Shown here piece after piece: positions 1 to 64,000 of a DNA stretch of 64,000 bases. The stretch comes from Paraflavisolibacter caeni (lineage in GTDB: Bacteria > Bacteroidota > Bacteroidia > Chitinophagales > Chitinophagaceae), in NCBI RefSeq assembly GCF_025628885.1, contig NZ_JAOTIF010000001.1:310001-374000 (forward strand), read 5' to 3'. The notes under the pieces are model-generated. The model was not told the DNA's origin. It saw only the letters and a list, made by a program, of their open reading frames with translations, and searched no databases. Every line of letters begins with the position of its first letter. The first letter of the stretch is position 1. Both the position numbers and the translations under genes were made by a program.

Positions 1-684
1 GCTACAGACGTAATGCTGGCTGGTAAAGTAGCTATTGTTGGAGGTTATGGCGACGTTGGTAAAGGTTCTGCCGCTTCCCTGGCTGGTGCCGGTTGTCGCG
101 TGATCGTTACCGAGATCGACCCGATTTGTGCCCTGCAGGCTGCTATGGACGGTTTTGAGGTGAAGAAAATGATCGATGCAGTGAAAGAAGCTGATATCGT
201 AGTTACTGCTTCTGGTTGCCGCGACCTGATCACTGGAAAGCACTTCCGCCTGATGAAAGACAAAGCTATTGTCTGCAACATCGGCCACTTCGATATCGAA
301 ATCGACATGGCATGGTTGAACGAAAATTATGGTAATACCAAAGACACTATCAAGCCACAAGTTGATATTTATAACGTTGAAGGTAAAGACATCATCATCC
401 TGGCTGAAGGCCGCTTAGTAAACCTCGGTTGCGCTACTGGTCACCCAAGCTTTGTGATGAGTAACTCATTTACCAACCAGACTTTGGCCCAGATCGAATT
501 GTGGATCAACGTAGACAGCTACGAAAACAAAGTATACGTTCTGCCTAAGCATCTTGATGAAAAAGTTGCACGCCTGCACCTGGGCAAAATTGGTGTGGAA
601 CTGGACGAACTGACCGATGCACAAGCCGATTACCTCGGCCTCCAAAAAGACGGTCCATTCAAACCAGAACATTACAGGTACTAA
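1..684 (+). CDS. ahcY: Adenosylhomocysteinase (S-adenosyl-L-homocysteine hydrolase), C-terminal part
   Basis: This enzyme reversibly hydrolyses S-adenosylhomocysteine to adenosine and homocysteine with tightly bound NAD, clearing the product of SAM-dependent methylation in the cytosol. The reading frame is open to the left edge, so the N-terminal substrate-binding half lies outside the window. What is present is the NAD-binding Rossmann segment ([10 protein letters not shown]), the GHFDxEI region, the [14 protein letters not shown] segment and the family's C-terminal tail ending in KPEHYRY. The frame continues upstream of the first visible ATG at 13, so that ATG is internal. A strong hairpin terminator follows the stop codon. 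Confidence 0.97.
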
Positions 685-700
685 TAAAGTTTTCCTATAA

Positions 701-737
701 ATAAAGAAGCCCTCACATCTCATGAGGGCTTCTTTAT
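701..737 (+). terminator. Rho-independent terminator after ahcY
   Basis: A perfect 15-bp stem (701-715 with 723-737) with a 7-nt loop ends in a T-containing arm, 16 nt after the ahcY stop. The stem has A/T-rich ends on both sides and may work in both directions. Confidence 0.85.
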
Positions 738-895
738 TATCTATCATCTCTTCCCATTCGTCATTCAAATCGTTCCCTCTGCATTTAATGTAGGAAGAAG
801 AAAACCTTAGCACCAAGTTTGTTACTTTCTAATTCTCTTAAGCACTTATTGCCCAACTGTTATGGCTATGGTGTAAATGCTTAAAATCAAACGAA

Positions 896-1837
896 ATGGA
901 ATTATTGGATGTAATAATCGTCGGTGGTGGCCCCGCTGGTCTGAACGCCGCAGTGGTGCTCGGTCGATGCCACCGCAAAGTATTGGTTTTTGATACGGGG
1001 CAGTACCGCAACCGCTACTCGCATGGAATGCATAACTATCTCACCCGCGATGGTATTTTGCCGGCAGATTTTATCAGGATATGCCGCCAGGAAATGCATA
1101 AGTATGGCGTTAAGCTGATGAATAAAAAAGTAGTCAAGGCTCGTAAAAATGAAGAGGGAAACTTTCAGGTTCAGGATGAAGATGGTAATATTTATTACGC
1201 AAAGAAATTATTGATCGCTACAGGCCTAACAGATAAACTCCCGGATGTCGAAGGTTTTAAAGAACTATACGGCACTTCTATTTTCCATTGCCCTTATTGC
1301 GACGGATGGGAAGTGAGTAATCAAAAGATCGGCGTATATGCAAGAGATAAAAATGGTAGCGAATTGGCGCTTGCATTAAAGGGTTGGAGTCCTGATATTA
1401 CCTTGTATACAGATGGAAAGCATAAAATAAAACCACATGAAAAAGAAGAGTTGGCTGCCTGCAACATTACAATCAAAACCAATCCAATTGCTCGGGTAGT
1501 AGGAGAGAACGGTCAATTGAAAAAGGTGGTATTCAAAAACGGGGAAGAACAGGACTGCGATGCAATATTTTTTGTGAATGGTTATGAGCAGCAATGTAAT
1601 CTTGCAGAAACCTTTGATTGTGAAATAAATAAAAAAGGAGTTATAGTCACCAACCGCTATCAGCAAACATCCACACCTGGTCTTTATGTAGCCGGCGATG
1701 CCGACAAGGATATGCATTTCGTAGTAGTAGCCGCCGCCGAAGGTGCAAAGGCCGGCATCATAATCAACAAAGAATTGCAAAAAGAAATCACCCTCCAAAA
1801 CCTTCATATCTCTCCCCTGATTGGCACGTTTCTTTAA
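896..1837 (+). CDS. NAD(P)/FAD-dependent disulfide oxidoreductase, thioredoxin reductase-like
   Basis: A 313-residue flavoprotein of the low-molecular-weight thioredoxin reductase fold. An FAD-binding Rossmann motif (VGGGPAGLNAA) lies near residue 9. A redox-active CPYC pair (C132, C135) sits in the context FHCPYCDGWE, and a C-terminal FAD motif (GLYVAGDAD) follows. The FHCPYCDG(W/Y)E context is typical of the GliT-like branch rather than canonical TrxB, which has CATC. The substrate could therefore be a small disulfide or a dedicated thioredoxin-like partner; the sequence does not say which. No thioredoxin gene is adjacent. The ATG at 896 gives a complete N-terminal Rossmann strand. Confidence 0.88.
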   Translation: MELLDVIIVGGGPAGLNAAVVLGRCHRKVLVFDTGQYRNRYSHGMHNYLTRDGILPADFIRICRQEMHKYGVKLMNKKVVKARKNEEGNFQVQDEDGNIYYAKKLLIATGLTDKLPDVEGFKELYGTSIFHCPYCDGWEVSNQKIGVYARDKNGSELALALKGWSPDITLYTDGKHKIKPHEKEELAACNITIKTNPIARVVGENGQLKKVVFKNGEEQDCDAIFFVNGYEQQCNLAETFDCEINKKGVIVTNRYQQTSTPGLYVAGDADKDMHFVVVAAAEGAKAGIIINKELQKEITLQNLHISPLIGTFL

Positions 1838-1866
1838 GTATCTATTTCACGAGCTTATCATAAAGC

Positions 1867-2646
1867 ATGGATATGTTTATAGATGAGCAAAAAATTAAAA
1901 CTATGATAGTAACTGAAGAGCAAAGGAAAGAGGCGCATACGTTTTATAAGGAAGCCCTTGAAATACTAAAGGAAAGTGGATCACCTTTTTTGTTGGGCGG
2001 AGCTTTTGCCCTTTTTCATCATACAGGTATTTTCCGCGATACAAAAGATCTGGATGTGTTTTGTAAATCACGTGATTATCCCAGGATACTGAAAACCTTT
2101 TCTGAAAAAGGTTACCGTACAGAGCTCACCGATGTACGTTGGCTGGCCAAGATCTTCCACGGAGAATACTTCATCGATGTCATTTTTGATACGGTAAATA
2201 ACATTTGTCGGGTAAATGATTCCTGGTTTGAACATGCAACAAAAGCACGCTTTATGGGATTGGATGTGCTGCTACTTGCCCCCGAAGAGTTGGTTTGGTG
2301 TAAGCTGTATGTCCAAAACCGGGAACGCTACGACGGGGCAGACGTGAATCACCTATGGCTGAAAACTGGGAAAAATTTCAATTGGCACCGCCTGATGAGA
2401 CATATGGATCAACATTGGCATATCTTATTGGCCCAATTGATCCAGTTCCAGTTTGTATATCCTTCCGAATACCGCCAGATCATACCCAAATGGCTGTTTG
2501 ATGAACTGATGTCCCGTGCCTATGAACAATATGAATTGCCTGAACCCGTAGAAAGGGTTTGCCGTGGCCCTGTTATTGATCAAACACAGTATCAGGTAGA
2601 TGTTAAAGAATGGAATTATAAATCATATACAATAACAACTGTTTAA
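1867..2646 (+). CDS. Nucleotidyltransferase-fold protein (pol-beta/MNT-like)
   Basis: A 259-residue protein with the signature of minimal pol-beta-type nucleotidyltransferases. A glycine pair (LLGGAFA, about residue 43) is followed by a metal-binding DLD (KDLDVF, about residue 60) and a later acidic strand (YFIDVIFD). The C-terminal half is alpha-helical and rich in Trp, His and Tyr. The substrate is unknown; family members modify tRNA, antibiotics or proteins, or act as antitoxin partners. It ends 8 nt before a metallophosphoesterase in the same direction, so the two are probably co-transcribed. No promoter was recognised in the 29-nt gap after the preceding flavoprotein gene, so all three may form one unit. 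Confidence 0.75.
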   Translation: MDMFIDEQKIKTMIVTEEQRKEAHTFYKEALEILKESGSPFLLGGAFALFHHTGIFRDTKDLDVFCKSRDYPRILKTFSEKGYRTELTDVRWLAKIFHGEYFIDVIFDTVNNICRVNDSWFEHATKARFMGLDVLLLAPEELVWCKLYVQNRERYDGADVNHLWLKTGKNFNWHRLMRHMDQHWHILLAQLIQFQFVYPSEYRQIIPKWLFDELMSRAYEQYELPEPVERVCRGPVIDQTQYQVDVKEWNYKSYTITTV

Positions 2647-2654
2647 AACCGCTT

Positions 2655-3392
2655 ATGGAGAATGGAGCAAAAACGCGCATAGCAGCTGTTGGTGATATAC
2701 ATATCCGGGAAACAGATAAAGGCAAGTGGGTAGACTATTTCAAGGAAGTTTCTGCGCAGGCAGATATATTAGTGATCTGTGGCGATCTGACAGATACTGG
2801 TGATGAGGTAGAGGCTCAGGTATTGGTTGAAGAACTAAAGGCCTGTACCATCCCTGTGGTGGCAGTTTTGGGGAATCATGACCACGAAAAAGGACGTCAT
2901 AAGTTGATCAGGCAAATTCTGCTGAAAGAAGGTGTGCACATGCTTGATGGTGAAGCCGTTGCCATTAAAGATGTGGGCATTGCCGGGGTCAAAGGCTTTG
3001 GAGGTGGTTTTGATAAACATATGCTTTCAATGTTTGGTGAAGGTGCTATGAAGGCTTTTGTTCAGGAAGCCGTTGATGAAGCTTTGCATTTGGACCGGGC
3101 ATTGGCACGCTTGGATGCTGAGTACTCCGTCAGTAAGAAAATTGCCATAATGCATTATTCCCCCATCAAAGAAACAGTGATCGGTGAACCGGAACCCATT
3201 TATCCCTTTTTGGGCTCCTCCCGTTTATCAGAACCTTTGAACCGTCGCAAAGTAGACGCCGCTTTCCACGGACATGCTCATGTAGGTAAATTGGAAGGAG
3301 AAACCTCGGGCGGCGTTAAAATTTTTAATGTGGCCATACCTATCTTATTGAAGAGCGGTTATAAGTATCCTTTTTATTTATATGAAATATGA
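2655..3392 (+). CDS. Calcineurin-like metallophosphoesterase
   Basis: A 245-residue protein with the complete set of calcineurin-like dinuclear metal motifs in order: GDIH near residue 13, GDLTD near 43, GNHDHE near 72, a histidine in MHYSP near 167 and GHAH near 205. No signal peptide is visible, so it should act in the cytosol on a phosphomonoester or phosphodiester. It follows the nucleotidyltransferase gene by 8 nt. This suggests that the two enzymes act on the same molecule, one adding and one removing a nucleotide or phosphate. That functional link is inference. Confidence 0.85.
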   Translation: MENGAKTRIAAVGDIHIRETDKGKWVDYFKEVSAQADILVICGDLTDTGDEVEAQVLVEELKACTIPVVAVLGNHDHEKGRHKLIRQILLKEGVHMLDGEAVAIKDVGIAGVKGFGGGFDKHMLSMFGEGAMKAFVQEAVDEALHLDRALARLDAEYSVSKKIAIMHYSPIKETVIGEPEPIYPFLGSSRLSEPLNRRKVDAAFHGHAHVGKLEGETSGGVKIFNVAIPILLKSGYKYPFYLYEI

Positions 3393-3397
3393 TGTCC

Positions 3398-3703
3398 TTA
3401 CTTTAAATTAATATTTACCCATCCGAAGGCGCCCCAGCCAATGCTTGTTCTGGTTCCTTTATCTAGGAAAATTTCTTTATATAAAAACCTGTCTTCAATC
3501 ACCAGGCTTTCCATAAAGTTGGTTTCCAGGGTTTCGGCTAAAAGTTGAGTGTTGACTTTTTGAGCGGTGGTAACGGTTGGAAGTTTGTTTTCTTTGAATT
3601 CCTTTCTGGCTTTATTAAGACATGCTTCATTTGAGGGCATAGTCAGATGCGCCATAATGGCCAGGCTGGTAGCAATTAATGCCAGTGCTAATGCTTTTCT
3701 CAT
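3398..3703 (-). CDS. Small exported hypothetical protein, resembles DUF4359
   Basis: A 101-residue protein with an N-terminal hydrophobic segment (MRKALALALIATSLAIMAHL) acting as signal peptide or anchor. It is followed by a TMPSNEACLNKARKEF segment reminiscent of the DUF4359 family, and it ends in a glycine/aromatic stretch (SIGWGAFGWVNI). The frame is open further upstream to 3826, but the ATG at 3703 places the signal segment at the N terminus and is preferred. It converges on the metallophosphoesterase gene with a gap of only 5 nt and no visible terminator. Function is unknown and the family assignment is tentative. Confidence 0.6.
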   Translation of the reverse strand: MRKALALALIATSLAIMAHLTMPSNEACLNKARKEFKENKLPTVTTAQKVNTQLLAETLETNFMESLVIEDRFLYKEIFLDKGTRTSIGWGAFGWVNINLK

Positions 3704-3840
3704 AAAATTATATCCGGCAAAGTTAGGGAAGGGGAGATGCCTGTCTCCGGAATATGTCATCCCATCAATTCTAAACAAGCTGTTAATTTTATTTAAAATA
3801 CTTATATGTCCAAATACCCAACTCATCCTTCGTTGCTTCA

Positions 3841-3961
3841 GTATACCTTAAGTATACCTTAAGTATACCTAGAGTATACCTAGAGTATTCCAACCGTATC
3901 CCTGGAGTATAGTTGAAGTATAGTTGAAGTATAGTTGAAGCATACCTGAAGCATACCTGAA
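3841..3961. repeat. Tandem array of eleven 11-bp units
   Basis: Eleven contiguous units of exactly 11 bp fill 121 bp without a break in register. The units are gtataccttaa x2, gtatacctaga x2, gtattccaacc, gtatccctgga, gtatagttgaa x3 and gcatacctgaa x2. Neighbouring copies are often identical while distant copies differ, which is the pattern left by local slippage duplication. The array lies between the divergent small exported gene and atpD and is followed by a strongly pyrimidine-rich stretch (about 3975-4080). It is not a CRISPR: there are no spacers. Confidence 0.95.
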
Positions 3962-4081
3962 GCTCGAAACAGATTTTTACCCCTCCCTAACCCCTTCACT
4001 CCAAACCCTAAACTTCAAACCTCAAATCTATCATCTTTTCTACCCCCACTCCTCATTCCCTCAACTTCTTTCTATTTATCA

Positions 4082-4112
4082 TTTGCTGATAAACTTTGTA
4101 CCCTTACCTTTG
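4082..4112 (+). promoter_or_regulatory. Bacteroidota-type promoter of atpD-atpC
   Basis: A -33 element TTTG (4082-4085) and a -7 element TACCTTTG (4105-4112) are separated by 19 nt. They match the Bacteroidota sigma consensus TTTG-N17-23-TAnnTTTG. The leader to the atpD ATG would be about 65 nt and includes an AAAGGAAAGGAGG purine stretch. Confidence 0.75.
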
Positions 4113-4174
4113 CACCCTGAAAAAAGGAAAGGAGGGCGGTAGCAGCCTTGGTTCCTATAAAAAACTTCTCTTAA

Positions 4175-5683
<1,509 letters not shown>

Positions 5684-5699
5684 TCTTCAAATTGATTTT

Positions 5700-5957
5700 A
5701 TGACACTTGAAATATTAACTCCGGAACGTAAATTATTCAGTGGCGAAGTGTATGGCGTGCAAATGCCAGGCATTAGCGGTTCGTTCGAAGTGCTTGACAA
5801 ACACGCTCCATTGGTGAGTGCCTTAAAGGCCGGCCGTGTGAAAGTGTTAAGAGACAAGCAAAACCACGTATCCAACTTCGATATCCAGGGTGGCTTCGTT
5901 GAAGTGCTGAATAATAAAACAACCGTTCTGGTAGAAGGCGCAACTGTTATCGAATAA
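5700..5957 (+). CDS. atpC: F0F1 ATP synthase subunit epsilon (short form)
   Basis: Epsilon is part of the central stalk, linking gamma to the c ring and tuning ATPase activity. The product has 85 residues and contains only the N-terminal beta-sandwich (ILTPERKLFSGEV, MPGISGSFEVL, HAPLVSALKAG). The C-terminal two-helix domain that inhibits ATP hydrolysis in longer homologues (about 135 residues) is absent, a state seen across Bacteroidota. The ATG at 5700 lies 16 nt after the atpD stop and is preferred over in-frame starts inside atpD. A terminator follows, so atpD-atpC is a two-gene unit. Confidence 0.95.
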   Translation: MTLEILTPERKLFSGEVYGVQMPGISGSFEVLDKHAPLVSALKAGRVKVLRDKQNHVSNFDIQGGFVEVLNNKTTVLVEGATVIE

Positions 5958-5979
5958 GATGCAACTTCTTTTACAATAA

Positions 5980-6008
5980 AAAAGCCTCCGCAACAAGCGG
6001 AGGCTTTT
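5980..6008 (+). terminator. Rho-independent terminator after atpC
   Basis: A perfect 12-bp stem (5980-5991 with 5997-6008) with an AACAA loop and terminal T residues starts 22 nt after the atpC stop codon. It marks the end of the native locus; IS110 sequence appears to begin just after it. Confidence 0.88.
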
Positions 6009-6039
6009 ACTTTTGTACTCAGTAGATAAATGGGTTAAG

Positions 6040-6215
6040 TTGGTATAGTAAACTAGCCAAGTGACCTGAGAAGGAAATGAGAGCGGGGGCTAGGTAAGTT
6101 CCCCTGGAACTATACCGTAAAAAAGGAATGCTCCATTTCCTTTATGTTTCTTCAGAGTCTGAACAAGTACTTAAGGCTGCCTTTCAGGGCAAGCAAGTGT
6201 AATCATAAAAGGCAA
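6040..6215 (+). ncRNA. Candidate bridge RNA of the IS110 element
   Basis: Active IS110-group elements carry a bridge RNA in the non-coding end next to the recombinase gene. The region upstream of this transposase has the expected nested folding. GGTATAGT (6042-6049) pairs with ACTATACC (6109-6116). Inside it CTAGCC (6053-6058) pairs with GGCTAG (6088-6093), enclosing a 29-nt loop. A hairpin forms over 6122-6143 (AAAGGAATG with CATTTCCTTT, one bulge). A short hairpin TTCAG-AGT-CTGAA lies at 6151-6163. GCCTTT (6179-6184) pairs with AAAGGC (6208-6213). Two large internal loops would fit target-binding and donor-binding loops. Only base-pairing is visible; expression and exact ends are inferred. 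Confidence 0.5.
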
Positions 6216-6258
6216 GACGAGGGAGAAAACAAGGTCATTCACCTTTAAACTCTCTTCT

Positions 6259-7300
6259 ATGCAAACCATTGTTCGAAAAAGCATCGGCATTGATATAGCC
6301 AAAGCCACCTTTACTGCCGGTCTGGCAACCTCTTACAGCAACGCCACCATCATCACCAGTGAAGTGGTGCCGTTTCAAAACAGCAAAACAGGCTTCAACC
6401 AACTGCTCAAGTGGGTAGGCAAGAGCAAAGCCTCCCTGGGTGAACTGGTCTTTGTCATGGAAGCCACCGGCATCTATTATGAGCCACTGGCCTACCATCT
6501 CAGCAAGCTGCACCTGCAGGTAGCCGTGCTGCTACCCAATAAGGTAAAGCACTATGCTAAAAGCCTCAATGTTAAATCAAAGACGGATGTCATTGATGCC
6601 CGCACCATTGCACAAATGGGGGCAGAAAGATCTTTGAAACTGTGGCAGCCACCTTCCCCTATATTGAAGCAACTCAGAGAGTTGACCAGATTGTATACAG
6701 ACTTAAACGCTTTTACCAACAGGCTGCAAGCGATTCAGGCAGGCAATGAACCTTTAGCCTTCATTGTTCACTCTACGGAGTCTGTGATCAAAAAACTGGA
6801 CAGTGAAATCAAAAAATGGGTAAAGCAGATTGAAAAGCTGATCCAATCAGAGTCCTGGCTTCAGCAAAAAGTAGAAAAATTAATGACCATCAAAGGCGTA
6901 GGATTGATCACAGTCGCCATTGTTGTGGCAGAGACCCAAGGCTTTAAGTTGATCAACAATGCAAAGCAACTGGCTAGTTATGCCGGTTACGATGTCGTGG
7001 AAACTCAGTCGGGCAGCAGTATCAAAAAACGGAGCCGGATTTCAAAGAAAGGCAACAGCCGAATCAGAGCGGCTTTGCATTTTCCGGCGCTGGTTGCCTC
7101 CAGGCATAACCAGAATTTCAAAGGGGGTGTATCAAAGGATCAATCAGAGCAAAGCCTCTAAGATGGTGGGGGCTACGGCTGTGCAAAGAAAACTGCTGAT
7201 CCTGCTCTACACACTTTGGAAAAACGATACAGTCTTTGATGAAAACAAGGTAAATCAAACCTCCGGAAATCAGGAGACTAAGCCTCTCCTTCGTCTATAA
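6259..7300 (+). pseudogene. IS110-family transposase, frameshifted
   Basis: The N-terminal RuvC-like DEDD domain has D12 (GIDIAK), E68 (MEATG), D110 and D113 (KTDVIDA). The C-terminal Transposase_20 domain carries the conserved serine region SGSS (residues 251-254), followed by ISKKGNSRIR. The frame breaks at a run of five G (7123-7127): as written, the protein ends at 7161 after 300 residues. The missing C-terminal 58 residues (GVYQRINQSKASKMVGATAV...) continue in the next frame to 7300. Removing one G restores a 346-residue protein, a normal family length. This is either a true inactivating insertion or a homopolymer sequencing error. Confidence 0.85.
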
Positions 7301-7408
7301 TAAAGTTCAGATTTTTTGGAAATTAAAACAGTACCTTTTTTATTGTAAAAATTTTTAGAATGGTTATGTAATATCCTTATTAACTGCATCAACCAATAAA
7401 ATACACTT

Positions 7409-9280
7409 ATGAGACCATCGCTTTTCTTCTTCTGTATGCTCCTTGTATGCCAATCATTTGCTCAAAACAGGAAACTCAACGCAGAAACATCTGTTCAGAA
7501 CGTAACTATATTTTCTTCCGGTGCCCAGGTGGTGCGTACATCTGGTGTTGCAATTCTACCGGGTCGCACAGAGGTTATCTTCAGTGGATTGAGCAATCAA
7601 TTGGAACAGCAAAGTGTCCAGTTGAAGGCCGATGCCAATATTACCCTGCTATCGGTTCAAACAACTAAAGATTTTTTAAGCCAGAGAAAAATAGAGCAGG
7701 ACGAAAGAGAACTGCTGGAAAAGCGCAACTCCTTGAAAGAAAAAATAGAGTTGGACAATAAGCTCTTTGAAGTTTATAAGAATGAAGAGGCTATGTTGGT
7801 GAAAAACCAATCCATAGGTGGGCAAACAGGGGTAAAAACAACAGAGTTGAAGGAAGCCCTGGATCTGCAACGCCTGCGTTTGACAGAAGTATACCAAAAG
7901 CAACTGGAAATACAGAAGCGGCTACAGGCGCAACAGGCCGATTTTGAAAGAATGAGGGCCCAGTTGGCTGAGATCAGCAGGAAAAAAGATAGCGTCAACT
8001 ATGTAGTTACAGCATTGATAGATAGCAAAGAATCTCGTAATGTCAAATTTAGCCTTCTTTATACTGTGCGGGATGCAGGCTGGTATCCTACTTATGATGT
8101 GCGGGTGAATGACATTGCCCAGCCATTAAGTGTCTTGATGAATGCTAATGTCTTTCAGCGCAGTGGAGAAACCTGGAAAGACGTAGAGTTATTATTGAGC
8201 ACAGGTAATCCCGGAGATAATGCGACTCCATCTGCCCTTCAGGCCTGGATGTTAAACTTTTATGATCCCTCTATAACCTGGTTGCGTACCAAGGGACAGC
8301 AGCCTGGCACAGCATCAGGCAGAGTGGTAAATGAACGAGGTGAACCTGTAGTCGGAGCTTCTGTTACGATCAGGGGCACTGCAACAAGTACAACTGCTGA
8401 TGCCAATGGATATTTTAAGCTGCAAAGCTTTCCTCAAAACAGCATAGCAGTTATTTCATCTGTAGGATATCAATCCAGGCAAATACAATTAAAGCCCGGA
8501 TATTTTACCATTCAGTTGAAAGAGGCTTCCCATAGTTTGGATGACGTAGTAGTTGTAGGTTATGGAGCACCTGCTCTGGAGGGCCGGGTTGCCGGGATAG
8601 ATGCATCCCGGACAAGTAAGCAGGTAAAACAGGAGGCAATTCAAACCGTCGATGTATCCACCCAGTACCAGCCAACAACTGTCGTTTATAAAATAGATGA
8701 AAAGTACACATTGGAGACAGACGGCAAAACTACCACCATTGGTATCAAGAGCGTTTCCATTCCTACATTGTATGAATATTACTCTGCACCTAAGTTGGAT
8801 CCTGCAGCTTACCTCACAGCCAAGGTTGTGAACTGGCAGGATTATGACCTTCAATCCGGTGAAGCCAGCCTTTACTTTGAGGGCACCTTCCTCGGCAAAT
8901 CTTATATCGATCTGGCCGAAATATCTGATACACTTTCAATTGCTCTGGGAAAAGACAACAATGTTAAAGTTTCCCGCAGGTTGGTAAAGGAAATGAGCTC
9001 AAAATCCTTGATTGGTGGTAATCGCACAGAGTCAAGGAAATACGAGACTACTATTCGTAACACCAAGAAAATTCCAGTGAATATCATAGTTCAGGATGGC
9101 TTGCCTGTATCTGTAAACAAGGAAATCGATGTGGATGCAACCCACGCTCCGGATGCAAAAGTGGATAAGGAAACTGGAATTGCCACCTGGAAGTTTACAC
9201 TGCCGCCCGCAACTGAGAAAAAACTCTCTATTGATTACACCGTGAAATATCCAAAAGATAAGAAGGTGATTGTGGAGTAA
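7409..9280 (+). CDS. MuiA-family (DUF4139/DUF4140) protein with inserted SusC-like N-terminal segment
   Basis: A 623-residue exported protein. A signal peptide (MRPSLFFFCMLLVCQSFAQ) is followed by a DUF4140 domain (about 25-125), a long charged coiled-coil region (about 95-200) and a DUF4139 domain split in two (about 210-290 and 410-620). Between the halves, residues 300-400 hold a carboxypeptidase-like regulatory domain (GRVVNERGEPVVGASVTIRG). The segment continues into a TonB-receptor plug start, LDDVVVVGYGA (377-387) and LEGRVAGIDA, as found at the N terminus of SusC proteins. The family is named after a mucoidy inhibitor, but its molecular role is unclear. It is transcribed away from the IS110 element. 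Confidence 0.82.
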   Translation: MRPSLFFFCMLLVCQSFAQNRKLNAETSVQNVTIFSSGAQVVRTSGVAILPGRTEVIFSGLSNQLEQQSVQLKADANITLLSVQTTKDFLSQRKIEQDERELLEKRNSLKEKIELDNKLFEVYKNEEAMLVKNQSIGGQTGVKTTELKEALDLQRLRLTEVYQKQLEIQKRLQAQQADFERMRAQLAEISRKKDSVNYVVTALIDSKESRNVKFSLLYTVRDAGWYPTYDVRVNDIAQPLSVLMNANVFQRSGETWKDVELLLSTGNPGDNATPSALQAWMLNFYDPSITWLRTKGQQPGTASGRVVNERGEPVVGASVTIRGTATSTTADANGYFKLQSFPQNSIAVISSVGYQSRQIQLKPGYFTIQLKEASHSLDDVVVVGYGAPALEGRVAGIDASRTSKQVKQEAIQTVDVSTQYQPTTVVYKIDEKYTLETDGKTTTIGIKSVSIPTLYEYYSAPKLDPAAYLTAKVVNWQDYDLQSGEASLYFEGTFLGKSYIDLAEISDTLSIALGKDNNVKVSRRLVKEMSSKSLIGGNRTESRKYETTIRNTKKIPVNIIVQDGLPVSVNKEIDVDATHAPDAKVDKETGIATWKFTLPPATEKKLSIDYTVKYPKDKKVIVE

Positions 9281-9305
9281 GTGAAAAAATTACATCATGT
9301 CCATT

Positions 9306-9350
9306 ACGCTCCAAGGAGCGTAGTACCTCTCCTGCTACAGCAGGAGAGGT
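9306..9350. terminator. Bidirectional terminator between convergent genes
   Basis: Two adjacent hairpins lie between the convergent MuiA-like and yqgE genes: ACGCTCC/GGAGCGT (9306-9321) and the stronger 12-bp stem ACCTCTCCTGCT/AGCAGGAGAGGT (9325-9336 with 9339-9350). The second touches the yqgE stop codon and is followed by T-rich sequence on the + strand. Confidence 0.7.
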
Positions 9351-9901
9351 TAATTTAATTGCGGGTCTATTGGGAAATTAATCATCATTTCATATTCTCC
9401 TCCCAACTGCTTAAGCGACTCTTTCCAGATCTCCTCTGCATTGGGATGAAAAATGATGTTGCGTGTAGCTTCAGCAGTCAACCAGGTTTTTTCTGTCATT
9501 TCAGACTCCAGCTGGCCGGCACTCCAGCCTGAGTACCCAATAAAAAAGCGAATATTTGATGAGTTTATCGTACCATTTTTAATGCCATCTACTACGCTGT
9601 CAAAGTCGCCTCCCCAATAAACGCCCTTCATAATTTCCAGCCCGCCGGGCACGTCCTCCGGACAACGATGCAGAAAATGAATGGTATTCATCTGAACCGG
9701 ACCTCCATAATAAACTGGGATTTTATGCCCTTCAATCTCCGGGATCAACTCATCCAGTGTATTCTCATATTGGCGGTTAATTACAAACCCAACAGTACCT
9801 TCTGCCTGGTGTTCAGTAACAAACACAACAGTCCGCATGAAGTTTGGATCCTTTAAAAAGGGGTCAGCAATTAACAAAACACCGGACGCAGGTTCTATCA
9901 T
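9350..9901 (-). CDS. YqgE/AlgH family protein (UPF0301)
   Basis: A 183-residue cytosolic protein with the family hallmarks: the N-terminal GVLLIADPFLKDPNFMRTVVFVTEH segment, then GTVGFVINR and the YYGGPVQ motif near residue 64, and the GYSGWSAGQLESEM segment near residue 148. The family is widespread; AlgH was linked to alginate regulation in Pseudomonas, but no biochemical activity is established. It is transcribed divergently from the sensor kinase gene, with about 130 nt of AT-rich sequence between them. Confidence 0.93.
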   Translation of the reverse strand: MIEPASGVLLIADPFLKDPNFMRTVVFVTEHQAEGTVGFVINRQYENTLDELIPEIEGHKIPVYYGGPVQMNTIHFLHRCPEDVPGGLEIMKGVYWGGDFDSVVDGIKNGTINSSNIRFFIGYSGWSAGQLESEMTEKTWLTAEATRNIIFHPNAEEIWKESLKQLGGEYEMMINFPIDPQLN

Positions 9902-10030
9902 ATAGTTAAAGTATAGTGTTAATATAATACATTATGTGTTAAAAGTAGGGTATAACAATCTTATGCCAACATTACATAAGGGCCGAACCAATATTTTTGC
10001 AAACACAACTTTATCAACCATCAGCAATTT

Positions 10031-11377
10031 GTGAAACGCAATTTTCCAATCATAATAGGTCTTATTACCCTTTCTTTGATAGGTATCATTTTTATACAGA
10101 TATCCTGGTTGCAAAATATGCTGCTTCTGAAGCAAGACCAGGTAAAACAAAAAGTAAAAGATGTTGCTACAAAAGTAGGAGAGGATTTAGCTCAATACAA
10201 GGCAACGCCTGTAGCGCCTAATAATAAAATATTTCCAGGCTTTGGCGACGACTTTAGTTTGGAAATGGCGCGGCCCTACAGCGTTGGTCACAGATTTACC
10301 ACTAAAGAAATTTACGACAAAATCAATCTTGCTTTCAACGCCCACAATCTCGAAGATGTCCCTTTCGAATTCGGATTGGCATTAATGAACAGCAACATGA
10401 TTACGTATTTTGAAAGGCAATCTGGCCAGTTTGCTGCATGGTATGATGATTCTACTAGTCATTTTTCTTATCATTATCCCCTTATCGCTCCGAGTGGTTC
10501 AGCCGCAGAGAACCTTTCATTTGATGAAATGTTGATCATAGTGGTGCCGAGTGTTAAAAATATTGTGGCTAAAAGCCTTTTGCCGCAAATGATTTTTTCT
10601 ATTGTATTGATTGTTGTGGTGATTGCTGCTTTTTATCTTACTGTTCATACGCTATTACGCCAAAAGAAGTTGAGTGAGATCAAAAACGATTTTATCAACA
10701 ACATGACCCATGAATTTAAGACTCCGCTAGCTACTATCTCCCTGGCTGTTGATGCGCTTAGAAATGATAAAGTAATCTGTGATCCAAAGAAACTTGGTTA
10801 TTTCAGTGGTATCATAAAAGAGGAAAACCAGCGAATGAACCGTCAGGTAGAAACAATCCTGAAATCGGCTTTGATGGAGCGCCAGGAGGTGGATTTAAAT
10901 TTAAAGCCATTGCATATTCACCAGATCATTGAAGATGTGGCCGACAACTTTATATTACGCCTGGATGAAAAAAAGGGTGAGTTGGAGACCAACCTTCAGG
11001 CAGATAACGACATGATCGAGGCTGATGAGGTTCATATATCTAATCTGATTAATAACCTGATGGATAATGCGGTTAAGTATTCAAAGGATAACGTGCCTCC
11101 TCAAATTTCCATTTCAACCACTTCAAACGGTAAAAGCATTTTCATAAGAATTGAGGATAACGGTATTGGAATGTCCCGTGAAACATTGAAACGCATTTTT
11201 GAAAAGTTCTACCGCGCCCATACGGGTAATATCCATAATGTTAAAGGTTTCGGCCTTGGACTTAGCTATGTAAAAAACATAGTAGAAGCCCATGGTGGGA
11301 AGGTAAGGGCAGAAAGCACTCTGGGGAAAGGAAGTAGCTTTACCATCGAGTTTCCAAAGTATATTCCGAAATCTTAA
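10031..11377 (+). CDS. Sensor histidine kinase (orphan)
   Basis: A 448-residue membrane kinase. One transmembrane helix spans about residues 8-31, a periplasmic sensing region covers about 32-185 with no recognised domain, and a second helix spans about 187-208. Then come the HisKA dimerisation domain with phospho-acceptor H227 (NNMTHEFKTPLA) and a HATPase_c domain with N box (NNLMDNAVKYS), DNGIGM and GFGLGLSYV. There is no HAMP domain. The gene starts with GTG at 10031. No response regulator is adjacent; the next gene is queA, convergent. Its partner and signal are unknown. Confidence 0.92.
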   Translation: MKRNFPIIIGLITLSLIGIIFIQISWLQNMLLLKQDQVKQKVKDVATKVGEDLAQYKATPVAPNNKIFPGFGDDFSLEMARPYSVGHRFTTKEIYDKINLAFNAHNLEDVPFEFGLALMNSNMITYFERQSGQFAAWYDDSTSHFSYHYPLIAPSGSAAENLSFDEMLIIVVPSVKNIVAKSLLPQMIFSIVLIVVVIAAFYLTVHTLLRQKKLSEIKNDFINNMTHEFKTPLATISLAVDALRNDKVICDPKKLGYFSGIIKEENQRMNRQVETILKSALMERQEVDLNLKPLHIHQIIEDVADNFILRLDEKKGELETNLQADNDMIEADEVHISNLINNLMDNAVKYSKDNVPPQISISTTSNGKSIFIRIEDNGIGMSRETLKRIFEKFYRAHTGNIHNVKGFGLGLSYVKNIVEAHGGKVRAESTLGKGSSFTIEFPKYIPKS

Positions 11378-11395
11378 AAAGTCCAATCGGTATAG

Positions 11396-12619
11396 TTATG
11401 GTATTAATAGACTACTATCCCCATAACTCAAAAACCTATAATCATTTTCCAATGCATGTTGATATACTTTTTTCCATTCATCACCTATAAAAGCTGCCAC
11501 TAGCAACAGCAATGTTGATTGTGGCTGATGGAAATTAGTAATCAGGGCTTTGGCTGATCGAAAGGTATAGCCTGGAACAATGATCAGGCTGGTGCGGCAA
11601 AAAACTTCTCCCATATTGTGCTGTTTCATATAATCTAGTATAGCCCTAATACTATCAATATAACTGATGTTGTCTTCTTCCAATTCATATGCTTCCCATT
11701 GCTCTAACACAAGTTCCTCTGCTTCGATATACTGTAACCTCTTTACTTTGATGCCAATCCAGTACAAGCTTTCCAGGGTGCGCAAAGAGGTCGTGCCAAC
11801 GGCAACTATGGCTTGCGATGCCGCAAGTTTTTCGAGTGTGGACAGGGAAACATGAAAATGCTCGGCATGCATGGTATGATCGGCAATGGTTTCCGATTTC
11901 ACAGGTTTAAAAGTGCCTGCTCCCACATGAAGAGTTATATAGGAGGGATGAATATCTTTTTCAGACAGCTTATTGAATACGGTATCTGTAAAATGCAGTG
12001 CTGCTGTTGGGGCGGCAACTGATCCCTGGTACCTTGCAAAAATTGTTTGGTACCGGTTTGCATCATCTGCCAATGCTTCTCTTTTAATATATGGTGGTAA
12101 TGGAATAGCTCCGGCAGCATGCACCACCTCTCCAAAACTTACATCTGATGGCTGCCAGCTGAATTCAATGACGAAACTGTCAACAAGTTTATCAATATAG
12201 TGCGCAGAAAGCACTACCTCTCTGTCATTGATCAATAGTTGTTTTTGTAAAACCTGGCCGGGTTTCCACTTGGATGCACCTCCTATGAGGCAGTTCCAGC
12301 GTACAGGACCCGTATGGCATATGGCATTTTCAATATTATTTTCATCTGTTGGCTCCAGGCAAAAGATTTCAATAACCCCTCCGGTTGGCTTATGAAAAAG
12401 AATGCGTGCTTCAATAACACGGGTGTTGTTTAAAATGAAAGTAGCCCCGGGTTCTAAGTATTCAGGAGTATTGTAAAAAACATCATCACTAATTTTCCCA
12501 CTTTTATACACCAGGAGCTTGGATTGGTCCCTTTCCGGTAATGGAAATGCTGCAATTCTTTCCTGAGGCAATGAATACGTGTAATCTTTTATAAAGATTT
12601 CATGCGCTGTAACCTTCAT
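11396..12619 (-). CDS. queA: S-adenosylmethionine:tRNA ribosyltransferase-isomerase
   Basis: QueA transfers and rearranges the ribosyl part of SAM onto 7-aminomethyl-7-deazaguanine in tRNA, giving epoxyqueuosine at the wobble position of GUN anticodons. The 407-residue protein has the N-terminal YSLPQERIAAFPLPERDQSKLL motif, FILNNTRVIEARI, the central segment AAPTAALHFT, HVGAGTFKPV, and VGTTSLRTLES followed by the C-terminal TNFHQPQSTLLLLV. It is somewhat longer than the E. coli enzyme (about 356), as is common in Bacteroidota. It converges on the kinase gene and is divergent from the dcw cluster. Confidence 0.95.
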   Translation of the reverse strand: MKVTAHEIFIKDYTYSLPQERIAAFPLPERDQSKLLVYKSGKISDDVFYNTPEYLEPGATFILNNTRVIEARILFHKPTGGVIEIFCLEPTDENNIENAICHTGPVRWNCLIGGASKWKPGQVLQKQLLINDREVVLSAHYIDKLVDSFVIEFSWQPSDVSFGEVVHAAGAIPLPPYIKREALADDANRYQTIFARYQGSVAAPTAALHFTDTVFNKLSEKDIHPSYITLHVGAGTFKPVKSETIADHTMHAEHFHVSLSTLEKLAASQAIVAVGTTSLRTLESLYWIGIKVKRLQYIEAEELVLEQWEAYELEEDNISYIDSIRAILDYMKQHNMGEVFCRTSLIIVPGYTFRSAKALITNFHQPQSTLLLLVAAFIGDEWKKVYQHALENDYRFLSYGDSSLLIP

Positions 12620-12734
12620 TTCATTTCTTTATTGGTCGCAAAAATCAGTATTTAAAGGCTGATAATGAGCAAATTATTTGTAATTAACACCTCTTCTATT
12701 GTGTATTTTATTGTCAAGTTGCTTTATAAACATT

Positions 12735-12845
12735 TTATCCACAATAATTCACATGAAATCCACATCCATTTTGCGATAGAAAAAATACTATATCATGAAA
12801 CGTATGTTTCACAAGGGTTGTGAAATAACCTCGGCTTGTGGATAA
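12735..12845. promoter_or_regulatory. DnaA-box cluster upstream of mraZ
   Basis: Two perfect 9-mer DnaA boxes face each other: TTATCCACA at 12735-12743 on the + strand and its complement TGTGGATAA at 12837-12845. A 7/9 match (AAATCCACA) lies at 12756-12764. The sequence between them is AT-rich. They sit in the 305-nt region between the divergent queA and mraZ genes. This could couple division-gene expression to DnaA. A role in replication initiation is possible but not supported by other features here. Confidence 0.5.
12807..12825. promoter_or_regulatory. Inverted repeat upstream of mraZ
   Basis: TTTCACAA-ggg-TTGTGAAA is a perfect 8-bp inverted repeat with a 3-nt spacer, about 100 nt before the mraZ start. 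It is not followed by a T run, so a protein-binding operator is more likely than a terminator. The binding protein is unknown. Confidence 0.45.
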
Positions 12846-12873
12846 ATTAAAGCCAAAAAACTCTAATCCAAAA

Positions 12874-12898
12874 GTGGGAAAAGGTGTTATTTTGTGTC
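12874..12898 (+). promoter_or_regulatory. MraZ operator: three GTG-start repeats at 10-bp spacing
   Basis: GTG triplets begin at 12874, 12884 and 12894, exactly 10 bp apart: GTGGGAAAAG, GTGTTATTTT, GTGTCAATAC. MraZ in other bacteria binds tandem GTG(G/n) repeats at one-helical-turn spacing upstream of its own gene. The first unit matches well and the other two keep only the GTG core. The position, 27 nt before the mraZ ATG, fits autoregulation of the dcw cluster. Confidence 0.6.
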
Positions 12899-12924
12899 AA
12901 TACTTGGTTTTTCCCTCTTTTAAT

Positions 12925-13377
12925 ATGACAGGCTTTTTAGGTGAATTTGAAGCAACTCTGGACTCTAAAGGTCGCTTTCTTTTACCTGCTGGTTTTAAAA
13001 AACAACTACCAGAGGGTGAAAGTACTCGATTTGTGGTTAACAGAGGATTTGAAAAATGCCTGAGCCTTTATACAATGGAAAGCTGGGAGCCACTTTACGC
13101 CAAGATTAAAACATTGAATGATTTTGATCCGAAAGTGAGGGAGTTCCGTCGTTTTTTTTTAAATGGAGCAACGATTGTTGAGCCTGATGGTGCTGGAAGA
13201 CTTTTGTTACCGGCCAATTTAAAAGAATATGCAGGTCTTGAAAAGGATATAGTGCTGGCGTCGGCGGTTGATAAAATTGAGATCTGGGCAAAAGATAAAT
13301 ACCAGCAGTTCTTTGAATCTTATTCGCCTGATGCCTTCAGCAGCCTGGCGCAAACAGTAATGGTAAATGAAGGCTAA
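12925..13377 (+). CDS. mraZ: Division/cell wall cluster transcriptional regulator MraZ
   Basis: MraZ is a ring-forming DNA-binding protein with two AbrB-like domains that controls the dcw operon. The 150-residue product begins MTGFLGEFEATLDSKGRFLLP, the standard N terminus. The second domain repeats the D-x-x-GR pattern (EPDGAGRLLLPANL). An in-frame ATG-less extension and an earlier start at 12838 exist, but that start would overlap the putative operator repeats, so 12925 is chosen. It is the first gene of a 13-gene cluster in one direction. Confidence 0.93.
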   Translation: MTGFLGEFEATLDSKGRFLLPAGFKKQLPEGESTRFVVNRGFEKCLSLYTMESWEPLYAKIKTLNDFDPKVREFRRFFLNGATIVEPDGAGRLLLPANLKEYAGLEKDIVLASAVDKIEIWAKDKYQQFFESYSPDAFSSLAQTVMVNEG

Positions 13378-13380
13378 CTA

Positions 13381-14394
13381 ATGAAAGCGAAAAAAGAAAA
13401 GAAAAGAGTGAAGGACAATGAAAAGTTGGACTTAGGCCAGGGTGGCAATATCCCCCTTCTGGAGAGTCGTACTGAAGAGAAAGGGAGTTTGGAGGCTGGT
13501 TATCATGTTCCGGTCCTCCTGCAGGAAACTATTGAAGGGTTGAATATTCGGCCTGATGGTATTTATGTGGATTGCACATTTGGCGGCGGGGGGCATAGTA
13601 GGGCAATTCTTGAAAAGCTTGGTCCTGAAGGAAGGTTGATTGCGTTTGATCAGGATGAGGATGCGAAGAGAAATCTTCCTGAAGACAAAAGAGTCCTGTT
13701 TATACCACACAACTTCCGTCATATGAAAAGGTTTTTGCAATTGCATGGAGTAAAGGGAGTTGATGGTGTGTTAGCGGATTTGGGTGTAAGTAGTTTTCAG
13801 TTTGATGAGGCAAGCCGCGGTTTTTCTACACGTTTCAATGCGCAATTAGATATGCGCATGGATCAGCGGCAGGAAAAGACGGCCTTTGATATCATTGGCA
13901 CTTACTCGGAGCAGGAACTGCACAAGTTGTTTGAGCAATACGGAGAGGTTACAAACTCAAAAACTTTAGCAAGGACAATTGTTGAAGCAAGGCGAGTAGC
14001 ACCCATTCAGACAATAGATGCCTTTAAAACGGCTTTGCGGGATATTGTAAAAGGTAATCCTAATAAGTATTTCGCACAGGTTTTTCAGGCATTGCGCATA
14101 GAAGTGAATGATGAACTTGGAGCATTGAAGGAAATGTTGCAGCAACTGCCTCAGGTGTTGCTGAGTGGAGGACGGGCAGCTATCATAACTTTTCACTCTT
14201 TGGAAGATAGGTTAGTGAAGGTTTTCTTTCGCGATGGCAGTTTTGAGACGCCCGAAGAAAATCCATTTGGAATCACCAGGGTAGAAAATGAATTAAGGGT
14301 AATTAATAAAAAACCCATTGAAGCTACAGATGATGAGATCAAAAGAAATTCGAGGTCGAGAAGTGCGAAGTTGAGAATTGCGGAAAAGAAGTAA
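13381..14394 (+). CDS. rsmH: 16S rRNA (cytosine(1402)-N(4))-methyltransferase
   Basis: RsmH methylates N4 of C1402 in the decoding centre of 16S rRNA using SAM. The 337-residue protein shows the usual YHVPVLLQETIEGL start of the fold, the SAM motif DCTFGGGGHS, GVLADLGVSSFQFD, RGFSTRFNAQLDMRMD, the FQALRIEVNDELGAL region and the C-terminal HSLEDRLVK. It carries a lysine-rich N-terminal extension of about 38 residues when the ATG at 13381 is used. A TTG at 13489 after a purine-rich AAAGGGAG could start a form without it. It lies 3 nt after mraZ. Confidence 0.94.
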   Translation: MKAKKEKKRVKDNEKLDLGQGGNIPLLESRTEEKGSLEAGYHVPVLLQETIEGLNIRPDGIYVDCTFGGGGHSRAILEKLGPEGRLIAFDQDEDAKRNLPEDKRVLFIPHNFRHMKRFLQLHGVKGVDGVLADLGVSSFQFDEASRGFSTRFNAQLDMRMDQRQEKTAFDIIGTYSEQELHKLFEQYGEVTNSKTLARTIVEARRVAPIQTIDAFKTALRDIVKGNPNKYFAQVFQALRIEVNDELGALKEMLQQLPQVLLSGGRAAIITFHSLEDRLVKVFFRDGSFETPEENPFGITRVENELRVINKKPIEATDDEIKRNSRSRSAKLRIAEKK

Positions 14395-14439
14395 GGCGCG
14401 AATTATCTGGAGCTATCAGATTATTGGTAAAACCATCCA

Positions 14440-14787
14440 ATGAAAAAACAAAAGAAAGATAGAGATGCTCGTTTTTGGAAACGTTTGCTGAATTACCAGG
14501 CAATTGTTAGACAGATACCGTTCTTTCTTTTTCTGGCAGCTCTGGCTGTTGTATATATCTATAATGGTCATAGTGCTGATAAAACGGTAAGAGCGATAAG
14601 TAAGACAAATAAGGAATTAAAGGAGTTGCAATACGAATATAAAACAGTGAAAGGAGAGGTGTTGTTCAGAAGCAAGCAAAGCGAATTGGTGAAGGCAGTT
14701 GAGCCCTTGGGGCTTAAGGAGTTGACGATTTCGCCGGTCGTATTGATAGATAGTGCAAATGTGAATGAAAGGGATGAAGAAAATTAA
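14440..14787 (+). CDS. ftsL: FtsL-like cell division protein
   Basis: A 115-residue bitopic membrane protein. A basic cytoplasmic N terminus precedes a single transmembrane helix (about residues 27-43, FFLFLAALAVVYIY). A periplasmic coiled-coil-prone segment (about 50-90) follows. Size, topology and position between rsmH and ftsI are those of FtsL, which joins FtsB/DivIC and FtsQ to activate FtsWI. Sequence conservation in this family is poor, so the call rests mainly on context. Confidence 0.8.
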   Translation: MKKQKKDRDARFWKRLLNYQAIVRQIPFFLFLAALAVVYIYNGHSADKTVRAISKTNKELKELQYEYKTVKGEVLFRSKQSELVKAVEPLGLKELTISPVVLIDSANVNERDEEN

Positions 14788-14816
14788 TAAACCAACAATA
14801 TTAAACTATCGCGAAT

Positions 14817-16925
14817 TTGGAAGTAAAGAGCGACATACTGTGGAGAGTGTATTTGAGTTTCATCGGGATCGTTGTACTGAGCCTGGTGGTGATGGGGCGT
14901 GCGTTCTATATTCAGAGGTTTGAAGGAGATTATTGGAGGGGTTTATCTGATAGTTTGCATCAAAAACTGGTTGAGTTGGATGCAGAAAGAGGAACCATTT
15001 ATAGTGAGGATGGTCAGATGCTGAGTACCTCAATTCCTTTCTTTGATGTTTATATGGATTTTGGCGCAGAAGGTTTGCGCGATAAGAATGGAAAACGTTT
15101 TCGTGAAAATATAGATTCCTTTGCTATAGCCTTATCTAATTTTTTTGAAGATAAATCTACCTACATATATAAGAAAGAGTTGCAACTCGCATACAACGAA
15201 AAGAACCGATACTACCTGCTGAAGAAAAATCTTTCGTTTGATCAATACAAGGCATTTCGTGAATTTCCTTTGGTTCGATTGGGGCGAAATAAAAGTGGAG
15301 TTATAGCTGAAGTAAAAACAAAACGTTTGAACCCTTTTGGCATTTTGGCAAAGAGAACGATAGGGCTTGCCCGGGAAAATGCACAGAATGTGGGCCTTGA
15401 AAGGACGTACGACACTATGCTAAAAGGGGCAACCGGAAGGCGTCTTGTTCGATTTATTGCTGGTGGTGCCGCTGTACCGGTTGAGGGATATGAAATTGAA
15501 GCTGAGAATGGGAAAGATGTAATTACAACGCTTGATGTCAATATCCAGGATATAGCTGAAAATGCATTGATGAAGATGATGGTGCAGAGTGAAGCGCAAT
15601 GGGGCACATGCATCGTAATGGAAACAAAGACAGGTAAAATCAAAGCCATAGCTAACCTTGGTCATGGTAAAGACGGAGCGTACGACGAAAATCTGAATTA
15701 TGCGCTTCAAACAAATGAACCTGGTTCAACCATCAAGTTAGCTACTCTGCTTGCAGTGTTAGATGCTGGGCATAGTAAAATATCAGACCTGGTGGACGTA
15801 GGTTCTGAAGGCCGTGCTTTTGTTGGTGTAAGAAATGTAACTGATGCCGAGCGGGCTCCTAAACCTGTTTTAACAGTACGCGAAATATTTGCCCATAGTT
15901 CAAATGTTGGATTTAGCAAATTGGCTTTCAAAGCCTTTGCTGAGAAGCCTGAAGATTTTAAGAATTATTTGCACCGCTTTCATCTGGATAGGAAATCTGG
16001 CATTGGATTAGTAGGTGAAGAACCTCCTGTTATCCCAAGATGGAAACGCAATAAGGAAGGCTTGCATGCTATGTTGACCATGAGCTTTGGATATGCCATA
16101 GAAGTAAGCCCTCTTCAAACACTGATGCTCTATAATGCCGTTGCCAATGGAGGCAAAATGATGCGTCCTTATCTGGTAAATAAGATACAAAGTAACGGTT
16201 TGGCTGTGAAGGAGTTTTTGCCTGAAGTAATCGATGAAAATATTTGTAAACCAAAGGTTATTGCGGATGCCAGGAAGTGTATGGAGGCTGTTGTGATTGA
16301 AGGAACTGCTAAAGATGTTTTTAAAGATGTTCCATTTTCTGTGGCTGGTAAGACAGGTACGGCACACGTAGCAGGTGGAGATGTGAAATATTATGATGGT
16401 GTATACCAGGCTTCATTTGTAGGGTATTTCCCTGCCGATCAGCCAGAATATACCTGCATTGTAGTAGTGAAAACAAAACCTCATGCTGCAATACATTATG
16501 GAGGACAATTGGCGGCTCCGGTGTTCAAAGAAGTTGCTACCAAGTTGTATGCAATGTATGTGCAGAGGAAAAAGATAGGACCAGTGCAATTGATACCCGA
16601 TAGTTCACTGCATGCTTATGCCGGCTATGGTGATGATATCAAAAACATTTTGCTTACTGTTGGTATGAAGTATAAAGATTCTGCTCGCCGTGCTGATTGG
16701 AACACCGTTTATACCAATCCTGGTAAACCGGTAGTGAAAGCGGCAGAGATGAATAGTAAGACCATACCTGATGTGCGCAACATGACATTGAAAGATGCAT
16801 TATATGTACTTGAAAACAGGAATGTGAAGGTTGCAGTAAAGGGACGCGGGAAAGTGGTTGCGCAGGATATTATACCAGGAACAAGAATAACTAAGAATCA
16901 GACAATAACTCTTTTATTGAATTAA
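14817..16925 (+). CDS. ftsI: Septal peptidoglycan transpeptidase FtsI (PBP3/SpoVD type, with PASTA domain)
   Basis: FtsI cross-links septal peptidoglycan and works with FtsW. The 702-residue protein has an N-terminal membrane anchor (about 10-32), a PBP dimerisation domain (about 55-210) and a transpeptidase domain. Its three active-site motifs are S304-TIK, S361-SN and K512-TG. A single C-terminal PASTA domain spans about 648-702 (TIPDVRNMTLKDAL...). The best start is TTG at 14817, which gives the short cytoplasmic leader LEVKSDILWR before the anchor; no ATG lies nearby in frame. The gene ends directly against the murE GTG. Confidence 0.95.
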   Translation: MEVKSDILWRVYLSFIGIVVLSLVVMGRAFYIQRFEGDYWRGLSDSLHQKLVELDAERGTIYSEDGQMLSTSIPFFDVYMDFGAEGLRDKNGKRFRENIDSFAIALSNFFEDKSTYIYKKELQLAYNEKNRYYLLKKNLSFDQYKAFREFPLVRLGRNKSGVIAEVKTKRLNPFGILAKRTIGLARENAQNVGLERTYDTMLKGATGRRLVRFIAGGAAVPVEGYEIEAENGKDVITTLDVNIQDIAENALMKMMVQSEAQWGTCIVMETKTGKIKAIANLGHGKDGAYDENLNYALQTNEPGSTIKLATLLAVLDAGHSKISDLVDVGSEGRAFVGVRNVTDAERAPKPVLTVREIFAHSSNVGFSKLAFKAFAEKPEDFKNYLHRFHLDRKSGIGLVGEEPPVIPRWKRNKEGLHAMLTMSFGYAIEVSPLQTLMLYNAVANGGKMMRPYLVNKIQSNGLAVKEFLPEVIDENICKPKVIADARKCMEAVVIEGTAKDVFKDVPFSVAGKTGTAHVAGGDVKYYDGVYQASFVGYFPADQPEYTCIVVVKTKPHAAIHYGGQLAAPVFKEVATKLYAMYVQRKKIGPVQLIPDSSLHAYAGYGDDIKNILLTVGMKYKDSARRADWNTVYTNPGKPVVKAAEMNSKTIPDVRNMTLKDALYVLENRNVKVAVKGRGKVVAQDIIPGTRITKNQTITLLLN

Positions 16926-18392
16926 GTGAAACTCTTATCGGACATATTATATAAGGTGCAATTGCAAGCGATTGATGGAAATACTGATCTGCAAATCAGT
17001 GATGTCCAGATCGATTCCCGGAAAGTACAAAAAGGGAGTTTGTTTATTGCTGTGAAAGGGGTTGCTGTTGATGGTCATCAGTTCATTCAAAAAGCAATTA
17101 GCCAGGGTGCTGTGGCTATTGTTTATGAAGAGTTGCCAATGGAGAAAAATCCGGGTGTAACTTTTGTACAAACAAAGAAAAGTGTAGAAGCTGCTGGTGT
17201 TATAGCTCATAACTTTTATGGGCAGCCTTCACAGCATATTAAACTGGTAGGTGTAACAGGAACCAATGGAAAGACTACCATTGCAACTCTGTTGTATAAG
17301 TTATTTACAGCTTTGGGATATAAGTGTGGGCTGGTAAGTACAGTAGAAAATCAGATTGCAGGCAAGGTAATTCAGGCAACACACACGACGCCTGACGCGA
17401 TCAGCTTGAATGTTTTATTAAAGCAAATGGTTGACGAGGGATGCAGTCATGCTTTTATGGAAGTTAGCTCTCATGCTGTGCACCAAAGACGGATTGCAGG
17501 ATTAGAGTTCGCCGGTGGCATATTCAGCAATATCACGCATGACCATTTGGATTATCATGGAACATTTGATGAATATATAAAATCTAAGAAAGGTTTCTTT
17601 GACGCACTGCCAGCATCTGCATTTGCTATCACCAATATTGATGATAAAAGGGGAGCAGTGATGTTGCAGAATACTGCAGCTAAGAAATATACTTACAGCT
17701 TGCGAAGTGTGGCCGACTTTAAAGGGAAGATCCTTGAAAATAGTCTGGCTGGTTTGCAAATGATGGTTAATGATCAGGAAGTGCATTTTCGTATGATAGG
17801 AGAATTCAATGCCTACAACCTTTTGGCTGTTTACGGCACTGCAGTTTGCCTTGGCGAAGACAAATATAATGTTTTGCAAACGCTGAGTAATAGTACAGGT
17901 GCTGAAGGAAGGTTTGATTATATCATTTCACCAAAGGAAAAGATTATAGGTATTGTAGATTATGCACATACTCCTGATGCTTTGCTGAATGTATTGGCTA
18001 CTATCAAAAAATTGAAAAGTGGAGAGGAGCAGGTGATCACAGTAGTAGGTTGCGGTGGCGACAGGGACAAAACAAAACGTCCCGTGATGGGAGAGGTAGC
18101 TTGTGCACATAGTAATAAAGTGATTTTTACTTCTGATAATCCGAGAAGTGAAGATCCTTTACAAATCCTGGCTGAAATGGAAGCTGGACTTAACACTGCT
18201 GCGCGTAGAAAGTTTGTATCAATTGCAGATCGTAAACAGGCTATTAAAACAGCAGTAAGCATGGCGGAGCCGGAAGATATTTTACTCATCGCTGGTAAGG
18301 GACATGAAAAGTACCAGGAAATAAATGGTGTAAAACACCATTTCGATGACAAGGAAGTGTTGAAAGAAATGTTTGAGTTGTTAGGAAAATAA
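16926..18392 (+). CDS. murE: UDP-N-acetylmuramoyl-L-alanyl-D-glutamate--2,6-diaminopimelate ligase
   Basis: MurE adds the third residue of the stem peptide. The 488-residue protein carries the ATP-binding TGTNGKTT (111-118), the EVSSHA motif near residue 179, HDHLDYHG and the DNPR motif (404-407). DNPR marks specificity for meso-diaminopimelate rather than lysine, so this organism should have DAP-type peptidoglycan. It starts with GTG at 16926, immediately after the ftsI stop, implying translational coupling. Confidence 0.96.
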   Translation: MKLLSDILYKVQLQAIDGNTDLQISDVQIDSRKVQKGSLFIAVKGVAVDGHQFIQKAISQGAVAIVYEELPMEKNPGVTFVQTKKSVEAAGVIAHNFYGQPSQHIKLVGVTGTNGKTTIATLLYKLFTALGYKCGLVSTVENQIAGKVIQATHTTPDAISLNVLLKQMVDEGCSHAFMEVSSHAVHQRRIAGLEFAGGIFSNITHDHLDYHGTFDEYIKSKKGFFDALPASAFAITNIDDKRGAVMLQNTAAKKYTYSLRSVADFKGKILENSLAGLQMMVNDQEVHFRMIGEFNAYNLLAVYGTAVCLGEDKYNVLQTLSNSTGAEGRFDYIISPKEKIIGIVDYAHTPDALLNVLATIKKLKSGEEQVITVVGCGGDRDKTKRPVMGEVACAHSNKVIFTSDNPRSEDPLQILAEMEAGLNTAARRKFVSIADRKQAIKTAVSMAEPEDILLIAGKGHEKYQEINGVKHHFDDKEVLKEMFELLGK

Positions 18393-18445
18393 TTTAAGAG
18401 TAGAACACTTAATCCAAAATTGTAAATCTAAAACTGTAAATAATA

Positions 18446-19723
18446 ATGTTGTATCATCTCTTTGAATGGTTTAGAACTGCAGGATACCAGTTTCCTGGCG
18501 TATCCCTGTTCCAGTTCATAACATTCAGAGTGTTAGTGGCTGTTATTTTATCACTGTTCATTACCACTGTTTATGGCAAGCGCCTGATTAATTACTTGCA
18601 GCGTAAACAAATTGGTGAGTCTGTTCGTGAACTTGGTTTGGCTGGCGAACACAGTAAAAGGGGGACACCCACAATGGGTGGTATCATCATCATTTTGGCA
18701 ATTTTGATTCCAACCTTATTGCTGGCCAATTTAGGAAAAGTATACATCCGCCTGATGATTGTGAGCACGATCTGGTTGGGTATCATCGGGTTCATTGATG
18801 ACTATCTGAAACTGAGGGCAAAGAAAAAGGCTAAGGAAAAAGGCGTAGCATATAAAAAGGGTGATGACGATGGGCTGGCTGGAAAGTTCAAGATATTCGG
18901 ACAAGTGATGTTAGGAGTCATCATTGGTGCAACACTCTATTTCAATAATAATGTGAAAACCTGGCGTGAATATCAAGGTGTTCCTAAAGCGGGTGAAACA
19001 ACTGTTATTGCTCGGGAGGTAAATAATCGAATCAAATATTTCGTTGAAGCAAAGGAGCCGATCACTACGATCCCATTTGTCAAGTCTCATGAATTTAATT
19101 ATTCCAAGTTGTTGCCAAATGGTTTGCGTGATTATACTTGGTTGCTTTATATCGGCGTTGTTATTTTCATTATCACGGCTGTTTCAAACGGTTCAAATAT
19201 TACAGACGGATTGGATGGGCTGGCAACTGGAACATCTGCATTGATAGGAGTCTGTCTCGGCATATTTGCCTATGCAAGTGGTAATCTGGTATTGGCTGAT
19301 TATCTCAATATAATGTATATCCCCAACCTGGGAGAGTTGGCAATTTTTATTGGTGCTATGATTGGGGCTTGTGTTGGCTTTTTATGGTATAACGCCTACC
19401 CAGCCCAGGTGTTCATGGGAGATACCGGTAGTCTTACATTAGGTGGAATTATTGCAGCCTTGGCGATTATTGTTCATAAAGAATTATTGATACCTATATT
19501 CTGTGGTGTATTCCTGGTGGAAAATCTAAGTGTAATGATTCAGGTTGGCTATTTTAAGTACACCAAAAAGAAGTATGGAGAGGGGCGTCGGGTATTCTTG
19601 ATGAGCCCATTGCACCATCACTATCAAAAGAAGGGGTATGACGAAGCAAAAATTGTTACAAGGTTCTGGATCGTAACGCTGTTACTAGTGATTTTTTCCA
19701 TAGTAACCTTGAAACTAAGATAG
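18446..19723 (+). CDS. mraY: Phospho-N-acetylmuramoyl-pentapeptide-transferase
   Basis: MraY transfers phospho-MurNAc-pentapeptide to undecaprenyl phosphate, making lipid I in the inner membrane. The 425-residue, multi-helix protein has the catalytic GFIDDYLKL motif, [22 protein letters not shown] and the C-terminal [10 protein letters not shown] motif. It is longer than the E. coli enzyme (360), mainly through a loop at about residues 170-225 ([19 protein letters not shown] region), which is typical of Bacteroidota. Confidence 0.96.
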
Positions 19724-19759
19724 AGTTTATTGCTATGAAAAACAGCCTTTATCGTACGC

Positions 19760-21106
19760 ATGAAAACAATGTATAAAAAGTTAGTCATATTAGGTGGAGG
19801 AGAGAGCGGCATTGGCGCAGCCTTGCTTGCAAAGGCAAAAGCCTATGATGTGTTATTGATGGATGAAGGTTCTTTGAAAGAAGGTTATCGCAATGAATTG
19901 GTGAAAGCTGGTATAGAATTCATTGAAAAAGAAATAGATGAAAAAAGATTGCTGGAAGCAGATGAGGTAGTGAAAAGCCCGGGTATACCGGAAAAGAACC
20001 AGTGGGTAAAAAAACTGCGGGCTGCACGTATTCCGGTGATCAGTGAAATTGAGCTTGCATACAGGCATAAAGGTGATAGCAGGATCATTGCCATTACTGG
20101 TAGCAATGGTAAGTCCACAACTACTTCGCTCATCTATCATATGTGTAAACAGGCCGAAATGAGTTGTGCGTTGGTGGGGAACATTGGGTATTCTTTTGCT
20201 AAACAAATCGCTGAAGATCCGAAAGAGTGGTATGTGGCAGAGATCAGCAGTTTTCAGTTGGATGATATTCAAACTTTTCGTCCTGATATAGCTGTATTAT
20301 TAAATATTACTGAAGATCATCTGGATCGATACGATTACAAGTTTGAAAATTATATCAGTAGCAAGTTTCGCATTGCGATGAACCAGACTTCAAATGATTA
20401 TTTTATCTATAACCTGGATGACGAAGTGATAACTGATTATTTAAGAGAAAACTCAATTCAATCAAATAAATTACCTATTAGCATGAAACAGGAAGTTGTA
20501 AAAGGTGCATTTATTAAAGACGACGAAATGCATGTGCAAACAGGAAGCGAACAAATGGAAATGAGCGTCTATGATTTTGCTTTGAAAGGTAAACATAATC
20601 AATTCAACACTATGGCAGCATGTGTGGCAGGTTCTACTGTAGACATTCGCAAAGACAAGATCCGCGAAGCAGTACAGACCTTTGAAAGCCTTGAGCACCG
20701 CATGGAACCAGTGGCAACCGTTCGCGGTGTTGAGTTTATCAACGATAGTAAGGCTACCAATGTAAACTCTACTTGGTTTGCCCTAGAAAGTATGACAAAG
20801 CCAGTAGTTCTAATTCTGGGTGGCGTTGATAAGGGTAATGATTATTCCGCTATCATGGAAATGGTACAGGAAAAAGTGAAAGCAATCGTATGCATGGGGG
20901 TCGACAACACGAAGATTGTAGAGAAGTTTAAAGATGTGGTAAAGGTTGTAAGTACAAGTAGTGCTATTGAGGCTGTTAACGATGCCTTCAAAGTGGCAAC
21001 GGTTGGCGATGTTGTATTATTGAGCCCGGCCTGTGCATCTTTTGATTTGTTTAAGAATTATGAAGATAGAGGAACACAGTTTAAAGAAGCAGTGAGAAAC
21101 CTGTAA
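19760..21106 (+). CDS. murD: UDP-N-acetylmuramoyl-L-alanine--D-glutamate ligase
   Basis: MurD adds D-glutamate to UDP-MurNAc-L-Ala in the cytosol. The 448-residue protein has an N-terminal Rossmann-like UDP-binding domain (ILGGGESGIGAALLA), the P-loop TGSNGKST (113-120), the NITEDHLDRY motif and the FINDSKATNVNST motif of the ligase C-terminal region. A second in-frame ATG at 19769 is an equally possible start. Gaps to its neighbours are 36 and 54 nt, with no terminator in either. Confidence 0.95.
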   Translation: MKTMYKKLVILGGGESGIGAALLAKAKAYDVLLMDEGSLKEGYRNELVKAGIEFIEKEIDEKRLLEADEVVKSPGIPEKNQWVKKLRAARIPVISEIELAYRHKGDSRIIAITGSNGKSTTTSLIYHMCKQAEMSCALVGNIGYSFAKQIAEDPKEWYVAEISSFQLDDIQTFRPDIAVLLNITEDHLDRYDYKFENYISSKFRIAMNQTSNDYFIYNLDDEVITDYLRENSIQSNKLPISMKQEVVKGAFIKDDEMHVQTGSEQMEMSVYDFALKGKHNQFNTMAACVAGSTVDIRKDKIREAVQTFESLEHRMEPVATVRGVEFINDSKATNVNSTWFALESMTKPVVLILGGVDKGNDYSAIMEMVQEKVKAIVCMGVDNTKIVEKFKDVVKVVSTSSAIEAVNDAFKVATVGDVVLLSPACASFDLFKNYEDRGTQFKEAVRNL

Positions 21107-21160
21107 ATGTAGATCGAACCTCCAGTTGTTCACAATTTTCATGCACCACATAAAGATCAA

Positions 21161-22510
21161 ATGACCGAACCAATTCAAATACAATCACCGTTGCGCAATT
21201 TGCGGCCAAGGACAAAGGGCGATAAGGTAATTTGGGCATCTGTATTGCTACTGGTGCTTGCGTCATTATTAGTTGTGTATAGTGCTACAGGTTCCTTGGC
21301 GTATAAAATGTACAAAGGCAATACTGAGGTATACCTGTTTAAACAGGTCGCCTTTATCGTAGTTGGTTTTTGTGTTATTTATTTTGCTCACCGGGTTAAT
21401 TATACGATCTATTCCAGGATTGCTAAAATCTTGTTCTTTCTATCTATACCATTATTATTTTATACCTTATTTTTTGGTGTTACACTGAATGAAGGAAGCC
21501 GCTGGATAAAGCTTCCTATTATTAATCTAACGATGCAGACTTCTGACTTAGCTAAGTTGGCCTTATTCATATTCCTGGCCCGCTTGTTAAGTAGAAAACA
21601 ATCCGTTATAAAAGATTTTAAAAAAGGATTTCTTCCTATAATAATGCCAGTTGGATTGGTTTGTATGCTCATTGCACCAGCCAACCTTTCTACTGCCTTG
21701 CTCCTGGGTTCCAGTTGCATGGTATTGTTGTTTATAGGAAGAGTTAGTGGTAAACATTTATTGGGAGTTATAGGTGTTGCAATGATTCCTCTTGTCATAT
21801 TAGTGATGTCTGCCGTAATTAAACATCAGACATCCGGAGGAGAGGAAGTTACCACTAAAGAAAAAAGTTCAAGGATTACTGCACGTTTTGGTACCTGGGT
21901 CAGTCGTGTAGAAGGTTTTATTTATGGTGGAAAAGAGACCGATAATGATAATATGTATCAGGTCAATCAGGCCAAAATTGCTATTGCGAAAGGTGGAGTA
22001 TTGGGTGTTGGGCCGGGCAATAGTGAGCAAAGAAACTTTTTACCACAAGCATATAACGATTTTATTTATGCCATCATCATTGAGGAGTATGGATTGATGG
22101 GTGGGGCATTCATAATATTTATTTATCTGGTCTTCTTGTTTAGAAGCATCAGGTTATTCAAGAGGTGCCCATATGCCTTTGGCGCATTCCTGGCATTAGG
22201 GTTAAGCTTCACATTAGTATTACAAGCCATGGCTAATATGGCTGTTAACGTTAATTTATTTCCAGTAACAGGTGTTACACTGCCTTTGGTGAGTATGGGA
22301 GGGAGTAGTTTCCTCTTTACCTGTTTGTCAATTGGCATTATTTTGAGTGTGGCAAGGAATGTTGAACAATTAGAAGGAAAGGTTGCTTTAGAAAACGAAA
22401 AAATAAGTGAAATAGATAATCCAGTTGACGAAGATGCATCAGAAGAGAATGTTTCTTCATTAGTTGAAAAGCCTTCAAGAAAGAAAAAAACTGAACTTAT
22501 CGAAGCATAG
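21161..22510 (+). CDS. ftsW: Septal peptidoglycan polymerase FtsW (SEDS family)
   Basis: FtsW is the SEDS glycosyltransferase that polymerises lipid II at the septum together with FtsI. The 449-residue protein has about ten hydrophobic helices and SEDS signatures, including VVYSATGSLAY near residue 39, LNEGSRWIKLP, and VTGVTLPLVSMGGSSFL near residue 372. A hydrophilic, acidic then basic C-terminal tail of about 45 residues extends past the last helix. The position next to murD and murG supports FtsW rather than RodA. Confidence 0.93.
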   Translation: MTEPIQIQSPLRNLRPRTKGDKVIWASVLLLVLASLLVVYSATGSLAYKMYKGNTEVYLFKQVAFIVVGFCVIYFAHRVNYTIYSRIAKILFFLSIPLLFYTLFFGVTLNEGSRWIKLPIINLTMQTSDLAKLALFIFLARLLSRKQSVIKDFKKGFLPIIMPVGLVCMLIAPANLSTALLLGSSCMVLLFIGRVSGKHLLGVIGVAMIPLVILVMSAVIKHQTSGGEEVTTKEKSSRITARFGTWVSRVEGFIYGGKETDNDNMYQVNQAKIAIAKGGVLGVGPGNSEQRNFLPQAYNDFIYAIIIEEYGLMGGAFIIFIYLVFLFRSIRLFKRCPYAFGAFLALGLSFTLVLQAMANMAVNVNLFPVTGVTLPLVSMGGSSFLFTCLSIGIILSVARNVEQLEGKVALENEKISEIDNPVDEDASEENVSSLVEKPSRKKKTELIEA

Positions 22511-22614
22511 TTAAGATCATGAAAGAAGATTTGTCAAATAAAATGCATAATGTTTCCTTCTCTCCATTCTCAACACATGGCGCGTCTCTCTCGTCAAAAG
22601 GGGATAGAGCAGGA

Positions 22615-23700
22615 ATGAGGTTTATCATAGCAGGAGGTGGCACTGGTGGACATATCTTCCCGGCAATTGCTATTGCAAATGCCTTAAAAAAAATTGATGC
22701 ACAAACTGAGATACTGTTCGTGGGAGCAGAGGGGAAAATGGAGATGGAGAAAGTGCCCCAGGCAGGATATAAGATAAAAGGAATTGACATTGCAGGTTTC
22801 AACAGAAGTTCTTTAATTAAAAACTTTGGATTGCCTTTCAAATTGTTGAAGAGTTTTTTCCAGGTGAGGAGCATCGTGGATGGTTTTCGGCCTGATGCAG
22901 TAATCGGCGTGGGAGGATATTCCTCTTTCCCTGTTTTGCGATATGCACAGACGAAAGGAATTCCAACTTTTATTCACGAATCTAATTCGTTTGCCGGTAA
23001 ATCCAATATGCTTCTGAGTAAAAAAGCCACAAAGGTTTTTGTCGCAACAGATGGAATGGAGCGGTTCTTTCCAGCTGAGAAGTTGATGATAACAGGTAAT
23101 CCTGTAAGGAAAAGTATTGTAGAAGCTACAATGTCAAAGCGGGACGCATTGAGTTTTTTTGGATTCGGCGATGATAGGCAGACTGTATTAGTAGTTGGCG
23201 GTAGTCTTGGGGCTAAGTCAATCAATGAAGCAATTGATCTTCACTTGGATGACTTGCTGAACAGCAACTTGCAGGTAATATGGCAGACCGGTAAGCCCTA
23301 TGCTCAAAAAGCAAAAGACCGAGCAGCTGGGAAGCAACATGTGTGGGTAAGTGAATTCATAACACAAATGGAAACGGCTTATGCTGCTGCGGATATTGTG
23401 GTATCCCGAGCCGGAGCAATGGCTGTTTCCGAATTATCGCTTGTGAAAAAACCTGTAGTTTTTGTGCCCTATCCATTTGCTGCCGAGGATCATCAGACCG
23501 CCAATGCAATGAACTTGGTAAACAAAAGAGCGGCTCTAATGGTTAAAGACAGTGAAGCTATCGATAAAGTTGTTCCAGCTATTGTAGAATTATCAAAGAA
23601 TCAACAAGGGCAGGATGAGTTAAAACAAAATATTGCAAGATTGGCGGTTTCAAATGCTGACATAGTTGTTGCCGAGGAAATCGTCAAAACGATAAAATAG
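22615..23700 (+). CDS. murG: UDP-N-acetylglucosamine--N-acetylmuramyl-(pentapeptide) pyrophosphoryl-undecaprenol GlcNAc transferase
   Basis: MurG converts lipid I to lipid II at the inner face of the membrane. From the ATG at 22615 the protein has 361 residues and begins MRFIIAGGGTGGHIFPAIAI, the canonical glycine-rich acceptor loop. GVGGYSSFP, the HESNSFAGKSN motif, the UDP-sugar site (VVGGSLGAKSIN) and the VSRAGAMAVSEL motif follow. An in-frame ATG at 22519 would add 32 poorly conserved residues and is considered less likely, although it lies only 8 nt after ftsW. Confidence 0.94.
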   Translation: MRFIIAGGGTGGHIFPAIAIANALKKIDAQTEILFVGAEGKMEMEKVPQAGYKIKGIDIAGFNRSSLIKNFGLPFKLLKSFFQVRSIVDGFRPDAVIGVGGYSSFPVLRYAQTKGIPTFIHESNSFAGKSNMLLSKKATKVFVATDGMERFFPAEKLMITGNPVRKSIVEATMSKRDALSFFGFGDDRQTVLVVGGSLGAKSINEAIDLHLDDLLNSNLQVIWQTGKPYAQKAKDRAAGKQHVWVSEFITQMETAYAAADIVVSRAGAMAVSELSLVKKPVVFVPYPFAAEDHQTANAMNLVNKRAALMVKDSEAIDKVVPAIVELSKNQQGQDELKQNIARLAVSNADIVVAEEIVKTIK

Positions 23701-23797
23701 CAAGTAACTAAAGTAAGATAGTATTAGTAAACTAATAATGTGATTATTAAGATTCGATTTTAACAGGTAAAGTAAATCGAGCCAACGGTTCAAATTC

Positions 23798-25234
23798 ATG
23801 AAAGAGAAAATTGACATTCAGCGCATAATTGATTCCCCTTCAGAGTCTGGAGGCGTTTATTTTATAGGCATAGGTGGTATTGGTATGAGTAATCTTGCCA
23901 GATATTTCCATGCTAAAGGAGTTCCTGTTTCAGGATATGATAAAACGCCTACTGAGTTAACCAAAGAATTGGAACAGTCTGGTATCAAAATCCATTATGA
24001 AGAGAATGTTGATCTGGCTCCTAAAAATCCTGATTTGGTCGTATTTACGCCTGCTGTTCCCAAAGATCATGCTGAATTAGTGTTCTACCAGGAAAATGGA
24101 TTTCTTGTGGTGAAGAGAAGTGATGTGTTGGGAGCCATTACACGTGAGTCATTTAATATCTGTATTGCTGGTACGCATGGAAAGACTACCATTACTACAA
24201 TGATTGGTCACATATTGAGACATACTGGATATGGCTGCAATGCTTTTCTGGGTGGCATTTCTGTGAATTATGGAACGAACTTCTGGAGCAGTGAAAATAA
24301 TGTATGTGTTGTTGAGGCGGATGAATATGACAGGAGCTTTTTGAAGTTGTCACCTGATATCGCAGTCATTACATCTATGGATGCAGATCACCTTGATATA
24401 TATGGTGATGAAGCTAGTTTACAGCAAACCTTTGTTGAATTTGGAAACCGGGTTAAAGAAGGTGGTTTGTTGGTTGGTAAATTCGGCCTGAGCAAATTGA
24501 AGGAAGTAACTGTTCGAAACAAAATTTCGTACAGTTTACAAAATGGGAGTGCCGATGTGTTTGCCAGTGACATCCAAATCCAAAATGGTGGTTATAAATA
24601 TAATGTGCTGTGGAATGGCGGAGGGCTGAATGATGTTGAATTAAGAATAGGCGGTATGCACAATGTAGAGAATAGTGTGGCTGCTATGGCTATAGCGAAT
24701 TACCTTAAAATAGATGGCGAAAAGATCAAAGAAGCAGTGAAAGCTTTCAAAGGGGTAAAGAGAAGGTTTGAATACATAATAGCACCTGAGGTGCATCAGG
24801 AAGGAGCTTATCGTTACCCGGTTTTTATTGATGATTATGCGCACCATCCTGAGGAATTAAAGGCTTTGTTGAAAAGTGCCCGCAGTTTGTTTCCGCAAAG
24901 AAAGATTACGGTTATTTTTCAGCCACATTTGTATACACGTACAAGAGATTTCGCAGAAGGATTTGCCAGAAGTTTATCACTGGCAGACGAGGTGGTTTTG
25001 TTGCCTATTTACCCAGCCAGGGAATTACCTATTGAAGGGGTAAATAGTGAAATGATATTAGCTGATATTGATATAGAGCATAAGAGTATTGTAAAGAAGG
25101 AAGATGTTGTGAGTTGGATGGAGCAGTATGTAAAAACGCTAAACAAGGAGTTTGGAGAAGTGATCATTACGGCAGGTGCTGGCGATATAGATACACTGGT
25201 GCAGCCATTAAAGAAAATAATTGAACAGGCATAA
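23798..25234 (+). CDS. murC: UDP-N-acetylmuramate--L-alanine ligase
   Basis: MurC adds L-alanine to UDP-MurNAc, the first step of stem peptide synthesis. The 478-residue protein has the N-terminal UDP-binding motif FIGIGGIGMSNLA, the P-loop AGTHGKTT (124-131), VVEADEYDRSFL, the TSMDADHLDIY motif and DDYAHHPEEL with QPHLYTRT in the C-terminal domain. It is 97 nt downstream of murG in a gap with no recognised signal. Confidence 0.96.
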   Translation: MKEKIDIQRIIDSPSESGGVYFIGIGGIGMSNLARYFHAKGVPVSGYDKTPTELTKELEQSGIKIHYEENVDLAPKNPDLVVFTPAVPKDHAELVFYQENGFLVVKRSDVLGAITRESFNICIAGTHGKTTITTMIGHILRHTGYGCNAFLGGISVNYGTNFWSSENNVCVVEADEYDRSFLKLSPDIAVITSMDADHLDIYGDEASLQQTFVEFGNRVKEGGLLVGKFGLSKLKEVTVRNKISYSLQNGSADVFASDIQIQNGGYKYNVLWNGGGLNDVELRIGGMHNVENSVAAMAIANYLKIDGEKIKEAVKAFKGVKRRFEYIIAPEVHQEGAYRYPVFIDDYAHHPEELKALLKSARSLFPQRKITVIFQPHLYTRTRDFAEGFARSLSLADEVVLLPIYPARELPIEGVNSEMILADIDIEHKSIVKKEDVVSWMEQYVKTLNKEFGEVIITAGAGDIDTLVQPLKKIIEQA

Positions 25235-25263
25235 AGGAATTAAAAAATTAATAAACAACTGGT

Positions 25264-26367
25264 TTGCGTTTTAACAGGACGATACGGAAAATATTTTGGA
25301 TCGTAATAGTGACCATCATTGGATGCGGATTCATTTCACTCTTGGTTGCTGCAAATAGTAAGGAACAGCAACATAAGTGCAAGGAAGTATCCATATCTAT
25401 CATTGGTACAGGTGAAAAATATTATATTGGGAAAACTGATATTTCTGAAATTCTTAAAGCTGGAACAAATGACCGCCTAATTAATAGACCCTTGACCCAG
25501 ATAAATCTTGCAAGGTTGGAGAGCTTGTTAGAAGATAATCCGTGGATTAAGGATGCTGAACTTTATTTTGACAGCAGAAGTGTGTTGCACGTAATAGTGA
25601 CAGAGCGGCAGCCAATTGCCAGGGTGTTTGCAAAAAATGGCAATTCATTTTACATCGATTCATCTGGTTTACGCATGCCCTTGTTGAAAAAGGTAAGTGC
25701 CAGAGTTCCGGTTTTCACAAATTTTGTGGCAGCAAAAAAAATGTCGGCTAAAGACAGCATTTTATTGAATGAAATAAAGCAAATTGCGGTCTTTTTGGAT
25801 AAAGAAACTTTTTGGAATTCACAGATAGCTCAGGTAGACATTATGGAAGACCGAAAGTTTGAGTTAATCCCGGTTATTGGCAGCCATATCATTCGTATTG
25901 GTAAGGCTGAATTTATAGATCAAAAACTGAGAAGACTTTTAGTTTTTTATAAGCAGGTATTAAGTAAGACAGGAATTGATAAGTACAGTGTGCTCGATTT
26001 GCAATACGAAGGACAGGTTGTGGCCATACAAAAAGGTGCATTTTCTTCAGTTGACTCTGTTCAGTTGAAAAAAAATATTGCAGAATTATTGAAAACAGGT
26101 CAATTGATGCATTTGAATGATAGCTTGCAACAGGCATCACTACGTTCAATCGCTCAACGCGTTGATTCTACATCTATAAATTATGCAGCAACTATTGAAT
26201 CAGAAGAAGATTCTGGTTCGACTCATCATGATATAAATCCAGTTCTTAAAAAAGAACCTGTAAAAACCAAAATAAAAACACCTTCGGTTGAGGATAAGAA
26301 AGTGAAGACCAGTGAGCCGAAAAAAGAAATAAAACGTCCTAAAGCAGTAATGCCAAAGCGAGGATGA
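25264..26367 (+). CDS. ftsQ: Cell division protein FtsQ/DivIB
   Basis: A bitopic protein of 367 residues that links the FtsL/FtsB pair to the divisome. One N-terminal transmembrane helix spans about residues 12-30. A POTRA-like domain follows (about 40-115, with DNPWIKDAELYFDSRSVLHVIVTERQPIARV) and then the FtsQ beta domain (about 120-265). An unusual C-terminal tail of about 100 residues is rich in Ser, Glu and Lys and ends in a basic KRPKAVMPKRG. The best start is TTG at 25264. Position between murC and ftsA supports the call. Confidence 0.88.
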   Translation: MRFNRTIRKIFWIVIVTIIGCGFISLLVAANSKEQQHKCKEVSISIIGTGEKYYIGKTDISEILKAGTNDRLINRPLTQINLARLESLLEDNPWIKDAELYFDSRSVLHVIVTERQPIARVFAKNGNSFYIDSSGLRMPLLKKVSARVPVFTNFVAAKKMSAKDSILLNEIKQIAVFLDKETFWNSQIAQVDIMEDRKFELIPVIGSHIIRIGKAEFIDQKLRRLLVFYKQVLSKTGIDKYSVLDLQYEGQVVAIQKGAFSSVDSVQLKKNIAELLKTGQLMHLNDSLQQASLRSIAQRVDSTSINYAATIESEEDSGSTHHDINPVLKKEPVKTKIKTPSVEDKKVKTSEPKKEIKRPKAVMPKRG

Positions 26368-26586
26368 ATGAGTACTGTTTTGGGTATGTGACTAGCATTT
26401 TTCAATGTTGTACATTATTAATTCTGTTGCCTGATAATAGCAACGGAGTCATCATAAAACAAAAACAAAATAGTATTCCAGCTTGCAGGCTTAAGAGTTA
26501 GAAAGCCTGTAGGTATAAAAAGATCCAATCCGATGTGAAGCCATAACAGATCAATATCTGGTAAAACAACTAAAAACAACATAAAC

Positions 26587-27951
26587 ATGAACAACGAGCA
26601 ACCGATTATTGTTGGGCTCGACATTGGAACAACTAAAATTGCCGTGATCGCCGGCAGAAAGAATGAATTTGGCAAGCTTGAGATCCTTGGTTTCGGCAGG
26701 TCAAACTCTAACGGCGTGAAACATGGGCAGGTGCTCAACATCGATGAGACTATTAAAGCTATTCGAACGGCCCTTGAAAACTGTTATGCTTCCAATCCGA
26801 GCCTAGAAGTAAACGAAGTCTATGTCGGTATTGCAGGTCATCATATTAAAAGCCTGCAAACACGCGGTGACATTGTACGTCGTGATACTGAAAATGAAAT
26901 TTCACAATTGGAGATTGATCAACTGATTGCAGATCAGTACAAGACTTACATTCCTGCCGGAGATCAGATCATTGATGTGATCCCTCAGGAGTTTACAGTG
27001 GACAATTTTCAAAACATTCCCGACCCTATTGGATATGGAGGTGTTAAAGTAGGTGCCAATTTTCACATCATTACCGGTGATAAGAATGCCATTCGAAACA
27101 TTAATCGCTCTGTAGAACGCTCAGGGTTGATTACAAAAGACTTGGTTCTACAACCACTCGCTTCTTCTTCAGCTGTTATGGCCCAGGAAGATCTTGAAGC
27201 CGGTGTTGCTATTGTGGATATTGGTGGAGGAACTACAGACCTGGCAGTTTTTTATGAAGGTATTTTAAAGCACACCGCGGTTATCCCGTTTGCCGGAGAA
27301 AACATTACTAATGACATCAAGACTGGTTTGGGTGTCCTGAAGGCACAAGCCGAACAAATGAAAGTACAGTTTGGAAGTGCTCTGGCCAACGAAGCTAAAA
27401 CCAATGCCTACATTACCATTCCTGGTTTGCGTGGCATGCCGCCAAAAGAAATCAGTGTGAAGAACCTGGCGAATATCATTCAGGCGAGAATGAGCGAAAT
27501 TTTGGATTTTGTTACCTACCATCTGAAACAAGTTGGTTTGGATAACAAAATGCTAAATGGAGGTATCATTCTTACCGGTGGTGGTTCCCAGTTGAAACAC
27601 CTGATTCAGTTAGCTGAGTATGTTACAGGTTTAAATTGTCGTATTGGCTTGCCAACAGAGCATCTAGCTGCAGGTCATATTGAAGAATTAGCCAAACCAA
27701 CCTATGCTACTTGTCTTGGATTGATCTTGAAAGGTTATGATGATTATGAACATAATCGTAAACAGTTCCAGAAAGATTATAGAAAAGTAGTAGTACCCGA
27801 AACATTGAAGACCATAAAAGAGGAGGAGGAACAGGAACCAGAGGTGGCTGAAATACAACGGCCACGAAGAGGTGGTGTAAACAATTTCTGGGGAAAGTTC
27901 AAAAACAGCCTGATTGAGATTTTTAAAGAAGAAGAGGATAGGCAGTTGTAA
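26587..27951 (+). CDS. ftsA: Cell division protein FtsA
   Basis: An actin-like ATPase that tethers FtsZ filaments to the membrane and recruits divisome proteins. The 454-residue protein has the actin phosphate-1 loop VGLDIGTTKIAVIAG, the phosphate-2 motif VAIVDIGGGTTDLAVF and the adenosine motif GGIILTGGGSQLKHL. It ends in an amphipathic segment (VNNFWGKFKNSLIEIFKEEE) that would serve as the membrane-targeting helix. A 219-nt leader separates it from ftsQ, so an internal promoter is possible, though none with good spacing was seen. Confidence 0.95.
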   Translation: MNNEQPIIVGLDIGTTKIAVIAGRKNEFGKLEILGFGRSNSNGVKHGQVLNIDETIKAIRTALENCYASNPSLEVNEVYVGIAGHHIKSLQTRGDIVRRDTENEISQLEIDQLIADQYKTYIPAGDQIIDVIPQEFTVDNFQNIPDPIGYGGVKVGANFHIITGDKNAIRNINRSVERSGLITKDLVLQPLASSSAVMAQEDLEAGVAIVDIGGGTTDLAVFYEGILKHTAVIPFAGENITNDIKTGLGVLKAQAEQMKVQFGSALANEAKTNAYITIPGLRGMPPKEISVKNLANIIQARMSEILDFVTYHLKQVGLDNKMLNGGIILTGGGSQLKHLIQLAEYVTGLNCRIGLPTEHLAAGHIEELAKPTYATCLGLILKGYDDYEHNRKQFQKDYRKVVVPETLKTIKEEEEQEPEVAEIQRPRRGGVNNFWGKFKNSLIEIFKEEEDRQL

Positions 27952-28024
27952 AAAGAGTTTTCCGTCCTATGCAATTCAATTACATTAACTGCAATCACAC
28001 TGGTGTGCGCACAAAATATTTTTT

Positions 28025-29917
28025 ATGATCCATTTTGATTTACCGAAGGAACAATCTTCCATAATAAAAGTTATTGGTATTGGAGGTGGTGGAAGCAACG
28101 CTGTAAACCACATGTACAGCCAGCAAATAGAAGGCGTAAACTTTATTATCTGTAATACAGATGCTCAGGCTATTGCTTTAAGCAATGTGCCTAACAAGGT
28201 TCAACTTGGTCCCCATTTAACCCAAGGTCTCGGGGCCGGCGCTAATCCAGAGATTGGCCGCCAGGCAACAGAGGAATCTTTGGAAGAGATCAAACGCATG
28301 TTGGAAGTAAACACAAAGATGGCCTTTGTGACTGCTGGCATGGGTGGTGGTACCGGTACCGGTGGCGCTCCGATTATCGCAAAGATTTGCAAAGACCTGG
28401 GTGTATTAACTGTAGGTATTGTTACTACTCCATTTGCTTATGAAGGAAGAAAACGTCAGTTGCAAGCAGAAGAAGGTATCAAAATCCTGAAAAACTATGT
28501 TGATACGCTGCTGGTGATCAGTAATGATAAACTGCGTCACCAGTTCGGGAACCTGAAAATGAGGGAGGCTTTTGCCAAGGCTGATAATGTACTTGCTACA
28601 GCGGCTAAATGTATTACCGACGTGATCAACAGCACTGGCCAAATCAATGTTGACTTTGCCGATGTATGCACAGTAATGAAGAATGGTGGTGTTGCTATAC
28701 TTGGTAACGCAGCCTGTGATGGTGAAAATCGCGCTCAAAGAGCAATTGAACAAGCGTTGAACTCTCCATTATTGAATGATAATGAGATCCGTGGTGCAAA
28801 GTGGATACTAATCAACATCAATTCAGCAGAAGGAGAACATGAATTTACCATGGATGAGGTCGATATCATCCAGAACTACCTGTTAAGCCAGGCTGGTGAA
28901 AATACTGATGTGATCCTTGGCTTGGGTTATGATAACAGCTTGGATCAAAAATTGGGAATTACGCTGATTGCTACAGGCTTCCAGTATCATGATCCATTTA
29001 CAAAGAAAGCTGCTTCTAATGCTAAGCAAGAGCCGCAGAAAGAAGAGAAGATCGTTATGACTTTGGGAGGTTCCAATGAACCTGTTAAGCCAACAGCAGA
29101 AATAATTTCAGAACCAATTGATCCTTTAGCTCCTACATTAGTTGAAGAACCAAGAGCAGAATTGGATATTGAAATGCATCAATTGCCTTTCGTAGAAGAG
29201 AAGAAGAGTCCTTATGTTCAACAACCCAGGGAGGCCAACGAGGAGTCATCTTTCCATATGCAATTGAAGATTAAGGAGGAGCCCAGGCAACCTGAAGTTG
29301 ATCCTGAAAAGATGGAATGGGAAATGAAGAAAAAGGCATTAGATGAAAAATTTGCGAGGTTGCACCAGAATATAATTGCACAGGCTGGCAATCCTGCAAG
29401 CCCTCAAGATAACCCGTCGTCTGCAGCGTCGGGTGGTTATCTGGCCAGACCATCCAATATTTATACAGATCAGAAGAAAGATGCATCTTCTTCTAAATCT
29501 GGAGAAGAACCGGTTTCGAAGCCTTTTGCAAAAATTGAGGATGATGATTTAAACATGCAATTAGTGATTCGAAATGACATTCCTGCGGCGGACGATACAA
29601 AGGCCCACCAGACTCCTCAACCTTTTAATGCTCAGGCAGATGAACTCCGTCAAGCCGGAGACGCAGCCGAAGAACAAAGACGGAGATCAGCTGAACGGCT
29701 ACAAAAATTGCGCAACTTGTCGTTCAATGTGAATGCTGCTGACCCGAATAATGAGTTTGAAACAGTGCCAGCGTATATCCGCCGCAATATGGAATTATTC
29801 AACAATTCATCTTCTGTTGAAAATTTCTATAGTAACTATACTGTTAATTCCGATGGTAAAAGTGGTTCACATATTAGTACCATCAATACATTTTTAGATG
29901 GTAAAAAGCCAGACTAG
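28025..29917 (+). CDS. ftsZ: Cell division protein FtsZ, with long linker and tail
   Basis: The tubulin-like GTPase that forms the Z ring. The 630-residue protein has the N-terminal GIGGGGSNAVNHM, the tubulin signature GGGTGTG (107-113), NVDFADV and the T7-loop region. The globular core ends near residue 325. A disordered, Pro/Glu/Gln-rich linker of about 250 residues follows. The FtsA-binding peptide VPAYIRRN (581-588) then appears, but about 40 further residues follow it (FNNSSSVENFYSNY... to the end). E. coli FtsZ has 383 residues and ends just after this peptide. A strong terminator downstream closes the dcw cluster. Confidence 0.96.
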   Translation: MIHFDLPKEQSSIIKVIGIGGGGSNAVNHMYSQQIEGVNFIICNTDAQAIALSNVPNKVQLGPHLTQGLGAGANPEIGRQATEESLEEIKRMLEVNTKMAFVTAGMGGGTGTGGAPIIAKICKDLGVLTVGIVTTPFAYEGRKRQLQAEEGIKILKNYVDTLLVISNDKLRHQFGNLKMREAFAKADNVLATAAKCITDVINSTGQINVDFADVCTVMKNGGVAILGNAACDGENRAQRAIEQALNSPLLNDNEIRGAKWILININSAEGEHEFTMDEVDIIQNYLLSQAGENTDVILGLGYDNSLDQKLGITLIATGFQYHDPFTKKAASNAKQEPQKEEKIVMTLGGSNEPVKPTAEIISEPIDPLAPTLVEEPRAELDIEMHQLPFVEEKKSPYVQQPREANEESSFHMQLKIKEEPRQPEVDPEKMEWEMKKKALDEKFARLHQNIIAQAGNPASPQDNPSSAASGGYLARPSNIYTDQKKDASSSKSGEEPVSKPFAKIEDDDLNMQLVIRNDIPAADDTKAHQTPQPFNAQADELRQAGDAAEEQRRRSAERLQKLRNLSFNVNAADPNNEFETVPAYIRRNMELFNNSSSVENFYSNYTVNSDGKSGSHISTINTFLDGKKPD

Positions 29918-29996
29918 ACTTTTTACCTGCTGTTTTCCAACAGCATCATCTTTGTTTCAATGAAGCAATATATCGAAGCTTCTGTTTTTAGTTGTT

Positions 29997-30025
29997 CCCC
30001 CGCTGTTTCTCCAGCGGGGGTTTTT
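29997..30025 (+). terminator. Rho-independent terminator of the dcw cluster
   Basis: A 9-bp GC-rich stem CCCCCGCTG/CAGCGGGGG (29997-30005 with 30012-30020), a 6-nt loop and a T5 tract lie 80 nt after the ftsZ stop. Confidence 0.88.
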
Positions 30026-30169
30026 ATTAAATCAGATGTTTGTGCCCCGGTATTTAAAAGCCTAAGTGCTAAAACCAGAGAGGTCTTTGAAATGCTAAAG
30101 GATTGTTAATGAAAGTTAATTATAAGAGAAGTTTTCATTACCTATGATTTAAATTGTAGTAAAATCAAA

Positions 30170-30198
30170 TTTGGTTTCATCAAATTTATCTAACATTG
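30170..30198 (+). promoter_or_regulatory. Candidate Bacteroidota promoter for the response regulator
   Basis: TTTG (30170-30173), a 17-nt spacer and TAACATTG (30191-30198; 7 of 8 matches to TAnnTTTG) lie 68 nt upstream of the ATG. Confidence 0.5.
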
Positions 30199-30265
30199 CG
30201 CCGGTCTTTCCTGCTAAAGTGAACAAAGCAGGAAAATTGAACATTATAAATACAGATAAGTAACG

Positions 30266-30706
30266 ATGCAAAAGCTTGCCAGAATCCCTGTGTTAAACCA
30301 ATCCGTCCCAGTTGCTAAGATACTCTTGGTAGATGATGATGCGGATGATCTTCTATTTTTGTCTTCTTCTTTTTCAAAAGCTTCACCTGAGGTAAGATTA
30401 AAACAAGCCTACAGTGTAAGAGAGGCGATGATTTATCTAAACCGGCTGTCAGATGAACAACTGCCTTCCTTGATTGTTATTGATTATAACATGCCTTTAC
30501 AAGATGGTTTGGACTTTTTGAAGATATTACATGAACAAGAGCGGTTTCGTGATATCAAAAAAATTGTATTAAGTACAGCGCAATCAGCTCTTATTAATAA
30601 AGTATGTGTGGAGCAGGGAGCCGATGCTTGTTTTACAAAACCTTTGAAATTAGAACAATATAGAGCCTTGGCTGAAAGGGCTTTAGAAGAATTTATAAAC
30701 AATTGA
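30266..30706 (+). CDS. Single-domain response regulator (receiver only)
   Basis: A 146-residue protein made of one CheY-like receiver domain after an N-terminal extension of about 17 residues. The acidic pocket is DDD at 23-25, the phospho-acceptor is D73 (VIDYNMP), the conserved Thr/Ser position is S103 (LSTAQS) and the lysine is K125 (FTKPL). There is no output domain, so it acts by protein contact or phosphorelay. Spacing DDD-ADD and the DYNMP motif resemble receivers that partner with hybrid kinases or phytochromes in Bacteroidota. It is monocistronic, with its own promoter and terminator. Confidence 0.93.
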   Translation: MQKLARIPVLNQSVPVAKILLVDDDADDLLFLSSSFSKASPEVRLKQAYSVREAMIYLNRLSDEQLPSLIVIDYNMPLQDGLDFLKILHEQERFRDIKKIVLSTAQSALINKVCVEQGADACFTKPLKLEQYRALAERALEEFINN

Positions 30707-30727
30707 TGGCTTTAAATTACTGTATTG

Positions 30728-30761
30728 AATCCCTGTTTGCCCATCAAACAGGGATTTTTGT
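30728..30761 (+). terminator. Rho-independent terminator after the response regulator
   Basis: A perfect 12-bp stem AATCCCTGTTTG/CAAACAGGGATT (30728-30739 with 30745-30756) with a CCCAT loop is followed by further T residues, 22 nt after the stop codon. Confidence 0.9.
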
Positions 30762-30787
30762 TTATAAACTGGTCACAAAGATGATTC

Positions 30788-30819
30788 TTGGCTGCAATTA
30801 TGCTAATCATCGAACTTTG
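30788..30819 (+). promoter_or_regulatory. Candidate promoter of the TIGR01777 gene
   Basis: TTGG (30788-30791), a 20-nt spacer and GAACTTTG (30812-30819; 7 of 8 to TAnnTTTG) end 23 nt before the ATG. The element lies downstream of the preceding terminator, as expected for an independent unit. Confidence 0.5.
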
Positions 30820-30842
30820 CTTACCTAAAAGAAGAAAATACT

Positions 30843-31778
30843 ATGGCAACTGTACTCATTAGCGGGGGAACTGGTTTGATTGGAACTGTTTTGACGAAAG
30901 AATTATTAGGCAAAGGCTATAATGTCATTATTCTTTCGAGGGAGCCAAAGCAAACAAAAGACAATGAGGAAAGGATAAAGTATGCCGGATGGAATATAAA
31001 AGACCAGGCAATTGATAAAGTAGCTATTGAACAAGCTGATTATATAGTGCACCTTGCGGGCGCTAACGTAGCTGGTAGCCGTTGGACTGATAAAGGAAAA
31101 AAAGAAATCGTAGACAGCAGGGTGAATAGTAGCAGACTGCTGGTAAGAGCCTTACAAGAAACCAAAAATCATGTGAAGGCTGTGGTTTGTGCCTCAGCAA
31201 TTGGTTGGTATGGACCTGATCCCCAGGTGCCAAACCCTCAGCCATTTGTTGAGAGCAACAAAGCCGATGATTCTTTTTTAGGTCGCACTTGCCAGCAATG
31301 GGAGTCAAGTATTGAACCTGTAATGGAATTAGGGAAACGACTTGTGAAGCTGCGTACAGGTATTGTCCTTAGCGAAGAAGGTGGCGCTTATCCAGAGTTC
31401 CGAAAATCATTGCAATTTGGTTCTGCTGCCATATTAGGAAGTGGAAGGCAAGTAATAAGCTGGATACATATAGATGATCTTGTTCGTATGTATATTGAAG
31501 CTATAGAGAATGAAAACTGGAAGGGGGCTTACAATGCAGTAGCTCCAAACCCTGTCAGCAATAAAGAGTTGGTGCTTGCTATAGCCAAAGAAAGTGGCCG
31601 TTTCTATGTGCCTATTCATGTGCCCCAATTAGCTCTTAAAGTTGTCTTAGGTGAAATGAGCATTGAAGTTTTGAAAAGCGCGACAGTAAGCTGCAGAAAA
31701 GTGCAGGAGACCGGTTTTCAATTCCTGTTTCCTACAATAGAAGCGGCCGTGCAAAACTTACAAAAGAAAGCCTCCTGA
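30843..31778 (+). CDS. TIGR01777 family NAD-dependent epimerase/dehydratase-like protein
   Basis: A 311-residue extended short-chain dehydrogenase related to E. coli YfcH. The NAD-binding GGTGLIGTVL is at the N terminus, followed by HLAGANVAGSRWT near residue 70 and SAIGWYGPD near 118. LRTGIVLSEEGGAYPEF, SWIHIDDLVRM and the C-terminal DUF1731 region (VPQLALKVVLGEMSIEVLKS) complete it. The YxxxK-type catalytic lysine of classical epimerases is not obvious. Physiological substrate is unknown. It is monocistronic. Confidence 0.92.
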   Translation: MATVLISGGTGLIGTVLTKELLGKGYNVIILSREPKQTKDNEERIKYAGWNIKDQAIDKVAIEQADYIVHLAGANVAGSRWTDKGKKEIVDSRVNSSRLLVRALQETKNHVKAVVCASAIGWYGPDPQVPNPQPFVESNKADDSFLGRTCQQWESSIEPVMELGKRLVKLRTGIVLSEEGGAYPEFRKSLQFGSAAILGSGRQVISWIHIDDLVRMYIEAIENENWKGAYNAVAPNPVSNKELVLAIAKESGRFYVPIHVPQLALKVVLGEMSIEVLKSATVSCRKVQETGFQFLFPTIEAAVQNLQKKAS

Positions 31779-31795
31779 GTGGAGGCCGTTTTTTT
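31770..31795. terminator. Terminator overlapping the TIGR01777 stop codon
   Basis: GCCTCC/GGAGGC (31770-31775 with 31781-31786) encloses the TGA stop in its loop and is followed by CG and a T7 run. It separates this gene from the convergent M16 pair and compresses the two gene ends to 15 nt. Confidence 0.75.
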
Positions 31796-33134
31796 ATAAA
31801 GGTTTAATTTCCTGGGGCATTTGTGGTAATTCTTTTTGTGTGTACATTTTGGTCTCAACTTTTTTGGGATCGCCCCGGTAAGCCCAGGTTATATTGCCGA
31901 TATATTTATTAAAAACGCGGTTCAGATCAGATAGGGTTACTTTTTTCATGTCATCTTTTATCGTATAAGCTCTTCGCCAGTTGCCGTTAATCACCTCATT
32001 TGAGGCTAGTGCGCCAGCCAGGGCGCTATTGGTTTCCTGTTGATAATATGTTTGGGTTACATAAACCGTTTTTATGTTATTGAGTTCTTCTTCTTTAAAA
32101 CCTTCTTTCTTTACTTTATCAATCAGTTGGCGGGCTATTACAATGTATTTATTGGGATCGGTTGTGGTTACATAAATACTGGCGTAAGGTGTTAACCCTC
32201 CACTAAACCAGGTTGCGGGTGCATAAGAAAGGCCATTTTTGCTTCTTATTTCCACGAAATGCCTGTTATAAAAAATACGCATTGCCAGGATAAAAGCATC
32301 ATAGTCTGGGGTACCCGGTTGCGGGGCGCTGGTAATACCCTGAATATAGTTGGTCGCAAACTCTTTTTCCTCATACTTCATTGAATTAGCTGAAGGAGCA
32401 TAAGATTCTTTTTTAGGTGTGAAGGGTTTTCCGGCAGGTATTTTTGCTAAGAAGCTTTGTACCTTTTGTTGAAGGTCGTTTTTATCTATCTCGCCAACAA
32501 TCACTATTAATAAGTGATTTCGATTGAAAATGGTTTGATAGTATTTTTTAGTTTCTTCAGATGTCAATTTACTAACGATCTCTATTGTGCCTTGTGGGTT
32601 TTTAGCGTAGTCTTTACCAGCAAAAGCCAATTGTTGTGCCATTCTCCTGATCGCATAATCAGGGTTGGATTCATTGGCTCTTAATACCGTAACAGCATCC
32701 TGTTTGATGCGCTCAAATTCTTTTGTATCAAATTTGGGAATGGTCATGGCATCTGTATATAACTGCCATACTGTTTCGAAATCACTTTTTATACAGTTCA
32801 TTCTAAAGGTGGCATAATCCATTTCTGTGTAGCCGTTCATTTGGGCACTCGCTTTATCCAGTTTGTTTTTGAAAGCGTTTTTGTCGTCTTTTAATGTACC
32901 ACATTCGGTTAGGGCAGTTAATGACAGACTCTCGATACCGGCTTTAGAGGCAGGGTAATTTTGAACGCCGCCTTTGATGATCGTCCTGACTTCTACTATT
33001 TCGTTGCCGCTGGGTTGAACGATTACATTAACCCCATTGATATTCATTTCATATGGTTCGCCCATTTGAGCGAAAAGGTATACAGGTGCTACAGATACTG
33101 TAAGCAGGATAATATGTTTCAGAATATGTTTCAT
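31794..33134 (-). CDS. M16 peptidase-like protein, non-catalytic subunit
   Basis: A 446-residue exported protein of the pitrilysin (M16) fold with a signal peptide (MKHILKHIILLTVSVAPVYLFAQ). The position where active members carry HxxEH reads SKAGIESLSLTALTE with no histidines, so this chain cannot bind the catalytic zinc. A C-terminal M16 domain follows, with TNYIQGITSAPQPGTPDYDA and the RNGLSY-like motif RSKNGLSYAPATWF. In this arrangement such chains pair with a catalytic partner; the upstream gene, 1 nt away, encodes one. The heterodimer would act in the periplasm or at the outer membrane on peptides. Confidence 0.9.
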   Translation of the reverse strand: MKHILKHIILLTVSVAPVYLFAQMGEPYEMNINGVNVIVQPSGNEIVEVRTIIKGGVQNYPASKAGIESLSLTALTECGTLKDDKNAFKNKLDKASAQMNGYTEMDYATFRMNCIKSDFETVWQLYTDAMTIPKFDTKEFERIKQDAVTVLRANESNPDYAIRRMAQQLAFAGKDYAKNPQGTIEIVSKLTSEETKKYYQTIFNRNHLLIVIVGEIDKNDLQQKVQSFLAKIPAGKPFTPKKESYAPSANSMKYEEKEFATNYIQGITSAPQPGTPDYDAFILAMRIFYNRHFVEIRSKNGLSYAPATWFSGGLTPYASIYVTTTDPNKYIVIARQLIDKVKKEGFKEEELNNIKTVYVTQTYYQQETNSALAGALASNEVINGNWRRAYTIKDDMKKVTLSDLNRVFNKYIGNITWAYRGDPKKVETKMYTQKELPQMPQEIKPL

Positions 33135-33135
33135 G

Positions 33136-34506
33136 TCACAAGTCTTTTGATTTAAAGAATTCGCCAGGATTATATTTTTTATTCATTTCCGGACTAATGA
33201 TCATACCCGCAACAAACGGCTTGTTCCTCATATATTTATTGACATAATTAGTTATGTCCTGTCTTGTAACTTTCATTACATTGTCTACATAGTCCGTAAA
33301 ATAATCCAGGGATGTACTCGCCCACCAATAGGTTAACTGCATGGATAACCTGGAGGGCTTTTCATTTTGACGTATCTCATTCCGGCGAAACACTTCCTTG
33401 GCAGTTTGCAGCTGTTCATCAGTCAGGTAATTGGGATCGCCAAACTGGTTGATTTGGTTCATTACTTCCGCATAGCATTCCTTTAATTTATCGGGATTGG
33501 GAACAACAAATAACTGGATAGGTCCTACATACCGGTTTGTGACATAGTTGACACTCACATTAGTAGCTAATCCTTTATCGACCAAGGCCTGTTGCCATTT
33601 TGAAGCATTCAATTCAAGCGCTGTAGAAAAGATGTCGGCAGCCAAAGTTGCTGCAGAATCTTTACGATACTCAGGGCCCTGCCAAGTAAGCATTATAAAT
33701 GGTGTTTGCGCTATAGAAGATTCCTTAATGAAGTAGTCTGTTTTCGTTAATGGTTTAAATTCAGGGATAGGAAACTTCACTTGTGGATCAAAGCCGCTAT
33801 TGGGCCAGTCTCCATATATTTTGTTTGCCAGGGCAAAAGCCTGGTCGTGTTTTATATCGCCTGTTATGACCAGAATAGAATTGTTTGGATGATAGTATTT
33901 GTCTTTGATCACCATCATCTTTTCAGGCGTAGCTGTATTAATGATTTCGTGATCTCCAATGGGGTTTTTGCGGGTAAATAAATCTCCCCATAATCTTTTG
34001 CTATTTTCTATCCATAATTGAAATCCGGGATTGCTTTCTGCCCGCTGAAACTCACCATCAACAACCGGTCTTTCTTTTTGCATATCCTCGGCCCGGTAAA
34101 TTGGAAAGCGCATAGCAGCGTTCATAAACTTTAAGCCAGCTTCCAGGCTATCTCTATCAAATGTAAAAAAGTAGTTCACCCGCTCTACGTCTGTGGTCCC
34201 GTTCCAAATAGCCCCTAACTCTTGGGTGCGCTCTATGAACTTCTCCTGATCGGGATAGTCCTTGTTGGCTTTAAAAAACATATGTTCAAACAAGTGGGAT
34301 AAACCGCTATATTCGGGCCCTTCGGTGTAAGCTCCATTTTTAACGGCAATTTCAATGGTGGCTAATGGCACGCGGTTGTTTTCAATGACAACAACCTCAA
34401 GTCCATTGTTTAATTTTTGCCAATAATAGTTTGCAGGGAGTCGCGGTTGTGCCCAGGAAGAGAGCAAGGCACAACTTGCCAAAAGGCAAAAGAAACCTCG
34501 TTTCAT
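33136..34506 (-). CDS. M16 family zinc metallopeptidase, catalytic subunit
   Basis: A 456-residue exported peptidase with a signal peptide (MKRGFFCLLASCALLSSWAQ) and the inverted zinc motif H71-LFE-H75 (YSGLSHLFEHMFFKA). The third ligand should be the glutamate in the VDGEFQRAESNPG segment about 75-80 residues later. The first gene of a two-gene unit with its inactive partner, transcribed leftwards. The pair resembles the bacterial ancestors of mitochondrial processing peptidase, in which one subunit has lost the zinc site. Confidence 0.93.
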   Translation of the reverse strand: MKRGFFCLLASCALLSSWAQPRLPANYYWQKLNNGLEVVVIENNRVPLATIEIAVKNGAYTEGPEYSGLSHLFEHMFFKANKDYPDQEKFIERTQELGAIWNGTTDVERVNYFFTFDRDSLEAGLKFMNAAMRFPIYRAEDMQKERPVVDGEFQRAESNPGFQLWIENSKRLWGDLFTRKNPIGDHEIINTATPEKMMVIKDKYYHPNNSILVITGDIKHDQAFALANKIYGDWPNSGFDPQVKFPIPEFKPLTKTDYFIKESSIAQTPFIMLTWQGPEYRKDSAATLAADIFSTALELNASKWQQALVDKGLATNVSVNYVTNRYVGPIQLFVVPNPDKLKECYAEVMNQINQFGDPNYLTDEQLQTAKEVFRRNEIRQNEKPSRLSMQLTYWWASTSLDYFTDYVDNVMKVTRQDITNYVNKYMRNKPFVAGMIISPEMNKKYNPGEFFKSKDL

Positions 34507-34566
34507 ATGATTGGTTTAGGTGAGAATGATATATCCTAATTTACGATAATTACTTCTCTATTGCAT

Positions 34567-35229
34567 TTACGCCTGCATATTTTGGTTATGTGGCCAATGG
34601 TAAACATTCGAGAATTCTCCAATCACGGATAAGCGGTTGTGGAATCTTAGTTTATGCAGTTTAAGGCTACGGATGTCTTCCGGCAAGACTTTTCGGAACA
34701 TGGGATGCATGGTGCCGCCTTTGGCACCAGCAGGTATAGATGGGTCGTATTGGTAAGGTGGGTCTACCAGGGTGCCCCTGGGATACATGATACCGGGCAC
34801 TCCTTTTCCCCTGATGTCGAGGTCTTTCGGGTGATCCAGTCCTAAAGTATGGCCATATTCGTGAGCTGCTGTGGTAGAGCCTTTATACAAGTTTTCCAAT
34901 TTGAAATAACCACTGTTGCAACCAAGGCCATCAACAAAAGAAATATTACCAATTGCGAAATCTTCTATCCTGAAATAATTGTTACGGGGAATGTCATTCT
35001 GTAGTACTTCCAACTCCGGGATGTCTTTGTTGAGTTCAGCGGTGATCCTGAAGATCACCTGGAAGTTGGTGCTGTCAAAGGAAATGGTTGCTGCTGGCTC
35101 ATTCCACATGGTCTCTATTTCTTCACGTAATTGTTCGGTAATTTGTTCGTCGGCAGCATTGCCATACGTAATAATGTGTGAATGAATCAAAAGCACCTGT
35201 TTTCCTGCGTCTAATTCTACTTCTCCCAT
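34567..35229 (-). CDS. Metzincin-type zinc metalloprotease (M10/matrixin-like), no signal peptide
   Basis: A 220-residue protein with the extended zinc motif H123-E-Y-G-H127-TLGLD-H133 and a Met-turn at GIMYP (M148), the two defining features of metzincins. The N terminus (MGEVELDAGKQVLL) shows no signal peptide or lipobox, which is unusual because matrixins are normally secreted. Its start codon overlaps the stop of the upstream cyclase gene by one base (TAATG), so it is translationally coupled to it. Substrate unknown. Secretion by another route, or action inside the cell, is not resolved. Confidence 0.82.
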   Translation of the reverse strand: MGEVELDAGKQVLLIHSHIITYGNAADEQITEQLREEIETMWNEPAATISFDSTNFQVIFRITAELNKDIPELEVLQNDIPRNNYFRIEDFAIGNISFVDGLGCNSGYFKLENLYKGSTTAAHEYGHTLGLDHPKDLDIRGKGVPGIMYPRGTLVDPPYQYDPSIPAGAKGGTMHPMFRKVLPEDIRSLKLHKLRFHNRLSVIGEFSNVYHWPHNQNMQA

Positions 35230-36296
35230 TAGCTTTCCAGTTTAAGAGCATATAATTTAATAGGTTCCTGTTTCCCTTTCAGCTCCATTTTGCCAATTTC
35301 TTCAATGTTATAGCCACTTGGAGGTTGAAAGTCATTCAGAAAGTCCTTTGATAATAAATAAGGCTCTTCCAGTTCCGCACACATACCACAAATACGGGCT
35401 GTCGTGTTCGTTGTGTCGCCACAATAAATAAGATCCCGTTTGATAATGCCAATCAGCCCGGAAGTGACTTCCCCGGCATGCACGCCTACTTTAAATTCAG
35501 GAACAATTCCATACTTTCTTTTATAGAATTTTTCTCTTCGTTTCAGCAGGAAGTAGGAGTTCCTGATGAATTTAAGACTGTGCGCTTTGTTTTCAGGTGT
35601 ATTGAGCCAAGTGAGCACCATTTCGTCGCCTACATATTGGTAAATCTCTCCATTGTTGGCTAATACAGAAATTGTAATATCGCTAAAAAAGTTTCTAAGC
35701 AACCTGAAGTATTTCTCGTGGCCCAATTGTTCAGCAATCGTAGTAGAGGCATTCATATCCAGGAAAATGAAGATCCTGTTTTCAATCTTGGGTCTGTGGT
35801 ACTCACCGCTCAGCATCCTCCAGAACAGCCCGGGGCCGTATTTGTCCGTGACCTCAAGGAGGATAATCGAGAGCAGGGTCATTAAGCCCATATCTATCAG
35901 GAAGATATTGAATGTCCGTGTTCTGACGATCTTGGTAAAAAAGCTATGGATAAAGTGATCAAAGTCGCGGTGGTAATGAAAGACAAAATAGCCCATCAAT
36001 AATAGGAAGGCAATAATGAAAAACAAGAAGACCGTGATCAGGAGCTTAAAAATACTGGCCAGCCAGACAGGGAAGTGGTTAAAAGCCTTTTTCAGGAAGA
36101 AGATCAGAACCCCTGTAATGACAAAACCGATGATGCCGAAAGTGAAAGAAAATTCCGGCATGGAAACTTGCACTCCCAGGTCGTAAGCCCTTCTGATCAA
36201 GTTCTCATAAAATACGATCCCGAAAACAATCCAGATCAATGAAATGACAATTAGGGTGCGCAGGCGGTAATAAAAAAAGTTTCTGGGCATAGACAT
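35229..36296 (-). CDS. Membrane-bound class III adenylate/guanylate cyclase
   Basis: A 355-residue protein with about four hydrophobic helices in its first 150 residues and a C-terminal class III cyclase domain. The metal-binding aspartates are D180 (FLDMNAST) and D224 (QYVGDEMVLTW). The transition-state pair lies in NTTARICGM (Asn and Arg four apart), and the HAGEVTSGLIG segment is present. It should make cAMP or cGMP from the inner face of the membrane. In-frame starts at 36326 (ATG) or slightly further up would add about 10 residues. It is coupled to the downstream metzincin gene. Confidence 0.87.
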   Translation of the reverse strand: MSMPRNFFYYRLRTLIVISLIWIVFGIVFYENLIRRAYDLGVQVSMPEFSFTFGIIGFVITGVLIFFLKKAFNHFPVWLASIFKLLITVFLFFIIAFLLLMGYFVFHYHRDFDHFIHSFFTKIVRTRTFNIFLIDMGLMTLLSIILLEVTDKYGPGLFWRMLSGEYHRPKIENRIFIFLDMNASTTIAEQLGHEKYFRLLRNFFSDITISVLANNGEIYQYVGDEMVLTWLNTPENKAHSLKFIRNSYFLLKRREKFYKRKYGIVPEFKVGVHAGEVTSGLIGIIKRDLIYCGDTTNTTARICGMCAELEEPYLLSKDFLNDFQPPSGYNIEEIGKMELKGKQEPIKLYALKLES

Positions 36297-36406
36297 TTTA
36301 ACAATTAAATATGAAACGCCAAACATCAAAAGGAGAACTTATTTCAGGTTTGACATTTCACATTTGGCTCACTGCTACTTATGCAAATGTTGTGCTTAAA
36401 TCTTTT

Positions 36407-38788
36407 TTAATTCCGAATTGGCTTTCCGCGCTTTAACACACTTTGGATCCTCTCCAGGGTTTTCTTCTCTCCACAGAGTGAAAGAAAAGCCTCCCGCTCC
36501 AGGTCGAGCAGGTATTGTTCGGAGACCAATGTAGGCTCGCTCAGGTCGCCGCCACACATTACATAAGCCAGTTTCCGGGCTACCAATGCATCGTGGTCGG
36601 TTGCATAGTTTGCACGGTTCATGCCATGTATACCAGCATATAAGGCTCCTAATGCACTTTGGCCGAGTACTTTGATGTCTTTTCTCTGGATAGGTTGTAC
36701 ATAACCGCTATCAAATAGTTCAAGTACTGATTTTTTGGCTTCTGTTATCCGGCGTGATTGGTTCACAGAGATTTCATCCAGGCCTTTCCTGTAAATGCCC
36801 AGGTTGAAAGCTTCAAATGCTGAGGTCGCAACTTTGGCTGTGGCAATGGTGAGAAAACGGTTTTTGAGGGTAATGGTCTCCGGCTCGTCGTGGTGCATTT
36901 CATCAGAAGCGCGTACTACAAACTCTTTGGTGCCGCCACCGCCGGGGATCAATCCAACGCCTAATTCTACCAGCCCTGTATAGGTTTCAGCCGCTGCACA
37001 AACTTTATCACTGTGTAAGCTTATTTCGCAGGCACCCCCTAAGGCCAAACCATGAGGAGCCACTACCACCGGTATAGACGAGTAGCGGCAGCGCATCATT
37101 GTATTCTGGAACATGCGTACGGCCATATCCAGTTCATCCCAGTCCTGTTCTACGGCAAACATGAAGATCATGCCTACGTTGGCACCGGCGCTAAAGTTTG
37201 CGCCTTCATTGGCAATTACAAGACCTTTAAAGTTCTTTTCTGCCAGTTCAATTGCCTTAGTCACGCCGGCCAATACATCGCTTCCCATCGTGTTCATCTT
37301 GGTACTCCATTGTATACCGAGCACCTCCTCACCAATGTCATAGACCTTACAACTGTTGTTGTTCCAAACCAGCTTGTCTTTGTAATTGCTTAGTATAATG
37401 AATTCATTGCTGCCAGGTATGTGTTTATAGCTTTTGCTTTGCGGGTCGTAGGATAGTTTTTTGCCGTTCTCAATTCTGTAAAACGATTGGTGCCCACCTG
37501 CCAACATTTCTTCTACCCAAGGTGCTACTGAATAACCGGCTTCCTTCATTTTGGTAACAGTAGATGCAACACCCAGCACATCCCAGGTTTCGAAAGCTCC
37601 GATCTCCCAACCAAAGCCCGCCATCATTGCATCATCGATACGGTACACTTCATCGCTGATCTCGGGAATGCGGTGTGAAACATATGAGAATAGCCCAAAG
37701 TGGAAATGGCGATAAAACTCCCCGGCTTTATCCTGGCCAGCCATCAGCATCTTCAAACGTTGGTTTAAGTCATCAACCGGCTTGGCGGTTTCAACTGATG
37801 CGAACTTTGGCTTTTGCTGTGGCTTATATTCAAATGTTTGCAGGTCAAGGGTGTAGATCTCTCTTTCTCCCTTTTCTCCTTTTTTCTTAGCGAAGAAGCC
37901 CTGGCCTGTTTTATCTCCGAGCCATTTATTTTCTACAACCTTGTCCAGCCAGGTTGGGATTTGGAATGTTTCCCTGGCTTCATCGGTGGGACAGCTTTCA
38001 TAAACCCCTTTTGCCACTTTAACCAGTGTGTCGATACCTACAACATCTGCTGTGCGGAAAGTGGCGGACTTCGGGCGGCCAATGATAGGCCCGGTAAGTG
38101 CGTCTACTTCGTCGATGGTTAGTCCCATTTTCTCAATAAGTCCAAAGATAGCCATGATGCCATAGACACCTATACGGTTGGCAATAAACGCAGGCGTGTC
38201 TTTAGCCAGTACGGTGGTTTTGCCCAAAAACAGGTCGCCATAGTGCATTAAAAAGGAAACGACTTCGGGGTCGGTATCTTTTGTGGGAATGATCTCTAAC
38301 AACCGTAAGTAGCGTGGAGGGTTGAAGAAGTGGGTGCCACAGAAATGCTTTTTGAAGTCATCACTCCTGCCTTTACTCAACAAGTGTATGGGAATGCCCG
38401 ATGTGTTGGAGGTAATCAGCGTGCCGGGCTTCCGGTATTGTTCCACTTTTTCATATAAAGCCTGCTTGATGTCAAGACGCTCCACGACGACTTCAATGAC
38501 CCAGTCGCAGGTGGAAATATCTTTCAGGTTATCATCAAAGTTGCCGGTCGTTATCCTTTTTGCGGCATCCGGGTAATATAGAGGGGAGGGGTTGCTTTTG
38601 ATGGCTGCCTGGAGGGCATCGTTGACTAATTTATTACGGGCAGGCTTGTTTGCCGATTCCTTTGCGTCTTCCGGAACAATATCCAGCAGTAAAACCTGGA
38701 GGCCTATTCCTGCAAAATGACAAGCTATCCTGGAACCCATAACGCCGCTGCCTAAAACAGCTACTTTCCTGATGATTCGTTTGGTCAT
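36407..38788 (-). CDS. 3-hydroxyacyl-CoA dehydrogenase/enoyl-CoA hydratase fusion (FadN-like)
   Basis: A 793-residue bifunctional enzyme of fatty acid beta-oxidation. The N-terminal NAD-binding dehydrogenase domain begins VAVLGSGVMGSRIACHFAG. The dehydrogenase C-terminal domains follow (GTHFFNPPRYLRLLEIIP; DKTGQGFF). A C-terminal enoyl-CoA hydratase domain lies at about 480-690 (IANEGANFSAGANV; PHGLALGGACEISL; GLIPGGGG). The domain order, dehydrogenase first, is that of Bacillus FadN and not of E. coli FadB. No thiolase gene is adjacent, so the partner is encoded elsewhere. Confidence 0.93.
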   Translation of the reverse strand: MTKRIIRKVAVLGSGVMGSRIACHFAGIGLQVLLLDIVPEDAKESANKPARNKLVNDALQAAIKSNPSPLYYPDAAKRITTGNFDDNLKDISTCDWVIEVVVERLDIKQALYEKVEQYRKPGTLITSNTSGIPIHLLSKGRSDDFKKHFCGTHFFNPPRYLRLLEIIPTKDTDPEVVSFLMHYGDLFLGKTTVLAKDTPAFIANRIGVYGIMAIFGLIEKMGLTIDEVDALTGPIIGRPKSATFRTADVVGIDTLVKVAKGVYESCPTDEARETFQIPTWLDKVVENKWLGDKTGQGFFAKKKGEKGEREIYTLDLQTFEYKPQQKPKFASVETAKPVDDLNQRLKMLMAGQDKAGEFYRHFHFGLFSYVSHRIPEISDEVYRIDDAMMAGFGWEIGAFETWDVLGVASTVTKMKEAGYSVAPWVEEMLAGGHQSFYRIENGKKLSYDPQSKSYKHIPGSNEFIILSNYKDKLVWNNNSCKVYDIGEEVLGIQWSTKMNTMGSDVLAGVTKAIELAEKNFKGLVIANEGANFSAGANVGMIFMFAVEQDWDELDMAVRMFQNTMMRCRYSSIPVVVAPHGLALGGACEISLHSDKVCAAAETYTGLVELGVGLIPGGGGTKEFVVRASDEMHHDEPETITLKNRFLTIATAKVATSAFEAFNLGIYRKGLDEISVNQSRRITEAKKSVLELFDSGYVQPIQRKDIKVLGQSALGALYAGIHGMNRANYATDHDALVARKLAYVMCGGDLSEPTLVSEQYLLDLEREAFLSLCGEKKTLERIQSVLKRGKPIRN

Positions 38789-39374
38789 AGTGAATTAGTT
38801 AGTTATGCAACTATTACTTATGAAGATAATTCAAAAATGAGAACGAGTCAACTGGGGGAGATGGGAATGTAGGGAACGGAAGGAATGACAAATGATTTGA
38901 ATGACGAATGGGGGCATATGGATGACAGATGAGAGAAGTGATGATAAATAATTGGTAATTAATAATTGATTATTGGTGATTGAGGGGGAATGGTAGTTTA
39001 GGTGGCTGAGGGAGCGGGTTGGGGGGCGTCAATACGGAGTTCAATAGGAGTACCTATGGAGTAACCTAGGAGTATGGTCTCTATAAGGTCTCTATAACAT
39101 CTCTATAAGGTCTCTGTAAGGTCTCTATAAGGTTGGGGAGGAAATGTAAAATGTAGCATAGAAAATGTAAAATATAAAACCGGGGTTTGTAGGAAGGGAA
39201 AATGCAAAAGCTTGGCGGATATTGCCAGGGAGAAAATGTTGGGGAGTGGGCAAAATGGACAAATTCCTTACATACCTTCCATGAAATTATGATTCATGGG
39301 TGCAAACAATTAACAGGCAAAGAGGCTGCGAATTATACGTGGAAGAATATCTTTATTCTTTAAACAACCTAATC
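38789..39374. other. Long intergenic spacer with purine-rich strand and repeat array
   Basis: This 586-nt spacer separates the divergent beta-oxidation and dehydrogenase genes. Its + strand is strongly purine-rich, with ATGA-rich words at 38860-38960 and G-runs at 38980-39030. It contains the 11-bp tandem array at 39036-39130, then more purine-rich sequence to about 39250. No convincing coding frame or strong promoter was seen. Confidence 0.8.
39036..39130. repeat. Tandem array of 11-bp units (second locus)
   Basis: Three 11-bp units (ggagttcaata, ggagtacctat, ggagtaaccta), one 7-bp partial unit (ggagtat) and five 11-bp units (ggtctctataa x2, catctctataa, ggtctctgtaa, ggtctctataa) run without interruption. 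The first block shares the GAGTA(t)ACCTA core with the array at 3841-3961. As there, adjacent units are the most alike. There are no spacers, so it is not a CRISPR. Confidence 0.93.
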
Positions 39375-40427
39375 ATGAGATCAATCAATACGGCACTTCT
39401 TTCTTTTGGCATGTCAGGAAGGGTGTTTCATGCACCTTTTTTGCAATTGCATCCTGGATTTACTTTAGCAGGCGCGTGGGAGCGTAGTAAAAATGTGATC
39501 AGGGAGTACTATCCTGAAGCTAAATCGTATAAAACTTTAGAGGAACTTTTGGCTGATGATTCTGTTGAATTAGTAATTGTCAATACACCTAATTATACTC
39601 ATTTTGAATATGCAAAGGCTGCTTTGCTGGCAGGCAAGCATGTGATCGTTGAAAAGCCTTTTACGTCTACAGTGAAAGAAGCAGAAGAGCTGGTTTCCCT
39701 GGCCGGGCAAGAAGGCAGATACCTGTCCGTTTATCAAAACCGCCGATGGGACAGTGACTTTAAAACGGTGAAGAAGGTGATCAATGAAGGACTGCTGGGA
39801 GAGATTGTTGAAGCTGAAATACATTTCGACCGTTTTAATCCCATACTGAGTCCAAAACAACATAAAGAAGTGCCTGGACCAGGAACCGGAATTTTGCATG
39901 ACCTAGGACCCCATATTATTGACCAGGCTTTACAACTCTTTGGTGAGCCGGAAGCTCTTTTTGCTGATTTGCGCTCTCTTAGACCTTCATCACAGATCAT
40001 TGATAATATGGATATCCTGCTGTACTATCCGAACCTTCGTGTACGCCTTAAAGGTGGCTATTTTGTAAAAGAGCCTCTGCCAGGATTTATTCTTCATGGC
40101 CGCAATGGTTCGTTTTTGAAGCAGCGGGCTGATGTGCAGGAAACAGAGTTGCAGGCTGGCATGAAGCCTGGTAATAACGATTGGGGTAAAGAACCAACAT
40201 TGGCAGAAGGTCTGCTTCATGTGGTGAAAGGTGGACAAGACGTTCGTATGCATGTACCAACCTTGCAGGGCAATTATCTAGATTATTTCAATGGCATTTA
40301 TGAAGCATTGGTCAATAACAAACGTTTGCCAGTGACTGCTGAAGAAGGTTTGCTGGTGATGCGCGTGATTGAAGCAGCGTTTGATAGCAATGAAGTGAGG
40401 AAGGTAATTGAGATGGCAGCCTCTTAG
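39375..40427 (+). CDS. Gfo/Idh/MocA family oxidoreductase
   Basis: A 350-residue NAD(P)-dependent sugar or inositol dehydrogenase. The N terminus ALLSFGMSGRVFHAPFL is the nucleotide-binding start typical of the YvaA/scyllo-inositol dehydrogenase branch. The EKPF motif (93-96) holds the conserved lysine, and GTGILHDLGPHIIDQAL carries the catalytic Asp and His region. The ATG at 39375 is chosen because the family N terminus begins there; an upstream in-frame start at 39300 would add unrelated residues. Substrate is not determinable. A terminator follows. Confidence 0.9.
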   Translation: MRSINTALLSFGMSGRVFHAPFLQLHPGFTLAGAWERSKNVIREYYPEAKSYKTLEELLADDSVELVIVNTPNYTHFEYAKAALLAGKHVIVEKPFTSTVKEAEELVSLAGQEGRYLSVYQNRRWDSDFKTVKKVINEGLLGEIVEAEIHFDRFNPILSPKQHKEVPGPGTGILHDLGPHIIDQALQLFGEPEALFADLRSLRPSSQIIDNMDILLYYPNLRVRLKGGYFVKEPLPGFILHGRNGSFLKQRADVQETELQAGMKPGNNDWGKEPTLAEGLLHVVKGGQDVRMHVPTLQGNYLDYFNGIYEALVNNKRLPVTAEEGLLVMRVIEAAFDSNEVRKVIEMAAS

Positions 40428-40463
40428 AAACAGTAAATCGGGTTCATAATAAGCGACTTATTT

Positions 40464-40491
40464 AGCCGGTATTCCAAGTGCCGGCTTTTTT
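40464..40491 (+). terminator. Rho-independent terminator after the Gfo/Idh/MocA gene
   Basis: AGCCGG/CCGGCT (40464-40469 with 40481-40486) with an 11-nt loop is followed by a T run, 36 nt after the stop codon. Confidence 0.75.
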
Positions 40492-40640
40492 ATTATTCAT
40501 CCTTCCAATTGTCCATTCAAAAAGTTTAACACTGTCACATATCAACTGCATATCAATTTTGCGCCCGAATCTTATAACTATTTTCAAATATTATGTAAAT
40601 ATTAGGCTGCGCAAGGCAGTTAGCTTTGCGGTGCTTAAAA

Positions 40641-42995
40641 ATGGAAACCGATATGTCACATTGTTTAAAAGTAATAAAAGCATGGGCAGTTGTATTTTTT
40701 GCTGTCATGCTTTTTAGTCAGCATGGATTTGCGCAAGGACGTTTTACCATTAGTGGTACCATCACGTCTGGCCGGACAGGAGAAAAGTTAATGGCTGTCA
40801 GCATTAGAGTTGCAGGTACTTCTATTGCAACTGCTTCTAATGAGTATGGCTTTTATGCGCTTTCACTACCAGCAGGAAAACATCATATTGAATTTAGTGC
40901 TGTTGGTAGTAAGACCTTTTCCCTTGATATCAATCTTCAACGGAATACAGTACAGGATATCAGCATGCAAAGCGAAGAGAAACAACTGCAGGATGTGGTG
41001 GTAATGGCCAGGAGAGGGGGACGAAATATCAGTAGCCCACAGATGGGTGTAGAACGATTGCAGATTGCTGAAATCAAGAATATTCCTGTGTTGTTTGGCG
41101 AGCGTGATGTACTGAAGACCATTCAACTCTTGCCGGGCATCAAGCCTGCAGCAGAAGGTGGAAGTGGTTTTTATGTGCGGGGCGGTGCTGCTGACCAGAA
41201 CCTGATATTGCTGGATGAGGCTCCTGTATACAATGCTTCGCACCTGATGGGTTTCTTTTCTACTTTCAATTCTGACGCTATCAAGGATGTTACAGTTTAC
41301 AAGGGTGGCATGCCTGCACAATATGGAGGAAGGCTTTCTTCGGTTCTTGATATTAAAATGAATGAAGGCAACAACCAGGATTATGCAGTTAGTGGAGGTA
41401 TAGGACTGATCTCTTCGAAAGTGAATGTGGAAGGACCCGTACAGCAAGGTAAAAGCTCCTTCCTGCTATCCGGTAGAAGAACTTATGCAGATATGTTTTT
41501 AAAACTATCTCCGGATTCTTCCATCAACAGGAATAAATTGTATTTCTATGATTTGAACGCAAAGATCAATTATAAGTTAAGTAAAAGGGATCACCTCTAC
41601 CTGTCAGGCTATTTCGGTCGTGATGTATTAGGCGTTCAAAACAAATTTGGCATCGATTGGGGCAATGGGACCGGTACTTTGAGGTGGAACCATATCTTTA
41701 GCAGTAAGCTCTTTGCCAATACCTCTCTGATCTTCAGTAACTACAATTACAACATCAAAGTAAGGAATGAAGCGGATGATTTTACCATTTTCTCTCAGAT
41801 CCGCGACTGGAACATCAAGCAGGATTACCAATGGTATTTGAGCAACAGGAGCTCTTTCCGGTTTGGCTTCAATTCTATTTATCATGCGATCCGTCCCGGG
41901 GAAGTAAGGGCCAGTGACGCTTCAAGTATTGCCGATTTTTACCTGCAGAAAAGATATTCCTGGGAAAATGCCGCCTTCTTTTCACATTCATGGAAGGCAA
42001 GTGAAAAACTCAATTTCACTTATGGTGTTCGCCTGACTTCATTCAGCGTATTGGGAGCAGGTGATTATTATTCGGTTGATGAAGATGGGAATGTTACAGA
42101 TACCACGCATTATCAAAGAGGAGCATTTGTGAAGACGTATATCAATCCTGAACCAAGGGTCGCTGCCAGTTACAAGTTGAACGATCGTTCTTCAATTAAG
42201 GCATCATATGTGCGGAACGTGCAAAACCTGCACCTGATCTCCAATTCCACTACTTCTAATCCAAGCGACAAATGGGTGGCCAGTTCCAATATCATAAAGC
42301 CTGAGATCTCTGACCAGGTATCTGTTGGCTACTATCGCGATTTTGCCGATAACAAATATGAGTTTACCCTGGAAGCATATTATAAAGACATGCAAAACCA
42401 GATTGATTACCGTAATGGAGCTGATATATATACAAACGATGCCATTGAATCTCAACTGCTGTTTGGAAAAGGGCGTGCCTATGGAGCTGAATGGCTGTTG
42501 AAAAAGCGCGAAGGAAGATTTACTGGTTGGCTGAGTTATACTCTATCTAAAACCGAGCGCCTTATTGATGGCATTAACAACAACCAGTGGTATAATGCCC
42601 GACAGGACCGCACGCACGATATTGCTGTAGTAGGTTCATACCAGCTTAATAAAAAATGGACAGTTTCTGCCAACTGGGTGTTCTCTACCGGTAATGCAGT
42701 TACTTATCCTGCCGGAAAATACATTTTAGATGGCCGCCCTGTTTTTTACTACACCGAGCGAAATGGCTACAGGCTTCCCAGTTATCACCGCCTTGACCTG
42801 GGTGCTACCCGGCAACTGAAGCAAAAAGGCCGTTTTAGTTCCGAGCTTTCTTTCAGCCTGTACAATGCATATGGAAGAGAGAATCCTTTCACGGTTAACT
42901 TCCGTGAAAAGGAAGACAATCCACAGAAGACGGAAGCCGTGCAATATGCACTGTTCAAGTATGTACCATCTATTGCTTACAGTTTTAAATTTTAA
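40641..42995 (+). CDS. TonB-dependent outer membrane receptor with carboxypeptidase-like regulatory domain
   Basis: A 784-residue outer membrane transporter. A signal peptide (about residues 5-32, ending GFAQG) precedes a carboxypeptidase-like regulatory domain (about 33-115, FTISGTITSGRTGEKLMAVSIRV). The plug domain follows (about 130-240, with GGSGFYVRGGAADQNLILLDEAPVYNASHLMGFFS), then a beta-barrel ending YVPSIAYSFKF. Start choice is uncertain: ATG at 40641 or 40653. The DUF4249 lipoprotein gene follows after 2 nt, a pairing common in Bacteroidota and analogous to SusC/SusD. Substrate is unknown. Confidence 0.92.
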   Translation: METDMSHCLKVIKAWAVVFFAVMLFSQHGFAQGRFTISGTITSGRTGEKLMAVSIRVAGTSIATASNEYGFYALSLPAGKHHIEFSAVGSKTFSLDINLQRNTVQDISMQSEEKQLQDVVVMARRGGRNISSPQMGVERLQIAEIKNIPVLFGERDVLKTIQLLPGIKPAAEGGSGFYVRGGAADQNLILLDEAPVYNASHLMGFFSTFNSDAIKDVTVYKGGMPAQYGGRLSSVLDIKMNEGNNQDYAVSGGIGLISSKVNVEGPVQQGKSSFLLSGRRTYADMFLKLSPDSSINRNKLYFYDLNAKINYKLSKRDHLYLSGYFGRDVLGVQNKFGIDWGNGTGTLRWNHIFSSKLFANTSLIFSNYNYNIKVRNEADDFTIFSQIRDWNIKQDYQWYLSNRSSFRFGFNSIYHAIRPGEVRASDASSIADFYLQKRYSWENAAFFSHSWKASEKLNFTYGVRLTSFSVLGAGDYYSVDEDGNVTDTTHYQRGAFVKTYINPEPRVAASYKLNDRSSIKASYVRNVQNLHLISNSTTSNPSDKWVASSNIIKPEISDQVSVGYYRDFADNKYEFTLEAYYKDMQNQIDYRNGADIYTNDAIESQLLFGKGRAYGAEWLLKKREGRFTGWLSYTLSKTERLIDGINNNQWYNARQDRTHDIAVVGSYQLNKKWTVSANWVFSTGNAVTYPAGKYILDGRPVFYYTERNGYRLPSYHRLDLGATRQLKQKGRFSSELSFSLYNAYGRENPFTVNFREKEDNPQKTEAVQYALFKYVPSIAYSFKF

Positions 42996-42997
42996 TC

Positions 42998-43786
42998 ATG
43001 AAAAAAGTATCAAATTATATAGTACCGTTGTTGTTTTTGTTCTTCCTGGCCTCCTGTGAAAAAGTAGTTGATGTAAAGGTGAAAGGAGCAGAAAAGAAAT
43101 ATGTGGTCGAAGGCGTTCTGACCAATGAAACCGGGAAATGCGAAGTGAAAATTTCGCAAACCCTGAACCTGGATGATGATAATACTTTTAATGGAGTAAG
43201 TGGTGCCCAGGTTACCATTACAGATGATAAAGGTGTCGTCTCAACGCTTTTAGAAAGTGCTCCCGGTATCTATAGAAATAACCTCGCCGGTAAGCCCGGA
43301 ACAACATATACAATGGAGGTTCATATATCAGGAAATAAATTTACTGCGCAGTCCACTATGCCGAATCCTGTTGCTATTGACAGCTTGTATATTTCCTCAA
43401 TGGATATGATGGGAGATAAGACATTAATGCCCAATATTGTCTTCCGGGACCCTGCTGAAAAAGGAAATGCTTACCGTTTTATCCAATACCTGAATGGGAA
43501 AAAATCAACTGACATCTTTGTTCAGAATGATGTGCTTTCAAATGGAAGGCTCAATACGACTACGCTCTTTCAACATGACAATGATTTGAAAAAGGGAGAT
43601 AGTGTGGGGGTTGATATGTTATGTATTGATAATAACGTTTATAAATACTGGTTTAGTTTATACCAGGGGGCAACAGGAGAGGAGGATTCAGCTTCTCCTG
43701 CAAACCCGGAAACCAATATCAAAGGAGGGGCCCTTGGTTACTTTAGTGCGCATACAGTGAGCAGAAAAGCAGTAACTGTAAACTAA
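42998..43786 (+). CDS. DUF4249 lipoprotein
   Basis: A 262-residue lipoprotein with a type II signal (LFLFFLASC, lipid-modified C20) and the DUF4249 pattern: VEGVLTNETGKCEVKISQT, VSGAQVTITDDKGVV, GKPGTTYTMEVHI and the C-terminal GGALGYFSAHTVSR. It is encoded 2 nt after a TonB receptor and should sit on the outer membrane as its partner, possibly in substrate capture. That role is inferred from position; the family has no established biochemistry. Confidence 0.92.
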   Translation: MKKVSNYIVPLLFLFFLASCEKVVDVKVKGAEKKYVVEGVLTNETGKCEVKISQTLNLDDDNTFNGVSGAQVTITDDKGVVSTLLESAPGIYRNNLAGKPGTTYTMEVHISGNKFTAQSTMPNPVAIDSLYISSMDMMGDKTLMPNIVFRDPAEKGNAYRFIQYLNGKKSTDIFVQNDVLSNGRLNTTTLFQHDNDLKKGDSVGVDMLCIDNNVYKYWFSLYQGATGEEDSASPANPETNIKGGALGYFSAHTVSRKAVTVN

Positions 43787-43924
43787 GGTCCGGGAGCATT
43801 CTCAATATGAAAAGCAGACTGATCATGAATAAATTGAAATAAATCTGCCGGTAAATCGTTATCTATGCTGGTAATCAATTTTTTCATCATCAGCCTGCTT
43901 TTTGTGCGGTAGGATCAATATTTT

Positions 43925-44629
43925 ATGAAAATAAATCTGTGTTTTCTTCTATTTCTTTTGCCAGGTTTTTCACTGCACGCCCAATATTCATTTGCAAGTT
44001 TCACAGATAATAATCCAACTTATTTCCAAAATGACCAGGTATTGATTCCTGAAAGACCGCCCTATGCAAAGTTGTACCAGCGCAACTATGGAGCGATCAT
44101 TGGTATTCAAAAGGGCAAGGCAACTTCGTTTGAGTTTGGGGGAGAGGCGCATTGGCGTAAATTAAGCCTGCTGAAACCGCACATCACGGGAGCAACAGCC
44201 AATATTGAATATGACTTCAGAGACCATGTAATCGGCTATAAGGCTGGCATGTGGATGAAACGGGGGCGTGTTAATCTGACCTATGGCGGCAACCTGGTTT
44301 ATTTTACAGATTTTAATGGAAAAAGCAGGTATGGAGCGGGGCCGTCTGTTGGTTTCAGGTTACTGGGTTTTCACCTGGTGAATGGCGTTAATTTCCTGGC
44401 TGGAGATAAAGATCTGAAGGCGAATACATTATACGTTACCCTTCGATACTACTTTCCTATAGAAAATAAATTTACCTGGGACAAGAAAACGCAAAAGAAG
44501 AAAGAACGGGAAAAAAAGCAAAGAATAAAAGCCAGGGAAAAAAAGCGGAAGGAAAGGGAAAAGAGAAGAGAAGAAAACCCGAGTCTTCTCGATAGAATAA
44601 AGAAGCCTTTCCAAAAATCCGAAAGCTAA
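43925..44629 (+). CDS. Exported hypothetical protein with highly charged C-terminal tail
   Basis: A 234-residue protein. It has a signal peptide (MKINLCFLLFLLPGFSLHAQ). A middle region of about 160 residues is rich in aromatic and glycine residues in alternating patterns, suggestive of a small beta-barrel (GAGPSVGFRLLGFHLVNGVNFL). The C-terminal tail of about 45 residues, from residue 190, is almost entirely Lys, Arg and Glu and is predicted helical. I do not recognise the family. The tail could bind nucleic acid, lipopolysaccharide or peptidoglycan; nothing in the sequence decides. It lies downstream of the TonB/DUF4249 pair but 138 nt away. Confidence 0.72.
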   Translation: MKINLCFLLFLLPGFSLHAQYSFASFTDNNPTYFQNDQVLIPERPPYAKLYQRNYGAIIGIQKGKATSFEFGGEAHWRKLSLLKPHITGATANIEYDFRDHVIGYKAGMWMKRGRVNLTYGGNLVYFTDFNGKSRYGAGPSVGFRLLGFHLVNGVNFLAGDKDLKANTLYVTLRYYFPIENKFTWDKKTQKKKEREKKQRIKAREKKRKEREKRREENPSLLDRIKKPFQKSES

Positions 44630-44672
44630 ATCGTCGAACGTAAATAGCATGATTGCGGCGGACTGGGAGTGT

Positions 44673-46118
44673 TTATTCTCCAATCACCTTTATCAACATT
44701 CCCTTGGTTACACCGTCATTCAGTTGCATGCCATTCAAAATAGCGAGTTCTTCCAACTTGTTGGCTGGCATATTCAGGTTGCGTAATGCTTGATCCAGCG
44801 TTCCGGACTGAGCAACGGTTTTGATGCGAACCCGTTGCGGCTTTTTATTCAACTTGGACGTATCCGTTAACTGCCTGAAGTTCTGCATCGTATTTTGAAA
44901 AGTGGGCGCGTAGTTGTTGAAGTCTGACAGGCCGGACACGCCAAGCAATACATAGTTGATGTCGTTATACCTGATAATGTAAGACAATGTTCTGACTGCA
45001 GCCTGTTGCTGTTGCTGCGGTTGTTGGTCGGCTATCATGGCAAAAGCAGGGAGGCCGTTTACTGTTAATTCCTTTGATTCTACCACTTGCAACTTGTATT
45101 GTTGTAATACTGCATTGGCTGCTTCTTTGGGATTAGCACCTTGGGCAAGCGTCAGCATCATCATAGCCTTACCATCTTTGGGTGCAACTTGTACAGCCTG
45201 GGGCGTATTCTGGTAAGACCAGCCCTGTGGCACAGGAAACTGAAATTTTAATTGAGGGTGATAAAATACACTGTTTTCCAAATAACCTTGCCTGGGGTCT
45301 TCTCCATACACGATGCCTTCTATCCTTTTCAGGTATTCATCACGGTTAATTTTCGCATTGGTAAGGTTTAGCTTTTGTTTCCATTCAGTAGCTAATTTTG
45401 CTACAGTTGTATGCCTATCTCCCGGGTTAGGGTGTGTTGATAAAAATTCAGGCAATTCTTCGCCATCGCCTTTCTGTTGCTCTCTTTCCAGGGTAGTAAA
45501 GAAACCTGCCATTTCTTTGGCATCATAGGCAATTTTTGAAGAATATTCAACACCCAATCTGTCGGCTTCCCTTTCAGCATCACGTCCGAACTTGAGTAAC
45601 AATAAAGAAAGCCCTTGTGAGGCTGTTTCTGCAAACTGTGACAGACCTGGTGCTAGCACAATGCCTGCCATCAATCCTATTTGTCCCAGCATAGCATTTC
45701 GTTGTTGCTCCACAGAATGGCGTGCTGCAATATGTCCTATTTCATGGCCTAATACGCCTGCAAACTGTGCTTCATTATTCAAATAGGCCATGATGCCCCT
45801 GGTAAAGTAAACATATCCTCCTGGTATAGCAAAGGCGTTCAGTACGTCGGAATCAAGTATCCTGAATTCATAATTGATATTGGGGCGGTGGGAGATGGCT
45901 GCCATTGCCTTCCCTTTTTCAGTGATAAAGTTCTGCAAGTCTTTATTGTCTAACAAGCCGTACTGCGCAATGATCTGCGGGTCTGCTTCTTTTCCCATCG
46001 CCAATTCCTGTTGTTCAGACATCAGTACCACCTCGCGCTTGCCTGTTACAGGGTTCCTGGCGCAATTGTTAAAGAGCAGTACTGCTGCTAGACAACTGAT
46101 GATGATTTGCCTGTTCAT
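44673..46118 (-). CDS. M48 family metalloprotease lipoprotein with LysM-like C-terminus
   Basis: A 481-residue lipoprotein (lipobox LLFNNC, C19) with the zinc motif H125-E-I-G-H129 (GVLGHEIGHIAARHS) and the downstream third ligand in GRDAEREADRLGVEY. The N-terminal NPVTGKREVVLMSEQQE and FAIPGGYVYFTRG segments match periplasmic M48 proteases of the BepA/LoiP type, which look after outer membrane protein assembly. The C-terminal domain (about 430-481, SGTLDQALRNLNMPANKLEELAILNG) resembles a LysM-like module. It diverges from the tetR gene. Confidence 0.93.
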   Translation of the reverse strand: MNRQIIISCLAAVLLFNNCARNPVTGKREVVLMSEQQELAMGKEADPQIIAQYGLLDNKDLQNFITEKGKAMAAISHRPNINYEFRILDSDVLNAFAIPGGYVYFTRGIMAYLNNEAQFAGVLGHEIGHIAARHSVEQQRNAMLGQIGLMAGIVLAPGLSQFAETASQGLSLLLLKFGRDAEREADRLGVEYSSKIAYDAKEMAGFFTTLEREQQKGDGEELPEFLSTHPNPGDRHTTVAKLATEWKQKLNLTNAKINRDEYLKRIEGIVYGEDPRQGYLENSVFYHPQLKFQFPVPQGWSYQNTPQAVQVAPKDGKAMMMLTLAQGANPKEAANAVLQQYKLQVVESKELTVNGLPAFAMIADQQPQQQQQAAVRTLSYIIRYNDINYVLLGVSGLSDFNNYAPTFQNTMQNFRQLTDTSKLNKKPQRVRIKTVAQSGTLDQALRNLNMPANKLEELAILNGMQLNDGVTKGMLIKVIGE

Positions 46119-46273
46119 AAGGGTTATGAGTTTTAATAATATAAGTATCTTCTATAGCAATCCCTTCACAATTACTATATGCAATAGAAATGCCAATGGC
46201 AGAAGTTGAATATATTGTCATAGTATGACAACAGAAGAGACAGCAGCCTAAAAGAATAATTTTTAAAAGTCAT

Positions 46274-46304
46274 AGAACATCGCTATATTTACGAACAGTG
46301 TTCT
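46274..46304. promoter_or_regulatory. Candidate TetR operator and promoter upstream of tetR
   Basis: GAACA-g-TGTTC (46293-46303) is a perfect 5-bp inverted repeat. AGAACA at 46274-46279 also matches the right arm TGTTCT at 46299-46304. TATATTTA (46284-46291; 7 of 8 to TAnnTTTG) lies between these, 27 nt before the tetR ATG. The layout fits autorepression by the TetR protein. Confidence 0.45.
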
Positions 46305-46317
46305 ACAAAATAACAGT

Positions 46318-46917
46318 ATGGGGATAGCCGAACGCAAATTGAAACAAAAAGAAGAGCTAAAGGCCAGGATATTAATCACTGCCTGGCAGTTGGTAAAAGA
46401 GGAGGGTTGGCAGTCTCTGTCGATCCGGAAGATCGCTGATGCCATTGAGTATAGCGTTTCGGTTATTTATGAGCATTTTGGTAGTAAAGAAGCTATCCTG
46501 CTGGAGTTTGGTAAAGAAGGGTTTGGCTTGCTAGCCAAAAAGATTCTGAAGGCAAAAGAAAAGTCCAATGATCCTGCTGAGCAGTTGAAAAATATAGCAA
46601 ATGCGTACTGGAATTTTGCATCAACAAATAAAGAATATTATCAGTTGATGTTTGGCCTGGGGATGCCTGGTTGTGAATTGGAAAAATGTATACCTGAAAG
46701 AGCCAATTTCAGGAAATTGATAATGGAACCAATTTCTGAGCTTATTGAAAAAAGTAAAAACCCGGATATTAACCCTTGTCTGAAATATTATACATTTTGG
46801 TCCATATTGCACGGGTTGAACTCCATAAAGATGATGGAAAATACAGGGGTCTCCAATGAACTAAACAAAATGGTAATGGAAGATGCCATTGCAGGGTTTA
46901 TAAAAAATCTGGGTTAA
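46318..46917 (+). CDS. TetR/AcrR family transcriptional regulator
   Basis: A 199-residue repressor. The N-terminal helix-turn-helix spans about residues 34-54 (LSIRKIADAIEYSVSVIYEHFGSKEAIL), followed by an all-helical ligand-binding domain with EYYQLMFGLGMPGC and WSILHGLNSIKMM. It lies upstream of, and in the same direction as, an RND efflux operon, so it most likely represses that operon and responds to one of its substrates. Inverted repeats flank it on both sides. Confidence 0.93.
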   Translation: MGIAERKLKQKEELKARILITAWQLVKEEGWQSLSIRKIADAIEYSVSVIYEHFGSKEAILLEFGKEGFGLLAKKILKAKEKSNDPAEQLKNIANAYWNFASTNKEYYQLMFGLGMPGCELEKCIPERANFRKLIMEPISELIEKSKNPDINPCLKYYTFWSILHGLNSIKMMENTGVSNELNKMVMEDAIAGFIKNLG

Positions 46918-46933
46918 GCTTTTATTTTAATAA

Positions 46934-46958
46934 TTTTTTAGTACTAAAAAATTTAGTA
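46934..46958. promoter_or_regulatory. Perfect AT-rich palindrome between tetR and the efflux genes
   Basis: TTTTTTAGTACTAAAAAA (46934-46951) is a perfect 18-bp palindrome. It overlaps ACTAAAAAATTTAGTA (46943-46958), which resembles the half-sites of the BlaI-type operator at 55457-55496. It could be an operator for the efflux genes or, less likely given the A/T-only stem, a weak terminator for tetR. Confidence 0.4.
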
Positions 46959-47164
46959 TTTTTATACTTCTCTTTTTAGATAATTTTTTCATCGAAACCA
47001 ACGATTATGTGTACCAAATTTCAAATACCCTGGTACCGTACTCATGAATGTCACAATAGCTACTCTCTATACCTGTTATTATGGTCAACAGGTGCAGCAT
47101 GTTTAAACATCTTGTTATTCATTTCTTAACTGGAAAGCAGCATGCTTTTCAAATCCTTACAACC

Positions 47165-48337
47165 ATGTTCAAGTCTATAACCAATAAGCAAACAAAACAG
47201 TTTTTTTGTAGCATAGGTACAATCATAATTTACTATGCATGCAATCCATCATCCGGAAATGAAAATATGACTCAGCCACCACCATCATTACCGGTGGTAA
47301 CAGTCATCAATATGCCTGCCACTACTTACCAGGAATATTCAGCCTCGCTGGAAGGAATAAAGGATATAGAAATACGTCCGCAGGTGGAAGGTTACCTGGA
47401 AAGGATTTATGTTGACGAAGGCGCTTATGTAAGAAGGGGACAACCTTTATTTCAGATCAACGTAAGGCCATACCGCGAGAAATTGAATAATGCACGAGCA
47501 AGTTTGGCTGCTGCTAAGGCCAACTTGTCGAATGCAGAAATCAATGTTTCTAAACTGACACCTCTGGTTCAGAATAATGTTGTATCGGATGTGCAGCTCA
47601 AAACGGCCAAAACAGCATATGATGCTGCAGTTGCCAATGTAGCACAGGCTCAAGCTATGGTGGCCAGTGCGCAGATCGATCTTGGATATACATCGATCAA
47701 AGCACCGGTAGATGGTTATATCGGGAGAATTCCTTTCAAAACAGGAAGTCTTGTACTCATGAATACGCCGCAAGCATTGACTGTTATTTCAGACATAAAA
47801 GAAGTGTATGCTTATTTTTCATTGAGCGAAAATGATTTTATTCAATTCAAAAATCGGAATGAAGGCAATACGATTGAGGAAAAGATAAAAAAGATGCCGC
47901 CTGTCGAACTGGTATTACCTGACGGCAGCCTTTATCCGCAGAAAGGTAAAGTACAGATTGTAGCCGGGCAGTTCAACAACACGATTGGAGCAATCACTTT
48001 CCGGGCTGCTTTTCCTAACACGGACAGGTTATTGCGTTCCGGTAATACTGGCAAAGTGCGTATAGCAAAAGAGCTGAAGACTGCGCTGGTAGTACCTCAG
48101 GAAGCTACTTTCGAAATACAGGATAAAGTATATGTTTTTGCTGTAGGCGATAGTAATAAAGTTGCGAGCAAACCTTTGATGATCTCAGGTAAAACGGAAG
48201 CTTACTATTTTGTTGAAAGCGGTGTGAAGGCCGATGAAAAAATTGTTTTTGCCGGCATTGGCAACCTGAAAGATGGAATGGTGATTGTGCCGCAGCCGAT
48301 ATCAACAGATAGCTTGTTTAAGGTAAAACCTCTATAA
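47165..48337 (+). CDS. RND efflux system periplasmic adaptor (membrane fusion protein)
   Basis: A 390-residue lipoprotein adaptor of AcrA/MexA type. A signal with lipid-attachment C26 (IIIYYACNPSSG) precedes a barrel-sandwich hybrid (IEIRPQVEGYLERIYVDEGAYVRRGQPLF). An alpha-helical hairpin follows (about 120-185), then the second lipoyl half (YTSIKAPVDGYIGRIPFKTGSLV) and beta-barrel and membrane-proximal domains. The ATG at 47165 places the lipobox correctly; the frame is open upstream to 47081. First gene of the adaptor-pump-outer membrane factor operon. Confidence 0.94.
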   Translation: MFKSITNKQTKQFFCSIGTIIIYYACNPSSGNENMTQPPPSLPVVTVINMPATTYQEYSASLEGIKDIEIRPQVEGYLERIYVDEGAYVRRGQPLFQINVRPYREKLNNARASLAAAKANLSNAEINVSKLTPLVQNNVVSDVQLKTAKTAYDAAVANVAQAQAMVASAQIDLGYTSIKAPVDGYIGRIPFKTGSLVLMNTPQALTVISDIKEVYAYFSLSENDFIQFKNRNEGNTIEEKIKKMPPVELVLPDGSLYPQKGKVQIVAGQFNNTIGAITFRAAFPNTDRLLRSGNTGKVRIAKELKTALVVPQEATFEIQDKVYVFAVGDSNKVASKPLMISGKTEAYYFVESGVKADEKIVFAGIGNLKDGMVIVPQPISTDSLFKVKPL

Positions 48338-48414
48338 GTCCGGAAGCCTAAAAGTCTGTCAATTTCCTGACGTCCTTAGAATAATTATTTATCAAAAGAC
48401 AAAAATGGAAGCTC

Positions 48415-51400
48415 ATGCTTAAAAGATTCATTGAGAGGCCCGTTTTATCAACGGTTATATCTATCATTCTGCTTTTGTTGGGCGGGTTATCACTATTCTC
48501 ATTACCGGTTACCTTGTTTCCCGATATTGCGCCGCCGAGTGTACAGGTAACGGCATTTTACCCGGGCGCCAATGCCGAAGTGGTGGCACGTTCAGTAGCT
48601 ACTCCTATAGAAGAAGCCATCAATGGCGTGGAAAACATGACCTATATGACTTCCAACTCCAGTAACGATGGAAGCATGACGTTGACCGTTTACTTCAAAC
48701 AAGGCACTGACCCCGATATTGCATCTGTCAATGTGCAAAACCGTGTATCCAAAGCCGTTAGTCAAATACCGCAGGAAGTAATCCAGTCGGGTATTTCCAC
48801 GCAAAAAGTACAGAACAGTATCATCATGTTTGTGGCACTATCAAGTGACGACCCTAAGCAGTATAATGAACTTTTCCTGGAAAATTATATAAAAATAAAT
48901 CTTATTCCCCAGGTACAACGTGTGCCCGGTGTGGGACAGGCTTTGGTATTTGGTACCAAAGATTATTCCATGCGTATCTGGCTGAAGCCCGACCGGCTGA
49001 GCGCAAACAACCTTTCTCCGCAGGATGTGTTGAATGCCATCAGGGATCAAAACCTGGAGGCAGCTCCTGGACGCGTGGGCCAAAGCAGCCCTGAAACATT
49101 TGAATACGTACTTAAGTATAAGGGTAAGCTAAGCCAAAATGAAGACTACGAAAATTTTGTCATTAAGGCAAATCCTGACGGTTCAATGCTCCGTTTGAAG
49201 GATGTGGCCCGTGTAGAATTTGGGTCTTATACCTATTCTTCGAACAGCCGGATGGATGGAAAGCCGGTGTCTGGTTTTGCCGTTTTTCAAACAGCCGGAT
49301 CCAACGCCAACGATATCCTGACAGAGGTGGAGAAATTGCTGAATGATTTTTCTACCAGTCTTCCCAAAGGTGTAAAGACCACCACTATGTATAACTCCAA
49401 AGAGTTTTTGGATTCGTCAATTTACCAGGTGCGTGAAACTTTGCTTATCGCATTCGGGCTGGTATTTATCATGGTATTTTTATTCCTTCAGAATTTCCGT
49501 TCTACCTTGATCCCGGCTATTGCCGTACCTGTTGCCATTATTGGTACCTTTTTCTTTTTGCAGTTGTTTGGTTTTACACTTAACCTGCTTACTTTATTTG
49601 CATTGGTATTGGCAATTGGTATTGTGGTGGATGACGCCATTGTAGTAGTGGAAGCTGTACATACCAAAATGGAGCGAACGAAACTGCCTGCAAAGGAAGC
49701 TACGATACAATCCATGAATGAAATTTCAGGCGCCATCATATCCATCACGCTGGTAATGGCGGCGGTGTTTGTGCCAGTTGGTTTTATGCAGGGTCCTGCA
49801 GGTGTGTTTTACAAGCAGTTTGCATTTACACTTGCTATCGCCATTTTAATTTCTGCTGTAAATGCATTAACGCTTAGTCCTGCTTTGTGTGCGTTGTTTT
49901 TGAAAAACCTGCATAGTGATGAGGAAGGAAATGTGCATAAGACGAACAAAGGATTTGCAGGGCGTTTCTTCGACGGTTTTAATGCTGGTTTTAGCGCCAT
50001 AACAAACCGGTATATACAGAGCCTGCAATTTTTGATCCGTCACAAATGGATCGCTCTAACGGGTTTGGCGGTTGTAGCAGCTACCAGCTTCTGGTTGGCA
50101 AATAAAGCTCCGACCGGGTTTATTCCTACAGAAGATCAGGGTTTTGTTTTGTATGCCGTTACTACTCCTCCCGGCAGTTCGTTGGACAGAACCCGCCAGT
50201 CTACAGAAGCTATTGACACTATTATCCAAAAGGAGGCAATGACGGATCACCTATATACTATTGATGGGCTGAATTTTATCAGCTTTTCCAATGCCTCTTC
50301 TTACGCCGCCGGGTTTATCAGGCTGAAAGACTATGATAAAAGAGGGGCCTTGAAAAATCCAGAGCAGATTGCCGGTATGCTAACTCAGAAGGTAAGCCAG
50401 GTAAAAGGCGCCAACACCTTCTTCTTTAACTTTCCCACGGTGCAGGGTTTTGGTAATGTGAGCGGTTTTGAATTTATGCTGCAGGACAGGACGAATGGTC
50501 CCTTAGACCGTTTGGGCAATACGGCTTATGCTTTTATCGGCGCCCTGATGCAAAGGAAAGAAATCGCATATGCTTTTACAACCTTTGCCTCAGGCAACCC
50601 TCAGTATATGGTTGAAGTGGATAATATAAAGGCAAAGCAACTAGGCGTATCTATCAGCGAGCTGATGCAAACCATGCAGATTTATTATGGGAGCAGCTTT
50701 GTTTCAGATTTTAACCGGTTTGGAAAATATTACCGCGTTATGGCGCAGGCTGATATTCCCTATCGTGCCGACGCCAATTCACTGGAAGGCATCTATGTTA
50801 AGAACAACCTTGGTGAAATGGTGCCGGCTAAAACATTAGTGTCATTCAAACGTGTGTTTGGTCCGGAAACAGTAACACGTAACAACCTGTTTAATGCAGT
50901 TGCCATCAACGGTTTACCCAAACCGGGATATAGTACAGGTGATGCCATTAAAGCTATTAAAGAAACTGCGAAACAGGTATTGCCCAGAGGATATGCCTTT
51001 GAATGGACAGGTGTAACAAAAGAAGAAGTCAAAACAGGTAGCCAAACAGCTTTTATCTTTTTGCTCAGTGTCATATTTGTATACTTCCTGCTGTGTGCCC
51101 AGTATGAAAGTTACATTCTGCCGCTCGCTGTTATTTTAACGGTTCCCACAGGGATATTAGGCGTGTTTTCATTTATTCGCTTTTTTGGCATTGATAACAA
51201 TATATACGTCCAGATAGGCATGATCATGCTCGTAGGTTTGCTGGCGAAAAATGCGATCCTGATTGTTCAATATGCTGTACAGCGCAGAAGATCCGGTATG
51301 GGGCTTGTTGAATCTGCCCTGGAAGGATCAAGACTCAGGCTGCGTCCCATTTTGATGACTTCTCTTGCATTTATCGTAGGATTGATACCATTGACATTGA

Positions 51401-51579
51401 CTACCGGCGCTTCTGCCCTCGGAAATCATTCTATCGGTATAAGCGCTATAGGCGGTATGCTTTCCGGCGTTATTCTCGGAGTATTGATCGCTCCTGTATT
51501 GTTTGTTATTTTTCAATACCTGCAAGAGAAAGTTGTAGGTAGGCCAAATCATAGAGATGTTTCCACTATGAATCATTGA
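48415..51579 (+). CDS. RND multidrug efflux permease (HAE1/AcrB family)
   Basis: The 1054-residue inner membrane proton/drug antiporter of the tripartite pump. It has the N-terminal FIERPVLSTVISIILLLLGGLS, two large periplasmic loops and twelve expected transmembrane helices. The proton-relay aspartates lie in GIVVDDAIVVVEAV (about residues 402-408). The second-half signatures are FLLCAQYESYILPLAVILTVP and GLLAKNAILIVQYA. Length and motifs are those of a functional AcrB-type pump. The substrate range cannot be read from sequence. Confidence 0.96.
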   Translation: MLKRFIERPVLSTVISIILLLLGGLSLFSLPVTLFPDIAPPSVQVTAFYPGANAEVVARSVATPIEEAINGVENMTYMTSNSSNDGSMTLTVYFKQGTDPDIASVNVQNRVSKAVSQIPQEVIQSGISTQKVQNSIIMFVALSSDDPKQYNELFLENYIKINLIPQVQRVPGVGQALVFGTKDYSMRIWLKPDRLSANNLSPQDVLNAIRDQNLEAAPGRVGQSSPETFEYVLKYKGKLSQNEDYENFVIKANPDGSMLRLKDVARVEFGSYTYSSNSRMDGKPVSGFAVFQTAGSNANDILTEVEKLLNDFSTSLPKGVKTTTMYNSKEFLDSSIYQVRETLLIAFGLVFIMVFLFLQNFRSTLIPAIAVPVAIIGTFFFLQLFGFTLNLLTLFALVLAIGIVVDDAIVVVEAVHTKMERTKLPAKEATIQSMNEISGAIISITLVMAAVFVPVGFMQGPAGVFYKQFAFTLAIAILISAVNALTLSPALCALFLKNLHSDEEGNVHKTNKGFAGRFFDGFNAGFSAITNRYIQSLQFLIRHKWIALTGLAVVAATSFWLANKAPTGFIPTEDQGFVLYAVTTPPGSSLDRTRQSTEAIDTIIQKEAMTDHLYTIDGLNFISFSNASSYAAGFIRLKDYDKRGALKNPEQIAGMLTQKVSQVKGANTFFFNFPTVQGFGNVSGFEFMLQDRTNGPLDRLGNTAYAFIGALMQRKEIAYAFTTFASGNPQYMVEVDNIKAKQLGVSISELMQTMQIYYGSSFVSDFNRFGKYYRVMAQADIPYRADANSLEGIYVKNNLGEMVPAKTLVSFKRVFGPETVTRNNLFNAVAINGLPKPGYSTGDAIKAIKETAKQVLPRGYAFEWTGVTKEEVKTGSQTAFIFLLSVIFVYFLLCAQYESYILPLAVILTVPTGILGVFSFIRFFGIDNNIYVQIGMIMLVGLLAKNAILIVQYAVQRRRSGMGLVESALEGSRLRLRPILMTSLAFIVGLIPLTLTTGASALGNHSIGISAIGGMLSGVILGVLIAPVLFVIFQYLQEKVVGRPNHRDVSTMNH

Positions 51580-51617
51580 GTAGAATAATATTTTCAATGA
51601 AATCAACTACGTAGTAT

Positions 51618-53039
51618 ATGATACATAGCATCAACTATAAATTATATTTCGGTCTTTTTCTACTGATTATTTTCGTTTCATCATGCAGGGTAGGAAAAGA
51701 ATATCAACAACCGGAATTAGAATTACCAAAGCAGTTCAATCCGGTAAGTTTTTCTGATACCAGCAGTATAGCTGATATAGAATGGAAAAAGTTTTTTGCC
51801 GATACTATTTTACAAGATTTAATAGGGAGAGGAATTACTTATAATCACGACATGTTACTTGCCATAAAAAGAATTGATATTGCGCAGCAACAGCTAAAAC
51901 AATCAAAAGTTTTGCAACTGCCCGAATTCAACTTCGAAGTAACAGGTCAATATAATTATCCCTCAAAGAACAGTTTAACAGGAATCAGTACAAAGAGCTT
52001 TTTGGGTAAAAGTCATCTTGAAAATTATCTGGCTATTGTCAGTATGTCCTGGGAAATTGATGTCTGGGGAAAAATACGCCGGCAAAAAGAAGCAGCTCTT
52101 GCAGAGTACGTTCAAACTTATGAGGCCGCGAAGGCGGTGCAGACTCAGCTCGTAGCAAATATTGCACAAGGTTATTTCAACCTGCTTATGCTTGATAAGC
52201 AATTGGAAATAACCCACAAGAACCTTGCTTTAAATGATACATTTGTACAGGCTACCCGGTTGCTAAAGGATGCAGGCATTGGCAATTCATTAGCTGTCCA
52301 GCAAGCAGAATCACAAAGGCAAACTACAGCATTGTTAATTCCTCTGCTTGAACAGGATATCGCCCTGCAAGAAAATGCTCTTCATATTTTAACAGGGCAA
52401 CTTCCTGGTACACCTTTACGTAGAACATCATTACAGCAAGTTTCAATGGCAGATCATCTTTCTGCCGGATTGCCGGTTTCTATGGTGAGTAGAAGGCCCG
52501 ACGTCCGGTCACAGGAAATGGCGTTAATAGCAGCTAATGCGAAAGTTGGTGTGGCGCAGGCAAATATGTACCCTGCTCTGAACATCACAGCGGGCGGGGG
52601 ATTAGAGTCCTTCCAATCCAATAATTGGTTCCAGATTCCTAGTTCTTTATTTGGTTTGGCGGCAGGTACTATTTCGCAACCAATATTTGCAAGGAGAGCA
52701 CTAAAAACGGCATACGAAATAGCGAAACTGCAAAGAGAGCAGGCTGTCATTCAATTCAGACAATCCGTTCTGTTAGCGACAGGAGAAGTGACAGATGCAT
52801 TAGTGCAAGTGGAGCAATTAAAACAAGAGCAACAGATTGCAAAAAGCCAGGTAGATACTTTGAAATATGCTGTGTCTAATGCTCACCTCTTGTTCAAGAG
52901 TGATATGGCTAATTACCTGGAAGTAATCATAGCACAGAGAAGTTCAATACTGGCTGAGTTGAACCTGGCATCCATTCAGCGCCAGCAATTGGGTGCAATG
53001 GTAAATTTATACCGTTCTTTGGGCGGAGGGTGGAAGTAA
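51618..53039 (+). CDS. RND efflux outer membrane factor (TolC/NodT family lipoprotein)
   Basis: A 473-residue outer membrane channel with a lipobox (LLIIFVSSC, C23) and the NodT/OprM pattern. Two OEP repeats are present: a first with WEIDVWGKIRRQKEAALAEY near residue 138, and a second with RRPDVRSQEMALIAANAKVGVAQANMYPALNITAG near residue 293. It forms the exit duct of the pump encoded by the two preceding genes. The spacing between pump and channel genes is 38 nt, so they are probably co-transcribed. Confidence 0.95.
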   Translation: MIHSINYKLYFGLFLLIIFVSSCRVGKEYQQPELELPKQFNPVSFSDTSSIADIEWKKFFADTILQDLIGRGITYNHDMLLAIKRIDIAQQQLKQSKVLQLPEFNFEVTGQYNYPSKNSLTGISTKSFLGKSHLENYLAIVSMSWEIDVWGKIRRQKEAALAEYVQTYEAAKAVQTQLVANIAQGYFNLLMLDKQLEITHKNLALNDTFVQATRLLKDAGIGNSLAVQQAESQRQTTALLIPLLEQDIALQENALHILTGQLPGTPLRRTSLQQVSMADHLSAGLPVSMVSRRPDVRSQEMALIAANAKVGVAQANMYPALNITAGGGLESFQSNNWFQIPSSLFGLAAGTISQPIFARRALKTAYEIAKLQREQAVIQFRQSVLLATGEVTDALVQVEQLKQEQQIAKSQVDTLKYAVSNAHLLFKSDMANYLEVIIAQRSSILAELNLASIQRQQLGAMVNLYRSLGGGWK

Positions 53040-53104
53040 TATTGCATTAAGTTGAAGGAGCAGGTTCGTTAAACATTACTTTTCTAATCTTCTTAATTTT
53101 ACTT

Positions 53105-55048
53105 ATGCGTCAGCTTGCAGCTATAATGTTTGCAGATATGGTGGGTTACACTGCATTGATGCAGGAGAACGAAGAACTGGCAAAAAACAACCGGCAACGA
53201 CTGAAAGAAGTGCTGGAAGGATCTGTACGGGACTTCAACGGGAAAATTCTGCAATATTATGGTGATGGTTCACTAAGCATATTCGGCAGTGCGATTGACG
53301 GGGTAAACTGTGCAATAGAAATTCAAAGGCAATTGCAGCAAGCACCCAAAGTGGATTTGAGAATTGGCATTCATACTGGCGATATTTCCATTGAAGAGGA
53401 TCTGGTTTATGGTGATGGGGTCAATCTTGCCTCACGAATTGAATCACTTGCCGTACCGGGGAGTGTGTTTATTACGGAAAAGGTAATCGATGATTTGAAA
53501 AACCAACATGACATTTCAACACATGAACTGGGCTATTTCGAGTTAAAGAATGTAAAGAATCCAGTAAGGATATTTGCGATTTCGAACCCTGGGCTTACAG
53601 TCCCTGTGCGTAGTGAATTAAAAGGAAAACTAAAACCGCCATCCAACCGCCTTGCCGTTTTACCATTTGTAAATATAAGTCCCGATCCGGAAAATGAATA
53701 TTTCAGTGATGGCATTACAGAAGAATTACTGAATGCGCTTACAAAAGTTGATGGGCTACAGGTTATTTCCCGTACTTCTTCATTTGCTTTCAAAGGCAAA
53801 CATGATGATATTCGGGAAATAGGAATTAAGCTTAATGTTGACAAGATACTTGAAGGTAGTGTGCGAAAGGCTGGTAATAGGGTAAGGATTACCGCTCAAT
53901 TGATCAATGTATCGGATGGTTATCATATTTGGAGTGAAAACTATGATCGAGATCTTAATGATATTTTCCAGATACAGGACGAAATCAGCAGCATTATTGC
54001 CAACCGGCTGCGGGAAAACTTATCCTTGGCCTCCCAAAAAGAACATCTCGTAAAGACTTCAACTCAAAATCCTACAGCTTATATACTTTATTTCAAAGGA
54101 CTTCATTATTGGAACAAGATAACTCCGGCGGATGCCTACAAGGCAATCGAATGTTTTGAGCAGGCGATCAAACTTGAGCCGGAATATGCCCAGGCTTACG
54201 CCATGATTGCTGCTGCCTATTCTTATCTCGGTGCTACCGGACAGTTGAAATCTGAAAAAGCTTTTGATATTGTGCACAGGTTTAGTGAAAAAGCCATGCA
54301 ACTTGATGACAGCATTCCTGAAAGCCATATAGCAAAGGCCAGTGCATTTTTGTTTTTCGACAGGAAATGGGATGCAGCCTATCAGTCTCTTCAAAAAGCC
54401 ATTCATTTGAACCCTGCTTCAATGGGAGCTTATCAGGTATTAATGCTTTATTATTTAATAGTGGGTAAAAAAGAAGAGGCGCTGGAGACGATGGAGCATG
54501 CTATAGAAATTGATCCACTTTCACCCATAACGAATCATCATCTTGCTGAGGCTTATCTTTTTAATGAACGTTATGACGATGCCATCAGAATTTCAGACCA
54601 AATATTAGAAATAAACCCGCAATTGAGGATTGTTAAAGAAACTAAGGGATGGTGTGTGGGAATGAAGGGCGATTGGGAAAAAGCGCTTGAGTATTTCAAA
54701 GATGTACAACGGGTGCACCGGCATACCTATAAAGGTTTAGCGCCGATTGGATTTGCATACGCCAAACTAGGTCAAAGAGAAAAGGCCCTTGATATTATTG
54801 CTAAGATGGAAGAAAGGCAAAGACAGGAACCTGATACGGTAATTGACGGTGATCTTCTAATGGTGTGGTGGGCGTTAGGGGATAAGGATAAAGTTTTTTA
54901 TTACTTAAACCAATGCCTCGAAAAAAAGATGGGCCCGATCAATTATATGTTTGAACATCCAGTAATGAAAGGTATTACGGATGATCCGCGTGTTGCTGCA
55001 TTGAAGAATAAAATACTGAGATTGGAACAAATAGCTGCCCAGGTTTAA
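53105..55048 (+). CDS. Class III adenylate cyclase with TolB-like and TPR domains
   Basis: A 647-residue protein with no signal peptide or transmembrane helix. An N-terminal class III cyclase domain (about 1-165) has metal aspartates D11 (FADMVGYTALM) and D54 (YYGDGSLSIF) and the VNLASRIES segment with Asn and Arg four apart. A TolB-like domain follows (about 178-310, LAVLPFVNISPDPENEYFSDGITEELL). Then come several TPR repeats (about 315-630, including YKAIECFEQAIKLEPEYAQAY). This architecture is widespread in soil bacteria; the TPRs should bind a partner that controls cyclic nucleotide synthesis. It is a second, soluble cyclase next to the membrane form at 35229-36296. Confidence 0.92.
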   Translation: MRQLAAIMFADMVGYTALMQENEELAKNNRQRLKEVLEGSVRDFNGKILQYYGDGSLSIFGSAIDGVNCAIEIQRQLQQAPKVDLRIGIHTGDISIEEDLVYGDGVNLASRIESLAVPGSVFITEKVIDDLKNQHDISTHELGYFELKNVKNPVRIFAISNPGLTVPVRSELKGKLKPPSNRLAVLPFVNISPDPENEYFSDGITEELLNALTKVDGLQVISRTSSFAFKGKHDDIREIGIKLNVDKILEGSVRKAGNRVRITAQLINVSDGYHIWSENYDRDLNDIFQIQDEISSIIANRLRENLSLASQKEHLVKTSTQNPTAYILYFKGLHYWNKITPADAYKAIECFEQAIKLEPEYAQAYAMIAAAYSYLGATGQLKSEKAFDIVHRFSEKAMQLDDSIPESHIAKASAFLFFDRKWDAAYQSLQKAIHLNPASMGAYQVLMLYYLIVGKKEEALETMEHAIEIDPLSPITNHHLAEAYLFNERYDDAIRISDQILEINPQLRIVKETKGWCVGMKGDWEKALEYFKDVQRVHRHTYKGLAPIGFAYAKLGQREKALDIIAKMEERQRQEPDTVIDGDLLMVWWALGDKDKVFYYLNQCLEKKMGPINYMFEHPVMKGITDDPRVAALKNKILRLEQIAAQV

Positions 55049-55091
55049 TTCCATTACAACTAAATCTTTACTACAATCCTGCCATTACGTA

Positions 55092-55223
55092 ATGCCAAAT
55101 CCTCGTGGTGGAGGCGGTGCTACGGGTGATTGGGATGATAATAATTCAGGCGGTTGGGATAGCTATGATTCTGATAGTTCTTCCGATAGTTCCTCTGATT
55201 GTGATAGTTCAAGTAGCGATTAA
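55092..55223 (+). CDS. Putative Ser/Asp-rich micropeptide
   Basis: A 43-residue frame with ATG at 55092 and TAA at 55221. The N-terminal half is glycine-rich (MPNPRGGGGATGDWDDNN) and the C-terminal 22 residues are almost only Ser and Asp with one Cys (DSYDSDSSSDSSSDCDSSSSD). Varied serine and aspartate codons argue against a simple DNA repeat and favour selection on the peptide. No ribosome site is obvious, but Bacteroidota often lack one. It lies 43 nt after the cyclase gene and could be read through from it. Coding status is uncertain. Confidence 0.4.
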   Translation: MPNPRGGGGATGDWDDNNSGGWDSYDSDSSSDSSSDCDSSSSD

Positions 55224-55456
55224 ATGAAAAACCTGGCCGGAGGCACTTATTCTGTTTTTTTTAGTCAATTATTCTAAGTCTTTTAATAAGTAATTTATCT
55301 TTCGAATATTGTCATTGTTTCTTCTTTCATATAATATTTCTAGCCCTTCTCTGTAAACAATTTTCCAATTAAGAACTAGCCAATCTTAAATATTGATTAA
55401 ACAAGCTTTTGGGCAATAAGGTAATTGATTTACGAGTTTTGAAAATTTCTTTTCTT
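55224..55456. other. AT-rich intergenic sequence before the BlaI-type operator
   Basis: Together with the operator region this fills the gap between the putative micropeptide and the repressor gene. It is very AT-rich, with no coding frame or repeat that I can support. Confidence 0.6.
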
Positions 55457-55496
55457 AAAACTAAAAATTTAGTTGTATGACTAAATTTTTAGTTTT
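55457..55496. promoter_or_regulatory. Operator: perfect 17-bp inverted repeat upstream of blaI-like gene
   Basis: AAAACTAAAAATTTAGT (55457-55473) and its exact reverse complement (55480-55496) are separated by 6 nt, 24 nt before the repressor ATG. Each arm is itself nearly palindromic (CTAAAAATTTAG), so the site could hold two repressor dimers. BlaI/MecI repressors bind dyads of this kind just upstream of their own genes. Confidence 0.8.
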
Positions 55497-55520
55497 AGCT
55501 TCGTTTCGAAATCATTACAA

Positions 55521-55883
55521 ATGAAAACATTGACCAAAGCCGAAGAGCAGATCATGCAGGTACTCTGGAAGATAGGTGAAGGTTTTATCCGGGATGTGAT
55601 GGATGCCGTGCCTGAGCCTAAACCACACCAGAATACAGTAGCCACTATGCTGAAAATACTGGTCGAAAAGGAATTTGCAGGCATCAAAACATTTGGCCGC
55701 CAACACCAGTATTATCCCCTGATCAGTAAAGATGCTTATTCCAAGGCTTCGATGAAGAGCCTGGTGAAAGGCTATTTTGATGGGTCGTTCAGTGATGCGG
55801 TATCCTTTATGGTGAAGGAAAAGAGCCTGAGCCTGGAGGACCTGGAAGCCCTTTTAAAACAACTAAAAAAATCAAAGAAATGA
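55521..55883 (+). CDS. BlaI/MecI/CopY family transcriptional repressor
   Basis: A 120-residue winged-helix repressor. The N-terminal LTKAEEQIMQVLWKIGEGFIRDVMDAV and PHQNTVATMLKILVEKEFAG segments are the BlaI DNA-binding domain; a helical dimerisation domain follows (about 75-120). It should bind the dyad just upstream and be inactivated by proteolysis triggered by the M56 sensor. Its stop overlaps the ATG of that sensor gene by 4 nt (ATGA), the standard BlaI-BlaR coupling. Confidence 0.95.
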   Translation: MKTLTKAEEQIMQVLWKIGEGFIRDVMDAVPEPKPHQNTVATMLKILVEKEFAGIKTFGRQHQYYPLISKDAYSKASMKSLVKGYFDGSFSDAVSFMVKEKSLSLEDLEALLKQLKKSKK

Positions 55884-58222
55884 TTGCTTTTGCCTATTAC
55901 TTGCTGAAAGTATTTATCTGTTCTGCAGTCCTGTTTCTTTATTACAAGATTGCCCTGCAGGGTAAAGAATTTCACCAGTGGAACCGGTTTTATCTGCTCA
56001 TCATTACAGTACTTTCTTTGGTTATACCATGTCTTGAGTTCCCAATTATGGAGCACAGAGCCCAGGCACCACAAGGCCCGATTCAAATTGTGCAGGTGGT
56101 GGCTTCTGCTGATCAATACGTAGATGAGATTTCAGTAGCTAACCAGCATACAACGTTGTCTGGAGAACAATTGGGCGAGTTGGTTTATATACTTATTTCC
56201 ATCGTATTTGCCTTTCTGTTTGTCCGTGCCCTGCTCAACATGCAAAAGCTCATACGTAGCCATGTTGTTCAGACGAGTGGCAATGTAAATCTTATTGAAA
56301 CGGATGCTCCAGGTACTCCCTTTTCTTTTTTCAGGTACATTTTCTGGAATCCTGATATTGATCTTCAGAGCGAGACTGGCCGCCAGATCCTGCAGCATGA
56401 AATGATTCATGTGCAACAAAAACATTCGCTGGATAAATTGCTCATGAAATTGATACTGATCCTTTTTTGGTGCAACCCGGTTTTTTGGTTGATCAGAAAA
56501 GAGCTAAGCATGATCCACGAATTTATAGCCGACCGAAAATCAGTAGGCTCTTCCGGTGCCACAGCTTTGGCTGCCATGATTCTACAGGCTGCCTGTCCCG
56601 GAGCTTTTCACCAGTTAACGAATCCATTTTTTAAATCCTCAATAAAACGACGCCTTGCTATGCTTACAAAAAATCACAATCCGCGGTTTAGCTATATCGC
56701 CCGGTTAATGGCCCTGCCTGTATTAGCCGTTGTTGGACTTGCCTTTACCCTGAAAACAAAAGAAGTGGTTGCAAATGCTGTGAACGCCAAAGAGCCCATA
56801 ACGGTTGTCATTGATGCGGGGCATGGTTATAGGGAGGGCAACAAACCTGATGGTGCCAGAGTTGACGGTATTTACGAAGACGATTTGGTATTGGAGATCG
56901 CCAAGAGAATAAAGGAGGAAAATTCCAACAAGAACTTACATATCATTCTGACCAGGACAGACAAAAACATTGTGAATCTTGAAGAGCGGGTAAGAATTGC
57001 AGCAGAACACAGGGCAGATCTCTTTATCTCTCTGCATGTAGCTGCTCTACCTTCTTCCAACCCGCCAAAAGCAAAAAGATCAGATGGTATGGAAGTATTT
57101 ATTTCCGGAAATAACCTTGCTATTCAGCAAAGAAGTGAACTCTTAGGTTCAGCTTTGATCGATCAATTAAAACTTGTACACAAAACTTTTCCTGAAATAA
57201 TAAAAAGGGAAAAGATTGGTGTCTACGTCCTGGACAAAAATACCTGTCCTGCTGTGTTGGTTGAATGTGGTTATATGACAAATAAAACGGACATGGCATT
57301 TATAAAAAGAGAAGCCAATCAAAAGGCAGTAGCTCAAGCTATTTTAAACGCCATTGAACGCTATGCCGGACAGATTAATAGTGAAATGGTGCAGGAATCG
57401 GTGTCAGATACAATACCCAATAAAAATAAGGTATTCTTAAAGGTAGAACAGCCTGCGCAATTTCCAGGAGGAGAAAATGCTTTAGTAGAATTTCTCAAAA
57501 AGAACCTGAAATCTTCCGTTCCAGTTGCCAATAAGGCTCCGAAGGGAACCTATAATGTGATGTGCAGGTTCATTATAAATGAAAATGGCAAGCTTTCCGA
57601 TTTCACAGCTCTGACTCGCTACGGCTATGGAATGGAGGAGGAAGCGCTTAGGGTCATAAGACTTTTACCAAACTGGATTCCTGCTGTACAAAATGGCCAC
57701 AACGTGGCAACCTATTATACTCAACCAATTTCATTTGTAATAGAGGATAAAGGCAATCTGCCAAAGGATAGTTCAGGCGTTATTATAAAAGCCAACCCAC
57801 AGGTGAAGTCAGATGCCAATCCTTTACTTAGCAATGCGGGTAATATAGTTTTTGAAAAAGCAGAAGAAATGCCTCAATTTCCTGGGGGTATAGAGGCATG
57901 GGCGCGTTATTTGCAAAAGAATTGTAATGCTACTGTCCCTGTAACAAATGGAGCTCCTGCGGGTACCTATACTGTATTGGTAAGGTTTATTGTTGATCAA
58001 TCTGGCAGTATATCAGCTATAGAACCGCTAACTAAAAAAGGATACGGCATGGAAGAGGAGGTCATACGATTAATTGAAAAGGGTCCTAAATGGGTGCCTG
58101 CTAAGCAAAATGGTCATATAGTAACTGCATATAAAACACAGCCGATTACGTTTGTAGTTGCGGAGGAAAACAATCCGCGAAAGGATAGTTTAAACGTTAT
58201 TACGAAAGTAAGCCCGCAGTGA
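55880..58222 (+). CDS. M56 (BlaR1-type) sensor protease fused to N-acetylmuramoyl-L-alanine amidase and two TonB C-terminal domains
   Basis: A 780-residue protein with four parts. Part 1 is an M56 membrane protease (1-295): N-terminal helices near 5-25, 36-54 and 102-120, then zinc motif H173-EMI-H177 with the downstream E214 (MIHEFIADRK), and a helix near 277-292. Part 2 is an Amidase_3 domain (about 305-495) with zinc ligands H315 (DAGHG), E333 and H386 (SLHVAA) and catalytic E462 (VECGYMTN). Parts 3 and 4 are two similar TonB C-terminal domains at about 525-622 and 661-761, each with QFPGG and YGYGMEEE-type motifs. The amidase would face the periplasm and could sense or process peptidoglycan. 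Usual BlaR1 proteins carry a penicillin-binding sensor there instead. Confidence 0.9.
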   Translation: MIAFAYYLLKVFICSAVLFLYYKIALQGKEFHQWNRFYLLIITVLSLVIPCLEFPIMEHRAQAPQGPIQIVQVVASADQYVDEISVANQHTTLSGEQLGELVYILISIVFAFLFVRALLNMQKLIRSHVVQTSGNVNLIETDAPGTPFSFFRYIFWNPDIDLQSETGRQILQHEMIHVQQKHSLDKLLMKLILILFWCNPVFWLIRKELSMIHEFIADRKSVGSSGATALAAMILQAACPGAFHQLTNPFFKSSIKRRLAMLTKNHNPRFSYIARLMALPVLAVVGLAFTLKTKEVVANAVNAKEPITVVIDAGHGYREGNKPDGARVDGIYEDDLVLEIAKRIKEENSNKNLHIILTRTDKNIVNLEERVRIAAEHRADLFISLHVAALPSSNPPKAKRSDGMEVFISGNNLAIQQRSELLGSALIDQLKLVHKTFPEIIKREKIGVYVLDKNTCPAVLVECGYMTNKTDMAFIKREANQKAVAQAILNAIERYAGQINSEMVQESVSDTIPNKNKVFLKVEQPAQFPGGENALVEFLKKNLKSSVPVANKAPKGTYNVMCRFIINENGKLSDFTALTRYGYGMEEEALRVIRLLPNWIPAVQNGHNVATYYTQPISFVIEDKGNLPKDSSGVIIKANPQVKSDANPLLSNAGNIVFEKAEEMPQFPGGIEAWARYLQKNCNATVPVTNGAPAGTYTVLVRFIVDQSGSISAIEPLTKKGYGMEEEVIRLIEKGPKWVPAKQNGHIVTAYKTQPITFVVAEENNPRKDSLNVITKVSPQ

Positions 58223-58490
58223 AGTCAGAAGGTAGGTTACTTTGTTAAGTAATATTAGACCCTTATGGTTATTGCCAGATTTGTAGAATAAATAGGCATA
58301 GAATTACCCAGTTTAACTGTCCCTTCAATTAGTAACTGTTTTGCAATTTCAGTACATTTTCGATTTTCATAATAAATAATGAGACTTTAAACATGGGTGT
58401 GGAATTCTTTTAACCCTAAAAATAGTCCAGCTATAATTGATTGATTCATATCATATATATACATTCCATCTTATAAGTTTATTGACAGCA

Positions 58491-58508
58491 ATGGCCTTAT
58501 AAGGCCAT
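58491..58508. repeat. Perfect 18-bp palindrome
   Basis: ATGGCCTTATAAGGCCAT equals its own reverse complement. It has no T tract on either side, so a protein-binding site is more plausible than a terminator. Confidence 0.6.
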
Positions 58509-58656
58509 CTCAGGTGTGCAGTAAAAAAACAGGTGCGCAACGCTGTCATCACTAGTTCGGAGTGATTGTTGTTGCCCGTGAATTAAATGTTTTTACTGTT
58601 CCAAAACCGACACTCCTGGTGCATTTTGTGACTTTTTGTTATCCAAATAAAAATGC

Positions 58657-58684
58657 AAGACCTGCTCCAGTAGCAGGTCTTTTA
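58657..58684 (+). terminator. Rho-independent terminator in the gap before the beta-helix gene
   Basis: A perfect 10-bp stem AAGACCTGCT/AGCAGGTCTT (58657-58666 with 58672-58681) with a 5-nt loop ends in T residues. It could end the long M56-amidase transcript or an unannotated small RNA. Confidence 0.75.
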
Positions 58685-58748
58685 TATTCAGACAAACCCT
58701 TTAGATGCAATTGTATCATTATTTATTTGAACATCAATTTAGTATTTT

Positions 58749-60713
58749 ATGAAACACCTTTCCATTAGCCTAATTGTAGCCTACTGTTTATTATCTTCTG
58801 ATTCTTATAGTATTACTTTTTACATAAGTCCCTCTGGCAATGACGCCAACACAGGAACTTCAACCAGTAGTCCCTGGAAAACAATCTCTAAGGTTAACTC
58901 CAAAAATTTTAATAGAGATACCATCTTGTTTCAGGGAGGAAAAACATTTTATGGAAGTTTGAACTTTACAAACAATGACATTGGTACCAGTACTAAACCA
59001 ATTATAATTGGTTCTTATGGTACTGGTAAAGCAACAATAAATAGTGATAAACTGTCAGGATTATATATTTATAACGCTGCGGGCTTTGTTATTAAAAACC
59101 TGGTTTTTACCGGAGCGGGTCGTCTTACTAATACAAAGTCAGGCATAATTATTTATATGGACAAAGCCAATACAAAGTTGTCATACCTGAGCATACAGAA
59201 TGTAGAAGCGTATGGATACAGGAATGCAGGTATTACTATTGGCAGTTGGGCCACAGCAGGCGGTTTTAAAGATGTATCTATTACTAATAGTAACTGCCAT
59301 GATAATGGTAAAGCTGGTATTGAATTTTATGCCATGCAACCTTATACGCACAGAAACGTTTCTCTACGATATAATAAGGTGTATAATAATTCGGGTATAG
59401 CAGAACTAACGACAGAACTTACTGGAAGCGGTATTTCATTAGGAGGTGTGGATGTAGCAGTTGTAGAATATTGCACATCCTACAACAATGGATGGCTGCA
59501 TAAAGCTCCTAATATTGGTGGCCCTGTTGGAATTTGGGCCCACGAATCAGATAGCGTAACCTTTCAGTTCAATGAGTCGCATCATAACAAAACAGGTTCC
59601 AGTAAGGACGGAGGAGGATTTGATTTGGACGGAGGCTGTACCAATTCATTCATGCAGTATAACTATTCGCACGATAACTACGGAGCTGGATATCTTCTCG
59701 CCCAGTATAACGGAGTACCTGTAATGAAAAATATCATCATCAGGTATAACATCAGTGAAAATGATGGTCGTAAAGGTGATCAAGGATCAATTCATATTTG
59801 GGCTTCAAGTACCAGTACTGGAATTCAGACGGTTAAAATTTATAATAATACCATATTCACTAAACCTAGTTCTACCGCTTCAGTTAAAGGATTTTATATC
59901 AGGAGCGGACCGATGTCAGACATAAAATTGAGGAACAACATATTCCAAACAACCGGAGGTGTTCCTCTTGTATATGTTCCTTATAATACATCTGCCTGCC
60001 TGTTTCAGGGAAACAGTTACTGGCCCTCAGGCGGTACATTCAAAATCATCTGGGGCGCTACTACTTATTCTTCTTTGGCTGCCTGGAGAACTGGGACAGG
60101 TAACAAACAGGAATATCTTAACGGAATTGCGAAAGGTTTACAAGCAGATGCCCAGTTTGCTGATACAACTTTAGGTGTTACTTTCAACGACGCTACAAAA
60201 TTGACCACCCTTAAAAGATATAAACTGAAATCCACATCAAGTCTCCTTAATAAAGGCTTGGACCTAAAAAATCTGTTTAGTATTAATGTGGGTACCAGGG
60301 ATTATTGGGGTACAAGCCTTGTTGGCAAGACCACATTTCATATAGGAGCATTCCAGGGAACTCCAATCAGCAACACAATGGAAATTATCGTTGCCCGACC
60401 TGATATTAGTACCAACCTGTCGCTAAGTACACCTATGGAGCCACAGCTTAAAGAGAATATTTTACAAGTCATATCAAACCCAATTCAAAATGATCTGATC
60501 ATAAATTTTGCGTTGGCAAAACGCGGAAGAACATCAATAGTATTATATAATTTACAAGGACAGTTGATAAAAGATATTTTTTCAGCAGAAGTAAATGCCG
60601 GAGAAAATAAACAGCTTAGAGTAGAAAGAGATCAGCTCACCAATGGCATATACCTGGTAAGTATGTTTGTTAATGGAGAAGTCTTAACCAAAAAAGTTTT
60701 ATTGAATAGGTAA
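58749..60713 (+). CDS. Secreted right-handed beta-helix protein with type IX sorting domain
   Basis: A 654-residue exported protein. A signal peptide (about 1-22) precedes a DUF1565-like start (FYISPSGNDANTGTSTSSPWKTISK). A long parallel beta-helix (about 60-420) follows, with repeated N-x-x-hydrophobic patterns and asparagine ladders. The type A type IX secretion sorting domain occupies about 574-654 (NPIQNDLIINF ... GIYLVSMFVNGEVLTKKVLL). It should be moved across the outer membrane and attached to or released from the cell surface. Beta-helix proteins of this type often bind or cleave polysaccharides; no catalytic residues can be named here. Confidence 0.9.
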   Translation: MKHLSISLIVAYCLLSSDSYSITFYISPSGNDANTGTSTSSPWKTISKVNSKNFNRDTILFQGGKTFYGSLNFTNNDIGTSTKPIIIGSYGTGKATINSDKLSGLYIYNAAGFVIKNLVFTGAGRLTNTKSGIIIYMDKANTKLSYLSIQNVEAYGYRNAGITIGSWATAGGFKDVSITNSNCHDNGKAGIEFYAMQPYTHRNVSLRYNKVYNNSGIAELTTELTGSGISLGGVDVAVVEYCTSYNNGWLHKAPNIGGPVGIWAHESDSVTFQFNESHHNKTGSSKDGGGFDLDGGCTNSFMQYNYSHDNYGAGYLLAQYNGVPVMKNIIIRYNISENDGRKGDQGSIHIWASSTSTGIQTVKIYNNTIFTKPSSTASVKGFYIRSGPMSDIKLRNNIFQTTGGVPLVYVPYNTSACLFQGNSYWPSGGTFKIIWGATTYSSLAAWRTGTGNKQEYLNGIAKGLQADAQFADTTLGVTFNDATKLTTLKRYKLKSTSSLLNKGLDLKNLFSINVGTRDYWGTSLVGKTTFHIGAFQGTPISNTMEIIVARPDISTNLSLSTPMEPQLKENILQVISNPIQNDLIINFALAKRGRTSIVLYNLQGQLIKDIFSAEVNAGENKQLRVERDQLTNGIYLVSMFVNGEVLTKKVLLNR

Positions 60714-60877
60714 TAGCTATTGACTAAAATGTGCGTTTTGGATGCTGTGCCGTGTCAACACATTTGATAAGTAGGAAGCGTTAAAGGGTGGCTAGGGTGG
60801 GACGCAGAGATCAAATTTTTTAATGGGTGCATAGGGGTAAAGATTTGCCTGGTTGTTATATTTTAAAACCAACCAGG

Positions 60878-63346
60878 ATGGACAAAACCCAAAAGAGCCA
60901 AAATTTACGGCTATTCCCAGGAAAAACACCAACCGCTGCTGCCTTTTCAACCAGGCATCGTCAACATAAAACTGTAGCCTGCTTGTTGGCACTCATGGCT
61001 TTTTTGCCAGGCATCAACCTCAGCGGATATGCTCAAACGGTAGAATCCAGAAAAACGACTGTTCTTCTTACCCAGCAACTGCGCGGAGTGGTAGTGGACA
61101 ACGTGTTGCAAACTCCCATTCAGGGTGCTACTGTCAGCCTGCCGGCGCTGGGCCTTACCACCATGACCGATGCCAGCGGAGCCTTTCGCTTTTCGGCTGT
61201 GCCCATTGGTGTACAGCAGCTGGCTATTACCCATGTTTCCTACAAAGAAGTCTTGCTCGATAATATCAATGTCATCTCCGGCAAGGAAAACGTGCTCAGT
61301 ATTGCTGTGGAAAGCCGCTTTAAGATGGCTGAAGAAGTAGTGGTACAGGCCAAAAGCAAACGAAACCGTCCGCTCAATGACATGAGCACTGTATCAGCCC
61401 GTGCCTTTACCGTGGAGGAAACCCAGAAATACGCCGCGGCAGTAAACGATCCCTCGCGCATGGCCACCGCCTTTCCTGGTGTGATGGCTTCCGATGATGG
61501 CAATAACAACATTATCATTAGGGGCAACTCGCCAACAGGGCTGCTCTGGCGTATGGAAGGGATAGATATACCCAATCCCAACCATTTTGCCAGTACAGGC
61601 AGCAGTGGGGGTGGTATCTCCATATTGAGTACACAGTTGCTCTCCAACTCCGACTTTATTACGGGGGCCTTTGCCGCCGAGTATGGCAACGCGCTTAGTG
61701 GGGTTTTTGACTTGAAGCTGCGCCGGGGCAACAACGAAAAGCGTGAGTATGCCCTGCAGGCTGGTTTCCTGGGCCTCAACGCTGCCGCAGAAGGTCCCAT
61801 TAGTGGGAAGGGTGGGGCTTCCTACCTGGCCAACTACCGCTACTCTACCTTGTCCTTGTTGGGTAAAATGGGCGTTGCCCTGGAAGCTGGCTCTACCGAC
61901 TTCCAGGACTTGTCCTACCACGTATATGTACCCACGAAACGGGCGGGTACCTTTTCACTCTTTGGCTTTGGCGGCCTCAGTTCGCAAGACATCAGCGGCG
62001 ATAAGGATTCTTCTAAATGGGAGGATAAGGGCGACCGCTACATCTCACGATTTGTGTCCAACACGGCCGCCACAGGGCTGACGCACAGCATTTCCCTGGG
62101 GCAGCGAACTAACCTGCGATCGGCGCTGGCCACGTCCTATAGCAAGATAGGTGACGACTACCAGTACATCGAGGATAATTACTCGTTGTCGGACGCCTAC
62201 ATCGACCGCTTTACTACGCGCAAAACCACGCTGACCTCAACGCTCAATCATAAGTTCTCCTCGCATAGTGTAATAAGGGGTGGAGCTATTGTCACTTTTA
62301 TCGGGTCCGATTATTACCAGAAGTCCAAGGAAAATGAGACAGCACCGTTGAAGGTCGTAATCAACTCAAAGGGCACCACCCAAACCGTACAGGGCTTTGC
62401 CCAGTGGCAGTATAAAATATTGGAGGGCGTGACGCTTAATGGTGGGCTGCACTACTTGCAACTACTTTACAATAATACTATGGCACTGGAGCCGCGCGCT
62501 TCCCTCAAATGGGAGATAGATAAAAAGAACACGCTTTCATTTGGCTATGGTGGCCATAGCCAAATACAGGCCATGGGTGTATACTTTGCCCAGGTGCAAC
62601 AGCCCGATGGCAGTTTGATCCATCCCAACCGGGACCTGGATCTGACCCGTGCCCATCACGGAGTGGTTTCTTATCACCGCTGGCTGGGAAGCAACTTGGC
62701 CCTGAAAGCCGAAGCCTATTATCAGCACCTCTATGATGTGCCCATAGCTACTTCTGATACCAGCACCTTTTCCATGCTGAATGTGCAGAGTGAATACATC
62801 ACTGATCCGCTGGTCAATAGCGGTACCGGTCGCAACTATGGCCTGGAGCTGTCGCTCGAAAAATACCTGGCCCACCGGCTCTATTATACCCTCAGTACCT
62901 CATTGTACCAAAGCAAGTACACTGCAGCTGACGGGGTAGAGCGCAATACTCGCTTTAACGGGGGCTACATTGTTAATCTCATTGGCGGAAAAGAATTTTT
63001 GTCGGCTAACGGTCTGCGCACCTTTGGCATCAACATTCGCACCCTGTACGCTGGTGGCCTGCGCACTACTCCCATCAACCTGGATGCCTCGCGCCAGGCC
63101 GGCTATGGCATTTACTACGAAAAAGAGGCCTATACGCAGCAAAATGACCCCTATTTCCGGACTGACCTTAGGCTAAGTCTGCGTTGGAACCGCTCGCGAC
63201 TGACCAGCACCCTATCGCTCGATATCCAGAACGTTACGAACCGCCTTAATGTTTACGGCGACTGGTATGATTCCGAAAAAGGAAAGGTGGTTACCAGTTA
63301 CCAGACAGGGTTGATTCCAATACTCAATTACAAAGTGGAATTTTAA
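60878..63346 (+). CDS. TonB-dependent receptor with carboxypeptidase-like regulatory domain, GC-rich
   Basis: An 822-residue outer membrane receptor. A long basic leader and signal segment (about 1-56, ending SGYAQ) precedes a carboxypeptidase-like regulatory domain (about 70-150, LRGVVVDNVLQTPIQGATVSLPALG). The plug follows (about 170-290, with PGVMASDDGNNNIIIRGNSPTGLLWRMEGIDIPNPNHF), then a barrel ending TGLIPILNYKVEF. The ATG at 60878 is preferred over an upstream frame opening at 60827. Base composition is clearly higher in GC than the preceding gene: one inspected 60-nt line has 32 G+C against 19 in a line of the beta-helix gene. Substrate unknown. Confidence 0.92.
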   Translation: MDKTQKSQNLRLFPGKTPTAAAFSTRHRQHKTVACLLALMAFLPGINLSGYAQTVESRKTTVLLTQQLRGVVVDNVLQTPIQGATVSLPALGLTTMTDASGAFRFSAVPIGVQQLAITHVSYKEVLLDNINVISGKENVLSIAVESRFKMAEEVVVQAKSKRNRPLNDMSTVSARAFTVEETQKYAAAVNDPSRMATAFPGVMASDDGNNNIIIRGNSPTGLLWRMEGIDIPNPNHFASTGSSGGGISILSTQLLSNSDFITGAFAAEYGNALSGVFDLKLRRGNNEKREYALQAGFLGLNAAAEGPISGKGGASYLANYRYSTLSLLGKMGVALEAGSTDFQDLSYHVYVPTKRAGTFSLFGFGGLSSQDISGDKDSSKWEDKGDRYISRFVSNTAATGLTHSISLGQRTNLRSALATSYSKIGDDYQYIEDNYSLSDAYIDRFTTRKTTLTSTLNHKFSSHSVIRGGAIVTFIGSDYYQKSKENETAPLKVVINSKGTTQTVQGFAQWQYKILEGVTLNGGLHYLQLLYNNTMALEPRASLKWEIDKKNTLSFGYGGHSQIQAMGVYFAQVQQPDGSLIHPNRDLDLTRAHHGVVSYHRWLGSNLALKAEAYYQHLYDVPIATSDTSTFSMLNVQSEYITDPLVNSGTGRNYGLELSLEKYLAHRLYYTLSTSLYQSKYTAADGVERNTRFNGGYIVNLIGGKEFLSANGLRTFGINIRTLYAGGLRTTPINLDASRQAGYGIYYEKEAYTQQNDPYFRTDLRLSLRWNRSRLTSTLSLDIQNVTNRLNVYGDWYDSEKGKVVTSYQTGLIPILNYKVEF

Positions 63347-63399
63347 AGCAATAATTAAGAATAAAACAGATCGAGAAAAACATCAGCAACATTATCATC

Positions 63400-64000
63400 T
63401 TACTTGTTTTCCATTTTTAGAAATTTAATGCCAATGATTATTAGCCAAATCAACCAAAGCGTACTGCCAATAAAGCCAGCCATATCCCAAACCGGAAAGT
63501 TGGGAATGACTGTAGCAAACAGTTCAGCCTGTGCCATCAGGTAGATAAAGGAAGCTGTTATTCCAAACCAACTAACCCATTTTGGAAATACATTCAATTT
63601 GATGAAAGCATACGATATCATAACCGTCCAGATGATGGTAAATAACTGACCTATATGTTCACCTAATAAAACGCCTCCAAACTGGTGGATTGTTTGAAAA
63701 GAAACTATGACGGCGGCTTTTGTAGCAGCATCACCAGCTGATACATAATTATTGGCTATTATAGGTACAACAAATACCCACCGCAACAATGCAATGATTT
63801 GAACAATGCCGGAGATCACACCAAATGTGGTAACCCATTTAATGAAGTCCAGTTTATTTTCGAATTTTCGACCAATGAGGATATAAGCGATCAGTAAGGG
63901 CAAGCCAAGCATTGCAAATGCCCACCATGTTAAAATTAGTGAACTCCCTCCTTCATGAAATTTGGTCAATACAATTCCTGTATTTTGCCGCAATATATCT
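63400..64000 (-). CDS. Multi-pass membrane protein, DUF4386-like, N-terminus outside window
   Basis: The C-terminal 200 residues of a membrane protein with about five hydrophobic helices (LILTWWAFAMLGLPLLIAYILIG, VISGIVQIIALLRWVFVVPII, HIGQLFTIIWTVMISYAFI, FGITASFIYLMAQAELFATV, GSTLWLIWLIIIGIKFL). The pattern resembles DUF4386 proteins, whose function is unknown. The frame is open to the right edge of the window; a TTG at 63993 could be read as a start but would lack the first helices of the family, so the gene is treated as truncated by the window. Confidence 0.75.
   Translation of the reverse strand, partial: DILRQNTGIVLTKFHEGGSSLILTWWAFAMLGLPLLIAYILIGRKFENKLDFIKWVTTFGVISGIVQIIALLRWVFVVPIIANNYVSAGDAATKAAVIVSFQTIHQFGGVLLGEHIGQLFTIIWTVMISYAFIKLNVFPKWVSWFGITASFIYLMAQAELFATVIPNFPVWDMAGFIGSTLWLIWLIIIGIKFLKMENK

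Follow-up and report, generated by a model that had tools for sequence, protein, structure and literature searches.

The BlaI–BlaR1 and MecI–MecR1 systems of S. aureus and Bacillus licheniformis couple a repressor gene to the gene for a membrane receptor with several helices, an M56 gluzincin protease (HExxH and ExxxD) and a penicillin-binding sensor on the outside. The repressor controls its own operon through dyad operators, whose core in BlaI/MecI systems is of the TACA-NN-TGTA type. In BlaR1 the sensor comes after the terminal membrane helix (PMC9834060). The locus described here shares the coupled genes, both protease motifs, predicted dyad operators with apparently autogenous control and a short linker to a C-terminal head; several membrane helices and an outside position of that head are predicted by hydropathy only. 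It differs in that an Amidase_3 domain, with or without TonB_C or Plug domains, replaces the penicillin-binding sensor, in an operator core of ACTAAA-NN-TTTAGT, in that a scan of five neighbouring proteins gave no beta-lactamase domain, and in a sequence that matches BlaR1 only distantly (E 1.8e-4).

Other known proteins resemble parts of this system. Bacteroidota BlaI–M56 pairs with TonB_C or Plug are likewise encoded by neighbouring genes, agree in their BlaI and M56 parts and have ACTA-N6-TAGT sites, but are without the amidase, and no role for them was found in the searched literature. The amidase belongs to the N-acetylmuramoyl-L-alanine amidase family of CwlV, CwlD, AmiC and 4rn7, enzymes that hydrolyse the MurNAc-L-Ala bond, and agrees with them in its zinc ligands and in where the catalytic Glu lies, whereas here it is membrane-tethered, fused to a signalling protease and, in 5 of 58 cases, has lost the Glu. 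RsiV, an anti-sigma receptor for lysozyme in which binding and not muramidase activity is the signal (PMC4183432, in the portion available), also links a wall enzyme to proteolytic release of a regulator; there the enzyme is an external ligand, whereas in the present system the receptor itself contains the enzyme fold. The features of the locus, numbered within the window (the whole 64,000-nucleotide stretch of Paraflavisolibacter caeni DNA that was analysed), are these:

55456–55497, no strand: 18-bp perfect inverted repeat with two tandem BlaI-type dyads (sequence, conservation)
55473–55503, forward: predicted Bacteroidota-type promoter, TTG at 55473–55475 and TAGCTTCG at 55496–55503
55521–55883, forward: blaI-type repressor gene, 120 aa (Pfam Penicillinase_R, E 4e-29)
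55880–58222, forward: M56-amidase-TonB_C-TonB_C receptor gene, 780 aa (Pfam, ORF)
55880–56761, forward: membrane and M56 gluzincin part, aa 1–294 (Pfam, profile, hydropathy, conservation)
56804–57358, forward: Amidase_3 domain, aa 309–493 (Pfam E 4e-37; profile to 4rn7, E 9e-42)
57428–57745, forward: first TonB_C-like domain, about aa 517–622 (Pfam, own profile)
57848–58159, forward: second TonB_C-like domain, about aa 657–760 (own profile)
58657–58681, no strand: candidate bidirectional terminator, a 10-bp hairpin with T tracts, 435 nt 3' of the operon

The BlaI/BlaR1-type layout and the receptor's domain order, as put forward in the initial annotation, are borne out: both genes are present by Pfam and as ORFs, the blaI stop and receptor start overlap in ATGA, and M56 (E 5e-12), the amidase and two TonB_C stretches follow one another, the limits of the latter coming from our own profile (L016 numbering minus 28). 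The terminator is one of seven such sites found in 55050–58900, where shuffles give 3.4. Neither a sigma-70 scan nor an Rfam scan of 50000–64000 added anything, and PHROGs matches for the BlaI and receptor domains were to phage regulator and endolysin families only.

How widespread is this arrangement? M56 and amidase were matched in one alignment in 110 of 394 genomes of the same family, and an amidase was present at one of 25 M56 loci checked outside it. The domain order is not unique but frequent in the host family; an established role for it, the other half of what the earlier reading had named as a refutation, was not found in the searched literature. The searched literature yielded no description of an M56-amidase receptor: the part of PMC12578637 that was available holds nothing on one, and the main text of PMC6403190, a wall-hydrolase review, is without M56, BlaR or TonB. 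This is a variant of the BlaR1-type system for which no prior description was found. The relatives compared below came mainly from best matches. Alignment A1 (58 rows) was drawn for the amidase, so that Amidase_3 in 58/58 reflects this choice; the remaining ten relatives, seven from the host genus, make up A3. Three subsets, A4, A5 and A7, with 43, 34 and 29 rows, were picked by hand. Counts leave out the window itself (L016) and L117–L131, which are longer copies of other rows; the M56 set also omits L003, whose contig is cut, and L133, a second and distant M56 pair, and the operator counts L022 (no upstream sequence) and L054 (cut blaI).

The Pfam match of BlaI covers the winged helix and dimer region, and a 66-row BlaI profile matches MecI 1okr (E 3.5e-14). 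S95 is present in 66/66 proteins and F96 in 61/66, being missing in the other five; the predicted scissile bond is S95–F96, one residue away from the S. aureus BlaI position. Upstream, the arms 55456–55473 and 55480–55497 match over 18/18 bp across a 6-nt spacer. The perfect dyad noted earlier thus stands as a repeat, but not as one large dyad: since each arm holds its own 14-bp palindrome, ACTAAA-NN-TTTAGT, two adjacent repressor dyads are the better reading (55460–55473 and 55480–55493, ACTA-N6-TAGT), with centres 20 bp apart, a spacing kept in relatives. Within 250 bp upstream of blaI, at least one site was found in 65 of 66 loci and the exact tandem in 50, against none in the reversed control; 16 lack the exact tandem, and at L136 no site lies within 250 bp, the tandem being farther off. 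Exactly one exact tandem, always before the M56-amidase operon, is present in 13 of 18 same-genus genomes (control 0/18), and ACTA-N6-TAGT sites also occur at loci of several other families. The predicted promoter, read with what we take to be the Bacteroidota consensus, is interlocked with these dyads: its TTG consists of the edge of dyad 1 plus spacer, and TAGCTTCG comes right after dyad 2. TAnnTT(T/C)G is found in 35 of the 50 tandem upstreams, 33 times at 1 to 3 nt past dyad 2 (shuffled flanks 2.7%), and TTG lies near the spacer in 44 of 50, a count made without a control. Presumably, BlaI occupies both dyads above its own promoter.

In the receptor, hydrophobic segments lie near aa 1–27, 34–59, 95–125, 184–206 and 269–294, and the M56 domain (aa 162–262) scores above the Pfam cut-off. 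Its H173-E174-x-x-H177 (aa 173–177, 56396–56410) and E214xxxD218 (aa 214–218) motifs are invariant at H173, E174, H177, E214 and D218 in 58/58 amidase-bearing proteins, the roles of these residues, like those of the amidase, being assumed from their families. A 29-row profile aligned to S. aureus BlaR1 (8exp) across the membrane and protease part, including an invariant Arg and the hydrophobic segments, which resemble those of BlaR1; F250 falls at the position of the autocleavage Phe of BlaR1. The Amidase_3 domain starts about 18 residues past the last hydrophobic segment, and the whole is consistent with a BlaR1-like topology that places the amidase head outside the inner membrane.

Pfam found no penicillin-binding sensor domain in the receptor, Amidase_3 and TonB_C standing in its place. 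The claim of an amidase with a complete catalytic set holds, with zinc ligands H315, E333 and H386 and catalytic E462 all present. Among the amidase-bearing proteins the zinc ligands are invariant (58/58), and the catalytic Glu is kept in 53 and replaced in five (Q, Q, Q, H, G). The five losses fall on separate branches of the M56 tree (a quick build with several long branches), and all five retain the zinc ligands, so that binding may suffice and cutting may not be essential everywhere; this suggests a binding cleft retained without the usual chemistry. On the other hand, the 53 that keep the Glu argue that cutting matters in most. The alignment of the amidase profile is unbroken for 4rn7, 5emi and 1jwq but falls into two pieces for AmiA, AmiC and 3ne8, which presumably carry an extra regulatory segment, and therefore fits a domain without one.

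What does the operator control? In the host genome, the exact ACTAAANNTTTAGT occurs at three places, two of them at the operon, against six for the reversed control, and ACTAWWNNWWTAGT at 12, against 46; beyond the operon there was no enrichment over control. Of the ten places off the operon, several lie inside ORFs, and on reading the ORFs only a solo blaI stood out, with no recognised wall-related gene. (One place lies about 150 bp ahead of an M48-like lipoprotein gene.) Tandems with at most two mismatches number three, against seven in the control: the M56-amidase operon, the solo blaI (one mismatch) and one other (two mismatches). Other operator copies, the search for which had been proposed earlier, thus lead next to the solo blaI, so control looks autogenous, in agreement with the suggestion of an autogenous response: tandems with at most one mismatch lie only at these two places. 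No regulon past them was detected, so that no gene of the host genome stands out as the output of a sensory role. Among five neighbours scanned, there was no beta-lactamase domain, as had been noted, and no low-affinity PBP. An RND pump ORF at 48415–51579 was recognised by eye only. Among relative loci no single conserved target gene was found. At 34 of the 64 loci that could be judged, an FtsE-like gene points away from blaI, and the gap between the two mostly contains the operator (for one representative the best NCBIfam model was FtsE, at 235 bits, below the 265 cut-off). Since it has its own likely promoter between operator and gene in the 12 gaps read, and since the host ftsE is located elsewhere without an operator site, FtsE is taken as inherited neighbourhood and not as an established target. 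At L136, in one case only, an 800-aa FtsX-like permease (by eye) lies between operator and blaI.

The explanation that we favour, with rather more belief than doubt, is a one-protein BlaR1-type receptor in which a swappable head of amidase fold serves as periplasmic wall sensor and drives M56 cleavage of BlaI; judged from sequence, the two genes would probably form a switch through which the cell monitors its wall. In the resting state, BlaI dimers would occupy both promoter dyads and hold down expression of blaI and of the receptor gene. A ligand from the wall (a stem peptide, a muropeptide, or peptidoglycan that is newly made or being turned over) would enter the amidase cleft, and the movement, by analogy with BlaR1, would be relayed through the last membrane helix, some 18 residues off, to the cytoplasmic M56 site. 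This site, again as in BlaR1, would clear its autocleavage loop and then cut BlaI, most likely at S95–F96. The immediate output would be derepression of the operon, giving more repressor and more receptor/amidase in a self-limiting loop. TonB energy transducers have a TonB_C domain with an N-terminal anchor of their own and an ExbB/ExbD partner; the TonB_C pair here, which sits on an M56 anchor, would, like Plug and GldM-like ends, be a variable accessory part that probably contacts the outer wall or envelope. In seven same-genus relatives, six of which cluster together, Plug stands in place of the amidase; the tandem operator is kept at 6/6 such loci with upstream sequence, and two (L130 and L131) share neighbours with amidase-bearing loci, as expected for an exchangeable sensor. 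Such replacements could also mean an outer-membrane or TonB signal instead of the wall.

A possible though unlikely alternative is that the protein is mainly a working, membrane-tethered amidase that trims peptidoglycan, the BlaI/M56 feedback setting its amount and the amidase itself being the output. The retained Glu, the near-exact tandems confined to the operon and solo blaI, the unbroken alignment to 4rn7, 5emi and 1jwq and the frequent FtsE-like neighbour all fit such an effector, the FtsE family controlling amidases in E. coli (PMC11139282, as far as that text was available). Against it stand the five losses of the Glu, the short tether near the inner membrane, the operons of this type in which Plug takes the amidase's place, and a second amidase-like gene in the host genome (C3:40030-40854, similar to the amidase part), which leaves no obvious need for another.

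That the TonB_C and Plug parts are the true sensor, of outer-membrane transport or tension, with the amidase a positioning anchor on peptidoglycan, is improbable. In its favour, amidase-bearing proteins carry TonB_C in 27/58, Plug in 15/58 and GldM_3rd in 4/58, all ten amidase-less relatives of A3 carry Plug, and M56 proteins mostly from other families have TonB_C in 8/24 and Plug in 6/24. However, an anchor would not require the catalytic Glu, and 14/58 amidase-bearing proteins end at most 20 residues past the amidase, so that the amidase alone can serve as head and TonB domains are dispensable for the architecture.

Amidases generate stem peptides, and it is conceivable, though improbable, that the domain frees these from the wall and a derived cytoplasmic peptide acts on BlaI, as gamma-D-Glu-diamino acid does in Bacillus licheniformis, sensor and source of coactivator being one polypeptide. 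BlaI/MecI bind a stem-peptide dipeptide, whose precursor is thought to derive from wall hydrolases (PMC3305447). Against this, the Glu is lost in 5/58, and no peptide importer or recycling gene was recognised among the recurrent neighbour groups listed. Lastly, the artefact considered at the outset, in which a BlaR1-like gene and an amidase gene would have been run together by a frameshift or a faulty assembly, is practically excluded, because the same fusion recurs as single open frames in other genomes, including two MAG contigs (L001 and L002).

Most of what is known about wall sensing in Gram-negative bacteria concerns the recycling of muropeptides and the pathways of envelope stress. A sensor with a peptidoglycan-hydrolase fold that recurs in a large family and has natural Glu-less versions would permit a clean test of binding versus cutting. 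An unlikely extension is that one protein probes peptidoglycan with a working amidase, signals by means of its own cytoplasmic protease and is itself the main output, released stem peptide possibly acting on BlaI as well. If so, the cell would tune a wall-cutting enzyme by reading the enzyme's own substrate or product, and the Glu-less lineages would have given up cutting while retaining the gauge. The BlaR1 chassis takes other sensor heads (amidase, Plug, TonB_C), and to annotate Bacteroidota BlaI–M56 pairs by default as regulators of beta-lactam resistance would thus be unwarranted.

The operon comprises a repressor gene and a receptor gene, joined by an ATGA overlap and preceded by an inverted repeat.

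55456-55497: inverted repeat, perfect over 18 bp
55521-55883: blaI, Pfam Penicillinase_R (above the curated cut-off)
55880-58222: receptor gene, 780 aa, Pfam M56, Amidase_3 and two TonB_C stretches (above the curated cut-offs)

These coordinates and domains bear out the BlaI/BlaR1-like layout and ATGA coupling of the initial annotation, as well as its amidase with catalytic residues (H315, E333, H386 and E462) followed by two TonB domains. Two further weak Pfam matches fall under the curated cut-offs. In an alignment of 58 M56 proteins chosen for bearing an amidase, the M56 residues H173, E174, H177, E214 and D218 are invariant (58/58), and the M56 profile aligns to S. aureus BlaR1 (structure 8exp) at E 1.8e-4. 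F250 (28 of 29 rows) aligns with the BlaR1 autocleavage residue Phe284, and R258 (29 of 29) lies opposite an Arg of the KRR stretch, taken to be Arg294 (both features are described in passages of PMC9834060). All 66 BlaI sequences have S95, and 61 of them F96; an ungapped alignment to MecI and BlaI puts this pair one residue ahead of the Asn-Phe cut described in the same passages (PMC9834060), so that S95-F96 is only a predicted scissile bond.

The initial annotation had described a perfect dyad operator. The repeat is indeed perfect over 18 bp, but since either arm is itself palindromic (ACTAAA-NN-TTTAGT), it is best read as two adjacent BlaI dyads, 20 bp apart, rather than one. Among 66 blaI upstreams of 250 bp (the window's, those of relatives and that of the host's solo blaI), at least one ACTA-N6-TAGT occurs in 65, and 50 have the tandem in its exact form, 6-nt spacer included; a reversed control motif occurs in none. 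Two sequences that we take, from the Bacteroidota consensus, to be promoter elements accompany the tandem: TAnnTT(T/C)G in 35 of the 50 (1 to 3 nt past the second dyad in 33 of these 35, shuffled flanks giving it at 2.7%) and TTG around the spacer in 44. The second dyad would sit between both predicted elements. Within the genus, 13 of 18 genomes (the window's included) have a single copy of the exact tandem, always directly upstream of an M56 gene, and none has the control; four of the five genomes lacking it show no M56 relative, and in the fifth (G011) the locus is cut at a contig edge. By these sequence counts, the operator appears real and dedicated to the blaI-M56 operon.

What else might the operator control? 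With up to two mismatches, the tandem occurs at three places in the host genome, versus seven for the control. In this suggested search for further copies, one of the three is at a solo blaI paralogue (one mismatch). The other two are the operon itself and one place with two mismatches. Because no wall gene fronted by a site was recognised in the host genome, the sequence speaks for autogenous control, one of the two options that the initial annotation had raised. The solo blaI (G000 C34:285850-286167; L132:5842-6198) has 86% protein identity to the window's BlaI, with no M56 gene in the surrounding stretch read, and is possibly a second repressor acting at the same sites. A single ACTA-N6-TAGT (G000 C7:114051-114064; L090), some 150 bp upstream of a gene for an M48-like lipoprotein peptidase, may be chance. 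A second BlaI-M56 pair of the host (G000 C34:205421-206639; L133) has an M56 protein of 563 aa, only distantly related to the receptor.

The fusion is, on its sequence distribution, a family trait. Relatives at E 1e-40 or better occur in 221 of 394 same-family genomes. Among the matches listed (150 rows, 149 genomes), the alignment reaches residue 480 or beyond in 104 genomes and ends at residues 390-479 in 6 more, which places M56 and amidase within one alignment in at least 110 of the 394, an undercount because proteins with longer linkers (L027, L111, L112, L114) align in pieces. Phylum-wide, 121 of 395 genomes have M56 relatives at E 1e-30; an amidase was present in one of 21 M56 loci fetched from outside the family and in none of four further rows aligning past the M56 part. 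The exception (L146:1501-2925, minus strand; G621), from another family of the class, has a distant BlaI, and its site ACTACAAATGTAGT combines traits of the ACTA-type operator and of the classical one, TACA-NN-TGTA. The named loci L002 and L003 belong to Chitinophagaceae, which suggests this as the host family. The domain order is thus frequent within the family, but neither an established role nor any account of an M56-amidase receptor was found among the open-licence papers searched.

The part that follows the membrane segments is variable. Of the 58 proteins (selected for their amidase), 27 have a Pfam match to TonB_C, 15 to Plug, 4 to GldM_3rd and 1 to M23, and in 14 the chain stops within 20 residues of the amidase. 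In the window protein, a linker of about 18 residues leads from the last hydrophobic segment to the amidase (median 19, range 12 to 59). In a set of ten amidase-less relatives, all have Plug, six with a TonB_C match as well. Seven of these ten belong to the window's own genus; of the seven, six cluster together (SH-aLRT 90), nested among amidase-bearing proteins, and the seventh (L029) is placed elsewhere. Amidase presence requires at least nine changes on the 79-row tree, a quick tree with some long branches, six of them forced by well-supported branches. Two loci of the Plug group (L130 and L131, longer copies of L023 and L024) adjoin FtsE-like, PurM-like and RibF-like genes (one representative each scanned), as do amidase-bearing loci of the family. 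The nesting and shared neighbours therefore point to exchange of the head on a constant BlaI-M56 chassis. Separate amidases in four same-genus genomes (L030-L033) carry a long insert absent from the fused domain; the GIWVL segment ahead of the catalytic Glu, common to them and the fused consensus, hints that the fused domain derived from such enzymes.

Among relatives, blaI and an FtsE-like gene diverge from each other in 34 loci (e.g. L117, L130) of the 64 that were judgeable (65 in all), mostly across about 95 to 250 bp with the operator inside; other gaps are wider and reach 2752 bp. On the far side of the FtsE-like gene are glycosyltransferase-like genes (by eye), and many loci have PurM-like and RibF-like genes downstream. 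In the window, the operon has an adenylate/guanylate-cyclase-TPR protein on one side and, on the other, a protein bearing a T9SS sorting tail. The place between ftsE and purM seems to be a long-standing syntenic site that is empty in this genome: ftsE adjoins a purM-like gene away from the operon, without operator sites, so the operon moved, or was lost and then regained. ftsE is not counted as a BlaI target. In L136, a tandem operator at 255-275 bp, counted from the ftsE side, fronts a 797-aa FtsX-like ABC permease (by eye), which precedes blaI and the M56-amidase gene and is a possible target in that species. In five loci (L111, L112, L114, L126, L127; one representative scanned), an LpxB-like gene (lipid A synthesis) takes the FtsE-like gene's divergent position upstream of blaI.

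How would the receptor work? Judging from BlaR1, a ligand that occupies the head probably shifts the membrane part, upon which the M56 site would open and BlaI be cut; the natural ligand of an amidase head would be peptidoglycan or a fragment of it. The amidase zinc ligands H315, E333 and H386 are invariant (58/58). The catalytic Glu (E462 in the window protein) is kept in 53 of the 58, suggesting that most heads still benefit from cutting. For B. licheniformis, PMC3305447 describes direct binding of a stem-peptide fragment to BlaI and tentatively attributes the precursor of that fragment to wall hydrolases; the amidase might therefore also make a BlaI coactivator. The Glu is replaced in five (Gln in L041, L042 and L052, His in L047, Gly in L134), requiring five changes on the tree, and all five retain the zinc ligands. 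Loss of the Glu from a cleft that is otherwise retained favours binding as the function that the amidase heads share, and RsiV, a proteolytic switch driven by binding without catalysis (PMC4183432), is a precedent.
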